From an uncultured Bacteroidales bacterium (GTDB lineage Bacteria > Bacteroidota > Bacteroidia > Bacteroidales > FEN-979): 64,000 nt of DNA. This document shows positions 1 through 64,000 of this stretch, piece by piece. Numbering within the stretch: the stretch's first letter is position 1; each line of letters opens with the position of its first letter. The stretch spans positions 62,001 through 126,000 of the forward strand of contig CAIWXI010000098.1 of NCBI GenBank assembly GCA_903916595.1. The letters are read 5' to 3'. The position numbers and the translations under genes were made by a program. Below the pieces are notes generated by a model. That model did not search any database and was not told the DNA's origin. It saw nothing but the letters and a program-made list of their open reading frames with translations.

Positions 1-1049
1 AGCCCGGCAGTAATTACGATTTTATTTTCGAAGCTCCGGCCGATGTTTACCGGAACCCGGTTTACTTTATTGTCGGTGCCGACTTCGAATGCGAAGTATT
101 TCCCCTGGATGATGCTTAAAGCGCTCTGGGGTACAACAACGGTACTGTCTTTTTCGCTCATTACAAGCTGAACCTGACAATAGTTCCCCGGTTTGATGAT
201 CTGTTCAGGGTTGGAGACTTTGGCTCTCAATGCAATAGTTCCTGTAGTCGGATTGATATTCCTGTCGATGAAATCGATTTCTCCCGGGATTGGATATCTC
301 TTCTTATCAGCCAGTGTGAAGTATGCTTTAATCGGGCCATTCTTGCTCAGTACTACTTTGTGGGCAGAGACCCAGCGCATGATCGCGAGATAATCGGTTT
401 CGTTCATCTGAAAGTTCACGTACATCGGGTCAACAGCAGAGACTGTAGCCAGCAGTGTGCTTTCACCTGCTCCGACGAGGTTGCCCGGACGAACCTGGAC
501 TGAACCGATATAGCCCGTGATCGGCGAAGTCATTTCGGTATACGAAAGGTTGAGTTTTGCCTGATCCAGTTGGGCTTTGGCGCTGGCCACGCTAGCCCGG
601 TCCTGCTTTTCTGTAGTAACAGCTTTATCATAATCATTCTGGCTGATGGCGCTGGTTGACAAAAGGGGTTTTAAGCGGGTGACATTCAGCTTGGCCAATT
701 CCCAGGCAGCTGTTTTATTGTCGAGGTCGGCGATTGCATAATCGAGATTATTCTGGTATTTATCCCTTTCGATGCCAAAAAGATGCTGGCCTTTGTTTAC
801 TATCGAACCTTCCAGAAACGACCAATTCATGAGATACCCCTCGACCCTGGCACGGATGTCGATCGTGGGAATACCTTCGGCCTGCCCTACCATTTCAAGG
901 AAAATCGGGACCGTACTTCCCTTTAACTGCATGACCTTAAAACGTGGCGCCTCGGTTTGGCCTTTATCTTTGGATTTGCACGAGGGGTTCATGACGATGA
1001 CAAATGCTGCAATTAGCCAAAGCAGGTGGCTGGTGTATTTCTTGATCAT
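1..1049 (-). CDS. RND efflux periplasmic adaptor (HlyD/AcrA family) lipoprotein, C-terminus outside window
   Basis: Minus-strand translation from ATG at 1049: MIKKYTSHLLWLIAAFVIVMNPSCKSKDKGQ...FKVMQLKGSTVPIFLEMVGQAEGIPTIDIRARVEGYLMNWSFLEGSIVNKGQHLFGIERDKYQ; typical MFP hairpin and lipoyl motifs and a lipobox-like Cys. Not in the ORF track because it runs off the window. Confidence 0.88.
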   Translation of the reverse strand, partial: MIKKYTSHLLWLIAAFVIVMNPSCKSKDKGQTEAPRFKVMQLKGSTVPIFLEMVGQAEGIPTIDIRARVEGYLMNWSFLEGSIVNKGQHLFGIERDKYQNNLDYAIADLDNKTAAWELAKLNVTRLKPLLSTSAISQNDYDKAVTTEKQDRASVASAKAQLDQAKLNLSYTEMTSPITGYIGSVQVRPGNLVGAGESTLLATVSAVDPMYVNFQMNETDYLAIMRWVSAHKVVLSKNGPIKAYFTLADKKRYPIPGEIDFIDRNINPTTGTIALRAKVSNPEQIIKPGNYCQVQLVMSEKDSTVVVPQSALSIIQGKYFAFEVGTDNKVNRVPVNIGRSFENKIVITAG

Positions 1050-1134
1050 AAAGAATGGATTTGTTTGTTCATGACCAAAAGTAAGAATAATTTGGTTTAT
1101 TGATAAAAAAATGTTCGATTCGGCTCTCATTTTA

Positions 1135-1142
1135 TACTTTTG
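1135..1142 (+). promoter_or_regulatory. Putative Bacteroidota -7 box (TActTTTG) upstream of the TPR-like gene
   Basis: TACTTTTG matches TAnnTTTG, 22 nt before ATG 1164. Confidence 0.45.
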
Positions 1143-1163
1143 TCGTCAAACCCCACCGCCAGG

Positions 1164-3842
1164 ATGAGTGTTAACAGATCAATTATCGTAATTTGTTTTA
1201 TATTATATATGGCGTTGCCGGGTTTTACTCAGTCAGAATACAGGTATTCTTCAGGCCTCAGGTCATGGAGATTTCCCTATAAAGCCGACTTCAAACAGAA
1301 GACTAATTACGGTAATGACATCCTTGAGGAGCTGGCCAGGGATTTTCTTAAGCCGCCCCGATTTGTCAATATTACCATTGGTTTCAGAGAAGAAATTTCA
1401 GTGTTGCCCGAGAATCTTTTATCTGTGCTTGCCGTGATCAGGTTCTCTGATTTCAGCTTATCAGGCTATCTTCAGTACCGAAAATTTCCGATGGATGATG
1501 TTCTAATGCCTTCGTCGTTCAGGTTTGAACTTAAAAATGCCACTAAACTTGATACTGATAACGGTACGATTCTGGAGTTTGAAGGTATAGTCCCTTCAGG
1601 AAGCGCCAGCATTGTTTTTAAATTGCCCCGGCTATCTATCGATACGGCTATGGATACATTGATTGCCAGGAACTTCAGATTTATTTATTCTGATTCAGAC
1701 TTTCAGCGTTTTTATGCAAGGAAAAGCCTCATCGATGATTATTATGCCTCTGTGGCAATGCTCGAAAACATGGAGGTTGAAACGCGGAGCTGGGATATGA
1801 GAGACCCCGTGGGAATTCCTCTGAATTTCATCAGGCTTTCGGAACTTGTAAGGATGGTGAACCTCATTAGAAACAGGGAGTTTGGGAACAGTCTGTTACA
1901 GGGAGGGTATGATCCCGGGCATCTTCTTGAAAAACATCTGGCTTTATATAAAATATCAAGAACTTGTTTGTTCAATCTGGCTGAAACACTTGAAAAATCA
2001 GGTGCCCTGAAAGGTTTCATGCCTGCCGATAGTCTTGCATCTTATTTTATGGAACGGCTGATGAGGTACATCAGGCTTGGCGCACTGATGGATAATATTC
2101 AGGGCAGAATATATCAGGATTACTTAAATGCGTTTTATTCAGACCGAGTGTTCGGGAACGAAAGCGATTTTATACAGTCAATGCTGATCCGGATGTTCCC
2201 TGACGCTAAGCCCGACACCTTGCTTTCATGGGCTTCTGAAAACCTGATGAATGCCTACCGGGCAAAAGCAAAGGCATTGATAGCCGGGAAGAAATATTCG
2301 GATGCAGTGCTTCTGATGGAGAATGCTCACAAAATGGCTTTGGTAAACCCGTATCTTAAAAACCATAATGGCTGGGAGGATATGATGTTGGTAGGAGTGA
2401 ATGGGATATTTAATTCCTATGCCGGCATCGCTTCGAGCAGTCTTGAAAGTGGTAGTGTGAATTTTGCCATGGAATACCTTCAGAAAGCAGAAAAATACAT
2501 GGAACTATACCCGGGTTATATAACTTCAGATTCCATATACCGCAGAGTTTACCATTCTATTTTTATCGGGCAACTCGATCATTGCAGCGATCTTCTCGAT
2601 AAGGGGAATTATACCGATGCGCTGGAATGTCTGAACAGCCATGAACAGACATTCTATGGAAAAGCGCTCGAAATGCTGGCTCCCGACATTCTTGATAAAA
2701 AAGAGAAAGCAAGGCTTGGTATCATCATAGATTATACAGAGAGAAGCAGGAAAGCGCTGGTGCATGGTTTTTCCGATAGCGCACTGGTGTATTTCGACAA
2801 GGCAGGCATGATGATAAGTAACACACACGCTGCAGCAGGCGTGAAGCAGAATCTCGATTCACTGGCTCCTGTTATCGCCCGTATCAGGATTAAAAAGATT
2901 AATACACTCGCATCGGCCTATTACAGGCAGAGGCAGTTCCCGAGGGCGATCATTCAGTTTGAGCAGGCGGGAAAAGTTTCAGCAGCATACTCAATTCCTT
3001 CAGATCCTGTTGCTGATTCTTTATATCATCAAGCGTATAAACAATGGCTGCTCGACCGTATCTCGCAGGAGCAGAGGTTTATATGGAGTAACAAACCCGA
3101 TTCGGCGGGAAGTTTCATCTCTCTTGCTTTTGAAACGGCAAAAAGCAAAGGGCTGGCTCAGGATCCGGATATCCTGAATGCAATTTCTCTATACCAGTCA
3201 AGGATAAGTGGTCACTCCTGTGAGACATTGGAAGACAGTCTGGTTGTATTCAATATCAGGGCAGGAAGATGTTTTGCAATACAGAACTTCAACAGGGGCA
3301 CGTGGATCCTCGAGCATGCTATAATTCAGGCAGAAAGAATGTCAAACTGCAATCCCAATATCAATGCGTTGAAGGACTCCCTGAATAAGTATCAGGATGC
3401 TGCAGAGTACCAGAAAAATTTAGAGGAAGTGAATATTGCCATGGTTACAGGGGATTATACAAAAGGCTTGAGATTGCTGGCTGCCAATGAACAAGATTAT
3501 ACTTTAAAACGAATTGATTATTTCGGGATACCGCTTACATCGGTCTACGATTATGTGGCAACCAAGGCAAATCCGTTCATTTCGATACAAGCGCTTGAAT
3601 ATTATCTGAACCAAAATGATCCTGTTGAAGCTTTGCGCTATCTGAAGCTGCTAAATGTTCAGGGCATGCATGATATCCAAACATATAGTTACCAGGAAAA
3701 AACAGCCCGTTCCCTTTCAGTGAGGGATAAACTTGCCAATGCCAATGCTGACCCACAACAGATTGTTCGGCGTTATTCAGCGGCCAACTCCTGGATGAGC
3801 CGATTTACCGAGGTTTATATCAAGGCGTGGGAAAAACTTTAG
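1164..3842 (+). CDS. Secreted protein with TPR-like helical repeats, function unknown
   Basis: 900-aa ORF. ATG at 1164 gives a good signal peptide (MSVNRSIIVICFILYMALPGFTQ). The track's TTG start at 1140 overlaps a predicted -7 box. Repeated helical segments resemble TPRs. Confidence 0.75.
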   Translation: MSVNRSIIVICFILYMALPGFTQSEYRYSSGLRSWRFPYKADFKQKTNYGNDILEELARDFLKPPRFVNITIGFREEISVLPENLLSVLAVIRFSDFSLSGYLQYRKFPMDDVLMPSSFRFELKNATKLDTDNGTILEFEGIVPSGSASIVFKLPRLSIDTAMDTLIARNFRFIYSDSDFQRFYARKSLIDDYYASVAMLENMEVETRSWDMRDPVGIPLNFIRLSELVRMVNLIRNREFGNSLLQGGYDPGHLLEKHLALYKISRTCLFNLAETLEKSGALKGFMPADSLASYFMERLMRYIRLGALMDNIQGRIYQDYLNAFYSDRVFGNESDFIQSMLIRMFPDAKPDTLLSWASENLMNAYRAKAKALIAGKKYSDAVLLMENAHKMALVNPYLKNHNGWEDMMLVGVNGIFNSYAGIASSSLESGSVNFAMEYLQKAEKYMELYPGYITSDSIYRRVYHSIFIGQLDHCSDLLDKGNYTDALECLNSHEQTFYGKALEMLAPDILDKKEKARLGIIIDYTERSRKALVHGFSDSALVYFDKAGMMISNTHAAAGVKQNLDSLAPVIARIRIKKINTLASAYYRQRQFPRAIIQFEQAGKVSAAYSIPSDPVADSLYHQAYKQWLLDRISQEQRFIWSNKPDSAGSFISLAFETAKSKGLAQDPDILNAISLYQSRISGHSCETLEDSLVVFNIRAGRCFAIQNFNRGTWILEHAIIQAERMSNCNPNINALKDSLNKYQDAAEYQKNLEEVNIAMVTGDYTKGLRLLAANEQDYTLKRIDYFGIPLTSVYDYVATKANPFISIQALEYYLNQNDPVEALRYLKLLNVQGMHDIQTYSYQEKTARSLSVRDKLANANADPQQIVRRYSAANSWMSRFTEVYIKAWEKL

Positions 3843-3892
3843 TCAGATGGCAGATATCTGATACCTGATATCTGATATCTGATATCAGATAA
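3843..3892. repeat. Intergenic GATATCTGATATC-type repeat with a 16-bp perfect palindrome
   Basis: tcagatggcagatatctgatacctgatatctgatatctgatatcagata; tatctgatatcagata (3876-3891) is its own reverse complement. Starts directly after the stop codon. Confidence 0.8.
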
Positions 3893-3924
3893 TTCCATAT
3901 ACCTTTACATCTAAAACCAAAGTC

Positions 3925-4665
3925 ATGAAAAGAAACCTTCTTTTAATAAGTAACTCCACAAATGCCGGAGAGGAATATCTTGGCTGGCCCAGGCCATATA
4001 TAGCGAATTTTCTGAAAAAATTTTCTGTCCGTTCAGTTCTTTTTGTCCCATATGCCGGGGTCAACCTAAGTGGGGAAGGTATATCGCAGTCGTATGACAT
4101 ATATGAAGAAAGAGTGAAAAGTGTTTTTGCCGGTTTTGGTGTGGAACTAATGTCGGTGCACAGTTCAGACAACCCTCGCCAGGCAGTAAAAAAAGCCGAA
4201 TGTATTGTCGTGGGCGGAGGCAATACATTTCATCTTGTAAAGATGATGCATGAAACCGGGATTATGAATCCGATAAGGGATCAGGTTAGGTTGGGAATAC
4301 CCTATGTTGGATGGAGTGCCGGCTCGAATGTAGCTTGTCCGACTATGAAAACAACCAATGATATGCCCATTGCAGAACCGTCATCGTTCAAGTGTCTTGA
4401 TCTTATCCCTTTTCAGATCAATCCGCATTACCTGGATGCGAATCCACAGGGGCATGCCGGAGAAACAAGGGAACAGAGGATACTTGAGTTTTTAGTAGTG
4501 AACAGGGATGTCCGTGTCGTTGGCTTACGTGAAGCCTGCCTGTTTTGGATTGAAGGGAACACTATTGAACTTAAGGGATCGAGGAAGCTGAGAGTGTTCG
4601 ATTACGGACAGCCGGCAAGGGAGTATGGGGAAGGGGAGGCGATTGATTTTTTGTTGAAGGAATGA
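3925..4665 (+). CDS. pepE: Peptidase E (alpha-aspartyl dipeptidase, S51 family)
   Basis: MKRNLLLISNSTNAGEEYLGWPRPYIANFL...VVGGGNTFHLV...VGWSAGSNVACPTMKTTNDMPI; conserved GWSAGSN serine motif. Confidence 0.93.
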   Translation: MKRNLLLISNSTNAGEEYLGWPRPYIANFLKKFSVRSVLFVPYAGVNLSGEGISQSYDIYEERVKSVFAGFGVELMSVHSSDNPRQAVKKAECIVVGGGNTFHLVKMMHETGIMNPIRDQVRLGIPYVGWSAGSNVACPTMKTTNDMPIAEPSSFKCLDLIPFQINPHYLDANPQGHAGETREQRILEFLVVNRDVRVVGLREACLFWIEGNTIELKGSRKLRVFDYGQPAREYGEGEAIDFLLKE

Positions 4666-4674
4666 AGGAATGGA

Positions 4675-6270
4675 TTACTGGCGGAGGACGCGGGCGTGGC
4701 CGGTGGTATTATCTTTGCCGGTGGCTTTGAGCAGATATATGCCCGGGAGCAGGCCTGATGGGTTGATAATACATTGTTTGTCATTGATTTTGTCGAGGAC
4801 GAAGACGCTTCTTCCGGTTAAGTCATAAAGTTCGATCTTGTTGATTTCTGTAAGCCCTTCAATCTTGACTTTTTCGTAGCTGGGATTGGGGTATACTCTC
4901 GAAATCAGGTTTTGGAGATCTGATATACCGACCGCACCCACTGAAGACCTGGTAATGACCCTGACCGGATTGCCAACACGCAGATCGCCGCTGTCGGCCA
5001 CGGGAGTAACTTCAAAAACAAGCCATTGGTGAATTGAGAGAGTATCTATAGTATATGTAATATGTATTGCTGTGTCGATCCGGGTTAGATTAATACCAAG
5101 TGAATCGGAGCTGCGATACCACTGGTAAGTGCTTACGCCTTCGGCGAACCCATTAATGTTTTCATAGGTGTAAACTCCGGAAAGAACCTCTTTGAACACG
5201 CAGACACCTTGAATATCCACATCGTTTGCCATCGGAATGGTTGGGTTTAAGGGGTTCCAGTTATTGAACCATGAATCGTCGGTATTCGGGCCCGAGATGG
5301 TATCGTGCAGAACATAGGTACGGAAGGGTTGGCCCTTCAGTTCGGCGGTAAGCCAGGAGCTGTTGATACGGTATTTAAAACTGATAGGATTCTGACGGTA
5401 ATACGCAGTATCGATCAAGACGGTAGCCGTATAAATACTGTCTTTGTTATCATCATACAGGATATCGTAAGCCCCGTTGCCATTGAATGAACCGGCCACA
5501 TCCACATGATCGGCGTGTCGGCTGAAATGTTTCGCCCAGGTCATGTATTTCATATCGCATGAGAAGGTCATAGGGATCTTCGACGGATTATAATTATTGA
5601 ACCAGTAAAGGGAGTGGATCAGGCTGTCGGGAGCCAGAAGCAGCCTGTTTGGCTTACCTTTCAGTTCGACACCGTTACTGTCTCCATTGATCCTGAATTT
5701 AAATGCAGCTATAAAATCAGGCTCAATATTGTACATGGTCTGGTAAACGTAGCTGGTCCCAATCTGTGTAAAGTGCGGGGAGCCCTGCCAGTTGTTGATG
5801 TTCCCTATCATATCAACATAATCGGTATCGGGTCTGAAAGTATGTTGTTGCACGGGGTAGGACATATCGACCTGGAACCAAGTATAATTGAGGTAAGCAT
5901 TATTCCACCAGCAGGAATAATAATTTATTCCCTGACCTATGAGTATCTGCCGGTCTACAGATTCGGTGATAAAATCATTGATTCTGAATCTGAAATGGCA
6001 GACAGCACCAGAATCAAAACCCTGGGTAAGCATGAGTGTGAATTTGCTGCTGTCTGAGGCCACCAGTTGCTGGTCTTCGATACCGGAGTCGAACACAACA
6101 TAAAGCCGGTCGAGGGAGGGATCGAAAATACCGCTCCTAATCGCTTTAGCCATGTTGACTTCCAGCGAGAGGACAAACACGGTGTCGGCAGCGCCTGATG
6201 CCCGCTGAATTGAGAGCAGGCCTGAGAGCAGGAAAAGGAGGGTAATAGAAAGAATAAGAGATCGTTTCAT
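4675..6270 (-). CDS. Secreted protein with repeated starch-binding-like modules and T9SS C-terminal sorting domain
   Basis: Signal peptide; repeated segments with ...VDMIGNINNWQG.../...VDVAGSFNGNGAYD... and FKFRINGDSNGVELKGKPNR/FKYRINSSWLTAELKGQPFR; C-terminus VYPNPSYEKVKIEGL...IELYDLTGRSV...LPGIYLLKATG. Confidence 0.75.
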   Translation of the reverse strand: MKRSLILSITLLFLLSGLLSIQRASGAADTVFVLSLEVNMAKAIRSGIFDPSLDRLYVVFDSGIEDQQLVASDSSKFTLMLTQGFDSGAVCHFRFRINDFITESVDRQILIGQGINYYSCWWNNAYLNYTWFQVDMSYPVQQHTFRPDTDYVDMIGNINNWQGSPHFTQIGTSYVYQTMYNIEPDFIAAFKFRINGDSNGVELKGKPNRLLLAPDSLIHSLYWFNNYNPSKIPMTFSCDMKYMTWAKHFSRHADHVDVAGSFNGNGAYDILYDDNKDSIYTATVLIDTAYYRQNPISFKYRINSSWLTAELKGQPFRTYVLHDTISGPNTDDSWFNNWNPLNPTIPMANDVDIQGVCVFKEVLSGVYTYENINGFAEGVSTYQWYRSSDSLGINLTRIDTAIHITYTIDTLSIHQWLVFEVTPVADSGDLRVGNPVRVITRSSVGAVGISDLQNLISRVYPNPSYEKVKIEGLTEINKIELYDLTGRSVFVLDKINDKQCIINPSGLLPGIYLLKATGKDNTTGHARVLRQ

Positions 6271-6293
6271 TTCGTGTATTGCGGATTGCGGTG

Positions 6294-6301
6294 CAAAGAT
6301 A
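6294..6301 (-). promoter_or_regulatory. Putative -7 box (TAtcTTTG)
   Basis: Forward caaagata = TATCTTTG on minus strand, about 24 nt before ATG 6270. Confidence 0.4.
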
Positions 6302-6352
6302 GAAAATTAACGTTTGCAGACGCGGTTTAGTCTGTATGCCGGAGCGAGAGCG

Positions 6353-9199
6353 TTAAAGAATTATGAATTTACCGCTTGTTGTACCGGCGGGTGTAAGCAG
6401 TTTATAGAAGTACATACCCGGTTTCAGCACTGTCTCGGGATTCCAAAGAAAATCATGAACTCCCTGGGGAAGTCTGCCATCGAATATGATTCCGGCCGGT
6501 CTGCCGCTGAAATCATAAACAAAGAGCTTCACCTGGGTGGTTTGTTCATTCAGAAGTTCGAAGGTTACAGGTCCTTCAGCCGGGTTCGGGAAGACCCTCA
6601 CACGGCAATCTGCTTTGGATGGAACATAAGGATTTTCGATGCCTGTAAAAACAGGTTTCGGGAGCCTCACCGTGGTATATAGCCTGTATTCACCCGGGGT
6701 GAAAGGCAGGGGAGCCGCAATGTTGGTAACATTAAGGGAATCACCGCTGTAATATTCGTACCAGGCACCAGTTTTAGTGAAATTCGGTATCATACTCTGG
6801 GCCACCACATCAAAATTGCCAAGGATCACAGCATCCATTGAGGCATCGGTGAGGGTGATCCGTTTTTTTGCCGCGGAAACATCCATGAGAAAAGACGTGC
6901 TTCTGAAAACCGGAAGATTCTTTTTCAGTTCGGCAAGAGAATGGTATACATTAAATAAATATTTTCTTCCCCACTGCGAATAGTAGTCCCAGCGGATGGG
7001 TTTGGGATCAAGCCTGGAGGCGGATGTGCCTGTGGGGTAGTTAATGGAATAATCGTAGCCCAGCTCTCCGAACTCCCATATCATTTTTGGGCCGGGCATG
7101 GTGAAAAAGAAATTAGCGCAGAGTGCACCACGTTGCAGGGCGGTGGCCGAGTCTTTACAATTATAGGGTGGGGTGTTGGCGTTTCCAAAGCTGTAATCCT
7201 TGAACATCTGTCGTTCTTCATCATGGCTTTCCATATACCATACTATATTAGGCTGGGACCATCCGCGGTTTTTATAGGAACCCCAGGACAGGTCGGAAGC
7301 GCCGCCGCTGTTCCATCCGCCGGAGGCGTTATTATAATTACCGTTTCCGTTGCCCCAGAGCATCATGCCATTATTGGCAAGAACTTTTTCCTCGGTGTTA
7401 TCGGCAAAATGTTCAAGGATCATATATGCTGAAGGGTTTATCGACCATACCGTGTCGGCGTATTGGTTCAGGATGTTGACCCGGTTTTGGTCGTACTGTC
7501 CCCAGAGACTCACGTTGTTTGGATATGAATTGACCTGGGTAAATCCTTTAGATAAGTCGAAACGGTAACCGTCGGCATGATATTCCTGCAACCAGTATTT
7601 CAAGAGACGCAGCATATATAAGCGGGTTGAAGGGCTGTCGTGATTGAAATCGTAGCCCACGTTATATGGATGTTTCGGTATCTGGTTAAACCAGGGGCTG
7701 TTCGCGGCAGGTCGCTGGTTCTCTGCATCCCAGTATAGCTGTACCAGGGGGGAAGCCCCGAAATGATGGTTGCAGACGATGTCGAAAATCACGGCTATGC
7801 CTTTAGCATGGGCTGCTTCGATAAACTGTCTGAGTGTATTTTTCGGACCATAATATTTATCTATGGCAAAGGAATAATCGGGGTTGTAACCCCAGCTTAT
7901 GTTCCCTTCGAATTCCATGATGGGCATCAGTTCGATGGCATTGACTCCGAGGTTTTTCAGGTAGTTGAGAGTATCGATAAGTGACAGGTAGGTATGCTGG
8001 ACGGTAAAATCAGTTATCCACAATTCATAAATAACCAGGTCAGTAACAGCAGGAGGGGTGAAAGTTGAAGTTGACCAGGGGTAGGGTGTTTGTGCGGTCT
8101 GAAGTACTGAAGCGATGCCGGTAGTTTTGCCTGTTGGATAGGGGATAAGGTCGGGATATGTAGCTGGTTCGATATACTGATCGTTGGGGTCGCTTACTTT
8201 GTCGCAGAAGGGATCACCAATACGGAGAGATCCGTCGACCAGGTACTGAAAAATATATTCCTGCCGTGGCGTGAGATTATTAAGCTGTATCCAGAAATCA
8301 TCGCCGCTGGGAGTTTGGAACAAATAATGCAGAGAATCGAGCTCCCAGTTACTAAAGTCACCCAAAGTAAAACAGGACTGCTTGCCGGGTGCGAAAAGGC
8401 GCAAAACGACCGTGGTTGAATCAACATAATTAATACCTTCTTTAACACCTGCAGGCATTGCAGCAATGGTTGGAGAAGGAATTACTGTGTAGCAGAATGA
8501 ATCAGCAGCGGCAGCGGTATCGTTTTTTGCCAGGATTCTAATCCATTGTTTCACCCAGTTCCGCCCAAAATTATTAGACAGAAGGGTATCTGTGATAATA
8601 TGGCCGGCAGTTGTTTTAATGAGCGTACCGTTAAGGAATATCTTCATGCTGTCGGCCAGGGGGCTGGTTGCATTCACCGGAATTGTTTCCAAAGCTTTCA
8701 GGAACAGGTTTTTATTTTGGGGAAGGTTGATTTTAACGCTGGTAACCGTGGGATAAACGTTTGCAAAAACATCACCTCCGTTGGCTTCGCGGCCTGTTTT
8801 AGAACCATCGGAGTTTCTGAACACGAATGCCATCTTCAGAATGCTTTCACCGGCAGGTACGCCGTAAAAGGCTCTTATGCCGGGTTTCATTTTGATGCTG
8901 TAGAGGTTATTGCCCAGGGGGGTCAGCTGTGCCTTGGTCGTATTTTCGCTCCATCCGGCTATCACGTATTTCCAATCAGAGGGGGAAGTACTCAGGTTAG
9001 TGATCACACCGGTATGGGCGTAGATAGGAGGCGCCACGTTCATAAGCCCGGCGTCACCCTGGCTTGCGTCGAAAATAAGGGTACATGAATCGATGTCGGT
9101 TGGGTAGAATGGGATTGTTACAACGACCTGAGCCGAAGCTATTGAATAAATGAAAACGGAAAGGAAGAGAAGAAGGATGGAAACAATGGGCCTTTTCAT
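6353..9199 (-). CDS. Secreted GH13 alpha-amylase family enzyme with N-terminal E-set domain and T9SS C-terminal domain
   Basis: GH13 motifs DGYRFDLSKGF, ILEHFADN, ESHDEER; signal peptide; C-term RVFPNPAEGPVTFELL...VYDFSGRPAG...LKPGMYFYKLLT. Confidence 0.93.
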   Translation of the reverse strand: MKRPIVSILLLFLSVFIYSIASAQVVVTIPFYPTDIDSCTLIFDASQGDAGLMNVAPPIYAHTGVITNLSTSPSDWKYVIAGWSENTTKAQLTPLGNNLYSIKMKPGIRAFYGVPAGESILKMAFVFRNSDGSKTGREANGGDVFANVYPTVTSVKINLPQNKNLFLKALETIPVNATSPLADSMKIFLNGTLIKTTAGHIITDTLLSNNFGRNWVKQWIRILAKNDTAAAADSFCYTVIPSPTIAAMPAGVKEGINYVDSTTVVLRLFAPGKQSCFTLGDFSNWELDSLHYLFQTPSGDDFWIQLNNLTPRQEYIFQYLVDGSLRIGDPFCDKVSDPNDQYIEPATYPDLIPYPTGKTTGIASVLQTAQTPYPWSTSTFTPPAVTDLVIYELWITDFTVQHTYLSLIDTLNYLKNLGVNAIELMPIMEFEGNISWGYNPDYSFAIDKYYGPKNTLRQFIEAAHAKGIAVIFDIVCNHHFGASPLVQLYWDAENQRPAANSPWFNQIPKHPYNVGYDFNHDSPSTRLYMLRLLKYWLQEYHADGYRFDLSKGFTQVNSYPNNVSLWGQYDQNRVNILNQYADTVWSINPSAYMILEHFADNTEEKVLANNGMMLWGNGNGNYNNASGGWNSGGASDLSWGSYKNRGWSQPNIVWYMESHDEERQMFKDYSFGNANTPPYNCKDSATALQRGALCANFFFTMPGPKMIWEFGELGYDYSINYPTGTSASRLDPKPIRWDYYSQWGRKYLFNVYHSLAELKKNLPVFRSTSFLMDVSAAKKRITLTDASMDAVILGNFDVVAQSMIPNFTKTGAWYEYYSGDSLNVTNIAAPLPFTPGEYRLYTTVRLPKPVFTGIENPYVPSKADCRVRVFPNPAEGPVTFELLNEQTTQVKLFVYDFSGRPAGIIFDGRLPQGVHDFLWNPETVLKPGMYFYKLLTPAGTTSGKFIIL

Positions 9200-9220
9200 A
9201 ATATCTGTATTTATAACTGC

Positions 9221-9228
9221 AAAGGTAC
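9221..9228 (-). promoter_or_regulatory. Putative -7 box (TAccTTTG) for the 9199-6353 gene
   Basis: Forward caaaggta = TACCTTTG on minus strand, about 22 nt before ATG 9199. Confidence 0.45.
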
Positions 9229-9478
9229 TAAAATCGTGCCATAATTTTATCCGATAATAAGGGTGTGGAAGAAGACCCTGGTTTGTTGAAAAAATATATG
9301 TTTTTTTTTAATTTTTAATTAAATGGAATACAGCGTCTTAGGTTATTGTTAAAAAATAAACAATAAACAGAATGTTCATCGTATGCTTTTTTTTATTAAT
9401 TCTGCACGGAAATACCATAACTATTGACCACGGTATAAATTGCAATTAACGGACAACTAACAATTTAAAATTAACTCT

Positions 9479-12463
9479 ATGAAGAAACGTGTACTTTGGT
9501 TGCGTTATCTGATTCTTTTCTTCGCCCTGGCATCAGCTTCGATAGCTAATGCCCAGGAGATCACGGTTTCGGGTAAAGTGACAGATGCGACGGATGGAAG
9601 TTTACTTCCGGGGGTGACTATCGCTGTTAAAAACACTACAACGGGTACGGTTACCGACGCTGACGGAAAATTTTCCATCAAGGTGAAAAAGGATGCAGTG
9701 CTTGTTTTTTCCTATGTCGGTTATCAGGCGCAGGAAATCACAGTCACCGAACAGAAGAATCTCGAAATTTCTCTTTCGGTAGGCACTAAAAGTCTTAATG
9801 AAATAGTGGTGATTGGATACGGCTCGGTGAAAAAGCAGGATGCTACCGGGGCTGTTGCCGCCATCAGCCAGAAAGATTTTAACCTTGGCGCTATTTCATC
9901 TCCACAGCAACTGATTGTTGGTAAAATTGCCGGCGTTCAGGTTACCACTACCGGTGGTGCTCCGGGCGGCGACGCTATCATCCGTATCAGGGGCGGTTCT
10001 TCAATCAATGCAAACAATGATCCTTTACTCGTTGTTGATGGTGTTGCCATCGATAATGCTTCTACTTCAGGCGCCCGCAGTACGCTGGGTATGCTGAACC
10101 CGGATGACATAGAGACCTATACCATTTTGAAAGATGCTTCCGCTACAGCTATTTACGGTTCGCGTGCATCCAACGGGGTTATCATCATCACCACGAAAAA
10201 AGGGGTTGCAGGCACAAAGAAAGTCGGTGTTGAATACTCAGGCAATTTATCGGTATACACTGTTCCTAAGATGATCAGTGTATATAACGGCGATGATTTC
10301 CGCACATTAGCCAGAACACGTTATCCGGGCCGTCAGGATGTTGATACTCTTTTAGGCAAGGAAAGCACCGATTGGCAAAAACAAATCTACAGAACTGCTG
10401 TGGGAACCGATCAGAACCTTGCTATCACAGGGGCTATCGCTACCATGCCTTATCGTTTATCGCTGGGTTATTATTACCAGGATGGTACCTTAAAGACCGA
10501 TAATATGCGTAGGACCACCGTGGGCTTAAATCTGAATCCGACGTTTTTCAAGAATTACCTCAAGCTGACGGTTAACGCGAAGTACATGTTTGAAAAAAAC
10601 AGGTTTGCCGACCAGTCTGCAATCGGGGATGCTGTTTCTTTTGACCCGACACAGGCTGTAACGGCCGGAGGAAAATATGGTTTGTATGGAGGCTACTGGG
10701 CCTGGCTGCAACCCAACAATACTCCTGTTACCCAGGCAACAACCAACCCTCTTGCAAGGCTTGAGCTTACTAAAAATACATCTTCGGTAAACAGGTTCCT
10801 TGGGAATGCAATGATCGATTATAAACTGCATTTTTTTCCAGACCTGAGGGTTAACCTTAACCTCGGTATGGATTATTCATGGAGCAAGGGGAATAATTAT
10901 GTTCCGACCTGGGCAACATGGCAGTACACCAACAAGGGCGTAAACAGCACTTACGATCAGACCAAAAAGAACAGCCTGCTCGACTTTTATCTAAATTATG
11001 TAAAAGAAGTGAAGAGCATTGCCAGCAAATTCGATGTGATGGCCGGTTATTCATGGCAGCATTTCTGGGTCAACAATAATAATTACAATAGCAATGTGCC
11101 TCATGATTCAGCACATGTCGACACGGTTATCGTGAAACAGGAGATGTATCTCGTGTCGTTTTACGGCCGTTTCAATTATTCTTTCAAAAACAGGTATCTG
11201 TTAACAGCGACACTTCGTGATGACGGTTCATCGAGATTTTCAAAGAGCACCCGCTGGGGTCTTTTCCCCTCGGTTGCACTCGGATGGAAGATCAACGAAG
11301 AAAAGTTCCTCAGGGATTCCAAAGTTGTTTCACAGCTGAAGCTCAGGATGGGCTGGGGGCAGACCGGTCAGCAGGATATTTCGAGCAACTGGTATCCTTA
11401 CATGCCTATTTATACGCTGGGCGACGGTTACTCAATGTATCAGTTTGGTAATTCATGGTACCGCACATTGCGCCCCGATGCTTATGATCCCAATATCAAA
11501 TGGGAGACAACCACAACGTGGAACGTCGGTATCGACATGGGCTTCCTTAAAGACAGGATCACTGCTTCGGTCGATTATTACTATAAAAACACCAACGACA
11601 TGCTGAACTTCATTCCTGTACCTGCAGGGACCAACCTTTCAAATTACGTTTGGACCAACGTAGGGAGCATGAATAACAAGGGTTTTGAATTCACACTGGA
11701 TGTGAAACCCATTGTGAATAAAAACTGGACCTGGGATATCGGTTTCAATGCCACTACATACCAGAACAAGATCACAAAACTCAACATCTCCGATGACCCC
11801 AGCTATCCCGGTATTATGGTGGGTGGTATCAGCGGCGGTGTTGGTAATACCGTGCAGATACAGAGAGTTGGAAATCCCATCAATTCATTCTACGTTTTCC
11901 AGCAGGTGTACGATGCCAGCGGGAATCCAGTAGAAGGATTGTACGTTGACAGGAATGGCGACGGCAAGATCACCGACGCTGACAGGTATTGTGATCATAG
12001 CCCGAATCCAGACTTTACTTTTGGATTGAACACCAGGCTTGACTATAAAAAATGGTCTTTAGCAGCCAGCGGCCACGCCAACTTCGGCAATTACATGTAC
12101 AATAACGTGGAAGCCAACAGGGGGGTGTATGCCAATATCTTCCGCCCTGAAGGACCCTATCTCGGCAACGTTGCCACCTCAGTTACAAATACTGGCTTCG
12201 TGAATCAGCAGTACCTGTCGGACTACTATGTACAGGCTGCTTCCTTTTTTAAGCTGGATTACCTCTCCCTGGCCTATAATTTCGGGAACCTTGTAAAGAA
12301 CACACTGAATCTCCGTATTTCATTCACGGTAAACAACGTGTTCACGATCACCAACTACAAGGGTCTTGATCCTGAAGTGAACCTCGGTTCAAGCTTAGGT
12401 ATAGATAATAATATGTATCCGAGATCCAGGGTGTATGTTCTGGGTGTTAATCTATCGTTGTAA
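9479..12463 (+). CDS. susC: SusC/RagA family TonB-linked outer membrane protein
   Basis: CarboxypepD_reg-like N-terminus (VSGKVTDATDGSLLPGVTIAVKNTTTGTVTDADGKFSI), plug motif, RGGSSINANNDPLLVVDGVAI, ASATAIYGSRASNGVIIITTKKG. Confidence 0.97.
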   Translation: MKKRVLWLRYLILFFALASASIANAQEITVSGKVTDATDGSLLPGVTIAVKNTTTGTVTDADGKFSIKVKKDAVLVFSYVGYQAQEITVTEQKNLEISLSVGTKSLNEIVVIGYGSVKKQDATGAVAAISQKDFNLGAISSPQQLIVGKIAGVQVTTTGGAPGGDAIIRIRGGSSINANNDPLLVVDGVAIDNASTSGARSTLGMLNPDDIETYTILKDASATAIYGSRASNGVIIITTKKGVAGTKKVGVEYSGNLSVYTVPKMISVYNGDDFRTLARTRYPGRQDVDTLLGKESTDWQKQIYRTAVGTDQNLAITGAIATMPYRLSLGYYYQDGTLKTDNMRRTTVGLNLNPTFFKNYLKLTVNAKYMFEKNRFADQSAIGDAVSFDPTQAVTAGGKYGLYGGYWAWLQPNNTPVTQATTNPLARLELTKNTSSVNRFLGNAMIDYKLHFFPDLRVNLNLGMDYSWSKGNNYVPTWATWQYTNKGVNSTYDQTKKNSLLDFYLNYVKEVKSIASKFDVMAGYSWQHFWVNNNNYNSNVPHDSAHVDTVIVKQEMYLVSFYGRFNYSFKNRYLLTATLRDDGSSRFSKSTRWGLFPSVALGWKINEEKFLRDSKVVSQLKLRMGWGQTGQQDISSNWYPYMPIYTLGDGYSMYQFGNSWYRTLRPDAYDPNIKWETTTTWNVGIDMGFLKDRITASVDYYYKNTNDMLNFIPVPAGTNLSNYVWTNVGSMNNKGFEFTLDVKPIVNKNWTWDIGFNATTYQNKITKLNISDDPSYPGIMVGGISGGVGNTVQIQRVGNPINSFYVFQQVYDASGNPVEGLYVDRNGDGKITDADRYCDHSPNPDFTFGLNTRLDYKKWSLAASGHANFGNYMYNNVEANRGVYANIFRPEGPYLGNVATSVTNTGFVNQQYLSDYYVQAASFFKLDYLSLAYNFGNLVKNTLNLRISFTVNNVFTITNYKGLDPEVNLGSSLGIDNNMYPRSRVYVLGVNLSL

Positions 12464-12480
12464 CGCAAAAACTTAGAAAA

Positions 12481-14673
12481 ATGAAACGAATATTTAAAAT
12501 AACATTCATTATAACAGCATTAGGGCTGTTTTTAGCCTCCTGCACTAAGGATCTGAACACTTTACCGATCAATCCGAAGTCATTGCTCCCGGCCAATGTA
12601 TATACATCAGCAGCAGGGTACAAGCAGGTACTGGCAAAATGCTATGCAGGCCTTTCAGTATCGGGCCAGCAGGGCCCCGCAGGGAATCCCGATATCGCCG
12701 GGATCGATGAAGGGTTCGGCGAATATCTCCGTGGCTACTGGTATCACCAGGAGCTTACTACCGACGAAGCCTTGATTGGATGGAATGACCAGACGATCAA
12801 GAATTTCCATTTCCAGACCTGGGGCTCAGGCGATGTGTTTATTGCAGCTATGTATTACAGGATTTTTTATCAGATAAGCCTTTGCAATGAGTTCATCAGA
12901 GAGTCGCAGGACAGCAAACTTGACGAGCGCGGAATCACTGGACAGGACAAAGTAAATGTTCAGATGTTTCGTACAGAAGCCCGTTACCTGAGAGCGTTAA
13001 GTTATTACCATGCACTTGACCTCTTTGCCAATGTACCATTTGTAACTGAAGCCGATCCTCCCGGTAAATTTTTCCCTCAGCAGATAAACCGTGCAGATCT
13101 CTTCAAATACATAGAAAATGAACTTCTGGCGATAGCACCTTCAATGGTTGCAGCAAGAGCAAATGAATACGGCCGTGCAGACCAGGGCGCTGGCTGGATG
13201 CTGTTAGCCAAACTGTATCTCAATGCAGAAGTTTATACCGGCACTCAGAGGTATACCGATTGTCTTACCTACTGCAATAATGTTATTAATGCAGGGTACA
13301 CTCTTGAGCCCAAGTACAAGGATCTTTTCCTGGCCGATAACTATAGAAGCCAGGAGATCATTTTCCCTATCGAATTCAATGGCAACACAACCCGTACCTG
13401 GGGTGGAACGACCTTCATTATTTGTGCAGGCGTTGGTGGCAGCATGGTTCCTGCAGCCTCCGGGATTGCCGGTGGCTGGGGCGGAACACGTACAACAAGA
13501 CCGATCGTGGAGCTGTTTTATCCTAATATCAAAGACGGTTTGTACCAATCACCCACCCCCCCCAAGAATACGAATGCATATCCAATCCTGAATTGCCCGG
13601 GATCATACCAGGGCTGGAATCCGGCCGATCCGAACAATGTTGTGGCTTCAGTGGCAAGCGATGGTAAATATGAAGGATATCTGTATTTCAAAAGTTCGAA
13701 TGTGGAGTTTAAATTTGCTGCAGGTTCATGGGCGGTTAACTGGGGTGACGGTGGAAATGGAACCCTGCTTCATGGCGGAGCAAATATTAAAGTTCCGACT
13801 CCTGGTTATTTTAAAGTCAATTGCGATACAGTTGGCAGTACTTTCACAGTTGTCAAAACTGAATGGGGGCTGATCGGAGATGCTACTCCGGGCGGCTGGG
13901 ATACAGATACGCCCATGGCTTATGATACCACTACCAAGACATGGACTGTTACAGTCGATCTCAAGGGAGGAAAAACCTTTAAATTCCGCGCAAACAGCAG
14001 CTGGGATATAAATTATGGAGGAGAAAACGGCATCCTCACCGCTGGTGGCGCAAACATCAGTATTCCCGAAGATGGCAGTTATCTCATTACGATGAAACTC
14101 GGTTGTCCAGACTATACTTATTCCGTGTTCAGGTACAGCTATGACAGAAGGGCTATGTTCTGGAGCGACGGGCAGTCACTCGACATCAACGATGTTGCAG
14201 TGTTCACCGATGGATATGCTGTTAACAAGTTCAAGAACATCAATAGCGACGGGTCTCCCGGATCTAACCTTACATATTGTGATCCAGACTTCCCGCTGTT
14301 CAGGCTTGGCGATGTCTATCTGATGTATGCCGAAGCTGTCCTCAGGGGCGGTGGTGGCGGAAGTCAGGCTCAGGCTCTCAACTATGTTAACGCGCTGCGT
14401 TTAAGGGCATGGGGCGATGAGAAGGGTTACATTACTGCTGCTGACCTGACCCTGCTCTTTATTCTTGGAGAAAGAGGTCGCGAACTATACTGGGAAGGTC
14501 ACCGCAGAACCGACCTGATCCGTTACGGCATGTTCACTACAGGCGATTATGCCTGGCCATGGAAAGGCGGGATAAAAGAGGGTATCAAAACACAAAGTTT
14601 TTATAACATCTTCCCCATCCCTTCATCCGACGTATCTGCAAATCCCAATCTCAGACAAAATACCGGATATTAA
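12481..14673 (+). CDS. susD: SusD/RagB family lipoprotein with internal SusE/F-like starch-binding insertion
   Basis: Lipobox LFLASC; SusD features (RTEARYLRALSYYHALDLFANVPFVTE, LGDVYLMYAEAVLRGG, FILGERGRELYWEGHRRTDLIRYG). Residues ~360-552 (NCPGSYQGWNP...TYSVFRYS) match the downstream SusE-like protein. Confidence 0.95.
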   Translation: MKRIFKITFIITALGLFLASCTKDLNTLPINPKSLLPANVYTSAAGYKQVLAKCYAGLSVSGQQGPAGNPDIAGIDEGFGEYLRGYWYHQELTTDEALIGWNDQTIKNFHFQTWGSGDVFIAAMYYRIFYQISLCNEFIRESQDSKLDERGITGQDKVNVQMFRTEARYLRALSYYHALDLFANVPFVTEADPPGKFFPQQINRADLFKYIENELLAIAPSMVAARANEYGRADQGAGWMLLAKLYLNAEVYTGTQRYTDCLTYCNNVINAGYTLEPKYKDLFLADNYRSQEIIFPIEFNGNTTRTWGGTTFIICAGVGGSMVPAASGIAGGWGGTRTTRPIVELFYPNIKDGLYQSPTPPKNTNAYPILNCPGSYQGWNPADPNNVVASVASDGKYEGYLYFKSSNVEFKFAAGSWAVNWGDGGNGTLLHGGANIKVPTPGYFKVNCDTVGSTFTVVKTEWGLIGDATPGGWDTDTPMAYDTTTKTWTVTVDLKGGKTFKFRANSSWDINYGGENGILTAGGANISIPEDGSYLITMKLGCPDYTYSVFRYSYDRRAMFWSDGQSLDINDVAVFTDGYAVNKFKNINSDGSPGSNLTYCDPDFPLFRLGDVYLMYAEAVLRGGGGGSQAQALNYVNALRLRAWGDEKGYITAADLTLLFILGERGRELYWEGHRRTDLIRYGMFTTGDYAWPWKGGIKEGIKTQSFYNIFPIPSSDVSANPNLRQNTGY
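13560..14136 (+). other. In-frame SusE/F-like starch-binding domain insertion within SusD
   Basis: PGSYQGWNPAD..GKYEGYLYF..VEFKF..NWGDGGNGTLLHGGANIK..WGLIGDATPGGWDTDTPMAYDTTTKTWTVTVDL..KFRANSSWDINYGG.. is co-linear with SusE residues encoded at ~15169-15729. Confidence 0.85.
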
Positions 14674-14694
14674 TAAGTTTAAAATAGAGAAACT

Positions 14695-15732
14695 ATGAAA
14701 AAAATAACAATATTAATCCTGGTCCTTGGTCTGTTTAGCTTCCTTTCATGCACAAAGGATCAGACCAAAGCCACACTCAGCTCAAACCCGCAGGCTTCGG
14801 TGTTAAACCTGGCGAGCGGGTCTGTGGTGCTTCAGAAGGCTGATGCAGCAAAGCTAATTACATACAGATGGTCGAAATCAAATTTCGGCCAGGCTGTTGT
14901 CATTAACTATTTACTTCAGATGGATGATGCCGGAAATAATTTTAAGGCTGCCGTTACTGTCGGTCAGGTTAATAATCTGGATTCTTTGCAGGTTATAACC
15001 GCCGATCTGAACATGAAAGTCCTGGTGAAGGAGTTTGATCCTACGCAACCCGCACCAATCGCTCTTGAGTTCAGGATTCAGGCTGTGATCAATGCCAATG
15101 TGGATCCCCTGAATTCTGATCCGGTAGCAGTCTCCATCACTCCATACTTTGTGAAAATTGTTTATCCTTTGCTGGGTGTACCTGGAAGCTATCAGGGGTG
15201 GAATCCTGGAGATTCAATCACAACCATTGCTTCTTTGAAATCGAACGGACAATATGAAGGCTATATGTATTTCAACGCCGAAGCCGTGGAATTCAAATAT
15301 ACACAGGGTCCTTCATGGGACAACAACTGGGGTGATGATGGTGCTGATGGTACTCTTAATCCGGGCGGAGCTAACATCAAAGCCGGAGCAATGGGATACT
15401 ACAAACTGAACGTAGACCTTCCCGGTCTGACCCACAGGTTCCTTTTGACTAACTGGGCTGTTATTGGTGATGCAACTCCGGGTGGCTGGGATGCTGGTAC
15501 TCCTATGACTTATGATGAGACATCAAAGACGTGGACTGTAACTCTTGCTCTTACCCAGGCTAACATTAAGTTCCGTGCAAACGATTCATGGGATCTTAAC
15601 TATGGCGATACCGGAGGAGACGGGAATCTCGAAGAAAATGGTGATAATATTGCAGTGCCAGGCGCCGGCAATTATACTATTATCATGGATCTGAGCAAAC
15701 CGATATATAAATACAAACTGACGAAAAATTAG
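14695..15732 (+). CDS. susE: SusE-like outer membrane starch-binding lipoprotein
   Basis: Lipobox FLSC; N-terminal SusE-like domain; two C-terminal starch-binding-like modules (PGSYQGWNPG, GDATPGGWDAGTPM). Confidence 0.9.
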   Translation: MKKITILILVLGLFSFLSCTKDQTKATLSSNPQASVLNLASGSVVLQKADAAKLITYRWSKSNFGQAVVINYLLQMDDAGNNFKAAVTVGQVNNLDSLQVITADLNMKVLVKEFDPTQPAPIALEFRIQAVINANVDPLNSDPVAVSITPYFVKIVYPLLGVPGSYQGWNPGDSITTIASLKSNGQYEGYMYFNAEAVEFKYTQGPSWDNNWGDDGADGTLNPGGANIKAGAMGYYKLNVDLPGLTHRFLLTNWAVIGDATPGGWDAGTPMTYDETSKTWTVTLALTQANIKFRANDSWDLNYGDTGGDGNLEENGDNIAVPGAGNYTIIMDLSKPIYKYKLTKN

Positions 15733-15748
15733 GATTCATTTCCACTAT

Positions 15749-15785
15749 AAAAAAAGCTGAACCATTAAGGTTCAGCTTTTTTTTT
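15749..15785. terminator. Bidirectional intrinsic terminator between susE and the convergent amylase operon
   Basis: aaaaaaagctgaacc-attaa-ggttcagctttttttttt; perfect stem with A-tract on one side and T-tract on the other. Confidence 0.9.
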
Positions 15786-15806
15786 GTAATGGAAATAAAT
15801 GTCGCT

Positions 15807-18509
15807 TTACTGTTTCACTGGCGTAAGCAGGAATTCGAGCGGGATATTCAGGCGTTTAGCCCATGACTTTTCCGAATGGTTCTCTCCTTTAAATTCCCTG
15901 CTCATCCAGCTTTCTGAAGTATAGCCTGAGGAGCTCATGATGGCATCGGCCTGGAGCTGGAAAGGTTTGTACATACTGTCGAGGGTCTGGTCACCGTAAT
16001 CGAAATAGATCTTGTGAGTGGAGGGATCTGGGAGGTGACGGCTCAGGTACTTCATAAAGGCATCAGGAATGGGGTTGTTCTGGGTAGTCCAGGTACCCGG
16101 CCAGTGAGTTGAGATGCAGGCAGCTCCTCCAAACACTTTGGGGTATTCGCAGATGGCATACATGCTGATCAACCCGCCCATGCTGGAACCGGCAATGAAC
16201 GTATTGCCCGGGTCGGGTAAAGTTGAGAAAGTGCTGTCGATAAATGGTTTCAGCTCTTTCACAAGAAATTTCAGGTAGAGGTCTGATTGCACATCAGCGG
16301 CAAAGAGTGACTGATCTTTGTTCCGCGTTGAGGAGTAGATTGCCTGTTGCTGTTCCAGGGTGAGAGATTCAAAAGGTTTCTGGGGAAAATACTCAGAATG
16401 CCTCATTTGGCCTCCGTTGGAAACACCCACCACGATACAGTCGCGAATCTTTTTCTGTTTTATCAGTAGTCCTGCTATTTCATCGACACACCATTCCTGG
16501 TGGTTCCATGTAGATGAGCTGTCGAAAAGCATCTGCCCATCATTCATATATAATACAGCATATTTTTTCGAAGGAGAATAGCCGTCGGGGAGCCAGATGT
16601 CGATATTCCTGGGAGCGACAAAGTCTGAAGGGAAGGCCTCAAAATGTCTTACCGAGCCTGATGAAACTTTTGCCGGCATCATAAGAATCATTCCGCTAAA
16701 GGGATTTAAAACAACGCTGTTTCCTTTGATCACCGTATTGCTAAGGATATCGGTGCAGCCTGAAATGCCGGGCATGATAAAGGTCTGAGGGTTTGAGCCT
16801 GCGTTGATCAGGACGATCATTTGAGAATTTTTATCAAATCGTTTATAAGCCAGTTTACTGCCATCCGCCATCAGAAATTCAAATTTCCCGCTGTTCAACA
16901 CAGTATGGGATTTTCGTATCCTGATCAGTTTTTTGTAAAAGTTAAACTGCTGCTGGTTGAAGCCGACCGAATCGTAGATTTTAAGCCCCGGCTGGTAGTT
17001 GTTCCTATATTCCGGATCAAATGAATATTCCTTCCACCACAAAGGTTTTCGGCAATCGGGATCATCTTCGCCCCACATGCCCATCTCTTCGCCGTTCCAG
17101 ATCTGGGGGGCGCCCACGGTCGTGAACAGCCATACAAGGTAAAGCCTCATACGTTTATACGTTTCAGCATCGGGTTTCCCGGTCCTGTATGAAGAGTCAT
17201 CCCGCGGAAGGGCATTGACCTTGTATTTGTTTGTGTTATAAAAATCGGTCAGCAGGCGTGGAGCGTCGTGGGAAGAAGAAACGTTCATCATGGCATAGAG
17301 ATTTTCGGGCCTCAGCCGGTTCCACTGTAGTTCGATGCTATCGCGGAATTGCTTTGCATCGATCGGGAACTTCGTTTTTGCGAAGAAATACCTTGCAGGA
17401 CGGTAAACCTGGTAAAACATCACGGCATCAAACACATCGCCTTTGGTGTAGGGCGCAGGATCCATAAGCACATCCGGCCATTTTTCCCACCATATCTCTC
17501 CGATCATGTAAGCATCGGGTTGGACCGAGATCACGAATTTTCTCCAGTCGCGCCAGAACACCATACCAATCTGGTCTGCCACATCCATCCTGAATCCATC
17601 AATTCCTTTCGTATTATCGCCATCCGAGGCCAGCCAGCGTTTGGTGACTGCGAAAATATGCTGCTTGGCCCCCGCGTTCAGATCTCCTTCATAAGGATGT
17701 CCGTATTCTCTTTTGGTTGTGATATTCACCTTTTTAAACTCCGGCAGACTTTCGATCCCGACCCAGCCGCGGTATTTGAATTCATTTTCAGGAGTGGCAG
17801 GATCGTCAAACGAAATGATGTCGTACCAGTCTTTATAAGCCGAGGCCGATTGTTTTTTGAGAATATCCTGCCAGGCCCAGAACATCACTCCGGTATGATT
17901 CCAGGAGAAATCGAGGATCACTTTCATACCCCGTTTATGAGCCTCTGCAACGACTTTTAGAAATAATTTGTCGGCGGATGTCCATTTCCATGTAGCCGTA
18001 TCGGCGGGGTTTTCAAGAGCGATGATGCGCTTGTCGCCTTCGGGGTCGGGACCGAAATTTACATCCACATGATGGTAGCTGCGGGCATCGTATTTATGCA
18101 GGGAAGGTGCGTCGTTGATGGGATTGATATACAGGGCTGTGATGCCCAGGTCTTTTAAATAATCAAGCTTGTCGAGGACCCCCTGAAGGTCGCCCCCGAA
18201 CCTTCGGTACTGAAGGTTATCCATAAAGGGCTTGCCCGTGGCTTTGGCCCAGTTTTCCTGTTCGAACCAGTTATGGGTCCAGGCTGTGACCGACCAGGCG
18301 GGAGGTGCGATCTGCCTGAGAGGAGGAATGTTGATCTCGTCTGGTTTGGGATCATTGGTTTTATCGCCGTTATTGAAACGTTCCACAAAGATCTGGTACC
18401 ACACGGCTGATTGTGCCCAAAAAGGGGGCTGATCAAAGGGTATTTTGGCGGTTTGAGGGTATGCAGCTGCCTGCCAGAGCAACAGCCCTGCAATAAGAAT
18501 TTTTTTCAT
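15807..18509 (-). CDS. GH13 alpha-amylase fused to a C-terminal esterase domain (PF00756-like)
   Basis: Start MKKILIAGLLLWQAAAYPQ (track start is 19 aa upstream). GH13 motifs GFRMDVADQ, MIGEIWWE, SSHDAPR; C-term RNIDIWLPDGYSPSKKYAVLYMNDGQMLFD...GSSMGGLISMYA. Confidence 0.92.
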   Translation of the reverse strand: MKKILIAGLLLWQAAAYPQTAKIPFDQPPFWAQSAVWYQIFVERFNNGDKTNDPKPDEINIPPLRQIAPPAWSVTAWTHNWFEQENWAKATGKPFMDNLQYRRFGGDLQGVLDKLDYLKDLGITALYINPINDAPSLHKYDARSYHHVDVNFGPDPEGDKRIIALENPADTATWKWTSADKLFLKVVAEAHKRGMKVILDFSWNHTGVMFWAWQDILKKQSASAYKDWYDIISFDDPATPENEFKYRGWVGIESLPEFKKVNITTKREYGHPYEGDLNAGAKQHIFAVTKRWLASDGDNTKGIDGFRMDVADQIGMVFWRDWRKFVISVQPDAYMIGEIWWEKWPDVLMDPAPYTKGDVFDAVMFYQVYRPARYFFAKTKFPIDAKQFRDSIELQWNRLRPENLYAMMNVSSSHDAPRLLTDFYNTNKYKVNALPRDDSSYRTGKPDAETYKRMRLYLVWLFTTVGAPQIWNGEEMGMWGEDDPDCRKPLWWKEYSFDPEYRNNYQPGLKIYDSVGFNQQQFNFYKKLIRIRKSHTVLNSGKFEFLMADGSKLAYKRFDKNSQMIVLINAGSNPQTFIMPGISGCTDILSNTVIKGNSVVLNPFSGMILMMPAKVSSGSVRHFEAFPSDFVAPRNIDIWLPDGYSPSKKYAVLYMNDGQMLFDSSSTWNHQEWCVDEIAGLLIKQKKIRDCIVVGVSNGGQMRHSEYFPQKPFESLTLEQQQAIYSSTRNKDQSLFAADVQSDLYLKFLVKELKPFIDSTFSTLPDPGNTFIAGSSMGGLISMYAICEYPKVFGGAACISTHWPGTWTTQNNPIPDAFMKYLSRHLPDPSTHKIYFDYGDQTLDSMYKPFQLQADAIMSSSGYTSESWMSREFKGENHSEKSWAKRLNIPLEFLLTPVKQ

Positions 18510-18510
18510 A

Positions 18511-20478
18511 TTACTGGTCTTCGGATTTCGGTTTGAAAGTAAGCTGGCGTAAGATCGTCTGCCCAAGGGGAAGCAGGATTACCGCTTCGTTTTTATGGCT
18601 GACAGGATTATAGAGACTGGTTGCAAACTCTGCTTTTTTCTGATTCGTTTGCTTCACCGGTTCATCGGCATACTCCAGTATACTTAGACCGGAGGGCCTG
18701 TATTGCATATCCCTGAATCCTTTCAATGGATAAGTCTTTGTTTGTCTCCCGATACTCTGGATGGGACGGGCCAGGACCAGGGCCCCGTAGGTGAAGTAAT
18801 ACTCCTTGTTCAGATCCTGTTTAAGCTCGATTTCGGGAAAGAACTGAATCGTAATAGGATGCTCTCCCTTCCACCGCCTTTGAATTACGATATACCCTTT
18901 ATCTTCTATATATACTTCGCTTACACTGACTTTTTTTGCCCAGCCGGGCTTCCTGATTTTAATTGTGAAATATGAGTCCTCGGTATTGATCACAAACGTA
19001 ATCGAGTTATCGTAGGGATAAGCAGTCTGTTCATCGATAAGCACTTTCTTGCCTCTCACTTTGGTTTCCACTTCGCATGGCCCCAGAAGGGTGGCCACAA
19101 GGCCCTGTTCATCTTTCATCCACATGTTCTGAACATAATACGGGGCGATACGTCCGGCGTTAGGCACGCAGCATACAGCTACATCCTGGTGAACGGGGGA
19201 GTATTTGTAGCGGGTCTGGGTTTTCACTGTTGTATCGCCGTTCAGGCCGCCACACATGGAGTAGGAGTTATCGGTTTTAAGATAGGCAATTGAACTTTCA
19301 AAAGGATTTCTTGCGCCCTGGGCGGCATTGAAGAATAGAGTTTCGGTTAGATCGCCAAAATGAGCATCTCCGGTTTTACCCAGAAGGCTTGTATAACTGT
19401 TCAGAAGTTCATGCAATGAGCAATACTCGTATCCCCGCCCCGTGGCATCTGCTTTACCACCTGCTATCCATTCATCGCCCACAGGTCCTCCTGAAGGGCT
19501 TATACAAAGGTTGATCTTATAAAGAAAATTCTGCAGCACGGTTCCAAGAGCAGGGTTCCCCGAGGCATAGAAGGCAGCAGCCACAGAACGGAGATGCTCG
19601 TATGTATGAACTCCGTGGCTTTTCAGCATCAGGGACGTATCGGCCAGCTTGCTGTATTGTGCATCCTCATTCAGCTTCTGTTCCGAAAAATCCCTGTAAA
19701 GAAAAATGCAGTAATCCCTGTATTCCTGCTTCCCCGTTATCCGCCATAATTCCTCAAGTACATCGGTAAAGGCCAGGCCGTGGGTGATGCCACCGGCATC
19801 GGGGTTGACCGAATAAAATGGATGAGAAGTATATGGCGGATAGTTGACCATGACATCATGCACGGCTGCTTCGATGGTCTTCAGGACCTGGTAGTCGCGG
19901 GTGAATTCGTACCAGGCGATCAAACCCCTGAGCAGAGTGGTTTTAGACCAAAGCTCACCATTCTCATTGTCGAAGCGGTAACGTAAGTCGCTATCATAGA
20001 TCCCAAGGTATCCGTTTGTATCCTGTGTGGCCAGTATTCTTTGCATATATTTTGTTGCTCTTGCAAGGTGATCCTGGTCACCGCTTAAGATTGCCGACCG
20101 AAGATACCCGTCGCGCCAGTTACTCTGGGTCTCAGAGTTCCACCAGAGGAACTGGGCCTGCAACTCACCGTTTTCGGTGATAGCACCCACGTCTTTTGAT
20201 TTGACATGCCTGCCAAGCCTGTTACGGCCGTAAATGTCGTCGCGAAGGATCAGATCAGGAACCAGGGAGTCGAGATGGCCGGTGAACCCGTTCAGGTTTT
20301 CCTGGATTTGTTCCCGTATCCAGCCCGAAGGGAGAATTTCAAAAAGAGGCAAGGGCTGGAAGGTTTCCGGGATGCTCCCTGTCTTACGGAATACATTGTT
20401 CTCCTGGGCTTCTGATTTATTAATCGTCATCAGCACACAAAAAAACATTAAAATTATGCATGCTGAAATCTGTTTCAT
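18511..20478 (-). CDS. GH127-like (DUF1680 / beta-L-arabinofuranosidase family) protein
   Basis: Signal peptide; GWIREQIQENLNGFTGHLD, GYLGIY, HGLAFTDVLEELWRITG, E-Y-C (GYEYCSLHELL) and CC (VAVCCVPNAGRIAPYY) motifs of the family. Confidence 0.85.
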   Translation of the reverse strand: MKQISACIILMFFCVLMTINKSEAQENNVFRKTGSIPETFQPLPLFEILPSGWIREQIQENLNGFTGHLDSLVPDLILRDDIYGRNRLGRHVKSKDVGAITENGELQAQFLWWNSETQSNWRDGYLRSAILSGDQDHLARATKYMQRILATQDTNGYLGIYDSDLRYRFDNENGELWSKTTLLRGLIAWYEFTRDYQVLKTIEAAVHDVMVNYPPYTSHPFYSVNPDAGGITHGLAFTDVLEELWRITGKQEYRDYCIFLYRDFSEQKLNEDAQYSKLADTSLMLKSHGVHTYEHLRSVAAAFYASGNPALGTVLQNFLYKINLCISPSGGPVGDEWIAGGKADATGRGYEYCSLHELLNSYTSLLGKTGDAHFGDLTETLFFNAAQGARNPFESSIAYLKTDNSYSMCGGLNGDTTVKTQTRYKYSPVHQDVAVCCVPNAGRIAPYYVQNMWMKDEQGLVATLLGPCEVETKVRGKKVLIDEQTAYPYDNSITFVINTEDSYFTIKIRKPGWAKKVSVSEVYIEDKGYIVIQRRWKGEHPITIQFFPEIELKQDLNKEYYFTYGALVLARPIQSIGRQTKTYPLKGFRDMQYRPSGLSILEYADEPVKQTNQKKAEFATSLYNPVSHKNEAVILLPLGQTILRQLTFKPKSEDQ

Positions 20479-20516
20479 AATAGAATCCGGATGAGAACCG
20501 GCCGAAAAAAGACCTG

Positions 20517-21875
20517 TTAGTGGATCTGGAACACTTTGTAATCCCAGGCTTTCAGGTCCATAGCCTGCTCCCGGCCTGCAGCCATATCTTCCTTACCAAA
20601 CACAGACCTCCATTTGCCCGGAGGGATACCATGAGGGAATTTGACAGAACATGGTTTGGAAGAAAGGTTGAGGATCACAAGGACTTTGCAGGTATCTTTC
20701 TCTCTCATAAAAGAGAATACAGATTTCGGCTGGTCGTTAGGGATCTTTGAATATGTTGAGCCGGCATTTCCGTTTTGAAGGGCTGTGTTGTTCTTCTTCA
20801 GGCTACAGAGAGTCGTGTAAAAGGACTGCAGAGGGTATGCTCCCCATTTGACGGTGTCTTTGTCAAAAAAGCGCAGCCTCTTGTTCACACCTGATTCCTG
20901 TCCGGTGTAGATAAGCGGGAAGCCGGGAAAGGTAAAGCAGAATACCGCGAAAGCTTGTGCTGCGGGTCCAAGCCGTTCATATTCGGTACCATTCCACGAA
21001 TTTTCATCATGGTTTGATGTAAACCTCATCCTGTATGCATCGGGTGAATATTTTTTCATCTCCGCCGTGTAGACCGAATCTATTTTATTGGGTGATTTCT
21101 TTCCCGCGGCAATATCATTTGCCAGTTTGTAAAGATCCCATGAGTAAGTGGCATCGAAAGCGGTATCATGCATTTCGGGAGTTTCCCATTCGGCCAGCAT
21201 GAAAACCGGTTTCAGCATTTTAATTTCAGGCACAGCCTGATTCCAGAAACTTACAGGAAGCATACCGGCTACATCGCAGCGGTAGCCATCGATGTCGGCT
21301 TCTTTTACCCAGTAAAGCAGTGCATCGGTCATATATTTCCTAAGTCCGGGCTGGGAGTAGTCCAGTGCAGCTACATCAGTCCAGTCGGCCACCGGGGCGA
21401 TGATCTTTCCGGTAGAATCTTTCTTGTACCAATCGGGATGCTTAGTGATAAGATCATTATCCCAGGAGGTATGGTTGGCAACCCAGTCGATGATGATGTA
21501 CATACCTTGTTCATGTACTTTTTTCACCAGCTCCTTAAAGTCGTCCATGGTTCCGAACTCGGGGTTCACGGCCAGGTAATCCTTGATGGAATAATAGCTG
21601 CCGAGGCTGCCTTTGCGATTTTTTACACCGATAGGATTGATAGGCATCAGCCAGAGTATATCAACGCCCATATTTTTAAGCCTGGGGAGCTGTTGCTGAA
21701 AGGCCTTGAACGTGCCTTCGGGTGTATATTGCCTTATATTAACCTCGTAAATAGTGGCATTTCGGCTCCAGTCAACATGGACCAGTCTGCCAGGACGGGT
21801 TGCGGGTTCGGGTTTCGGTTTGCAGGCGGTCATGATCACAAGTATTGCTGCAATGAAGATAAGTATCCTTTTCAT
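20517..21875 (-). CDS. GH13 alpha-amylase family lipoprotein
   Basis: MKRILIFIAAILVIMTACKPKP lipobox (start 13 aa into track ORF); motifs DGYRCDVAGM, MLAEWETPEM, TSNHDENSW. Confidence 0.92.
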   Translation of the reverse strand: MKRILIFIAAILVIMTACKPKPEPATRPGRLVHVDWSRNATIYEVNIRQYTPEGTFKAFQQQLPRLKNMGVDILWLMPINPIGVKNRKGSLGSYYSIKDYLAVNPEFGTMDDFKELVKKVHEQGMYIIIDWVANHTSWDNDLITKHPDWYKKDSTGKIIAPVADWTDVAALDYSQPGLRKYMTDALLYWVKEADIDGYRCDVAGMLPVSFWNQAVPEIKMLKPVFMLAEWETPEMHDTAFDATYSWDLYKLANDIAAGKKSPNKIDSVYTAEMKKYSPDAYRMRFTSNHDENSWNGTEYERLGPAAQAFAVFCFTFPGFPLIYTGQESGVNKRLRFFDKDTVKWGAYPLQSFYTTLCSLKKNNTALQNGNAGSTYSKIPNDQPKSVFSFMREKDTCKVLVILNLSSKPCSVKFPHGIPPGKWRSVFGKEDMAAGREQAMDLKAWDYKVFQIH

Positions 21876-21882
21876 AATGTGG

Positions 21883-24270
21883 TTAGTTGTTAATAATTTC
21901 AAATGAATTGCCATTCAGGGAAAGTCTTGCTTTTCCTTTTTCTATTGTTATGTTATTCCCGAAATTTGATGTAAAGACTGAGCTGATGAAGCGTTGAGGA
22001 AGGTCAAACTCGATTTTTTTTGCATTTTTGTCTTTATTGAAGACCATGATTATGGCTTTGTCAAAATAGGATCGCATATATACAAAGACTTTTTCACTCA
22101 CTTTGATAGCCGTATAATCGCCGTATATAAGAGGCATGTTCGAGCGCCTCAGGTTGGCCAGTGTTGTGGTGATAGCCAGCAAGTGTTTTTCATGGGAGTT
22201 GAGGCTGTCGAATTTCATCATACGGCGGTTATCGGGATCGCCTGCCCCGGGCATCCCGTATTCATCGCCGTAATAGATCACGGGAATTCCAGGTATAGTC
22301 ATGTTGAACGCCATAAGGGATGCGAGTTTGCTGTATCCTATGGTGTCTTTTACCTGGATGTCGCGTTTCCAGCCGGCTTCAGTTGCGTCTTCAGAGAAAC
22401 TAAGGGCCCCGCTGGCATAGGAGATGATCCTTGGCATGTCCTGGTTCCCTGTAACATTACCCATGAGGTTGTGTTCGCCATAGTAGCTGAACGATTGCTG
22501 AAGCGAGAAGTTCAGGTCGCGGAAGGAGGTGTAATCAAGTACAAAGGTAGACCTCACATCCCAGTACAGGTTGAATTCGAACTGTGCATCGAGCATGCCC
22601 GGGTTGATATAGCTTTTAACCAGTTCCCGGCTGCCGAAGGTTTCGCCTATCTGGTATACCTGGCGGCCCTGGGGGATCACTACCTGCTGGTTAAGTTTTT
22701 TGGTTAGGGTGCGCCAGTAGTTTTCGGGAACATGTTTGGCTGCATCATGTCTGAAGCCATCAATATTATATTCCCTGATCCAGAATGCAGCCGAATCGGA
22801 AACCATTTCGGTGACTTCGGGCTTTGTAAGGTCGAAGGTCGGGAGGAAGATATCGAACCAGGTAGTAAGCCGGCATTCGTCGAACAGCCTGATATTTTTT
22901 CTTTTCCCGGGAAGGTCGATCTGGGTGATCCAGTCAGGATGTGCTTTAAACACTGCATATTCCTGGTGAGCATGATGTGAAACGAAATCAAGCACTACAT
23001 TCAGGTCTTTGCCATGGGCATCATTTACCAGTTGATGCAGCTCGTTGGGTGTTCCGAACCTTGTATCTACAGTAGTAAGAGTAATGGGCCAGTAGCCGTG
23101 ATACCCCGAAAATTTGCGGTGAGGGGCAGGGAATTCGTTGTATCCCGCCAGAGGGTTCTGTGTGACAGGCGATATCCAGAGGGTATTCACTCCGAGTTTT
23201 GTGAAGTAACCTTCGTCAATGGCTCTGATGATGCCGTTAAGATCACCGCCCATATAATTGACTTTAGGGTCAATGTCCTTATCTTTTATAGGGAAATTAT
23301 TGCTTTTGCTGCCGTCACGGAAGCGGTCGACCATCATAAAATACAATATCATCGCTTCACGGTCGGTCCTGCTGAGTTTTGAAGCATCGGTCATCACCTT
23401 GCCGTTTCTCAGAGGGACAAGGATCTCGTTTGAGATACCGGTTTTATTGATTGCCCATACACGTATAAAACTCCGTTCAAACGAAGAGGCCGTTTTTGGT
23501 ACGCTGATCTGTATCCCGCTGCTGTCCTGTTTCCAGAACCTGTTATCGAGGAGATGATTCTCCCAAAGCACGAAGATCGTATCGGCTTTGTTTTTAAGGC
23601 CAATGCTGAGATTTTTCTCGTCAGACTTCAATGTAAATAAAGCAGGGAGGGAAGGGGAGTTAAGATTGCCCAGGGTAAGCAGGGAATTGAAACCGCTGCT
23701 GCCATTGGATACCGAGTCGGAATTTCCGGGATCCGACATCCACTTTTTATCACACACTAATTTATACTGAAATTTTCCAGGGAAGAGGTGAAGGTCGATC
23801 ACCCATTTACCGTCTTTAAGGAACATGGCGCCTGCTGCCGGGTTCCAGTCGTTCATCTGCCCGGTGATCTGGACTTTCTTGTATTTTTTGTTTCCCGGGT
23901 CAAAGCTGAAGCGGTAATGGATTTTCTGGGAGCGTTCAAGCATAAGGGAATACTGAAAGCCTTTAGACCAAACCGTAAGCGCACTCAGCCTGGGGATGCT
24001 TGTTCCGGCAGGGTGCAACACCATAATCAAAGAGTCGGAAGAGATTGTTGCAGTAAGCGGAGTGGCGCAAGAAAAAGAATCTATTTTATTGGGATAAAGG
24101 AAATAGTCTCCCAGCTGGATGACCGTTGAATCGGTAGTGTTCACAACAATGGGTGCCGATAGTTTGAGCATCTGAGGCTCTTTGGAAACAGCGATGTCTG
24201 TCCCACCTCCGCATGAATTGAGCAGAAGAGCAATGCTTGCGAGAAAAAATAAACAATTGAAGTGTTTCAT
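21883..24270 (-). CDS. GH13 family lipoprotein with N-terminal CBM48-like domain
   Basis: Lipobox LLLNSC; QITGQMNDWNPAAGAMFLKDGKWVIDLHLFPGKFQYKLVCD; motifs DGFRHDAAKHV, QIGETFG, GNQDMPR. Confidence 0.93.
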   Translation of the reverse strand: MKHFNCLFFLASIALLLNSCGGGTDIAVSKEPQMLKLSAPIVVNTTDSTVIQLGDYFLYPNKIDSFSCATPLTATISSDSLIMVLHPAGTSIPRLSALTVWSKGFQYSLMLERSQKIHYRFSFDPGNKKYKKVQITGQMNDWNPAAGAMFLKDGKWVIDLHLFPGKFQYKLVCDKKWMSDPGNSDSVSNGSSGFNSLLTLGNLNSPSLPALFTLKSDEKNLSIGLKNKADTIFVLWENHLLDNRFWKQDSSGIQISVPKTASSFERSFIRVWAINKTGISNEILVPLRNGKVMTDASKLSRTDREAMILYFMMVDRFRDGSKSNNFPIKDKDIDPKVNYMGGDLNGIIRAIDEGYFTKLGVNTLWISPVTQNPLAGYNEFPAPHRKFSGYHGYWPITLTTVDTRFGTPNELHQLVNDAHGKDLNVVLDFVSHHAHQEYAVFKAHPDWITQIDLPGKRKNIRLFDECRLTTWFDIFLPTFDLTKPEVTEMVSDSAAFWIREYNIDGFRHDAAKHVPENYWRTLTKKLNQQVVIPQGRQVYQIGETFGSRELVKSYINPGMLDAQFEFNLYWDVRSTFVLDYTSFRDLNFSLQQSFSYYGEHNLMGNVTGNQDMPRIISYASGALSFSEDATEAGWKRDIQVKDTIGYSKLASLMAFNMTIPGIPVIYYGDEYGMPGAGDPDNRRMMKFDSLNSHEKHLLAITTTLANLRRSNMPLIYGDYTAIKVSEKVFVYMRSYFDKAIIMVFNKDKNAKKIEFDLPQRFISSVFTSNFGNNITIEKGKARLSLNGNSFEIINN

Positions 24271-24298
24271 GGTATGAGGTTGAATTTTATTTGATTTA

Positions 24299-25732
24299 TT
24301 AATTGGTTATTGTCGCTATCCTGCACATCCTGTATCCTGCAGCTTCAAGTGTGAAAATGTAGTTTCCGGCCGGGTGGTTTTTATTACTAAATGTAACGCG
24401 GTTCAGCGATTGATTGACGGTCCCTGAAAAAATTGCCTGGAGTGACCTTCCAGAGAAATCGCATAGGTTCAGATGCACTCTCGAGCCAACCGGGACTGTA
24501 AATAAAATTTCGGTATCTCCCCTGAAAGGATTTGGTCTGTTTTGGTCAAGGCGGATGTCATTTCCCGGAATATTTTCATTGATCCCGTTTGTAAACGGGA
24601 AAAACTGCATCAGGGGAGTAATTAGGTGTTCCTTCCAGTTGCCCCAGGAATGTCCCTCGTGAATCTCGCGAAAAAAGTAGGTGTACCCTTTGGTCTGGAG
24701 TATCCCTGCCAGATTATGCACCAGGGGTATAAGAACATCAATGTCGTAGGTTCCTATATCGATGTAAAAATCGAGGTTCAGTTTAGGCCCGTTTTCCAGT
24801 GCCGAGCTGATAGAAGTGATCACATTGCTTGACTGGGCTGCAATTCTGCCGAAGCAGTCAGGTTTTTTTACTCCCAGGTAAAGAGCGATATTTCCCCCGT
24901 TAGACGCCCCGATGGTGGCGCGTTTCAGAGGGTTTTTGCTGGTTTTGTACCTCTGATCTATAAAGGGCATCAGCTCTGTTGTGACGAAGGATGTGAACAG
25001 GTCTATTTTAGATCCGGCATATTCCGCTTCACGGTCTATTGCTGGTACAAAAACACCAATCACCGGGTTCATCATCTGGTGAGCGATCAGGTAATCGAGG
25101 ATGTTGTTAGCCGCGGCCAGGCTGATGTATTCAGGCCCGTCGTGAAACAGGATTACCGGGTATTCCACTCCTGCAACAGGGTAGGATGGAGGCAGGTATA
25201 TTTTCATCGGCCGGGTGTTGTTCAGGATGGTGCTGTGAAAGCTGGTATCTTTGATGGTGCCATGTGGAATGCCAGGATAATACAGGACTTCGGGGGGCTG
25301 AGTGTTAGCCCCCATCCTGAGTTCTGAGTTCGGGCCATATCCCCCCACACAGGTTTTAGGGTTCCGCGGATCGAGAATCCAGTCGCTACCCCCGGTGACC
25401 AGTTTATAATCGAGCCTTGCATCAGCTTCATATATTTTGGTGAGGTACCAGAACGTTGTTCCGGGTATCAGGCTGAGGTCCTGGTTTGGGTTCCAGCCTG
25501 TGGCGTCACCTGCCATTGAAACGGAAGTGACCGGACTGGTATAAATAATCTGTGCGACGCTGTCATTTTCGATGAAAGGAAAAGCGGGGCAGACCGTTAA
25601 GAAACTATCGGCAACCGCTTGTCGTTCGGGCAGGGGCATGGCATTGATACGGTCGAGAAAATGCTGAAAATTCTGGGCTCCCGCCCCCTGAGCCGTACTC
25701 ATTATTATGAGTGCAAGAAAAAAAATTCGCAT
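24299..25732 (-). CDS. Secreted esterase (enterochelin-esterase-like/CE1-like) with N-terminal E-set domain and T9SS C-terminal domain
   Basis: Signal peptide; VSMAGDATGWNPNQDL; MKIYLPPSYPVAGVEYPVILFHDG; GASNGGNIALY; C-term QNRPNPFRGDTEILFTVP...NHPAGNYIFTLEAAG. Confidence 0.88.
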   Translation of the reverse strand: MRIFFLALIIMSTAQGAGAQNFQHFLDRINAMPLPERQAVADSFLTVCPAFPFIENDSVAQIIYTSPVTSVSMAGDATGWNPNQDLSLIPGTTFWYLTKIYEADARLDYKLVTGGSDWILDPRNPKTCVGGYGPNSELRMGANTQPPEVLYYPGIPHGTIKDTSFHSTILNNTRPMKIYLPPSYPVAGVEYPVILFHDGPEYISLAAANNILDYLIAHQMMNPVIGVFVPAIDREAEYAGSKIDLFTSFVTTELMPFIDQRYKTSKNPLKRATIGASNGGNIALYLGVKKPDCFGRIAAQSSNVITSISSALENGPKLNLDFYIDIGTYDIDVLIPLVHNLAGILQTKGYTYFFREIHEGHSWGNWKEHLITPLMQFFPFTNGINENIPGNDIRLDQNRPNPFRGDTEILFTVPVGSRVHLNLCDFSGRSLQAIFSGTVNQSLNRVTFSNKNHPAGNYIFTLEAAGYRMCRIATITN

Positions 25733-25742
25733 ACTAAGAGGT

Positions 25743-27005
25743 TTATTCAGTTTTTTTCTTTTCGCTCACGAACAGCCAAAGAAAGGCCGAAATAGCAAGT
25801 GAAAATCCGCTGATGATAAAAACAATACTTTTGTCGGCAGCGTGACTAATAACCCGACCTATGGCAAGGCTGGCAACAAGCTGGGGAAGCACAACGCTGA
25901 GATTAAAGATACCCATAAAAAATCCCATCCTGCTTTTATCTACTTTTTCGGACATGATGGCAAAAGGAAGGCTTACAACAGCAGCCCAGCCCAGCGTGAG
26001 CACGCACATCATTGCATAGAGCATGAAAGGAGAGGATGCCAGGAATACAATACCAAAATATCCGGCGCTCATTGTCCCAACCATCAGAGCCTGGGTACGT
26101 ACTCTTCCCACGGTTTTACTCATAGGTTCGAGAAGGAAGGCAGGCCAGATTGCGCCGACCGCGTTAAGTATGAAGAATGACCATCCGATAAGCTGACCCA
26201 GGTTTGCATTGCGTTCGGCTTCAGGGAGGTTTTGCATGGAAGGCATTTTTTGTTCAAGAAAAGCGAAAATGTACACGAACATGGTTTGAATACCCAGCCA
26301 TGAGAAGCTATGAGCAAGATAAAGCTTGAAGAGTTCGCCCCACTGGGTTTTTGTATTTGACACGATGCCTTTATCGTCGGCTGATTTTGTCAGTTCCCTG
26401 GGCTCTTCAATAAAGAAAAGAGGCACAACAGAGAACAGGAATACGATTAATACCCCGGCATAGATTAGGAAATAATTGCTTATGAGGGCGCCCATGAGGT
26501 ATGCGCCGCTGCCGAAGAGGTTTGAAACGCTTTGCATCCAGGTGTAGCCTTTGGTACGAGGTTGTCCATCGGGAGTGACATCGGCAATGATGGAGCGGGT
26601 AGGATTAAAGCTTATATTGATGGAAAGGTCAAGTGTAAGGGCAATGGTGACTGCCACAGCCATCAGGCTTCCGATGCCAAAAAAATCATTGATCCTTCCG
26701 ATATTGGGTAAAGCAAAGATCATCAGGGCAGCGAGGATACCTCCGATAATAATAAACGGTTTGCGGCGTCCGCCCCAGAACCACATCTTATCGCTGATCA
26801 GGCCCACCAGAGGCTGGCCCAGGATACCGGCAATAGGACCGGCGGCCCACACAATACCTATCTGGTCAATTTCCAGGTTGAATTTCGTCCGCAGTATCCA
26901 GCTTAAAACAGCGATCTGTATTGAGAGCGCAAAGCCCATGGCGGTACTGGGTAACCCGATGATCAGGTAAAACAGGTTGGAGAGTTTTTTTTGAATGATG
27001 AGCAT
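25743..27005 (-). CDS. MFS transporter, SLC45/GPH-like sugar transporter
   Basis: 12-TM-like hydrophobic profile; GQPLVGLISDKMWFWGGRRKPFIIIGG motif. Confidence 0.87.
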   Translation of the reverse strand: MLIIQKKLSNLFYLIIGLPSTAMGFALSIQIAVLSWILRTKFNLEIDQIGIVWAAGPIAGILGQPLVGLISDKMWFWGGRRKPFIIIGGILAALMIFALPNIGRINDFFGIGSLMAVAVTIALTLDLSINISFNPTRSIIADVTPDGQPRTKGYTWMQSVSNLFGSGAYLMGALISNYFLIYAGVLIVFLFSVVPLFFIEEPRELTKSADDKGIVSNTKTQWGELFKLYLAHSFSWLGIQTMFVYIFAFLEQKMPSMQNLPEAERNANLGQLIGWSFFILNAVGAIWPAFLLEPMSKTVGRVRTQALMVGTMSAGYFGIVFLASSPFMLYAMMCVLTLGWAAVVSLPFAIMSEKVDKSRMGFFMGIFNLSVVLPQLVASLAIGRVISHAADKSIVFIISGFSLAISAFLWLFVSEKKKTE

Positions 27006-27054
27006 GGGGTTGGGGGTTGGGGGTTAGGGATTAGGGATTAGGGGCCGGGGGTTA
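27006..27054 (-). repeat. C-rich heptamer repeat filling the intergenic gap directly 5' of the MFS start codon
   Basis: Coding-strand reading: TAACCCCCGGCCCCTAATCCCTAATCCCTAACCCCCAACCCCCAACCCC-ATG. Confidence 0.9.
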
Positions 27055-28905
27055 GTGCAGTTCAATGATGAGTACTGATTTGGCTGGAACTGTAAGTTTT
27101 GACAAATCGCTGATTTCGTTGCCGCTGATGATCTCTTTGCCTGATTTGAATTTCCCGAGCATTTCGTGGAAGCGGCTTGTCTCAAGGTTTTGCTGTTGGT
27201 CGTTGTTATTCATAACGACCAACACAGTATTTTTTTTGTTATACCGGAAGTAAGTGTAGATTCCGTCTCTGGGTATAAAATGCAGTAGTTTGCCGGTCTG
27301 AAGAGCGGTACTGGTTTTTCTGTAGCGGAGCAGGTTCTTCATGTAGTTGTACATGTCGTTCTCGGCCTCAGTCCGGCCTGCTGCAGTAAAAGCATCTCTC
27401 TCGTCACCAGGCCATCCGCCAATAACATCTTTTCGTTTCATGCCATCACCTTTGTCTGGCCCGGTAGTCATCAGCAACTCGGTCCCATAATAAAATTCAG
27501 GAATGCCCCGTGTGGTGAGGATAAAAGCCATTGCCATCTTCAGTTTCCCCACATCGTCATTCTGGGTATCGAGAAAACGGTTCACATCGTGGTTGTCGGC
27601 AAAAGTCACGAGGTTCAGGGGATTCGGATAGGAGAAATCCTGGGAGATTAGCTCATACAGCCTGAGGATGCCGCTGTCCCATCCTTCTTTTTCATTGAAT
27701 GCACGGATGAGTGCATCATGCATAGGGAAATCAAATACCGCAGGGAGGTTTGATATATACCCGTCGCGGTTATGTGAGCCTTTCTGCCAGTAAGCGACAG
27801 TTGCGGGATAATTCATCCAGCATTCGCCTACCATGTTAAAACCGGGGTATTCATCGAGCATGCGTTTGCCCCATTCGCTCATGGCGTCTTTGAAAGGATA
27901 GGCGTAGGTATCGACCCGTATGCCGTCGAGCCCCGCGTATTCAACCCACCATATACTGTTCTGGATCAGGTAATTTCTAAGGTATGGATTACTCTGGTTG
28001 AGATCGGGCATGGTTTTGTCGAACCATCCCCGGGAGAACTGAAGGCTGTCGGCTGCCGAAACGTAGGGGTCGCTCATGCTGCCCGACCTGTAATTGCTCC
28101 TGGTAAATTCGGGCCATTGGTTCAGCCAGTCGCGGGATGGCAGGTCTTTTATCCACCAGTGGCCGCTGCCGCAGTGGTTGAATACCTGGTCCATGATGAT
28201 TTTCATGCCACGACCATGTATTGCATCAGACAGTTCCAGGTAATCGGCGTTGGTTCCAAAGCGGGGGTCTGTCTTATAATAATCGGTACAGGAATAGCCA
28301 TGGTAGGAATAGATAGGTTGATTGTTTTCAATCAGAGGGGTCATCCAGAGGGTTGTAACACCCAGATCATTCAGATAGTCTAAATGAGAGGTTATGCCTT
28401 TGATGTCGCCACCGTGCAGGCTGTCGGGGTTTGACCTGTATGCGCGCTGTTTCATTCCCGGTATTGCATCGTTGGTCGTATCGCCATTGGCAAAGCGGTC
28501 GGGCATGATCAGGTAGATCACGTCGGAATTGTCAAAGCCTTTCCTTTGGGCCGAGCCTGGTTTTCTGGCTTTCAGCTCATATTTGCAGGATGCGCTTAGT
28601 TTGTTGTTTATGGTGAAGTTCAGGGTAAAAAAACCAGGCTGTATTCCGGCTCTGAATTTCAGGTCGATAAAAAGATAATTCGGATTTTCAGTAGTGTGAA
28701 TGGCTGTAATTTCTATTGCTTTTTGTTTGTTTTCTAAAATTGAAACTTTTGTTTGCCCGATATTTTTACCATAAATCATCAGCTGAAGAGCAGGGTTTTT
28801 GAAACCTGCCCACCAGAACGGGGGTTCTATACGTTCGATAGGGGTTTGTTGTGCAATCAGTCCTGCGGGTGCAAGTAATAAAAGAAAAAGTACAAAACCT
28901 TTCAT
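27052..28905 (-). CDS. susA: GH13 cyclomaltodextrinase/neopullulanase-like enzyme (SusA type)
   Basis: Start MKGFVLFLLLLAPAGLIAQQ; N-terminal cyclomaltodextrinase domain (IERIEPPFWWAGFKNPALQLMIYG); motifs DGIRVDTYAYP, MVGECWMN, FADNHDVNR. Confidence 0.93.
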   Translation of the reverse strand: MKGFVLFLLLLAPAGLIAQQTPIERIEPPFWWAGFKNPALQLMIYGKNIGQTKVSILENKQKAIEITAIHTTENPNYLFIDLKFRAGIQPGFFTLNFTINNKLSASCKYELKARKPGSAQRKGFDNSDVIYLIMPDRFANGDTTNDAIPGMKQRAYRSNPDSLHGGDIKGITSHLDYLNDLGVTTLWMTPLIENNQPIYSYHGYSCTDYYKTDPRFGTNADYLELSDAIHGRGMKIIMDQVFNHCGSGHWWIKDLPSRDWLNQWPEFTRSNYRSGSMSDPYVSAADSLQFSRGWFDKTMPDLNQSNPYLRNYLIQNSIWWVEYAGLDGIRVDTYAYPFKDAMSEWGKRMLDEYPGFNMVGECWMNYPATVAYWQKGSHNRDGYISNLPAVFDFPMHDALIRAFNEKEGWDSGILRLYELISQDFSYPNPLNLVTFADNHDVNRFLDTQNDDVGKLKMAMAFILTTRGIPEFYYGTELLMTTGPDKGDGMKRKDVIGGWPGDERDAFTAAGRTEAENDMYNYMKNLLRYRKTSTALQTGKLLHFIPRDGIYTYFRYNKKNTVLVVMNNNDQQQNLETSRFHEMLGKFKSGKEIISGNEISDLSKLTVPAKSVLIIELH

Positions 28906-28906
28906 T

Positions 28907-30421
28907 TTACTTCGTTTTGCTTTTTGATTTTTTTGATCTACCGTAAAGTGTTGTAAGAGAGGCAAGTGCATCAGCTAGTTCATCGGGGAAATCGCCTGCT
29001 TTGGCTCTCCAGTTCCAGTTTCCTCCCACGGTACCGGGCAGGTTCATCCGGGCTTCCGAGCCCAGGCCCAGCAGGTCCTGCATAGGGACTATAGCTGTGT
29101 TCGCGACCGAGGCCCACGCGAGACGCACAAAGTCCCAGTGGATGCCATTTCCCGGGCTGTTGATGTAATCATGAGCCAGTTTACGGTCGTTGTCAGAAGC
29201 CAGCTTGAACCAGCCCACGACAGTGTCGTTGTCGTGAGTCCCTGTATAAACGATACAATTTTTAGTATAATTATACGGAATGTAATCGTTTGCTTCGGAT
29301 GAGTCGAAGGCAAATTCCAGAATTTTCATCCCCGGGAATCCATAGGTGTCGCGGAGGTCTTCCACGTCGGGGGTGATCACGCCTAGGTCTTCGGCAATGA
29401 TGGGCAGTTTAGAGAACTCATTCTGAAGCGCATCGAAGAACTCTTTTCCCGGGCCGGGGACCCAAATGCCCTTGATCGCTGTTTTTTCGCTGTAAGGAAC
29501 GGCCCAGTAGGCTGCAAAGCCACGGAAATGGTCGATCCTGATGATATCGTATAAGTTCAGGTTAGTACGTATACGGTCCATCCACCACAAATAATTATTC
29601 TGTTTCATCAGATCCCAGCGGAACAGAGGGTTTCCCCACAGCTGGCCGGTTTCGCTGAAGTAGTCGGGTGGAACCCCGCCCACCCTGAGAGGCATCAGTT
29701 CTTCGTCAAATTCAAAGAAACCCGGGTTGGCCCAGGCGTCGGAGCTGTCCATCGATATATACAACGGTATATCGCCAATGATGCTCACCTTGTGTTTCTT
29801 TGCATACTCTTTAACATTCATCCATTGTTTAAAAAAAACAAATTGCAGGAATTTGTGAAAGTCAGTTTGTTCCGATAAGCGGTTTTCTGCAGCTTTCAGA
29901 GTTTCCGGATCGCGGGTCTTAAGTTCTTTCTTCCACTCGTACCAGGGCCGATGCCCGGCTTCTTCTTTGATAGCTCTGAATAAGGCATAATCGTTGAGCC
30001 AGGCTGATTGGCTCTTAAGAAAGTTGCGATACGCCAGTTTTTCAAGGTCGGAGGCATGTGCAAGAAAAGTATGAAATGCTCTTTTAAGGACAGGTTGTCT
30101 GGCTTTCTGAACCGCTTCGTAATTCACAGGGCCATCATTAAAATGTGGCATGGAGGCCAGGTCTTCGTTTGTTATCTGCTGGTTTTTAAGCAGAAGGTCA
30201 AGGTCGATCAGGTCTGGATTGCCGGCATGGGCCGAATAGCATTGATAAGGAGAATCTCCGAATCCAGTAGGCCCGAGAGGCAGGATCTGCCAATACTGTT
30301 GTTTTGCTTTGACCAGGAAATCAATGAAGCTAAAGGTAGCTTTGCCAAGGGTTCCGATTCCATAATTACCCGGCAAAGAAGTTGGGTGCAGCAGTATGCC
30401 GGAAGCGCGTTCATTCATCAT
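28907..30421 (-). CDS. malQ: 4-alpha-glucanotransferase (GH77)
   Basis: RASGILLHPTSLPGNYGIGTLG, WQILPLGPTGFGDSPYQCYSAHAGNP, IRIDHFRGFAAYW, IIAEDLGVITPDVEDLRD, GTHDNDTVVGWF. Confidence 0.97.
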   Translation of the reverse strand: MMNERASGILLHPTSLPGNYGIGTLGKATFSFIDFLVKAKQQYWQILPLGPTGFGDSPYQCYSAHAGNPDLIDLDLLLKNQQITNEDLASMPHFNDGPVNYEAVQKARQPVLKRAFHTFLAHASDLEKLAYRNFLKSQSAWLNDYALFRAIKEEAGHRPWYEWKKELKTRDPETLKAAENRLSEQTDFHKFLQFVFFKQWMNVKEYAKKHKVSIIGDIPLYISMDSSDAWANPGFFEFDEELMPLRVGGVPPDYFSETGQLWGNPLFRWDLMKQNNYLWWMDRIRTNLNLYDIIRIDHFRGFAAYWAVPYSEKTAIKGIWVPGPGKEFFDALQNEFSKLPIIAEDLGVITPDVEDLRDTYGFPGMKILEFAFDSSEANDYIPYNYTKNCIVYTGTHDNDTVVGWFKLASDNDRKLAHDYINSPGNGIHWDFVRLAWASVANTAIVPMQDLLGLGSEARMNLPGTVGGNWNWRAKAGDFPDELADALASLTTLYGRSKKSKSKTK

Positions 30422-30445
30422 TTAGAGATAATATTAATTTTACAA

Positions 30446-32038
30446 TTATTTTTCAATTCCATAGCAGGCCAGGATAAAAGTTATCAGATTTGCTCTCCTT
30501 GCCGGCTCCTGATTCATACCAGTCAATACGAGCAGGGTATTTTCAGGCTTTGTCATGTTTCTTAGTTCAGACGCCAGGGTAATACTTTCGAAATATTTTG
30601 CAGGATTCTCCTGGTTCGTAATAAAGTATATATCGGGAATCTCCGAGCCGCCTGCCAGATTGGAGAAGGAGGGAGAATCAAAGATCAGAGCGTTGAACCA
30701 TGAAGGATGTTTAATGGCTGCATTGTATGCCCAAAAAGACCCTTCGCCTTTGGCGTATAGCGAAATCATCCCGGGGGTAACGTAATTTTTTCCAATCAGG
30801 GCTGCCACAGCTGCAGTTATAGCGTCGGTGCACCCGGCATCAGATGTGAAATCATCTGGTATGTGAACACAGGCAACAGAACAACCCCTGGAAAGCAGGC
30901 TGATCAGGCCGGCGTCAAAATTACTAGCTTGTTTTCGCAGGTTACTGCTTTCAATGAATAAAAGAAGAGGAGCTGCAACATTTTGTTTTTCAAGATTCTG
31001 TTTTCTGATAAGCGACACCAGTATATTGTGCCTGCCCTTGTTTGATACCCTTATGGTTTCTGCCTTATAGTCATCCTGCACATAATTCCTGACTGGTTTT
31101 TGCCAGCGAATCCCCAGATGCATTGAATGCAGGCCATAGGCGTAACAGGTAGGAGGTGTTATTGAACTTGAATAGGTAAAAACCAGTTTATCTTCATCCT
31201 TGTCATAGGTAAGGTCTCTAACCCGGCCTTCAGGCTCAGGAAAATTGATCTTATTTTCAATTCCTGATTTTTTATCTGCATAGATGTCGGAAATTTCAAT
31301 GGAGGCATTCAGGTTTTTTCGCTGGACCAGAATCAGGTATTGTTGGTTGATTACGGTATAGTCGTCGATGTACACACTGTCGTTCTCACGCACCGCGGTT
31401 TTCCAGTAAACAGAGACAGGATCGCTTGCCGGGGCAATAAGGACAGAGCGCATCGGAGCATTTTCGTTTGAAAGAATCCAGATGTTGTTTCCCCCGAAAT
31501 GTTCAGCGCTATATGATACACCCGGTTTACGTGTCTGCATCAGGAGTGGGCTCAGTAATGAGGAAGAAAACGGGAGGTAACGCACTTCAGAGGAATTGGC
31601 AGAAATGCTCTCAATGAAAATAAAGCTGTTGGAGGCAGAGGTGTGCAGACGAACTATAAATAAGGGATCATTCTCGGTAAAGATGATTTCGGGTGATTTC
31701 TTTCCCTCTGCAGCCGAAATGGCATAAACTTCTTTTCCGTCTTTGACATAAAGCTTAAAACGCCCGTTTGCTGCAAGGGCCGTATCGTTGTAATAAGCGG
31801 CAGGGGGACTAACAGCATATTCACGGCTTGTTAACTCCTTCTGAATTGTTTTTCTCAGGGTGCTGAACTGTTCGAGCCATTTCTCGGAGTATTCATTCTC
31901 AAGGATCGCATAACTCCCTGCTGAACTCTCGTTTACCGGAGGCTTCATGGCTTCCGGCGGATGAGGTGTGGGTTTACAGCATGCCATTAAAAGCAGAATG
32001 CCGACACAAGCGATAGGAAAAAGTTGGTGATTTCTCAT
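30446..32038 (-). CDS. Prolyl-oligopeptidase-like (S9A-like fold) lipoprotein, probably catalytically degenerate
   Basis: Lipobox LLLMAC; overall S9 propeller/hydrolase layout; nucleophile region MISLYAKGEGSFWAYNAAIKHPSWFNALIFDSP lacks the expected GGSNGG. Confidence 0.6.
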   Translation of the reverse strand: MRNHQLFPIACVGILLLMACCKPTPHPPEAMKPPVNESSAGSYAILENEYSEKWLEQFSTLRKTIQKELTSREYAVSPPAAYYNDTALAANGRFKLYVKDGKEVYAISAAEGKKSPEIIFTENDPLFIVRLHTSASNSFIFIESISANSSEVRYLPFSSSLLSPLLMQTRKPGVSYSAEHFGGNNIWILSNENAPMRSVLIAPASDPVSVYWKTAVRENDSVYIDDYTVINQQYLILVQRKNLNASIEISDIYADKKSGIENKINFPEPEGRVRDLTYDKDEDKLVFTYSSSITPPTCYAYGLHSMHLGIRWQKPVRNYVQDDYKAETIRVSNKGRHNILVSLIRKQNLEKQNVAAPLLLFIESSNLRKQASNFDAGLISLLSRGCSVACVHIPDDFTSDAGCTDAITAAVAALIGKNYVTPGMISLYAKGEGSFWAYNAAIKHPSWFNALIFDSPSFSNLAGGSEIPDIYFITNQENPAKYFESITLASELRNMTKPENTLLVLTGMNQEPARRANLITFILACYGIEK

Positions 32039-32057
32039 TACAGCCTGAATGGGGAAT

Positions 32058-33383
32058 TTATTGGGTTACAGCCCTGATCTTTTGTTTTGTTTGTGTCACA
32101 AAAACAAGTGTAGCTAAGGAAGCGATGGCAAAACAGACCCCACCTATAATCATGGCGCTCATTGGGTTACCTGAAAAGAAAAGGGCAATCACGTAGCCCA
32201 GCAGGCTTGATGCGATGACCTGGGGTACGACGATGAACAGGTTGAAGATTCCCATCATAACTCCCAGCTTATCGGGGGGCAAAGCCGGCGTGAGTATGGC
32301 ATAAGGCATGGAGAGGATGCTTGCCCATGCTATTCCGATGCCGGTCATGGAGATCAGTAATCCGTATTTCCCGGTTATCAGGGGTATGCTAAGAAGCCCG
32401 ATGGCTCCAATGGCCAGGCAAAGCGTATGCATCAGTTTGGGCCCGGTATATTTTGTGATCCTGATGAGGACGAATGAGAACAGAAAACAAACCGCATTGT
32501 ACATGGCGAAACAGAATCCCGCCCAGGAGCCTGATGCTTCCATCTCTACCGTACCTGCCCTGGCATGAAACACATTGCCGGCGATTGCAGGAGAAAAATA
32601 GACCCACAAACAGAACATGCCGATCCAGGTAAAGAACTGAACCAAACCCAGTTCCCACATCCGCTTCGGCAGGTGACCGATAAGCCTTATAATATCTCCC
32701 AGACCTAGGGTCCAGTCAAATTTATGTTTCCTAATCGCTGCCAGTTCCACTTCATCGGGAGGTATCTCCTTTGTTGAAAAGACCGTCCACAGAACAGCTC
32801 CGATAAAAGCAATCGCCCCGATATAAAAAGATAAGGTTACAGAAGCCGGAATATGTCCCTCGCCTGCTTTATCCTGTGTAATCCCGAACCAGTTTGTCAT
32901 CATCCAGGGAAGGGCAGAGGCGATGGTACCCCCGAGACCAATAAAGAGTGACTGGATTGCAAAACCCTGGGAATTCTGTTCTTCCGGGAGGTTGTCGGCC
33001 ACCATGGCCCTGAATGGTTGCATACTGGCATTAATCGTTCCGTCGAGCACCCAGAGAAGTCCGGCGGCAACCCAGAAAGTGGGGGAGTTAGGCATAAAGA
33101 TCAGAGCTAATGAGGCCAGGATGGCTCCCACTAAAATATAGGGTCTTCGGCGGCCCAGCCTGGTCCAGGTGCGATCACTCGCCTGCCCGATCAGCGGCTG
33201 TATGATCACACCGGTTACCGGAGCAGCAAGCCACAGCAGGGCAATCTGGCTGGGTCTTGCACCGAGGTAGGAATAAATTGCACTCATGTTGGCCATCTGC
33301 AGTCCCCATCCGAACTGTATACCCAGAAAGCCAAAACTCATATTCCATATCTGCCAGAAACGCAGTGTAGGTTTTTTTTGCAT
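32058..33383 (-). CDS. MFS transporter, SLC45/GPH-like, second copy
   Basis: [60 protein letters not shown]. Start at internal Met avoids overlap with glgB stop. Confidence 0.9.
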
Positions 33384-33393
33384 TGTCTGATTT

Positions 33394-35442
33394 TTATTGA
33401 GCACCTTCAACAGGCATAACCCTCTCGAATACCTGCACGCTGCGGTTAATATTATAAATTTTCAGGATATGCTGGCTATCACCGGGAATGAAAATGCTGG
33501 TATGAGCAGTTTGTTCGTCAATCCGTCCATGCCCACCGAACTGACGTGAGTCGGAGTTCAGGATCAGCTTGTAATCGCCTGGTTCAGGCACACTGAAGGC
33601 ATAATCGGGGATGGAGCAGGAAGGATGAAAGTTAAAGACGAAAAGCAAACCCGACTTCTCGAAAATGATTGTTTTATTCTGGTGATCCATCCAGATCTGC
33701 CGTGCGAAATTCGATTCCAGAAGCTTGTAGGTCTTAGCCAGATTCAACATCTGTTTGTCGAACTCGCCAAGGAAGCGGTATTTGAGATTTTGGTTTATTG
33801 CCAGAGACCATTGCCTTCGGGCGTACTGATGGCTCCAGTTATTGCCTTCACGCGGGAAGTCGATCCAGTCGGGGTGACCGAACTCATTGCCCATGAAATT
33901 CAGGTATGCCTGTCCTCCGAGTGAAAGGGTAAAGAGGCGGATCATCTTATGCAGGGCGATGCCGCGGTCAATGATATGGCTCTCTTCCTCCCGGCTCATC
34001 TTGAAATAGATCTCGCTTTGCATCAGGCGGAAAGCGATCGTCTGGTCACCAACCAGGGCCTGGTCATGCGATTCACAGTATGCCACCGTTTTTACATCGT
34101 AGAGGCGGTCGTTCATAACGGTCCACATCTCGTGGATGTCCCATTCTTCATCTGTTTTTTCTTTCAGCAGCTTGATCCAGTAATCGGGCAGGGCCATTCC
34201 AAGCCTGAAATCGAAACCGATGCCGCCTTCTTTGATCGGTCTGCATAGCCCCGGCATACCGGTAACATCTTCGGCAATGGTAAGGGCGGATGGCTTTACA
34301 AGGTGGGCAAGCGTGTTGGCGAGTTGAAGGTAGGTGATGGCATCCCATTCCACCCCGTCTTTGAAATAGCCGTCACGATCCCAGGTTTCCCTGTAGCCAT
34401 GGTCAAAATACATCATCGAAGTGACTCCGTCGAAACGGAAACCGTCGAAATGGAATTCCTTTAACCAGTATTTTACGTTTGAAAGCAGGAATTGCTGCAC
34501 TTCCCTTTTACCATAATCGAAGCATTTGGAATCCCAGTAAGGATGGTTTCCCCTTGGGCCGGCATGGAAATACTGTTGATCTGAACCGTCGAACATGTTC
34601 AGGCCTTCATTGGTGTTTTTCGCCGCGTGTGAATGAACCAGGTCCATGATCACTGCAATACCCTGTTCATGAGCTTTTTTAATCAGATATTTCAGTTCTT
34701 CAGGAGTGCCGAGCCTGCTCGACACAGCAAAATAATTGGTAACATGATATCCGAAGGAGCCATAATAAGGATGTTCGGCAACAGCCATCAGCTGTATCAC
34801 ATTATATCCTGCATTTTTAATATACGGGATAAGGTCATCGGCAAACTCCGAAAAACTGCCTATCCCTTCACGTTCCTGGGCCATGCCCGGATGACATTCA
34901 TAAATAAATAGCTCGTTCAGACTGTTCAGTTCGAAATTGTCATTTTCCCAATCAAAGGGCCTTGGCGGATTCCATATTTGACCCGAGAAGTCTTTGGTGG
35001 TATGATCCTGTACAACTCGTGTGATATAAGCAGGGAGCCGTTCGTTCCAGCCCAGTTCCGAATGTACCATCACTTTAATCTTTCCCTGGTGAACGAATCG
35101 TTCACTATATTCCTTGTCCGGAAGAAAAATTTCCCATAAACCGTATTTGTCACGGTTCATCCTGTGAGAATAACGCTGCCAGTTATTGAAGTCGCCGAAA
35201 AGATAGAGATCCTGGGCATGCGGTGCCCATTCTCTGTAAACCCATCCCTTCTGTTTACGGTCGTGATGCAGACCAAGCCATTGGTAGGCATCGGCAAATT
35301 TCGAGAGCGATTTCCAATCGGTTTTGATGCCCTGAAGTGTATCCTGAAATCTGGTATATCTTTCATTAACCTCGTGTTCAACCGGTTCAAACCAGGGGTC
35401 GTTTTTTATCAGTTTAAGCTTCTGCGCTTTGCCTGTCTTCAT
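33394..35442 (-). CDS. glgB: 1,4-alpha-glucan branching enzyme (GH13, eukaryote-like type)
   Basis: MKTGKAQKLKLIKNDPWFEPVEHEVNERY (ATG 35442); DGFRFDGVTSMMYFDHG, TIAEDVTGMPG, YCESHDQALVGD, NFMGNEFGHPDWIDFPREGN. The track's 88-aa N-extension is non-coding upstream sequence. Confidence 0.96.
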   Translation of the reverse strand: MKTGKAQKLKLIKNDPWFEPVEHEVNERYTRFQDTLQGIKTDWKSLSKFADAYQWLGLHHDRKQKGWVYREWAPHAQDLYLFGDFNNWQRYSHRMNRDKYGLWEIFLPDKEYSERFVHQGKIKVMVHSELGWNERLPAYITRVVQDHTTKDFSGQIWNPPRPFDWENDNFELNSLNELFIYECHPGMAQEREGIGSFSEFADDLIPYIKNAGYNVIQLMAVAEHPYYGSFGYHVTNYFAVSSRLGTPEELKYLIKKAHEQGIAVIMDLVHSHAAKNTNEGLNMFDGSDQQYFHAGPRGNHPYWDSKCFDYGKREVQQFLLSNVKYWLKEFHFDGFRFDGVTSMMYFDHGYRETWDRDGYFKDGVEWDAITYLQLANTLAHLVKPSALTIAEDVTGMPGLCRPIKEGGIGFDFRLGMALPDYWIKLLKEKTDEEWDIHEMWTVMNDRLYDVKTVAYCESHDQALVGDQTIAFRLMQSEIYFKMSREEESHIIDRGIALHKMIRLFTLSLGGQAYLNFMGNEFGHPDWIDFPREGNNWSHQYARRQWSLAINQNLKYRFLGEFDKQMLNLAKTYKLLESNFARQIWMDHQNKTIIFEKSGLLFVFNFHPSCSIPDYAFSVPEPGDYKLILNSDSRQFGGHGRIDEQTAHTSIFIPGDSQHILKIYNINRSVQVFERVMPVEGAQ

Positions 35443-35472
35443 TTGCCTGTTCTGTTTGCTATTGTAATTATA

Positions 35473-35480
35473 CAAATATA
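35473..35480 (-). promoter_or_regulatory. Putative -7 box (TAtaTTTG) for glgB and the downstream minus-strand operon
   Basis: Forward caaatata = TATATTTG, about 31 nt before ATG 35442. Confidence 0.5.
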
Positions 35481-35524
35481 GAAAAAGATTAAAACCATAG
35501 GAGTATAATAGCAAGAAAATTTCG

Positions 35525-35532
35525 TAGTTTTG
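35525..35532 (+). promoter_or_regulatory. Putative -7 box (TAgtTTTG) for the hybrid histidine kinase
   Basis: TAGTTTTG 22 nt before ATG 35554. Confidence 0.5.
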
Positions 35533-35553
35533 AAAGATAATTAAATTCCCGGT

Positions 35554-37863
35554 ATGACAGCTAAACGTCTTCCTGAGAACAATTCCAGGATGCATTTGAA
35601 GCAGTTTATGGTTATTTTTCTGCTGATGGCAGGATTGTTTTCGGGAGTGACCATGTGGTGGATCATACGCGAGGTGTTTAAAAGTACACTCACTAGTCCT
35701 CTTCAAAAAGAAGAGCTGAACCTTATTTTATATATTGCCGGGTTTGTTGTCGTCTTAATCATCTCCTATGCCCTGATCTGGAAAAGCCAGCAACTGGAGT
35801 ATTTCAGGTCACGTTTCAGGTTTCAGCAAAAATCGCAAACCGATGAAGAGCAGATCAGGCACATGAATTCGGTGATCGAGGAGATCAGCGATGCGGTGAT
35901 CACCTTCGACAGGGATATGATCATTCAGACCTGGAATAAGGGAGCTGAACGGATTTATGGATGGAAGTCAGAAGAGATTATCGGCAAATTCGCGGGAGGC
36001 TCTCTCCGGCTTGATTTTCCCGGGTCAGGCCGGGCCGGGATTTTTGAGGAGCTAAGCACAAAAGGTTACTGGAAAGGCGAACTGGTTCATCGCCGCAAGG
36101 ATGGAAGCACGGCCTATGTAAGCTCTTCTGCATCTCAGCTAAAGGATGAGCAGGGGAATGTTCCCGGCATCATAACGATCAACAAGGATATTTCGGATAT
36201 CATTCAATCGGAAAAGGTAAAGGGGGCGGTTTACAGGATATCTGAGCTGGCTCATTCGGCCAGGGATTTGAATGATCTTTTTGCATCTATTCATATCGTG
36301 ATCGGCGATCTGATGGATGCCCGTAATTTATTTATTGCCCTTGCTGAGCCCGACAGTGAGATCATTAATTTTCCCTATTTTGTCGATGAACATGATCTGC
36401 CCCCTGCTCCCAGGAAAAAGGGGAATACTCTGACCGACTTTGTTCTGCGCACCGGCAAGCATCTTTTGGCTAAACCTGAAGATGTTCAATATTTTATCGA
36501 ACGCGGAATTATCGAAGTGGGCAATATGAAGACGATTGACTGGCTTGGAGTTCCGCTGAAGGTCGATAAAGACGTTATTGGCGCCATGGTAGTTCAGAGC
36601 TACAATCCCAGGATACGGTTCGGTTCTCTGGAATTGGATATGCTGATTTTTGTGTCGGAACAGATCGCACTGTCGATACAGAGAATGAAAATGCAGCAGG
36701 AACTGGTTATACAGAAGCAAAAGGCGGAGGTTTCCTCCAGGCTTACTTCTTCACTTCTCGCGAATATGAACCACGAACTGCGAACCCCAATGAACGGGAT
36801 ACTGGGATTTGCCGAAATACTCACAAACGATCTGATTGATCCTGATGCAAAGGCAAAAGCCGAGAATATACTTATTTCGGGCCGCCGGCTCATGGACACA
36901 CTCGATGCAATCATGGACCTCTCTTATCTCGAGTCGGATAAGGTGAGCAGGAAATTCGTGCCTCTGAGCATTAAAAAAAGTGTTCTGAAAGTTTTGTCAA
37001 ATTATGAATCCCTGATCCATCTAAAAAACCTGAGGTTAATTCTGAATGTACCCGCTTTTATGCAAATAAACGGAGACGATCATCTCCTTGAACATATGCT
37101 CGGATGTTTGATAGACAATGCTGTGAAGTATACCGAAGCAGGCAGTATCACCATCGAGGCCAGGGAGATTACCGAAGGAGAAACAGCGAGTATAATGATC
37201 TCAGTAAAGGATACCGGAATTGGAATAGCTGAAAAGAATTTTGATGTCATTTTCGAGACTTTCCGTCAGGTGAGTGAGGGGTATGGAAGAAAATTTGAGG
37301 GGTCAGGACTTGGTCTGACGATAAGTAAAAAGATCGCCTCACTTCTGGGTGGCAAGCTCAGGCTGAAGAGCAAGATCGGGGAGGGTTCCGAGTTTATGGT
37401 TATACTGCCTTCAAGCGGGGTTTCGTTTCAACATTCGCCCGGACTATTGGATGAAAAAGCGGATGGTAAGCCGGTTGTCCCGGTCTCTATAAAAGATAAT
37501 CCTTCAGTTCTTATTGTAGAAGATAATCTCGTAAACCTCCAGCTTCTGACCTTGTATATACAGAACAGCTGTATGGCATCTTCTGCCCTTGACGGTTTAT
37601 CGGCTATAGAAAAGGCCCGTGAGAAGCAGTTTGATCTGATTTTGATGGATATCAATCTAGGACCCGGGACCGATGGGATACAGGCGATGCTGGAGATACG
37701 TAAGCTGGGCGGTTATAAAAACACACCGATTGTTGCACTTACAGGATATGCCTCCATAGGTGACAGGGACAGGCTCATTTCATTAGGATTTTCAGAGTAT
37801 CTCTCCAAACCCGTGATGAAAGACGTATTGCTAGGCCTGATCTCTGATCTGACCAAGGCTTAA
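35554..37863 (+). CDS. Hybrid sensor histidine kinase/response regulator (2 TM, PAS, GAF-like, HisKA, HATPase, REC)
   Basis: PAS DAVITFDRDMIIQTWNKGAERIYGWKSEEIIGK; H-box NMNHELRTPMNGILGFAEIL; G-box GSGLGLTISKKIASLLGG; REC FDLILMDINLGPGTDGIQ. Confidence 0.95.
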   Translation: MTAKRLPENNSRMHLKQFMVIFLLMAGLFSGVTMWWIIREVFKSTLTSPLQKEELNLILYIAGFVVVLIISYALIWKSQQLEYFRSRFRFQQKSQTDEEQIRHMNSVIEEISDAVITFDRDMIIQTWNKGAERIYGWKSEEIIGKFAGGSLRLDFPGSGRAGIFEELSTKGYWKGELVHRRKDGSTAYVSSSASQLKDEQGNVPGIITINKDISDIIQSEKVKGAVYRISELAHSARDLNDLFASIHIVIGDLMDARNLFIALAEPDSEIINFPYFVDEHDLPPAPRKKGNTLTDFVLRTGKHLLAKPEDVQYFIERGIIEVGNMKTIDWLGVPLKVDKDVIGAMVVQSYNPRIRFGSLELDMLIFVSEQIALSIQRMKMQQELVIQKQKAEVSSRLTSSLLANMNHELRTPMNGILGFAEILTNDLIDPDAKAKAENILISGRRLMDTLDAIMDLSYLESDKVSRKFVPLSIKKSVLKVLSNYESLIHLKNLRLILNVPAFMQINGDDHLLEHMLGCLIDNAVKYTEAGSITIEAREITEGETASIMISVKDTGIGIAEKNFDVIFETFRQVSEGYGRKFEGSGLGLTISKKIASLLGGKLRLKSKIGEGSEFMVILPSSGVSFQHSPGLLDEKADGKPVVPVSIKDNPSVLIVEDNLVNLQLLTLYIQNSCMASSALDGLSAIEKAREKQFDLILMDINLGPGTDGIQAMLEIRKLGGYKNTPIVALTGYASIGDRDRLISLGFSEYLSKPVMKDVLLGLISDLTKA

Positions 37864-37866
37864 TAA

Positions 37867-38142
37867 TCAGGCATACAGCGCTACTGCAGCAATAATTGCC
37901 AGTAACACAGGGACAACAACCAGTACAATCTTTTTATCCCTCCGGATGTTTGCATTCATCTCATTAATACCCAGAAGGCATTGTTCATCGCCTGGCTCAT
38001 ATTCCATTGCAGCCTTGAATTCTTCTCTGGCCGAACGGAACAGGTCAATTCTGATAAATTGAGCGGCTCTCTCGGTATGTTCCCTGAACTTTAGTTCCTC
38101 GTGAGTTAAGCTGTGAGCGTCTGATAAACCGTGGTGTGCCAT
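37867..38142 (-). CDS. Small protein with TPR-like segment and C-terminal TM helix
   Basis: 91 aa; REEFKAAMEYEPGDEQCLLGINEMNANIRRDKKIVLVVVPVLLAIIAAVALYA. Confidence 0.65.
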   Translation of the reverse strand: MAHHGLSDAHSLTHEELKFREHTERAAQFIRIDLFRSAREEFKAAMEYEPGDEQCLLGINEMNANIRRDKKIVLVVVPVLLAIIAAVALYA

Positions 38143-38150
38143 AATGTTTG

Positions 38151-41100
38151 TTAGTTTTTAATTATTATTTTTCTGATGATTCCTTCGGAAGACTGAATGA
38201 CTAAGATTACAGGGCCTGGAGAAAGGTCACTGATATCTATAACCCAGCTGGATTCTCCCTCGGGGATTACCTTCTCGGATTGGATCAGTGTTGCCCCGAG
38301 TTCATTGATTAATGTTAAATTAAAGATTTGTTCACCAGGGCATATAAAATCCATGATAAGCTTGCCGCTGGTGGGATTTGGATGTACACTTACCATGAAT
38401 CCCGCATGTTCCTTGATACCCACGGCATTTACATGTATTATGTTGGAAGTGTCGGAGCTGCAATTATAAAGGGTAACTATAGTATAATAATCGCCGGGAA
38501 CAGCAGCGAGCAGATGATTCAGAGTGTCACCTGACAAGGGCTGATTGTTTAAATGCCACTGGTTTCCATACATGGAACTGGATGTGAGGATATTATCCTG
38601 GCCAAGAGAAATCGCGGGTTGTGGAGGGGTAGGATTCACTGTAACAACAAGGGTAGAAGGTGTTCCGTTTCCGCAGGCATTGGTTCCATATACTGTAATA
38701 TTTCCTGACTGTGCATTTGGAAGATAAGTAATATGAATGACATTGCTGCTGGAACTGCCCTGGAAGACTGAGCCGGGAGGTATCGTCCAGAAGTATCCGG
38801 TGGCGTTTGAAATCGGATCGACTGAGTATTCCTGCCATGATGCAGGGGTACATAGCTCAGAGGGCCCGGAAATGCCTGATGCATTTGAAGGTGATGGGGT
38901 TACGGTGACATTCAGGGTGTCTGGTGTCTCTGCCTGGCAGCCTGCAGGAGATTCATAGGATACCGAGATCCACCGGCTTCCAGCAGTCGCCCACTGCACT
39001 GTAACCGACGAAGTGCCCTGGCCGCCAAGAATTGTATCCCCCGCCGAGATGTTCCATGTATAATTAAGCTGGCCCGCATCTGTAGAATAGGCTCCTGGCC
39101 CTGCATTAAGGCAAACGGAATTGTCGCCGGAAATAACGGGTAAAGGCCGGGGGGTGATAGACACCGTTTTTATTGATGGGGATATAGGATTACATCCATT
39201 GGGCGAGGTGTAGGTGAGGGAGACCGTTGCGCTGCCCTGGTTAGCCCAGCTTACAGTGACTGAGTCGGTGCCCTGTCCTGAAGTGATTGTGCCTTGGGTA
39301 GAAGTATTCCATAAGTAGCTACTCATACCGCTCTCAGTAGTATAAACTGCCCCGGAATTAGCGCAAACGGAGGCGTTCCCAGCGATAGCGGGCAATGGAA
39401 GAGGAAACACATCAACGTTGAAAACCACCGGGGAGGAGGCTGTGCAGTTATTGCTGTTGAGGTAATTGACAGACACCGTGCGTGGTCCTGAAGTGGTCCA
39501 GGTAACATGAATAGTATTTGTTCCAAGTCCGGTCACTGAGCTTCCGCCGGGAGAAATAACCCAGAGGTAATTGCTCATGCCGCTTTCGGTAGTGTATGTT
39601 CCGGTAGTATTCATGCAAAGACTATCTTCACCGGTAATAGTAGGGATCGGTAAAGGGTAGACTGTGACCGTTTTTACGAACGGATTTAAAGCAAAGCAAC
39701 CGAAGGAATTGGAATAGTTTACAGAGACCGATCTCGTTCCGGCTAAATCCCATCTTACCTGGATTGATTCAGTCCCCAGTCCTGAGAGAATAGTTCCGCC
39801 AGAGGATATGCCCCACAGGTAATTGCTCATACCGGCTTGTGTAGCATAAGTGTTTCCGGTAACTCCCGTGCATACAGCCGTCGGCCCGGTGATAGATGGA
39901 TCGGGGAGCAGGTTCACCGTAACATTAAAAGAACAGGGTTGAGCAGGAATACACCCGTTTGAATCCGAATAAGTAACTGTGAGATGCTGTAATCCTGTTG
40001 CGACCCAGTTAACTCTCAAGGAGTCTGTACCCTGACCGGAGCTGATTACACCTCCGCTGCTGATCGTCCAGGCATACCCCGACTTTCCTTTCTGGGTGGA
40101 ATAAACCTGGTTTGTGGAAAAACAGCAAACAACGGGAGGGCCAGTGATGACAGGAACAGGAAGAGGATGAACCCTAACGGGTTTCTGTGTTGGTTGTATC
40201 GCCTGACAGCCCTGGGAATTCGTATATGAGAGTGATATCGATTGATTTCCGCTGGAGTGCCAGTTGACCTGAACAGAAGGGGAGCCGCTGCCTGAAATAA
40301 TTGTACCACCCGGCGATACGGTCCATGAATAATTGTTCATCCCAGATTCTGTCAAGTAGGTTGATGTAGAGTTTAAGCAAAGACTACCGCTACCATTAAT
40401 AGTCGGAGCAGGAGAAGGCCGTATGCTTACATTGTAAAGATAAGGATTGATGGCAAAACAGCCGGATAAATTTGCATAATTTACAGTAACTGTTCCCGAT
40501 CCGGCCAGGTTCCACAGTACATTTATTGTCGCACTACCCTGTCCGGAAACGATGGTGCCTCCTGCAGAAACAACCCATTGGTAATTGCTCATCGCTGTCT
40601 GTGTATTATAAACGGCTGTTGTGCCAGCACATGGATTATAGGGGCCAGTGATAGAAGGAGAAGGAAGGGGGAACACAAGGATGGGAAAGCCAGCCGGGGT
40701 AGGGGATGTACATGAATTAGAATCATTATAATTTACTGTAATTTGCTGAAGACCGGCTGAGTTCCAGCTTACGTGAACAGAGTCATCTCCCTGGCCTGAA
40801 GTAATGATGCCACCGTTACTGACCGTCCAGATGTAATTTGTTTTCCTGGCCTGAGTTGTGTAGATGTTGCCTGAAGAGCCGTTGCAAGCGGTTGAAGGGC
40901 CGGCTATTGATGGTACTGGCAAGGGATTTACCTGGATGTTATAGCTGGCAGGGCTTGCCGCAGTGCACCCGAAAGGGTTTATATATGTAAGAGTAACAGA
41001 CTGAATGCCCGGCGCCATCCAGCTTGTTGTAATAGAGTCGGTACCGGCGCCTGAGTTAATAACACCTCCGGAAGAGATCGTCCACTGGTAATTATTCATT

Positions 41101-44009
41101 CCACTCTCAGTGTAAAAGAGGGCTCCTGTGGAACCTTTACAAAGGCTATCTGGTCCAAAGATGTTCGGCTGGGGTTTGGCATGCACATTGACCGGAAGTA
41201 TATATGGATTCGTGGCAGGACATCCGCCAGGAATAATGTAGTTAAGCATAAGCTGATGAACTCCGGAACTGTTCCATTGCACGGTGACTGACGATGTTCC
41301 TGCCCCTGATGTAATAATGCCGCCCGAGGGGAGCGACCATGCATATCCCGACATGCCGGCCTGAGTAGTGTATACGATTCCCGTCTCACCTTCACAAAGA
41401 CTGTCGGGTCCTGCAATAACAGGTTGAGCCAAAGGACGTACAAAAATATTTTTCACTACAGGTGAAGGAGCCTGACATCCGAAGGAATTAGAGTAATTAA
41501 GGCTGATCCACTGAGGGCCTGTATTATTCCATCTCACGTTAGCAGTCGATGTGGAAGCGCCTGAAACGATACTTCCTGAAGCCGATACCTGCCACTGGTA
41601 GGACAACATTCCCGGCTGTGCTGTGAAAGTGTTTAACACGGTGCGGCAAACAGTATCGGTACCTGTTATGGTGGGTAGCGGTAAAGGGTAAACGGTGACA
41701 TTCTTCACCGTTGGAATGGGTGAAAGGCAGCCGTTAGTTCCCCTGTAGACTATGCTTACCGTTTGAGGGCCGGGTATAGTCCAGCTTACCGTGACAACAT
41801 TACTCCCTTGCCCGGAGGTGATGCTTCCTCCTGATGAAACGGCCCAGGCGTAATCTGTCATACCTGCATCGGTGCTATAAACCAGGACCGGGGCATTGGC
41901 GCAGCATGTAACTGCCCCGCTGATTACCGGCAGGGGCCTTGATTTCATAGTGATAGGGAAGAGTGGTGACAGGGGGTTGTCGTTACAAACATTTACTGCG
42001 CGTACCGATATGTTACCTGAAACAGCATTAGGGCCGGCTGTTACTATAATTGTATCATTATTATAACCCTGAGTGATCATAAACCCGCTTGGGAAAGTCC
42101 ATGCATATGAGGTCGCACCGGTTACCGGAGGAACGATGTACATGTTATTTTCTGTACCCAGGCATAAAGAGGATGGCCCGCTTATTGCGCCCGGTGACGG
42201 AAGTCTTGCATTGGTGACCTGGCCGTTTACAAAATATGTGACAACAGGATATTGATACATCGGATGGCCCCCGTCGTCGACATACCTGCAGTCATTCCCC
42301 CCATTTGATAAAGTGTTGAATGCGATTGAAGTATTACCAGAGATATAATTAAAGGTAAGCAGAGCCAGGGTGTCATGAACTGAAAGGGATTTAGCAGTTA
42401 AACCAGACCAGGATATCAGAATTTTTCTTAATGTGGAAGATCCGCCAACCGGTTCATCGTTGATTTGCATCCCGTTAAGGATAGATGGTTTGCCTGCTGA
42501 TCCGGAAACAAATGTCATAACAGCAGGATCATATTCAATTCTCTGGTAGCAGGATCTGATATTCAGAAAGCTGTCGACTTCAACAGGTACAACCAGAGCA
42601 TGCCCCGGGCAACCATCAATACCGGGTAAGGTGGAGATTGGTGCGTTGCGGTATGTACAGAAATCGGATGGGAGGGTAATTCCCGGCACCACGCACAGCC
42701 TCAGCCTGAACGCTTTCTGAACAGGCCCGGGAGGCACCATAAGGATATAATCAATGGCCACATTGGCATCTTCCTGGCTGTGTGAAGACTCAGTTTTACT
42801 AACCCAGGTTTCAGCATTGACTTCCGGAGGTACAACATGATGTCCGTTCCAGCTTATATTGACCATTCCGTTTTGCGTTCCGGTACCTTTGTAAGAGCTT
42901 GCCGTAACTCCCTGTGTGACCACCGAAGTAATGTTTTCACTGGCAGAAATCAGAAGGGTGGAATTGTAAAAACGGTACGTATTGTTCAGATTGCCCGTGA
43001 AGGAGATGGTAAGAACATTGTCAACCAATTGCGAATTCACATTGATGCTGTCGCGTACCATCAGATAATCGATCACTTCTTCTTCGGTGGCCATGTATAT
43101 ATTATCAAGGCCACTTTTGCCGTAAGTATTGGCAATGCTGTTCATGTAATTCTGAAAAGTAGTGAAGGAGTAACCGTAGTTGCTGGTCGTAACAGAATGA
43201 GTAAAAGCCACGCCCCAGTAATGGGCACCTCCCACACTGGAGTTTGCGATGGTATTAACCAGTGCGCTTAAATTGACAGCCTCATAACAGTTAGTCCGGT
43301 GCATTCCGATGTTCTGATGAGGAAATGGAGCAGATACGTTAAAGGCCGGATCCCCAAAAGAGTATCCTTCCCTGTAACAGACGGTGTATCCCTGGGCCCA
43401 GGCAAAGGGAGAATAGACATCTCCCCCGTTAGGGTTAACAAATATTTTTTCATCGGGTCCTCCGTTTGTTGCCGAAAGCATTTTCAGTTTGATATAACTG
43501 CCATTTCTTGCAATCTCATAAGAAGGTGTTCCTCCTCCTCCGGCTGTAAGTCCGTGGCTTTGCACACCCCAATTTTGCTGGTACAGAGCGATCAGCTGTG
43601 GCCATGTCACGTTGAGCGTTGCATATCCGCTGGCAGGGTCATGCACATCGACCAGGTCTGAGCCAATCGCTGCAAAAGAAAAAATAGCAGCGCTCATTTT
43701 AAATCTCTGATCGTTTCCGCAGCCATCGGTGTAAATTAATCCAGGGTATGTAACGCCACTGATCACACCTCCGTTCAACAGGGGCAATGCATGAGTGTAA
43801 ATGTCTTTTTCCCCATCATCCTCCTCCATGCTGAAAGCAAAAAGTTTGTTGAAACGCAAAGGGGCTTTGCTCACGCTGTAATTAGCAGGTGCAGAGCTGA
43901 AAGTGATAATAATACGTATGTTCTGCAGACTGTCAAAGCTCTGAGACCTTGCACTGAAGCCGACAACGCCGAGAACAATAAAGAACCAAAAGGAAATGAA
44001 CCCTTTCAT
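38151..44009 (-). CDS. Very large T9SS-secreted multidomain repeat protein (NodB-like N-terminus, cohesin-like domain, ~12 two-Cys PKD/Ig-like repeats, T9SS CTD)
   Basis: 1952 aa; signal peptide; FNKLFAFSMEEDDGEKDIYTHALPLL..; repeats of ~84 aa with P-x-I-x-G-x-x-x-x-C...Y-x-T-x-x-G-M-x-x-Y-x-W...G-x-I-x-S-G-x-G...G-C; C-term VSVHPNPTSGKLIMDFICPG... Confidence 0.88.
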   Translation of the reverse strand: MKGFISFWFFIVLGVVGFSARSQSFDSLQNIRIIITFSSAPANYSVSKAPLRFNKLFAFSMEEDDGEKDIYTHALPLLNGGVISGVTYPGLIYTDGCGNDQRFKMSAAIFSFAAIGSDLVDVHDPASGYATLNVTWPQLIALYQQNWGVQSHGLTAGGGGTPSYEIARNGSYIKLKMLSATNGGPDEKIFVNPNGGDVYSPFAWAQGYTVCYREGYSFGDPAFNVSAPFPHQNIGMHRTNCYEAVNLSALVNTIANSSVGGAHYWGVAFTHSVTTSNYGYSFTTFQNYMNSIANTYGKSGLDNIYMATEEEVIDYLMVRDSINVNSQLVDNVLTISFTGNLNNTYRFYNSTLLISASENITSVVTQGVTASSYKGTGTQNGMVNISWNGHHVVPPEVNAETWVSKTESSHSQEDANVAIDYILMVPPGPVQKAFRLRLCVVPGITLPSDFCTYRNAPISTLPGIDGCPGHALVVPVEVDSFLNIRSCYQRIEYDPAVMTFVSGSAGKPSILNGMQINDEPVGGSSTLRKILISWSGLTAKSLSVHDTLALLTFNYISGNTSIAFNTLSNGGNDCRYVDDGGHPMYQYPVVTYFVNGQVTNARLPSPGAISGPSSLCLGTENNMYIVPPVTGATSYAWTFPSGFMITQGYNNDTIIVTAGPNAVSGNISVRAVNVCNDNPLSPLFPITMKSRPLPVISGAVTCCANAPVLVYSTDAGMTDYAWAVSSGGSITSGQGSNVVTVSWTIPGPQTVSIVYRGTNGCLSPIPTVKNVTVYPLPLPTITGTDTVCRTVLNTFTAQPGMLSYQWQVSASGSIVSGASTSTANVRWNNTGPQWISLNYSNSFGCQAPSPVVKNIFVRPLAQPVIAGPDSLCEGETGIVYTTQAGMSGYAWSLPSGGIITSGAGTSSVTVQWNSSGVHQLMLNYIIPGGCPATNPYILPVNVHAKPQPNIFGPDSLCKGSTGALFYTESGMNNYQWTISSGGVINSGAGTDSITTSWMAPGIQSVTLTYINPFGCTAASPASYNIQVNPLPVPSIAGPSTACNGSSGNIYTTQARKTNYIWTVSNGGIITSGQGDDSVHVSWNSAGLQQITVNYNDSNSCTSPTPAGFPILVFPLPSPSITGPYNPCAGTTAVYNTQTAMSNYQWVVSAGGTIVSGQGSATINVLWNLAGSGTVTVNYANLSGCFAINPYLYNVSIRPSPAPTINGSGSLCLNSTSTYLTESGMNNYSWTVSPGGTIISGSGSPSVQVNWHSSGNQSISLSYTNSQGCQAIQPTQKPVRVHPLPVPVITGPPVVCCFSTNQVYSTQKGKSGYAWTISSGGVISSGQGTDSLRVNWVATGLQHLTVTYSDSNGCIPAQPCSFNVTVNLLPDPSITGPTAVCTGVTGNTYATQAGMSNYLWGISSGGTILSGLGTESIQVRWDLAGTRSVSVNYSNSFGCFALNPFVKTVTVYPLPIPTITGEDSLCMNTTGTYTTESGMSNYLWVISPGGSSVTGLGTNTIHVTWTTSGPRTVSVNYLNSNNCTASSPVVFNVDVFPLPLPAIAGNASVCANSGAVYTTESGMSSYLWNTSTQGTITSGQGTDSVTVSWANQGSATVSLTYTSPNGCNPISPSIKTVSITPRPLPVISGDNSVCLNAGPGAYSTDAGQLNYTWNISAGDTILGGQGTSSVTVQWATAGSRWISVSYESPAGCQAETPDTLNVTVTPSPSNASGISGPSELCTPASWQEYSVDPISNATGYFWTIPPGSVFQGSSSSNVIHITYLPNAQSGNITVYGTNACGNGTPSTLVVTVNPTPPQPAISLGQDNILTSSSMYGNQWHLNNQPLSGDTLNHLLAAVPGDYYTIVTLYNCSSDTSNIIHVNAVGIKEHAGFMVSVHPNPTSGKLIMDFICPGEQIFNLTLINELGATLIQSEKVIPEGESSWVIDISDLSPGPVILVIQSSEGIIRKIIIKN
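38890..41940 (-). repeat. About 12 tandem ~254-nt (84-85 aa) divergent coding repeats
   Basis: Hand alignment of PxITGxxxxC...YTTxxGMSxYxWxxSxGGxIxSGxGTxSVxVxWxxxGxxxVxVNYxxxxGC...VxVxPLP units. Confidence 0.88.
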
Positions 44010-44104
44010 GACCGGAATTAATAAGAACTAAAATTAGGTTTTTTTTAGGCAGATTCTCCTTAAGTGTTGATAACTTATTGCTATTTATGCCTGTATAAGC
44101 CTGT

Positions 44105-46522
44105 TTATTTTTCCATTGAGTTGTCGAACTCGAATTTAACTTCCTTTTCTTTCTTGCTGTTGGAGCTGAAGTTGAATACCAACCCGCCGTAAATGACAGG
44201 GCCATCGCGACGACGCAGCGATTCCTGGACAAGGACTGGCGTATTGATAGTGCTTTTTGAAGAGCTGGAGTTAAACAGGTCAGATACTGTAATGATGAGG
44301 AATAGTTTTTTCTTAAAAAAATCCTGCCGGAATCCTGCATTGACGCCCCAGGTCGGGTAACGCATACCCTGGGGAGTGAGCACCGAAGACCGGTATTGGC
44401 CGTTAATCTGCAGAATCGTAGTTTTGGTAATACTCAGAGATGCATTCAACTTGGCATTCCAGGAAAGGGCTGCTTTGTTTTTACTAAATCCCAGGTTGGA
44501 CGCATCGATCTCGTTATAGTAACCCGAGGCACTGAAGTTAATGTTCAGGATTTTCGCGATCTGGGCATTCCCGCTAAAATCAATACCGGCGCTCTGGTCA
44601 TGCGACAGGTTTTCCATGGTGGTAATAAGTACCGAATCGTTCAGGCTATAGGTGACCGTAGTAAAACCATTCAGGCGGTAACGGTAGAAAAGCGTAGGAA
44701 TCAGGTTGACCTTTCCAGATTTGACAGAATATCCGAACTCGAACGATTGTATATCCTCGGGCTTCAACTTGGGGTTCCCGACAAAAAAATTCCTCGGATC
44801 GCGGTATTCAGGAACAGGGTTCATGTCTTCAGGGCTTGGCCTGTTCACCCTACGGCTGTAATTTAGTTGCCATTCGTTATTCCCTGACTCCAGAGCAAGA
44901 TGAAGCGTGGGATAAACAGCGAAATAAGTTTGAATGACAGAGGTGTCTTCGGTCATAAAATTCAGGTTCAGCAAAGCCAGTTCAGGCCTCAGACCGAGCA
45001 TGAAAGAGAATTTTTTTATGGTGTACGACAGAGTTCCGAAGACGGCATGCACGGTTTGATTTCCTTTAAAATGATTCGTCAGAGTGGAATCGGTAATCCA
45101 CCCACCCACATTATTGTCATAATACTGCACCAGAAAATCCTGGTCAGAGATCTCCATATTACCATCATAGCCGGCTTCGAGCGAGGCATTCTTCCATAAC
45201 GGCCTTGAGTAAGTAAGGGCCAGGTTAAGTTTCTTTTGCAGGATGTGGTTATAGTTATAATCCCGGGCATCGGGGTATGGCGGAATGCTGAATGCGGAGG
45301 TATAGGTGTAGTTTTCGTGCTCGTCATCATACTGAAAAATGAAATCGGCCCTGAGTTTATGTTCGGTTTCCCTGTTGAACGTATGCTCGTAATAGGCATT
45401 GGCGCCTATACTTGTCTCGTAATCAGGTCCATTCTGATCACGGATAAAATACTCGGTAGGCTGAAGTGAATCATTCTTATACAGGTTGTACGAGGTAGAT
45501 GTCCTGTCGAACCCCCTGTAATTGAGAGTTCCGGAAATTCCTGTCACATCATTATCGCTGATACTCCAGTCAATACCAAGAGTTGCCAGGTTTGAAACGG
45601 GTCTTGAAAATCCCGTGGAATACTGATTCAGGTAGGTTGACTGCATCGTTGATGTATCGATAGTCTGGGAATTCAGGTCACTTCTTCTCCAGCGGTAATC
45701 TTTTCTGAAGCCATAACTTCCGAATAAGTTCACTTTGCCGGTATTCATGTTGAGCTGCAGATTGGTAGTATAGCGGTCGTTATTCCCGACATTTGCCCCC
45801 AGTATACCGTTGAATCCTGCTTTTCGGTTTTTTTTCAGCACAATATTAATAATCCCGGCGGTTCCGTCGGGGCGGTATTTTGCTGAAGGGTTGGTTATCA
45901 CCTCAATTCGTTCGATGAGGGAAGCAGGCATCTGGTCAAGGCTTGCAGTGCCTGCCATGGTTGAAGGCCTTCCATTGACCAGGATAGTTACGTTACCTGA
46001 ACCCCTCAGGCTAATATTCCCGTCCATATCGACCGTGATTGCAGGAATATTCTGCAGGATATCGGTTACAGTGCCTGTTTGAGCCATGATATCCTGCTGC
46101 ACATTGAATATTTTCCGGTCTATCCTGCTTACGATCATATTTTTATCGGCAGTAACAGTAACTTCTTTCATGTTCACTGCGGATGGCTTCAGCCCAAGTT
46201 CGCCAGCATCCACCAGGAGGTTCTTCCGGTCTATACCGATCGGTTTTGATCGTTGCTTCTCATAGCCAATAAAACTATAATCAAGGAAATATATTCCGGC
46301 AGGAATATATTTGAGCCGGAAGTATCCTGTACTGTCAGAAACTGCTCCGCTTACGATTCTGCCATCGAGTGTGTCGATGAGGGCTACATTGGCATATTCT
46401 ACAGGAATTTTGGTTTGGGTTTCGATGATCTTACCCTGGATTACACCTTTGATTCCCGACTGTGCCGTGGAGAGTAAAGGAAGTAAAGTCATTGCCAGCA
46501 GCAATATCACAGATCGGGCCAT
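44105..46522 (-). CDS. TonB-dependent receptor / outer membrane beta-barrel family protein with CarboxypepD_reg-like domain
   Basis: GVIQGKIIETQTKIPVEYANVALIDTLDGRIVSGAVSDSTGYFRL; plug VTDILQNIPAITVDMDGNISLRGSGNVTILVNGRPS. Confidence 0.93.
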   Translation of the reverse strand: MARSVILLLAMTLLPLLSTAQSGIKGVIQGKIIETQTKIPVEYANVALIDTLDGRIVSGAVSDSTGYFRLKYIPAGIYFLDYSFIGYEKQRSKPIGIDRKNLLVDAGELGLKPSAVNMKEVTVTADKNMIVSRIDRKIFNVQQDIMAQTGTVTDILQNIPAITVDMDGNISLRGSGNVTILVNGRPSTMAGTASLDQMPASLIERIEVITNPSAKYRPDGTAGIINIVLKKNRKAGFNGILGANVGNNDRYTTNLQLNMNTGKVNLFGSYGFRKDYRWRRSDLNSQTIDTSTMQSTYLNQYSTGFSRPVSNLATLGIDWSISDNDVTGISGTLNYRGFDRTSTSYNLYKNDSLQPTEYFIRDQNGPDYETSIGANAYYEHTFNRETEHKLRADFIFQYDDEHENYTYTSAFSIPPYPDARDYNYNHILQKKLNLALTYSRPLWKNASLEAGYDGNMEISDQDFLVQYYDNNVGGWITDSTLTNHFKGNQTVHAVFGTLSYTIKKFSFMLGLRPELALLNLNFMTEDTSVIQTYFAVYPTLHLALESGNNEWQLNYSRRVNRPSPEDMNPVPEYRDPRNFFVGNPKLKPEDIQSFEFGYSVKSGKVNLIPTLFYRYRLNGFTTVTYSLNDSVLITTMENLSHDQSAGIDFSGNAQIAKILNINFSASGYYNEIDASNLGFSKNKAALSWNAKLNASLSITKTTILQINGQYRSSVLTPQGMRYPTWGVNAGFRQDFFKKKLFLIITVSDLFNSSSSKSTINTPVLVQESLRRRDGPVIYGGLVFNFSSNSKKEKEVKFEFDNSMEK

Positions 46523-46529
46523 AAAATAA

Positions 46530-48371
46530 TTATTTCAGGAGGTGGGTCCAGACACCCAGTTCAGTTGTGCCTCCGAAGATCAGGGTCCCGTCGGTGGCAA
46601 GGCTTGTAATTGCTGTCTGGTAGGGGAGCCCGTTACCAAACGTTGACCATCTTGTACCGTTAATGGTAGTCCCGAACATACCCCAGGTTTTCACGGCCGC
46701 GAACACGTAATTGCCGATGATGAGCATACTGTATACCTCCTGGTTCACGAGGGTAGTGGCAGCCCATGTTTGTCCGTCGTCGTCCGATTTATAGACCCCG
46801 ATGAAAGTTCCCGCGTAGATCGTATTCCCGCTGGCAGCGAAGGAAGAGATTACCGTATTCCCGGGCAACTGGGGGTTGATAGCCCAGGTAAGGCCGGCAT
46901 CTCGGGAAACAAGCAATCCGCCGTTAAAAGTTCCTGCAAAAATCGATGAACCATGGCATAAGATTGAGTAGACATAAAGGTTGTCGGGTAAACCGGTGTT
47001 CAGTTTATGCCATGAAAGTCCGGCATCATCAGATCCGAATAATCCGCCGTTAAAAGTCCCGGCGAACCAATTTGAACTGCGCATTCCCAGCGAACGGATA
47101 TCAGTTGCGGTGAGGCCATCTGAACGTCTGCTCCAGGTTTCTCCCTGGTCTTGTTTGATAAACACTCCGCTGTCGGTCCCTGCAGCGAGGATCCCTGCGG
47201 AGTATGAAAGGCAATTTATTGTTTTAAGATGTAGTTGTGCATTGTACAATGTCCAGTTGGCCCCATGATCAATAGTGGAGTACACTCCAGGGAAGCTCAG
47301 GTCGGCAGCAGCAAAAACGGTAGTCAGGACATTGCACATAGATGATACATTTGAAACAGGCAGCCCCCTGAGTGACCAGGTTTGACCCAGGTTCGAAGAG
47401 ATATAAAGACCAGAGCTGGTTCCTGCAATAAAAGTTGAGCCGGAGAAGGCCAGAGAGCGGATGTCGGTGACAGGCAGGTTTCCTTTTGCAGAGGCCCAGC
47501 TTATGCCGTTATCAGGAGAACGCCAGATGCCATTCCGGCTGCCGGTCAGCATTGAGGAACCATTTACAGCGAGACATTCCACCTTAAGATCAGATGGCAG
47601 ACCATTATTGAGAAGGCTCCAATGCTGGCCTTTGTCGGGAGAGACGTAGAGTCCTTTTGAAGTCCCGGCCCAGACCGATGTCCCGTTGGTAATCAGGCAG
47701 TTGATTTCGAGGCTTCCTAAACCGGAGTTCACCGCGGTCCAATGCTGACCAAAGTCGTGGGTGTAAAAAATGCCGGCACCAGATGTTCCGTTGAAAATAT
47801 CCTCGCCGACTATAGTCACTGAATTCCGGTATGAGCCGGTGGATGGTTTGAATGAGGACCAATTTGATCCGCCATCCCTTGAAATGGAAACACCCTCTGC
47901 ACCCAGTGTACCAGTAACGATCAGTGACCCGCTGGCCGCCAATGAAACGGTTGACGGTAAACTGTTGCTAACGGACTTCCACTTCAGGCCTTTACTATAG
48001 GAACGGTATAATTTGTCGCTGAGGGAATAAACGGTAGTATCATTAGTTGCAACAATGGCCAGAGGAGTGCTGGTATTTGGGATCGCGGTTGTATCGCAAA
48101 GCCAGGATGAACCATTGTTCACAGAGGAATACATGCCCCGGCCATCAACTCCTGCAAGGATTATTTCGCCTATCGCTGCAGCGCAGCCAATAAGACCGTT
48201 CCCCGGACCGTTTGTCTGGACCCATATGCCGGGCAGTTCCATGGGAGTTACCGTAACCGTAGTCTTGACACAGCGGGGTAAAACAAGGATCAGCAAGATT
48301 AAAAATCCTGAAAACAAGACTTTGCCACGCCAGAGGGAGAACAGAGTAGTAAGAAAGCTGGGTTTTTTCAC
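46530..48371 (-). CDS. Secreted beta-propeller protein with sialidase/BNR-type repeats
   Basis: Many SxDxGxxW repeats (SRDGGSNWSSF, THDFGQHWTAV, SPDKGQHWSLL, SDDAGLSWHKL, SRDAGLTWAIN, SDDDGQTWAAT). Confidence 0.85.
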   Translation of the reverse strand: MKKPSFLTTLFSLWRGKVLFSGFLILLILVLPRCVKTTVTVTPMELPGIWVQTNGPGNGLIGCAAAIGEIILAGVDGRGMYSSVNNGSSWLCDTTAIPNTSTPLAIVATNDTTVYSLSDKLYRSYSKGLKWKSVSNSLPSTVSLAASGSLIVTGTLGAEGVSISRDGGSNWSSFKPSTGSYRNSVTIVGEDIFNGTSGAGIFYTHDFGQHWTAVNSGLGSLEINCLITNGTSVWAGTSKGLYVSPDKGQHWSLLNNGLPSDLKVECLAVNGSSMLTGSRNGIWRSPDNGISWASAKGNLPVTDIRSLAFSGSTFIAGTSSGLYISSNLGQTWSLRGLPVSNVSSMCNVLTTVFAAADLSFPGVYSTIDHGANWTLYNAQLHLKTINCLSYSAGILAAGTDSGVFIKQDQGETWSRRSDGLTATDIRSLGMRSSNWFAGTFNGGLFGSDDAGLSWHKLNTGLPDNLYVYSILCHGSSIFAGTFNGGLLVSRDAGLTWAINPQLPGNTVISSFAASGNTIYAGTFIGVYKSDDDGQTWAATTLVNQEVYSMLIIGNYVFAAVKTWGMFGTTINGTRWSTFGNGLPYQTAITSLATDGTLIFGGTTELGVWTHLLK

Positions 48372-48401
48372 GACGATCAGGCTTGTACGTACATATAAAC
48401 C

Positions 48402-50045
48402 CTATATATACAGATAGCGCTTGATCTTTTGGGTGGGAGTTTTCTCAAAAGGGTATTCCTGAATGACGATTCGCTGAACCTGAGAGAATTTATTCACTCT
48501 TGCATTGACGTAATGCAGCAGTTCGGCCTGGAGCTCATCTATTTTATGCTCAACATAATTTGAAATATCGTATTTGAGCTGGGAATAACGTTCTTCAATT
48601 TCTTCCCTGTTGAAATGTACCAGGGCAACAAGCCGTTCCTGTTGAAGAATAACCAATGAATCGACAACATGACTAAAGTTGTTGATAATAGACTCAATAT
48701 CTTCAGGGTGAATGTTTTCGCCACCTTTTCCAATAATGGTGTTTTTAAGCCTCCCTTTAATATAGAGGTAGCCATCTTTGTCGAAAATCCCCAGGTCGCC
48801 GGTTTTAAACCAGCCATCGGGAGTGATTACATCGGCTGTGAGCCCGGGTTCTTTAAAATATCCTTTCATCACATTAGGACCTCTGGCCCAGATCTCACCT
48901 TCTCCTGTTTTTTTATCAGGATTCTGAATGATGAGTTCAATGTCCTCAATTGAAGGTCCGGTTGATTGAAGCCTTGCATTATGAGGGTTAAAGCCGGCAA
49001 GCAGGGGAGCTGTTTCGGTAAGGCCATAACCAATTGCATAGGGAAACTTTGCTTCGATCAGGAATTTCTCGACTGTATGGTTGAGTTTGGCTCCGCCAAT
49101 ACCAAAGAAGCGCAATTCACCTCCGAAAGTCTGCATTAATTTTTTTCCTGCCGCTACATTCAGAATTTTTCTGGTAAGCGGAATACGAATCGCGGTATGC
49201 AGAAAAATATTCTTTTTAAAGGCAGGTTCAATCCGGTTCCTGAAAATTTTCTCAATGATGATAGGCACGGTGAGCATGATGGTAGGCTTCACTAGCTGAA
49301 GGGCCGGAAGAAGAACGGAGGGTGTCGGGACTTTTCCCAGATACCAGATGCCTGCTCCTTTTGACATAGGCAAAACCAGTCCGATTGTATTTTCATAGGT
49401 ATGAGAAAGAGGTAATACCGAAAGGAAACGGTCGGTTTCAAGGATCTCCTGAACACATCCGCTTTTTTCAGCATTAAAACAAATGTTACGGTGAGTAAGC
49501 ATAACCCCTTTCGATTTTCCGGTTGTTCCTGAAGTGTATATAATCGAAGCAAGGTCATCCTCCTTCACATCATATTCAGATACAGGTCTGGCCGACAGTT
49601 CAAAAACAGGATCACCGGCCTGGCTGCCTTTCACTGTAAAGTCTTCAATTTTAATCCTTATCGGACAGAGCCCTGCAGGTACTGAAGTAACCTTTGACTG
49701 TTGTCCTTCGGAAAAAATGATTGCTTTTGCCTCGGAATGTTCCAAAATATTTCTGACCTCATCCTGATGGAAATCAGGAAGTATGGGAACAGCTATTGCT
49801 CCCATGAATGTGATTGCGTAATAGGTTACTCCCCAATTGGGCATGCCGGCGCTGAGGATGGCGACTGTATTTCCAGGTTTAACTCCCAGTTTTTCAAGAA
49901 AAGCAATTAATGCCATGATGCGGAGGTGTAGCTCTCCGTATTTAAGACTTTCGCCTCCAATCATAGTCAGGGCGATACGCTCGCTGTGTTTGCCAAGGGT
50001 ATGATAGAACCTTGCAGGGAGAGTATATTTCACTGTTGAAACCAT
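48402..50045 (-). CDS. AMP-dependent synthetase / long-chain acyl-CoA synthetase
   Basis: IIYTSGTTGKSKGVMLTHRN, GYGLTETAPLLAG, GWFKTGDLGIFDKDGYLYIKGRLKNTIIGKGGENIHPEDIE. Confidence 0.96.
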   Translation of the reverse strand: MVSTVKYTLPARFYHTLGKHSERIALTMIGGESLKYGELHLRIMALIAFLEKLGVKPGNTVAILSAGMPNWGVTYYAITFMGAIAVPILPDFHQDEVRNILEHSEAKAIIFSEGQQSKVTSVPAGLCPIRIKIEDFTVKGSQAGDPVFELSARPVSEYDVKEDDLASIIYTSGTTGKSKGVMLTHRNICFNAEKSGCVQEILETDRFLSVLPLSHTYENTIGLVLPMSKGAGIWYLGKVPTPSVLLPALQLVKPTIMLTVPIIIEKIFRNRIEPAFKKNIFLHTAIRIPLTRKILNVAAGKKLMQTFGGELRFFGIGGAKLNHTVEKFLIEAKFPYAIGYGLTETAPLLAGFNPHNARLQSTGPSIEDIELIIQNPDKKTGEGEIWARGPNVMKGYFKEPGLTADVITPDGWFKTGDLGIFDKDGYLYIKGRLKNTIIGKGGENIHPEDIESIINNFSHVVDSLVILQQERLVALVHFNREEIEERYSQLKYDISNYVEHKIDELQAELLHYVNARVNKFSQVQRIVIQEYPFEKTPTQKIKRYLYI

Positions 50046-50067
50046 AAAAACCCGTTTTTTGCAAATG

Positions 50068-50075
50068 CAAAGATA
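50068..50075 (-). promoter_or_regulatory. Putative -7 box (TAtcTTTG) for the acyl-CoA synthetase gene
   Basis: Forward caaagata = TATCTTTG, about 23 nt before ATG 50045. Confidence 0.45.
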
Positions 50076-50094
50076 GAAAACTTGTCTGTTATAA

Positions 50095-51429
50095 TTAAAA
50101 GGAGTCTTCAGCCATTTTAGTTACAACTTCACCTTCGAAATTGTACAGCTTCACCCAGGTTTGAGAAGATGTATCAGCATTCTGTGGTGTTATGACAACA
50201 AAATTCATAGTGGTCAGCTTTGGATTGTGATCAATCCATGTGCCGGAATTCGCATAGATTGATTTTTGACCGTTATAGTTTTTCGACGAATTTATTTTTG
50301 CAACATGGGTATGTCCGAAAACAACGATTCTCTTATTGGAATTCGGGTTCATAAAGTATTGCACCACCGACTGCTTGTCAGTTTCAACGGCATCTGCTAC
50401 ATATTTCATCGCCTCTCCCACAGAAATTTTAACCGCCACATGGTTTAGTGTTTGTCGTTGGTCCCAGGAATCCTGAATTCCCTTGTAAAGCTTCACGTCT
50501 ATTTTGCCTCCGGCTGATAATTGGTACGGCAGCAGATCTTTAACCGAATATGTCCCGGCGAATCCATTCACTTTGGTAACAATTATTTTTTCATCAAACC
50601 TGTTTTTAATCTTAAACATGTTCAAGGTTGCTTTCCATAGTTTCCAATAACCAAATAACAGGGCCTGGCTTTTATCCCCCGGATTATTCTGAGTGACAGC
50701 AGGTACTGAATCCCCGGCTGTATTGCACTTCTGCACCACATGAAGGGTAGCTATTCTTGTAAAAAAGTATCCTGGAGGCATGATGGTCCCGGGTGCGACA
50801 TCCTGGTTTGAAATAGGGTCAGGTGCACAGAAGAAATTATAGCGATGTCCGTGCTCAATAGCAACTTCAGGATGGTCTGCCGGGGAATAAGTGCCTAACC
50901 CCAACTCCTTATCGCGGGACTGATGTATTCCCGGCAGGATAAGGGCCACGTTATCCGCAGATATAGTTAAATCATGGTTTCCGGGCACATAGGTTACTAA
51001 AATTTTGCCACCCAGGATGATGTGGTTTAAGGCATCTATCACTCCCTTATTAGCGATCGCAATCCTCCTGACAAAATCAGCCTGGTCCTTTCCCTTATAC
51101 GTGTCGGTTGTGGCTGGCACAAACCATTCGTCGAGCAAATCTCCGGCAATAACAAGTTCTTTTACATTGGGTGACAATCTGACCTGTTCGAGTAGCTTCT
51201 CAAGTGGTTTAAGATTCTTATTGATCTCGGCATAGGCGAGGTCGGCCCCAAGATGAATGTCGCTGATCACAACAATCATATTCCGCTCATTGCTGCCATT
51301 GGAGAAGGGGTCAACAGCCGGGGTTGAATAGGAGTTGCTGCAAAATGTAAATAAACTTATAAACAGGAGTAGTCTGCCTGGTTTTCCAATTGTTCTGATC
51401 CATAAAGCGATGGACATGTGTTTCTGCAT
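50095..51429 (-). CDS. Secreted metallophosphoesterase (calcineurin-like)
   Basis: VVISDIHLGADL, IAGDLLDEW, VPGNHDLT, EHGHRYN, VFGHTHVAKI. Start placed at internal ATG before the signal peptide; exact start uncertain. Confidence 0.9.
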   Translation of the reverse strand: MQKHMSIALWIRTIGKPGRLLLFISLFTFCSNSYSTPAVDPFSNGSNERNMIVVISDIHLGADLAYAEINKNLKPLEKLLEQVRLSPNVKELVIAGDLLDEWFVPATTDTYKGKDQADFVRRIAIANKGVIDALNHIILGGKILVTYVPGNHDLTISADNVALILPGIHQSRDKELGLGTYSPADHPEVAIEHGHRYNFFCAPDPISNQDVAPGTIMPPGYFFTRIATLHVVQKCNTAGDSVPAVTQNNPGDKSQALLFGYWKLWKATLNMFKIKNRFDEKIIVTKVNGFAGTYSVKDLLPYQLSAGGKIDVKLYKGIQDSWDQRQTLNHVAVKISVGEAMKYVADAVETDKQSVVQYFMNPNSNKRIVVFGHTHVAKINSSKNYNGQKSIYANSGTWIDHNPKLTTMNFVVITPQNADTSSQTWVKLYNFEGEVVTKMAEDSF

Positions 51430-51510
51430 ATAATTATTTCTATTAATAACAGGGGTAAATAAATTCAAAGTTAAAATAATATAGGATCCTGTAAACGGTA
51501 CAAAACTATT

Positions 51511-51518
51511 TAATTTTG
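51511..51518 (+). promoter_or_regulatory. Putative -7 box (TAatTTTG)
   Basis: TAATTTTG about 39 nt before ATG 51557. Confidence 0.4.
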
Positions 51519-51556
51519 CATGACGTCAAAAAAACCAACGCCCGACACTCTTCTTT

Positions 51557-52492
51557 ATGAAAAACAAAACCTTACTGCTTATTTTTTTTATGGTTATCGG
51601 GTATTCCGATATACTTAAATCCCAGTCTTATGAAGGTTATATTGCAGATAATTTGCCTGTATGGTTTGAACTGTATGCAGGAGCAGCCGGTACATCTTTG
51701 AATGGAACATATTTCTACAAAAGAAACGGAGCAAACATATCTTTGTCAGGTTCAGGGAATGGTAAAAATATAATCCTTGATGAGAAAAACAAGGAAGGTT
51801 TAATAACCGGTATTTTTACCTGTGTGAATTTTGAAGACAGTATTACCGGAAACTGGAGCAAGCCGAATAGCAGTAAATTACTTACTGTGAAATTATACAA
51901 AGTAAATCCATCCTTTAAGACTTGTGCTATAATTCCAGGTGCAGACAAACTAATACTGATACAAGGGAATACATTAAATAATGAATTAAAGGAATATGCT
52001 GACGATGCAGGAAAAGCCCCAAAGTTGCGTTATAATTTCGCCGAAAAATGTATCCTTAGCCTATATTTTGAATGGGAAACCCTGGGCGCTTATTTATCGA
52101 CAGGGACAATTCATCATACGTTCAATTTAAACAGCAATAAAGAAATTGCTTTGATAAAAGAGTTTGATCCCACGAAAATACCTCAGCTCAAAAACAAAAT
52201 AAAAATCCGCATTCAAAAGGAGTTGGATACGGCACGAAGTAATTATAAAGCTGAGGAATGGGTTGATGCTTTTGGAGACCGGAAAACGTATGAAGATTCA
52301 TTCAGGGTTACAGAAGTAAAGGAAAGCGTATTTGATAATTATTATATCAGAAATGGCTTTATTTATATACAGATTGATGATTATTTCGGGTTCCCCCATG
52401 TTATCCAGGACATGGATTTGACGATTGTCATAGAGATTCCTTATTCTGAATTTGAATTGTACTTAAATAATGAATCAGTTTTGAGAAAATGA
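51557..52492 (+). CDS. Secreted protein of unknown function (311 aa)
   Basis: Signal peptide MKNKTLLLIFFMVIGYSDILKSQSYEGYI; no confident family. Confidence 0.75.
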   Translation: MKNKTLLLIFFMVIGYSDILKSQSYEGYIADNLPVWFELYAGAAGTSLNGTYFYKRNGANISLSGSGNGKNIILDEKNKEGLITGIFTCVNFEDSITGNWSKPNSSKLLTVKLYKVNPSFKTCAIIPGADKLILIQGNTLNNELKEYADDAGKAPKLRYNFAEKCILSLYFEWETLGAYLSTGTIHHTFNLNSNKEIALIKEFDPTKIPQLKNKIKIRIQKELDTARSNYKAEEWVDAFGDRKTYEDSFRVTEVKESVFDNYYIRNGFIYIQIDDYFGFPHVIQDMDLTIVIEIPYSEFELYLNNESVLRK

Positions 52493-52671
52493 AAGATAAC
52501 CTAAAAATCATCCTCGATTTTTTAGGGACACGATTGCCCTTATCTTTTCTTCAAGCGCGATTTCATTTAGTTCAACAAACCAACAATGGCAAGGTGTTGG
52601 GAATGATATTGAATTAGGTTATTTTACAGAGGTAGGAACTACTTTTTTGCAGGCGTTTTTGCGGGCGTATT

Positions 52672-52708
52672 CATAAAAAAGGCCTCCATGATTTTTGGAA
52701 GCCTTGAT
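52672..52708 (-). terminator. Intrinsic terminator for tRNA-Arg
   Basis: Minus strand AAGGCTTCC-AAAAATCAT-GGAGGCCTT-TTTT, just 3' of the tRNA. Confidence 0.75.
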
Positions 52709-52716
52709 TTTACTCG

Positions 52717-52790
52717 TGATCTCGGCGCGATTCGAACGCGCGACCCACAGCTTAGAAGGCTGTTGCTCTATCCAACTGAGCTACGAGACC
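52717..52790 (-). tRNA. tRNA-Arg (anticodon TCT)
   Basis: GGTCTCGTAGCTCAGTTGGATAGAGCAACAGCCTTCTAAGCTGTGGGTCGCGCGTTCGAATCGCGCCGAGATCA; cloverleaf with loop CTTCTAA; CCA not encoded. Confidence 0.95.
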
Positions 52791-52802
52791 TGAATGAGGG
52801 TG

Positions 52803-52810
52803 CAAAGGTA
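52803..52810 (-). promoter_or_regulatory. Putative -7 box (TAccTTTG) for tRNA-Arg with TTTG -33 element
   Basis: Forward caaaggta = TACCTTTG; TTTG (forward caaa 52832-52835) 21 nt further upstream. Confidence 0.55.
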
Positions 52811-52852
52811 AGGATTTACTAACAATTGCACCAAAGTTTGCAGCCTAAATTC

Positions 52853-52860
52853 TATATTTG
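52853..52860 (+). promoter_or_regulatory. Putative -7 box (TAtaTTTG) for the topoisomerase gene
   Basis: TATATTTG; predicted start site a few nt downstream, before the hairpin repeat. Confidence 0.5.
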
Positions 52861-52874
52861 CGTGTTATATGGAC

Positions 52875-52938
52875 TGATTGACAGATTGACTGAATGACGG
52901 AATGTCAAGAATCAATCAATCAGTCAATCAATCAATCA
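52875..52938 (+). repeat. Tetranucleotide (TCAA)n / (TTGA)n inverted repeat in the topoisomerase leader
   Basis: gattgactga (52884-52893) pairs with tcagtcaatc (52920-52929); tgattga (52875-52881) pairs with tcaatca (52932-52938). Confidence 0.85.
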
Positions 52939-52944
52939 ACACAG

Positions 52945-55650
52945 ATGTCAGCTGACCCGGAAGATAATGGAACAAATACGAACGGCGAATCCCCTGAACT
53001 GGAGTCGGGTTCCCTGTCCCAGTCGATCCACCTGAACGATATGTACAAGGGGTGGTTTCTGGATTATGCCTCGTATGTAATCCTGGAGCGTGCCGTGCCT
53101 GAGATTGACGACGGACTAAAACCTGTACAGAGGCGTATTCTTCATGCCATGAAGGAACTTGATGATGGCCGCTATAACAAGGTTGCCAACATCATCGGTC
53201 ATACCATGAAATATCATCCCCACGGGGACGCATCAATAGGCGATGCACTGGTACAGATCGGGCAGAAAGATCTTCTGGTCGACTGCCAGGGAAACTGGGG
53301 AAATATTCTTACCGGCGATAATGCCGCTGCCGCAAGATACATCGAAGCGAGGCTTTCGAAATTTGCACTTGAGGTGCTTTTCAATCCAAAAACAACAACA
53401 TGGAAATCTTCCTACGATGGAAGAAACAAGGAGCCCCTGGCCCTTCCGGCTAAGTTCCCGCTGTTGCTTGCGATGGGAGTGGAAGGCATCGCAGTGGGCC
53501 TTGCTTCAAAGCTTCTTCCGCACAATTTCAATGAATTGATAGATGCCTCCATAAAGATCCTTCAGGGAAAGGATTTTGAGTTGTATCCTGATTTCCTCAC
53601 CGGGGGAATGGCTGATGTTTCAAAATATAACGACGGATTGCGTGGAGGGAAAATCAGACTGAGGGCGAGGATTGTGCTGGAGGATAAAAAAACTTTGAAA
53701 ATCACCGAGATACCCTTTGGGACTACTACCGGGTCTATTATAGATTCTATACTTGCAGCCAACGATAAGGGGAAGATCAAGATTCGCAAAATAGATGATA
53801 ATACGGCAGAGAATGTTGAGGTGATGATACATCTTTCGCCGGGTGTGTCGCCCGATACGACCATGGATGCTCTCTATCCGTTTACCGAATGTGAGGTCTC
53901 AATTTCACCCAACGCATGTGTTATTCAAAACGGAAAACCCCGGTTCATGGGGGTTTCAGAGATACTCAGGCACAATACCAGTCAGACTGTTGATCTTCTT
54001 AAGCTGGAGCTCAATATCAAACTGGAAGAACTTAACGAACAGCTTCATAACTCATCCCTTGAGAAAATATTTATCGAGAATGAGGTCTACGAAGGGATTA
54101 AAAGCTGCAAAACCGGCGAGGAGATCGACACGGCTATCCGCAAGGGACTTAAACCATTTGCAAAACAGATCATACGGCCCGTTTCCGATGAGGATATCAG
54201 TCGCCTGAGAAAGATTCCCATCGAACGTATTTCTAAATTTAATGCCAATAAGGCGGATGAGCTGATGAGGGGTATCAGACTGGAGATGGAGGAGGTACAG
54301 AATCACCTCGATCACCTGATTGATTATGCCATCGAATATTATCGGCAGATACGGAAAAAATACGGAAAAAACCGCGATCGAAAAACCGAAATAAGAAATT
54401 TTGAAGTCATTGAAGCTGTGAAAGTTGCAGCTGCTAATGAAAAGCTTTACGTGAACAGGGCAGAAGGGTTTGCCGGTACAGGACTGAAAAAGGATGAATT
54501 TGTGTGCGACTGTTCCGATATTGACGAAATTATTGTGTTCAGGGACGATGGCACTTTCATTGTAACCAAGGTGGCTGAAAAGGTGTTTGTTGGGCCGAAC
54601 GTGACCTATATAAACGTCTTTCAGAAGAACGACAGCCGAACTGTCTATAATCTGATTTACCGTGACGGCAAAAATGGCAAGATCATGGTGAAACGGTTCA
54701 GTGTACTTGGGGTAACACGAGATAAGGAGTACTATTCCACCAAAGGCACGCCTGGTTCAAAAATGCTTTATTTCACGGCCAATCCGAATGGTGAAGCTGA
54801 GGTTGTAAAAGTGGAGCTTAAACCTAAACCGAAACTTAAAAAGACCGGTTTTGATTTTGACTTTGCCAGCCTGGCTATAAAAGGAAGAAATTCTCTGGGG
54901 AACACGCTTACGAAATATGCTGTGCGTAAGATCGAAATACGTCAGGAAGGAGTTTCTACCCTTGGGTCTCTTAATATTTGGTACGACGATACTGTTCAGC
55001 GCCTGAATACCGATGGCCGAGGCCGGCTGCTGGGCGCTTTTGCCGGAGCCGACCGTATTCTTACAATGATGCAAAGCGGCTCATACAGGCTCTCATCCTT
55101 CGACTTATCGACTCATTTCGATGAGGATATGATGCTTATCGAGAAGTTCGACCCGGCCAGGGTATATAGTGTAGTGTATCAGGAGGCAGAAACAAAGCAG
55201 TTTTATATCAAACGCTTTACCATAGAGCTTACCGAGAAGAAAGTTGAATTTGTTGATCCCGGCGATAAAATGGTTTTATTTACTTTCGAGAAATATCCCA
55301 GGTTGGAGATGCTCTTCGATATGAAACTTAAAACAAAAGGGGCGGAATCGGAAATCATTGCAATTCATGAATTTATCGGAATAAAAGGAGTTAAAGCAAA
55401 AGGGAAAAAGATCACGCTGTACCCGGTCAGAAAAATTGAGTGGACGGAACCGCTTCAGATCGTTGAGTCTGAGCCAGAAACTCCTGAGCAGGTCGATTCT
55501 GAGCCAGAAACTCCTGAGCAGGTTGCCTCTGAGCCAGAAACTCCTGAGCAGGTCGCCTCTGAGCCAGAAATTCCTGAGCAGGTCGCCTCTGAGCAAGCCA
55601 AAAAGAAGTCACAGAAAGACATAGAAGGAGAGCAAATGCAATTGTTCTGA
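52945..55650 (+). CDS. parC: Type IIA DNA topoisomerase subunit A (topoisomerase IV ParC / gyrase A family)
   Basis: LERAVPEIDDGLKPVQRRILHAMKELDDGRYNKVANIIGHTMKYHPHGDASIGDALV; AAAARYIEARLSKFA. ATG 52945 preferred over track ATG 52894, which would translate the repeat. Confidence 0.95.
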   Translation: MSADPEDNGTNTNGESPELESGSLSQSIHLNDMYKGWFLDYASYVILERAVPEIDDGLKPVQRRILHAMKELDDGRYNKVANIIGHTMKYHPHGDASIGDALVQIGQKDLLVDCQGNWGNILTGDNAAAARYIEARLSKFALEVLFNPKTTTWKSSYDGRNKEPLALPAKFPLLLAMGVEGIAVGLASKLLPHNFNELIDASIKILQGKDFELYPDFLTGGMADVSKYNDGLRGGKIRLRARIVLEDKKTLKITEIPFGTTTGSIIDSILAANDKGKIKIRKIDDNTAENVEVMIHLSPGVSPDTTMDALYPFTECEVSISPNACVIQNGKPRFMGVSEILRHNTSQTVDLLKLELNIKLEELNEQLHNSSLEKIFIENEVYEGIKSCKTGEEIDTAIRKGLKPFAKQIIRPVSDEDISRLRKIPIERISKFNANKADELMRGIRLEMEEVQNHLDHLIDYAIEYYRQIRKKYGKNRDRKTEIRNFEVIEAVKVAAANEKLYVNRAEGFAGTGLKKDEFVCDCSDIDEIIVFRDDGTFIVTKVAEKVFVGPNVTYINVFQKNDSRTVYNLIYRDGKNGKIMVKRFSVLGVTRDKEYYSTKGTPGSKMLYFTANPNGEAEVVKVELKPKPKLKKTGFDFDFASLAIKGRNSLGNTLTKYAVRKIEIRQEGVSTLGSLNIWYDDTVQRLNTDGRGRLLGAFAGADRILTMMQSGSYRLSSFDLSTHFDEDMMLIEKFDPARVYSVVYQEAETKQFYIKRFTIELTEKKVEFVDPGDKMVLFTFEKYPRLEMLFDMKLKTKGAESEIIAIHEFIGIKGVKAKGKKITLYPVRKIEWTEPLQIVESEPETPEQVDSEPETPEQVASEPETPEQVASEPEIPEQVASEQAKKKSQKDIEGEQMQLF
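55468..55599 (+). repeat. 30-bp tandem repeat encoding (SEPETPEQVA)n at the topoisomerase C-terminus
   Basis: Four near-identical 30-bp units tctgagccagaaactcctgagcaggtcgcc plus a partial fifth. Confidence 0.95.
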
Positions 55651-55659
55651 CGTCGGATA

Positions 55660-55739
55660 TCAGATGGCAGATGTCAAACCCCTAATCCCCAACCCCCAAC
55701 CCCCAACCCCCAACCCCCAATCCCTAATCCCCAACCCCC
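55660..55739 (+). repeat. Intergenic composite repeat: tcagatggcagat element followed by C-rich heptamer array directly 5' of the flavoprotein ATG
   Basis: tcagatggcagat (also at 3843-3855) then CCCCTAAT(CCCCAAC)x4 CCCCAAT CCCTAAT CCCCAAC CCCC, ending 3 nt before ATG 55743. Confidence 0.92.
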
Positions 55740-55742
55740 GCT

Positions 55743-56948
55743 ATGACCGACAACAAAGTACTTCCTATAACCGACGATGTATCCTGGATAGGCGTTCTGG
55801 ACCGCGATATAGTTACGTTTGATGTAGTGATGGAAACCAAATTCGGTACTACATACAATTCGTATTTTATCAATGCAGAAAAAAAAGTTGTAATAGAGAC
55901 TGTAAAGGATCATTTCTGGGACGTTTATAAGGAAAAGCTCACAAGTCTGGTTGATCCTGCTGAAATCGATTACATCGTTATGGATCATACCGAGCCCGAT
56001 CATTCGGGTTGTGTGGCCCGGCTTCTTGAGATTGCGCCAAAAGCAAAAGTGGTGGGCAGCGGCAATGCCATACGGTATCTGAAAGACCTGCTCGGTATTG
56101 ATTTTCCTTACCTCATCGTGAAAGACGGGCATACACTTGATCTTGGCAATAAAACCCTGAAATTTATCGGGGCCGCCAACCTGCACTGGCCCGATTCCAT
56201 GATGACTTATCTGGTCGAAGAGAAGATTCTTTTTACCTGCGATATTTTTGGGGAGCATTTTTGTGAAGAAGGCATGTTTGAGGATTTGGTTCCTGATTTC
56301 ACTGATGCATTCAGGTATTATTTCGACGTGATCATGAAGCCATACAGCAAGTTTATGCTGCAGGCCATTGATCGCATCCGTTCGCTTGATATCAGCATCA
56401 TCGCCCCGGGCCATGGGATGATCCTGAGGAAAGACTGGAAGAAATGGGTTGATCTGACGGTAAAATACAGTGAGGAGTATCTTCAGAATCCTTACCGGAA
56501 CAAAGTTTTTCTTGGTTATGTCTCGGCTTATCATAATACTGGCCTGATAGCCGAAAAGATTGCTGAAGGCATTCGCGCCGCCGGGGATATTGATGTTGAT
56601 CTTTGTGATGTTGAGAATATGGATCTTACGACAGTTGAGCAGAAACTCATCCGCAGCGCGGGCGTGGTTTTGGGCTGCCCTACGTTCAGCCAGAATATCC
56701 TGCTGCCAATTTATCAGGTTTTCGCCGCCGTGAATCCCATCCGTGACCGGGGAAAACTGGCGGCTGTGTTTGGTTCTTACGGCTGGAGCGGGGAAGGGGC
56801 AAAGATAATGACTTCGGCGCTTTCAAACCTTAAGCTCAAGGTTATGGATGAAGGTCTGATGATCAAATTCACTCCTCATGCCGGAACTCTTCAGAAATGT
56901 TTCGACTATGGAAAAGCATACGGTGCCCGTTTTTTAAGCCAAGAATAG
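55743..56948 (+). CDS. FprA family A-type flavodiiron protein
   Basis: [39 protein letters not shown] diiron ligands; C-terminal flavodoxin [13 protein letters not shown]. Confidence 0.95.
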
Positions 56949-56986
56949 GATATTGTTAATTCTGGCATAATATTTGCTGAATTCAG

Positions 56987-56994
56987 TAGTTTTG
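56987..56994 (+). promoter_or_regulatory. Putative -7 box (TAgtTTTG) 4 nt from the start codon
   Basis: TAGTTTTG-taat-ATG at 56999. Confidence 0.45.
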
Positions 56995-56998
56995 TAAT

Positions 56999-57841
56999 AT
57001 GATGAATCCCGGCAGAATTTTCACCTTCTTGTTTTTATTTATACTGCTGTTTCTTGCATCTTGTTTGCCGGAACAAAAGCTTGCTCAGAGTTTTGTAAAA
57101 AGCGGACCTAAGATAAGGCTGTTAGTAACTCCCCCTGATTACCTGTATCTATACAATCACAAGGGAGAAGCCATAGATGGGTTTTCGGAGATGAGCGACA
57201 AACAGCAGGATTCAGCTCTTTTTTCAAGCAGTCTTTTCATTCAGAGAATCAGCGATTCGACGATGCTCGAAGATTATGTAAACCAGTTTATTTCTTCTCT
57301 CCGGGCTGCAAATTTCGAGGTTTACCTTCCCGACCAGATCGATTCCTTCCTTGTAAGTCAGGCCCAATCCTACAAGGTGAATATATCGCAGATTCAGCTC
57401 GATGAATACACCTATCCTCTTGAAGACAAGCAGCCTATTAACGATACTGTTTATTACAGAAGGTTTAATCTGAATGCCATGGACTTTAGTGTGTGGCTTG
57501 AATTAAGCAAAGTCAATACCGACAAACCCAGAAAAACGCTATTGTACGATTCCCAGTCGGCCTTCGATAGTTTTGACGGCAATTTTATAGTCGATCCCTG
57601 GTCAAACGCCGTGAGATATAAATATCACATAGATAGTCTTGGACTTGCCGATGTTTATGACATGGCGAAATACCTGGGCCGCAAGCACGGAGAATATCTG
57701 TTTGACTTCTTTATGAACCAGTGGGTGGCCTTTAATATGCCGCAGAATCAATACGACCTCTATTATTACCATTATGACCGCCGGAAAAAAATAATGGAAA
57801 CAACCGATGAGGACCGGTTTGAGATTCTCCCCAACAAGTAA
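56999..57841 (+). CDS. Lipoprotein of unknown function (280 aa)
   Basis: FTFLFLFILLFLASCLPEQKLA lipobox; no family recognised. Confidence 0.75.
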   Translation: MMNPGRIFTFLFLFILLFLASCLPEQKLAQSFVKSGPKIRLLVTPPDYLYLYNHKGEAIDGFSEMSDKQQDSALFSSSLFIQRISDSTMLEDYVNQFISSLRAANFEVYLPDQIDSFLVSQAQSYKVNISQIQLDEYTYPLEDKQPINDTVYYRRFNLNAMDFSVWLELSKVNTDKPRKTLLYDSQSAFDSFDGNFIVDPWSNAVRYKYHIDSLGLADVYDMAKYLGRKHGEYLFDFFMNQWVAFNMPQNQYDLYYYHYDRRKKIMETTDEDRFEILPNK

Positions 57842-57845
57842 ATTG

Positions 57846-58865
57846 TCAGAACCTGCTCCGGGCATAGGGAGCGTCGGACTGGTTCGCAAAATCCTTATTC
57901 AGATATTTAAAATACCCGGTAACAGCTATCATCGCTGCATTGTCGGTTGTATAGGCCAGTGGCGGGATGAATACATTCCAGCCCTTGTCGTGCCTCAGAG
58001 CTTCGAGTCTGGAACGAAGGCCTGAATTAGCTGAAACTCCGCCGGCAATGGCAATTTCGCGGATCCCGGTTTCCATGGCAGCTTTTTCAAGTTTGGAAAG
58101 CAGGATATCGAGAATGGTCTTCTGAATGGATGCACAGAGATCGGCTTTATTCTGATCGATGAAATGTTCGTTTTCTTTCAGCCGGTCTCTGAGGAAATAT
58201 AAAAAAGATGTTTTAAGTCCGCTGAAACTGAAATCCAGAGCGGGTACATTCGGTTTTGAAAATGAAAACCGGTCAGGGTTTCCGGTAGCTGCAAGTTTGT
58301 CGACCAGCGGCCCGCCGGGATAGGGGAGACCCATGATCTTTGCTGCTTTGTCGAAGGTCTCCCCGGCTGCATCATCAATTGTTTGACCGATAATTTGCAT
58401 GTCGAAATAATCTTTCACAACTACTATCTGGGTATGGCCGCCTGAAACGGTGAGGCAAAGGAAAGGAAATACAGGAACGGAATTCGATTTTTCAGCCCCA
58501 CGTATAAAATGGGCCAGGATATGAGCCTGCAGGTGGTTGACTTCGATGAGAGGGATGTTCAGTCCCATGGCAAATGCCTTGGCAAATGAGGCTCCAACCA
58601 GAAGTGAACCGAGCAGCCCCGGGCCCCGTGTATAAGCCACCGCTGAAAGCTTATTTTTACTTATATTTGCTTTTTGCAGCGCGGTATGGATCACAGGTAT
58701 GATATTCTGCTGATGGGCACGGGATGCAAGCTCCGGAACCACACCCCCGAACAAGGCATGGATATCCTGGCTGGCCGTGATGTTCGACAGGATCACGTCA
58801 TCAGCAATCACGGCCGCGGAAGTGTCGTCGCAGGAAGATTCAATACCAAGGATGTATAGCTGCAT
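57846..58865 (-). CDS. tsaD: tRNA N6-adenosine threonylcarbamoyltransferase
   Basis: ILGIESSCDDTSAAVI, ELASRAHQQNIIPVIHTAL, NHLQAHILAHF, TVSGGHTQIV, IAGGVSANSGLR. Confidence 0.97.
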   Translation of the reverse strand: MQLYILGIESSCDDTSAAVIADDVILSNITASQDIHALFGGVVPELASRAHQQNIIPVIHTALQKANISKNKLSAVAYTRGPGLLGSLLVGASFAKAFAMGLNIPLIEVNHLQAHILAHFIRGAEKSNSVPVFPFLCLTVSGGHTQIVVVKDYFDMQIIGQTIDDAAGETFDKAAKIMGLPYPGGPLVDKLAATGNPDRFSFSKPNVPALDFSFSGLKTSFLYFLRDRLKENEHFIDQNKADLCASIQKTILDILLSKLEKAAMETGIREIAIAGGVSANSGLRSRLEALRHDKGWNVFIPPLAYTTDNAAMIAVTGYFKYLNKDFANQSDAPYARSRF

Positions 58866-58939
58866 TCTGCAAGTAAAATAAATAGCCCACTCAGGTTAAA
58901 CGGTAAGGGGTCAATCGGAAAAAACTAAGCAAATTTACT

Positions 58940-61900
58940 ATAAAAACCCTGATCAAAATATTCGTCTTTTGCTGCGTGATACTTTTTTCACTCACTTTCA
59001 CCCTATGGTCGGTGGTACGCGGTACCGTGGTTCAGACACTGGGAGCCAGGATCACCGCTGCTTACTTTTCAAAGGCTTGGAAAACTGAAGTGAAGATCGG
59101 CAGCTTTAGCCTGAATCCCTGGGATGGGTTGGTGATCAATGATATCAGCCTGAAAGACCACCAGGGTGAATATTTATTTAAAGCGAAAGAATTATCGGTG
59201 CGCCCTGGTATTATAAGTCTGAAGAAGCACAGGATAAATATTAAAACAGTTTTCATTGATAACGGTATTGTGCAACTGCTAACCCATAAAGGCGATACTT
59301 CAATGAATTTCCAGTTTATCGTCGATTATTTCGCATCCAGCGACACGACAAAGAAAGCAGATACAGTAAAAAGTAAGCCCTGGGACTTTAACGTTTCCAA
59401 CATTATCCTGAACTCCACCAGGTTTCATCTTGAAGACGAGAACACTCCAAGAGAGCCGGTGGGCATGGATTACGCCAATATCGACGTGAGGGACATCAAC
59501 CTGCACCTGACGGATCTGCGCTTTGATGCAGATACAATCCGGACCAATATCCTTGACCTTTCGGCCTCCGAACGTTGTGGTTTTCATCTTAAGCACCTAA
59601 GTGGGGAATTTCATGTGAGCCCGGGTTTTCTCAAGGCAAGTAATCTGAAAATTCTTACCGACAACTCTGACGTTTCTCTCAGTTTTGCATTCCTTTATCC
59701 GTCCTGGAGTGCGTTTAATGATTTTCTCAATGCCATCACGATAAAAGCCGACATTGCCCCCTCGTACCTCGACTTGCAGGATATTGGTTTCTTTGCCCCT
59801 GACATCAGGAGGATGAAAGACCGCTTCCGTTTTGAAGGCAGGATTGATGGGACGGTCAGCAACTTCAGAGCCCGGGATTTCCGCATAGCGTATGGAATAA
59901 ATACTTATTTCTGGGGCAATATCAGAGCATTCGGTTTACCGGATGTGAAAGAGACATTCGTTGATATGGCGGTAAAAACCATGACCACTACCAAAAAAGA
60001 TGTAGAATCGTTTTTACTTCCCGATCAGAGCGACAGCATTGCATTGCCGGGTATGCTGGCGAATATCGGAGTACTTAGCTTCAGCGGGTATTTTACCGGG
60101 TATTATAACGATTTTGTCTCCAATGCTCTTTTTCGTACGAATCTGGGAAATATCAGGACCGACCTGGTGATGCATCGCACCCATGATGAATACGAACTAT
60201 CATATAAGGGCCAGCTTGACGTTACAGGTTTTAATATTGGAAGACTGATTGGTGATACAGCTTCTGTAGGGGTTACCACGTTCAGAGGCGAGCTTAACGG
60301 CAAAGGCCTTAGTTCTTCAAATGCAGATGTTGAGTTAAACGTACATATTGATTCAACAAGGCTTTTAAGGTACAATTACCATGAACTCGATGTAAGAGGT
60401 CTTTTGTTTAATAAACGCTTTACCGGGTATTTTGATGTGGATGATCCGAACCTTGCCTTGAGTTTCAATGGGATGGTGAATTTCTCTGATTCTATACCCG
60501 GTTTCGACTTCAGATCGGAGATACGCTACGCCCGCTTGTTTAAACTCGGATTCCTCCGCCGCGACAGCATTGAGCAATTATCCACGGTGATCAAAGCTGA
60601 CTTTAAAGGAACGAACCTGAATAATATCGATGGTTATATCTCACTCGATAGCACACATTATCTCGAAGGCAAGAAGTCAATCCATATGAAGAATCTCCTC
60701 CTCACCAATAATATTGATGAGAAGGGAAATAAATCGTATCACCTCAAATCCGATTTCGTTGATGCCGACATCAGCGGACGCTTCAGTTTCGGTAAGGTGG
60801 TCCCTTCATTATATACCTTCGTTAAAAATTATCTGGCTTCATTTTACCTTAAAGACTCTGCAAAATATGAAACTCTGCTGAGTTCCGACCAGGAATTGAA
60901 ATGCAATGTGAGATTTAAAAATACGGACCAGCTTACAGCGGTGTTCCTTCCTTTCCTAAGGGTATCAGATCACTCATCCCTGGATTGTTCGTACGACGAG
61001 AGTAAAGGTCTTTTATCCCTGAAGGGCAATTCACCTTTTCTGGATGTGTCGGGTATCTATATTCCAAACTGGCATCTCGATGCCCAGACAAGCTCAAAAG
61101 AATTAGCATTGAATACAGGATCCGATGCCATCTATTTTAAAAAAGCGTCTAAAACGGATAGTATAGAGGTGAAGCTTGACACTTTTAATCTGATCTCACA
61201 TGTACGTCACGACAGCATTTTATATGCCTTTACGTGGACTGACGCCGGGAGGCTCAGCGGTTTTGACGGGTTTGTGAGTTTTCTGCATAATCCGAAAACT
61301 GAGATCAAAATCACTAACATGGGTGTATTACTCAGCGGACGGGAGTGGACTGTCGATCGTGAAAATTATATTATTATCGACACGAATAATATTGATATTC
61401 ATCGCTTGTTTTTCTCGGCCGGTGACCAGTTCTTTAAGGCAGAGGGCAAGATCTCGGCGCAGCTGCCGGATACACTTGCGCTTGCTTTTAACAAAGTCGA
61501 TATTTCTGCTCTTGACAAGTTTACAGGCAGCGAAGCCATTGAAGTAGAAGGCATGCTTAGCGGTAAAGTGAAGCTGATGAACGTGTACAATGATATCAGG
61601 ATATTATCGGATCTGAAGCTGAACCAGTTTAAATTCAATAAGGAACTTTTAGGCGACGCCTTTCTGAATATAAATTACGTTAAAGCCGATGAACGGTTTG
61701 ATGTAAGATCCCGAATTGAGTACAATGACAATACAGTCAAGCGCATCCCGTTCGACCTCAGCGGGAGTCTGTACACGGGGAAGGAGCCTCGTCTGGATTT
61801 TACCCTGGATCTTCAGGAACTCAACCTGAAAATGGTTCAGCCTTTTGTTTCGAGTTTTATGTCGGGCGTGAAAGGCTCGGTGTCGGGGCATACAACAATT

Positions 61901-63394
61901 CAGGGAACTCCTGGCCGGCCCAGGCTTTCCGGAGATCTGCATCTCAACAGCACAGGGTTCAAAATCAGTTATCTGAATATCATGTATTCTATTTCGGATG
62001 TCGTGCATATCGATTCCAACGGATTTGTTTTTAACAAGATGACTATCCAGGATTCTCTCGGAAACAAAGGAATACTGAATGGGCGCATCAGTCATAATAA
62101 TTTCAGTGATTTGAGGCTGGATCTTAATGTTGATCTGAACAATTTTTCTGCTTTTAACACTTCATATGCCCAGAATCCAATATTTTACGGCAAAGCCAGG
62201 GGTATCGGGTCGGTACATATCTATGGCCCGGTTGATAATATCATTATCTCGGTGAAGGCTCAGACCGGGAAAAATACAATCGTGACCATTCCGATCAATC
62301 TTACGGCAAGCGTTGGCCAAAACGACTACATTCGATTCGTGAATAAGGAAGACACGGTTTCTGGCAAACAGGAACTAAATAAGAGTCAGACAAACCTTAC
62401 TCTCGACATCGCCCTGAAAGCAAATCCGGATGCCAACATAGAAGTATTTCTGCCCGATCAGCTGGGAAACCTTAAGGCCCAGGGAACCGGAAACATAGCG
62501 ATGGGAATGACTCCTTCCACTCCTTTTTCTATGACCGGCGTCTATTCCATCACCAAAGGTTCATTTGTCTTCCAGATCAAGAACCTGTTAAGGCTTCCGA
62601 TGAGTATTACAGAAGGTAGCAGGATAAGCTGGTCGGGCGACCCTGCTGATGCGAACCTTAGCGTGAGCGCGGTTTACCGCACAAAGACTACCCTGGCGGG
62701 CCTTACATCAGACCCTTCAGCTGCCCAGCTCCGTTTCCCTATTGAAGTTATCTTTCACCTGGGTGGCAAACTTCAGAACCCTGATATCAAATTCAGCATG
62801 AATCTTCCCAATGTGGAAGAAGATATCAAGATGGTAGTATACCGGGCAATAGATACAACCAATGTTTCTGAAATGAATCAGCAAATGATCTACATGCTGG
62901 TCATGAACTCTTTTAAACCTGTAATGTCTGCTTCTGGACCCTCGATCAACGTTGGTGCAACCTCACTTTCTTTGGTCACAAACCAGATCAATTCATGGCT
63001 TTCGGGAATCTCCAGGAATGTGAATGTGGGAGTCAATTACCGCCCTGCCTCTTCCACCGATATCCAGTCATGGGATGTCTCCATGTCGACCCAGCTTCTT
63101 AACGACAGGCTTCTGATCGACGGCACTTTCGGGATGAACAACTACAAATCGAGCCCCTACCAGCAGCCTAACCAGATCGTGGGAGATATCAATATTGAAT
63201 ACATTCTTACGAATAATAAACGATGGAGGGTGCGCGCTTTTAACCGTACAAACAATATGAGCCTGCTGAATAACAATGCACCGTATACCCAGGGCGTGGG
63301 GCTAAAATACCAGCGGGATTTTTATACCCTGGGAGAGTTGTTTCACACTAAAAAGTGGGCGGAAAAACAGGCTCAGACAGCAAAGCAAAAATAA
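58940..63394 (+). CDS. tamB: Translocation/assembly module TamB (DUF490) family protein; start codon uncertain
   Basis: N-terminal TM, long beta-helical AsmA/TamB-like region, C-terminal DUF490 (GSFVFQIKNLLRLPMSITEGSRISWSGDPADANLSVSAVYRTK...). Track start is GTG 58976; reading frame open back to 58907 without ATG. Confidence 0.88.
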   Translation: MKTLIKIFVFCCVILFSLTFTLWSVVRGTVVQTLGARITAAYFSKAWKTEVKIGSFSLNPWDGLVINDISLKDHQGEYLFKAKELSVRPGIISLKKHRINIKTVFIDNGIVQLLTHKGDTSMNFQFIVDYFASSDTTKKADTVKSKPWDFNVSNIILNSTRFHLEDENTPREPVGMDYANIDVRDINLHLTDLRFDADTIRTNILDLSASERCGFHLKHLSGEFHVSPGFLKASNLKILTDNSDVSLSFAFLYPSWSAFNDFLNAITIKADIAPSYLDLQDIGFFAPDIRRMKDRFRFEGRIDGTVSNFRARDFRIAYGINTYFWGNIRAFGLPDVKETFVDMAVKTMTTTKKDVESFLLPDQSDSIALPGMLANIGVLSFSGYFTGYYNDFVSNALFRTNLGNIRTDLVMHRTHDEYELSYKGQLDVTGFNIGRLIGDTASVGVTTFRGELNGKGLSSSNADVELNVHIDSTRLLRYNYHELDVRGLLFNKRFTGYFDVDDPNLALSFNGMVNFSDSIPGFDFRSEIRYARLFKLGFLRRDSIEQLSTVIKADFKGTNLNNIDGYISLDSTHYLEGKKSIHMKNLLLTNNIDEKGNKSYHLKSDFVDADISGRFSFGKVVPSLYTFVKNYLASFYLKDSAKYETLLSSDQELKCNVRFKNTDQLTAVFLPFLRVSDHSSLDCSYDESKGLLSLKGNSPFLDVSGIYIPNWHLDAQTSSKELALNTGSDAIYFKKASKTDSIEVKLDTFNLISHVRHDSILYAFTWTDAGRLSGFDGFVSFLHNPKTEIKITNMGVLLSGREWTVDRENYIIIDTNNIDIHRLFFSAGDQFFKAEGKISAQLPDTLALAFNKVDISALDKFTGSEAIEVEGMLSGKVKLMNVYNDIRILSDLKLNQFKFNKELLGDAFLNINYVKADERFDVRSRIEYNDNTVKRIPFDLSGSLYTGKEPRLDFTLDLQELNLKMVQPFVSSFMSGVKGSVSGHTTIQGTPGRPRLSGDLHLNSTGFKISYLNIMYSISDVVHIDSNGFVFNKMTIQDSLGNKGILNGRISHNNFSDLRLDLNVDLNNFSAFNTSYAQNPIFYGKARGIGSVHIYGPVDNIIISVKAQTGKNTIVTIPINLTASVGQNDYIRFVNKEDTVSGKQELNKSQTNLTLDIALKANPDANIEVFLPDQLGNLKAQGTGNIAMGMTPSTPFSMTGVYSITKGSFVFQIKNLLRLPMSITEGSRISWSGDPADANLSVSAVYRTKTTLAGLTSDPSAAQLRFPIEVIFHLGGKLQNPDIKFSMNLPNVEEDIKMVVYRAIDTTNVSEMNQQMIYMLVMNSFKPVMSASGPSINVGATSLSLVTNQINSWLSGISRNVNVGVNYRPASSTDIQSWDVSMSTQLLNDRLLIDGTFGMNNYKSSPYQQPNQIVGDINIEYILTNNKRWRVRAFNRTNNMSLLNNNAPYTQGVGLKYQRDFYTLGELFHTKKWAEKQAQTAKQK

Positions 63395-64000
63395 TGTCTT
63401 TCACCGTATACAGAAGCTCGGCCGGTTCGGGCAAGACTTTTACGCTGGTCAGGGAGTACCTGAAGATAATACTGCAGGATACAGGCAGTTTCAGTAACAT
63501 TCTCGCGGTGACTTTTACTAACAAGGCGGCCGGCGAAATGAAACACAGGGTACTTGAATGCCTTGAGGAGCTCTCGGGCCCTATGGCTGGAAAAGGCAAA
63601 GCCACCAGGAAACTGCTGCCGTTTCTTTTGGAAGATACAGGTCTCAGCGAAACGGAGATCAGCCTGAGTGCTGCCGATGCCCTGAAGAAGATCCTTCACC
63701 GGTATTCCGATTTTGCGATAGGAACCATCGACAGCTTTTCACATCGTATACTACGCGCTTTTGCCCATGACTTTCACTTACCTGTGAATTTTAAGGTTGA
63801 GCTGGATGCCGATGAGCTGATAGAAACCGCGGTTGACCTGCTTCTCGACAAAGCAGGGGATGACGAACAGCTGACCGCCCTGCTGGTAAATTTCCTGGAA
63901 AGCAATCTCGACGATGAAAAAAGCCAGGCAATAGATACGTCCCTGATGGATTTTTCGAGACTGCTGCTTGATGAAGATAGTCAGCAACATCTGCCAAAGC
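63394..64000 (+). CDS. UvrD/AddA-like helicase-nuclease, N-terminal fragment (runs off window)
   Basis: MSFTVYRSSAGSGKTFTLVREYLKIILQDTGSFSNILAVTFTNKAAGEMKHRVLECL...IGTIDSFSHRILRAFAHDF; Walker A SSAGSGKT; overlaps tamB stop (TAATG). Confidence 0.92.
   Translation, partial: MSFTVYRSSAGSGKTFTLVREYLKIILQDTGSFSNILAVTFTNKAAGEMKHRVLECLEELSGPMAGKGKATRKLLPFLLEDTGLSETEISLSAADALKKILHRYSDFAIGTIDSFSHRILRAFAHDFHLPVNFKVELDADELIETAVDLLLDKAGDDEQLTALLVNFLESNLDDEKSQAIDTSLMDFSRLLLDEDSQQHLPK

Follow-up and report, generated by a model that had tools for sequence, protein, structure and literature searches.

The stretch of DNA that we analysed (the window, 64,000 nucleotides from an uncultured Bacteroidales bacterium) contains a starch-type polysaccharide locus in the order susC-susD-susE, all on the + strand, whose SusD protein is interrupted by a long additional block. 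What this block is, where it came from and what it might do on the lid of a transporter are the questions raised by the locus. The susC and susD genes are separated by 17 bases, and no susF gene follows susE in the operon. After susE, the opposite strand carries GH13 enzymes together with an MFS sugar transporter and further genes, and the GH13 enzymes and the transporter fit with the use of alpha-glucans. The genes and gene parts are given below.

9479..12463, + strand: SusC/RagA-type TonB-dependent transporter, 994 aa (TIGR04056, 790.7 bits, above cut-off)
12481..13539, + strand: SusD core, N-terminal part, residues 1-353, with predicted lipoprotein signal C21, TPR core and R84/W101/W307/W333; NF033071 and 3jys/3ck7 matches end at about residue 346-352
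13540..13578, + strand: linker into the insertion, residues 354-366; columns missing from insert-less relatives in the 28-SusD alignment
13579..13857, + strand: inserted X25/SusE-type domain 1, residues 367-459, with W379, K411 and W417 (homology to SusE, fold models, Foldseek, conservation)
13858..14133, + strand: inserted X25/SusE-type domain 2, residues 460-551, with W473, K501 and W508 (PF16411, PF22058, homology, fold models, Foldseek)
14134..14673, + strand: SusD core, C-terminal part, residues 552-730 with stop (PF07980 SusD_RagB at 565-730, E 1.6e-32)
14695..15732, + strand: SusE-like lipoprotein, 345 aa, with the PF14292 N-terminal SusE domain (21-123) and a pair of X25-type domains (156-345; 15160-15729), the homologues of the insertion

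The susD gene (12481-14673, + strand) is one uninterrupted frame of 730 aa with no internal stops. Pfam and PDB matches to SusD end at about residue 346-352 and restart at about residue 553-565, with a SusF_SusE match (PF16411, E 1.7e-14) between them, and solved SusDs align with it only over residues 35-352 and 553-730. The insertion is about 198 residues long, is in frame and occupies residues 354-551 (about 13540-14133 with linkers). Thus, the open frame and the split profile matches bear out the original prediction of an in-frame insertion in a 730-aa SusD, and the coordinates given there (13560-14136) were correct within a few codons. Its figure of about 500-600 aa for a typical SusD was fair, although the PDB already contains SusDs expanded in other ways to about 600-640 aa (7bll, 5cjz, 7nek), and the length of 730 aa is therefore unremarkable by itself. 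The host protein scored 113.8 bits against PF07980 (cut-off 23.1), while NF033071 reached 425.6 bits in two stretches, below its strict exception cut-off of 725; it belongs to the SusD/RagB family but not to the narrow NF033071 model. A lipobox-type Cys21 was invariant in the alignment of 28 SusDs, predicting a lipoprotein. Foldseek matched the core fold to 3jys (E 1e-30) and 3ck9 (E 2e-26), with TM values of 0.76-0.78 by target length.

R84, W101, W307 and W333 of the core align with R81, W98, Y296 and W320 of Bacteroides thetaiotaomicron SusD, which, with the residue offset set by the alignment, we take to be its starch contacts. R84, W101 and W333 were found in 34/34 two-domain SusDs, and position 307 was aromatic in all 34. 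The insertion starts 20 residues past W333, in a loop whose length varies naturally: by alignment it has about 39 residues in B. thetaiotaomicron SusD and about 14 in 3jys. The SusDs of B. thetaiotaomicron (3ck7-3ckc) and B. vulgatus (3jys) hence have the core fold, the family and the starch-site Arg and aromatic positions in common with the window SusD, but unlike it they have no X25 domain at this point.

The full-length SusD was modelled by AlphaFold2 with 28 relatives, and the insert formed two beta-sandwich domains with pLDDT means of mostly 80-95 in 10-residue blocks. The model was weak near the insertion and the starch-site loops (pLDDT <50 at residues 303-339, 349-354 and 558-585), and it does not predict how the insert is oriented relative to the lid. 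Modelled alone with 43 insert and SusE sequences, the insert again gave two beta-sandwiches with a pLDDT of 96.2. Its top four Foldseek matches in the PDB were Sca5 X25-2, SusE with maltoheptaose, SusE with cyclodextrin and SusF (E 4e-6 to 3e-5), and the fifth was far weaker (E 5e-2). The model and the SusE/SusF matches at about 1e-5 confirmed the proposed separate SusE/F-type beta-sandwich domains. A PDB sequence search with the insert alone gave weak matches to BT3088 only, and the likeness to SusE/SusF came from profile and fold searches.

The neighbouring SusE was the closest comparison within the locus. The insert shared 54% identity over 190 aa with SusE residues 156-344, with the same domain order (E 5e-65), which agrees with the earlier statement that it is homologous to and co-linear with the C-terminal half of SusE. 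At the DNA level, only two ungapped blocks could be aligned, with 73% identity (104 nt, 13858-13961 versus 15448-15551) and 77% identity (30 nt). The insert alone passed the profile cut-offs of PF16411 (60.8 bits, cut-off 27.5) and PF22058 (30.3 bits, cut-off 27). PF14292 matched the adjoining SusE gene and not the SusD protein; the insert corresponds to the pair of SusE modules, with the N-terminal domain of SusE missing, and its host is not a SusE. The protein is a genuine SusD, and its insert is built from genuine X25 modules of the SusE type. SusE and SusF of B. thetaiotaomicron (4fch, 4fem, 4fe9), among the closest solved folds, carry a similar tandem of X25-type domains with Trp-Lys-Trp sets, but they are separate lipoproteins, whereas the window tandem lies inside the SusD lid.

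A Trp-Lys-Trp set is present in both inserted domains (W379/K411/W417 and W473/K501/W508), and among 32 inserts it was conserved in 29-30 for domain 1 and in 31-32 for domain 2. Profile alignment to SusF brought the conserved W, K and W into register, with the domain-1 set falling on chain residues W272, K308 and W315. With an offset of 15 these become W287, K323 and W330, presumably part of a SusF starch site. The inserted domain 1 of two genomes (G064 and G160; loci L035 and L036) lacks the set and is nevertheless retained, while domain 2 keeps it. X25 modules have been described with a two-Trp platform and a match to SusF, and tandem X25s build a four-Trp platform for maltooligosaccharides (PMC9112005). 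Both Trp pairs of the insert, W379/W417 and W473/W508, are conserved. The best Foldseek match, X25-2 of the Ruminococcus bromii Sca5/Sas20 proteins (7rpy, PMC9112005), has two tandem X25s with two Trp per module; those proteins are Gram-positive amylosome scaffolds, whereas the insert sits in the lid of a TonB transporter.

The block occurs well beyond the window. A public-genome scan returned 31 loci. In 26 of them SusD carries this two-domain insertion, one of these SusDs being truncated at the edge of its contig, and a SusE comes next in every case; matches in Bacteroidales MAGs were mostly 65-76% identical and those in Saprospiraceae/Chitinophagales MAGs mostly 53-57% (best segment). The proposed search of SusD homologues thus recovered the block at the same site in Bacteroidales and Saprospiraceae. 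Relatives without it were found in Hymenobacter, Rikenella, Odoribacter laneus and one Muribaculaceae MAG. Among sampled genomes, the two-domain form was present in 8/8 of the window's genus, 20/44 of its family (its own genome counted) and 18/395 of its order, where one matched only from query residue 45 onward; G064 and G160 belong to another family. Three genomes in the window's own family (G806, G796 and G812; loci L105-L107) encode insert-less SusDs of 530-537 aa that nest inside the two-domain clade. In these three loci a divergent, longer SusE follows (378-394 aa), as if the susD insert and the susE type had changed together.

Single inserted domains were found at the same core point in other families. 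In family f25, which lies outside the window's class, a single first-type domain was present in the SusDs (about 640-670 aa) of eight genomes, and within genus g88 of this family insert-bearing and insert-less SusDs stand side by side; in family f7, three genomes encode SusDs of 623-637 aa that hold a single second-type domain. Furthermore, one Bacteroidales MAG (L031:4531-8721) contains a 1397-aa frame with a SusE-type X25 pair (58% identity to the window SusE) and with Fn3 and Lcl_C matches, and the family search gave a counterpart of 1398 aa in G805.

The original prediction had taken the insertion for a recent capture of the neighbouring module, and this part did not hold. The window insert was 61-70% identical to inserts of the nearest other species versus 54-55% to its own SusE. 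In pair trees, 25 inserts and 28 SusE pairs split cleanly in 98% of bootstrap trees (99/93), and in a larger tree of 32 two-domain inserts and 59 SusE pairs the inserts formed one group in 93% (91/90, unstarred), so that the suggested comparison placed inserts with inserts, apart from SusE. The pair trees rule out recent duplication of, or gene conversion with, the neighbouring susE, and identical junctions in dozens of independent assemblies, one of them a 2-contig genome, rule out an assembly chimera. We give next to no credence to a recent event or chimera in one genome, since the homologous block in the neighbouring gene, which speaks for it, is outweighed by the shared junctions and by the greater likeness to inserts of other species.

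Because the pair trees separate the inserts from SusE, the two-domain insertion is old and most simply of single origin rather than a recent copy of the neighbour. As judged from these alignments, common ancestry of the two-domain inserts is established, and the tandem most likely arose from one of SusE type, at a time before the sampled Bacteroidales and Saprospiraceae lineages diverged or before one passed it to the other. A core tree built without the insert by a quick method gave 8 changes between bearing and lacking the insertion, of which 6 were forced by well-supported branches. The position of G796, G806 and G812 within the two-domain clade means that at least one loss of the insertion took place close to the window.

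Whether every insert descends from one event was then weighed with the single-domain forms. The second-type inserts of f7 grouped with f7's own three-domain SusE (98/96), and the AU test rejected a union with the two-domain inserts (p 0.03); the first-type inserts of f25 grouped with SusE domain 1 of their own family (90/85), and forcing them together with the two-domain inserts cost 38-40 log units, which was not significant (AU p 0.065 and 0.088). All of these tests rest on about 95 columns, with groups named after earlier trees had been seen. Domain-by-domain trees of the same length did not place the two-domain inserts firmly, and a free 111-row tree scattered the domain-1 inserts; holding the two-domain inserts together was not rejected for domain 1 (p 0.57 and 0.12) or domain 2 (p 0.41). 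The single-domain inserts of the two other families were probably separate captures, as far as the trees indicate. A single ancestral two-domain insertion, with single-domain and insert-less forms as partial or complete losses and no repeated capture, would explain why every form occupies the same site and why the two-domain inserts form one group, and the three nested insert-less genomes show that loss does happen; the grouping of both single types with the SusE of their own family, the rejected union of the second type and the cost of the other make it rather unlikely. Because other families hold single SusE-type domains in the loop and some relatives lost the insert, this loop has probably served as an acceptor site more than once. 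We tentatively extend this, at somewhat less than even confidence, to a loop behind the SusD starch site that serves as an evolutionary socket, with at least three uptakes of SusE-type X25 modules from the own operon (the Bacteroidales/Saprospiraceae tandem, the first-domain type in one family and the second-domain type in another), by which a self-carried glycan-binding protein would couple capture to lid movement without a separate SusF.

Selection on the insert was assessed in pairs of near relatives. The dN/dS values were 0.03-0.17 for the insert and 0.02-0.11 for the core, placing the insert within or slightly above the core range. The insert is under purifying selection and is a working part of the SusD protein. 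Tolerated ballast without a role in glycan uptake is very improbable in view of these values and of platform residues conserved across large divergence, even though the close relatives L105-L107 lack the insert with no visible damage to SusD.

SusD acts as a hinged lid over SusC, with oligosaccharides bound at the SusCD interface, and surface glycan-binding proteins (SGBPs) such as SusE/SusF take polysaccharide from outside (PMC7782687, PMC7618045). Our preferred reading, which we consider likely, is a starch-type SusD with a tandem of two X25-type starch-binding modules of SusE-type origin in the loop just after W333, forming a lid-borne glycan-binding unit that partly does the work of SusE/SusF in cis. 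From the conserved platforms we infer that both modules would bind malto-oligosaccharides or starch; the insert plausibly adds glucan sites to SusD, as originally proposed, and most likely gives the moving SusC lid an additional surface for binding alpha-glucan. The two modules would bind alpha-glucan as the lid's own surface glycan-binding unit and may hold a chain at the mouth of the transporter, which could increase avidity, or the local glucan concentration, at the starch site of the lid itself; the tandem would thereby do in cis part of the job that SusE/SusF do in trans. With susF missing from the operon, the insert may take the place of SusF, although the relative L019 encodes, besides an insert-bearing SusD, another X25 protein with several domains. 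Close relatives do without the insert, which counts against its role as a glycan-binding unit.

The main rival is that the inserted domains mainly dock or space, tethering a partner (SusE, a surface amylase or the dimer's second SusCD) to the lid, with glycan binding secondary. X25 modules taken singly do not always bind (PMC9112005), and SusE reportedly promotes uptake independently of starch binding (title of Foley 2018, cited in PMC7782687); a docking role is possible on these grounds. Levan and dextran utilisomes dock an SGBP and a GH on SusC loops, so that partner contacts near the lid exist (PMC7618045). The cooperation of SusE/SusF/SusG with SusCD in the starch system seems unlike that in these utilisomes, as PMC7618045 remarks. 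Domain 1 without its triad in G064 and G160 also favours docking, but the near-invariance of the triad in the other inserts, which docking would not need, leaves this explanation unlikely, and we keep to a lid-borne glycan-binding unit.

No description of a SusD with inserted SusE-type domains was found in the open full-text literature searched; the 'additional domain' of PMC11093988 and the 'insertion' of PMC10316084 do not describe one. Of the objection that the block might be common and already described, the first half stands for the window's family (20/44) and the second found no backing in the papers searched. SusG with CBM58 in its B domain (PMC11267923) is likewise a Sus protein with an inserted starch-binding module, but its host is an amylase and CBM58 is another CBM family. 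The 'looped' and 'open' alpha-glucan SusDs of marine Flavobacteriia (PMC11093988) vary in a loop near the starch site in connection with the presence of a SusE-like gene, and the 'looped' form has a loop of about 17 residues, not an inserted domain. With SGBP modules fused into the SusD lid, geometry and stoichiometry are fixed by nature, and the insert-less close relatives, whose N-terminal core is 71-74% identical, offer a ready natural comparison. Annotation rules of the kind used in PMC8636109, in which PF07980 defines SusD and PF16411 defines SusE/F, would label the protein as both.

Several neighbouring genes were also observed. Upstream of the locus, a 900-aa frame (1140-3839, + strand) gave no Pfam match at 1e-5. 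On the - strand, 15807-18566 is a 919-aa single frame with a GH13 alpha-amylase and a C-terminal putative esterase domain (PF00128 + PF00756), and 18514-20478 is a GH127-like gene (beta-L-arabinofuranosidase family) within an otherwise alpha-glucan locus. The neighbouring proteins encoded at 4675-6270 and 6353-9199 (both - strand) have type IX secretion tails, one being a GH13 and the other having weak CBM48 similarity, and are possibly a secreted amylase and its starch-binding partner.
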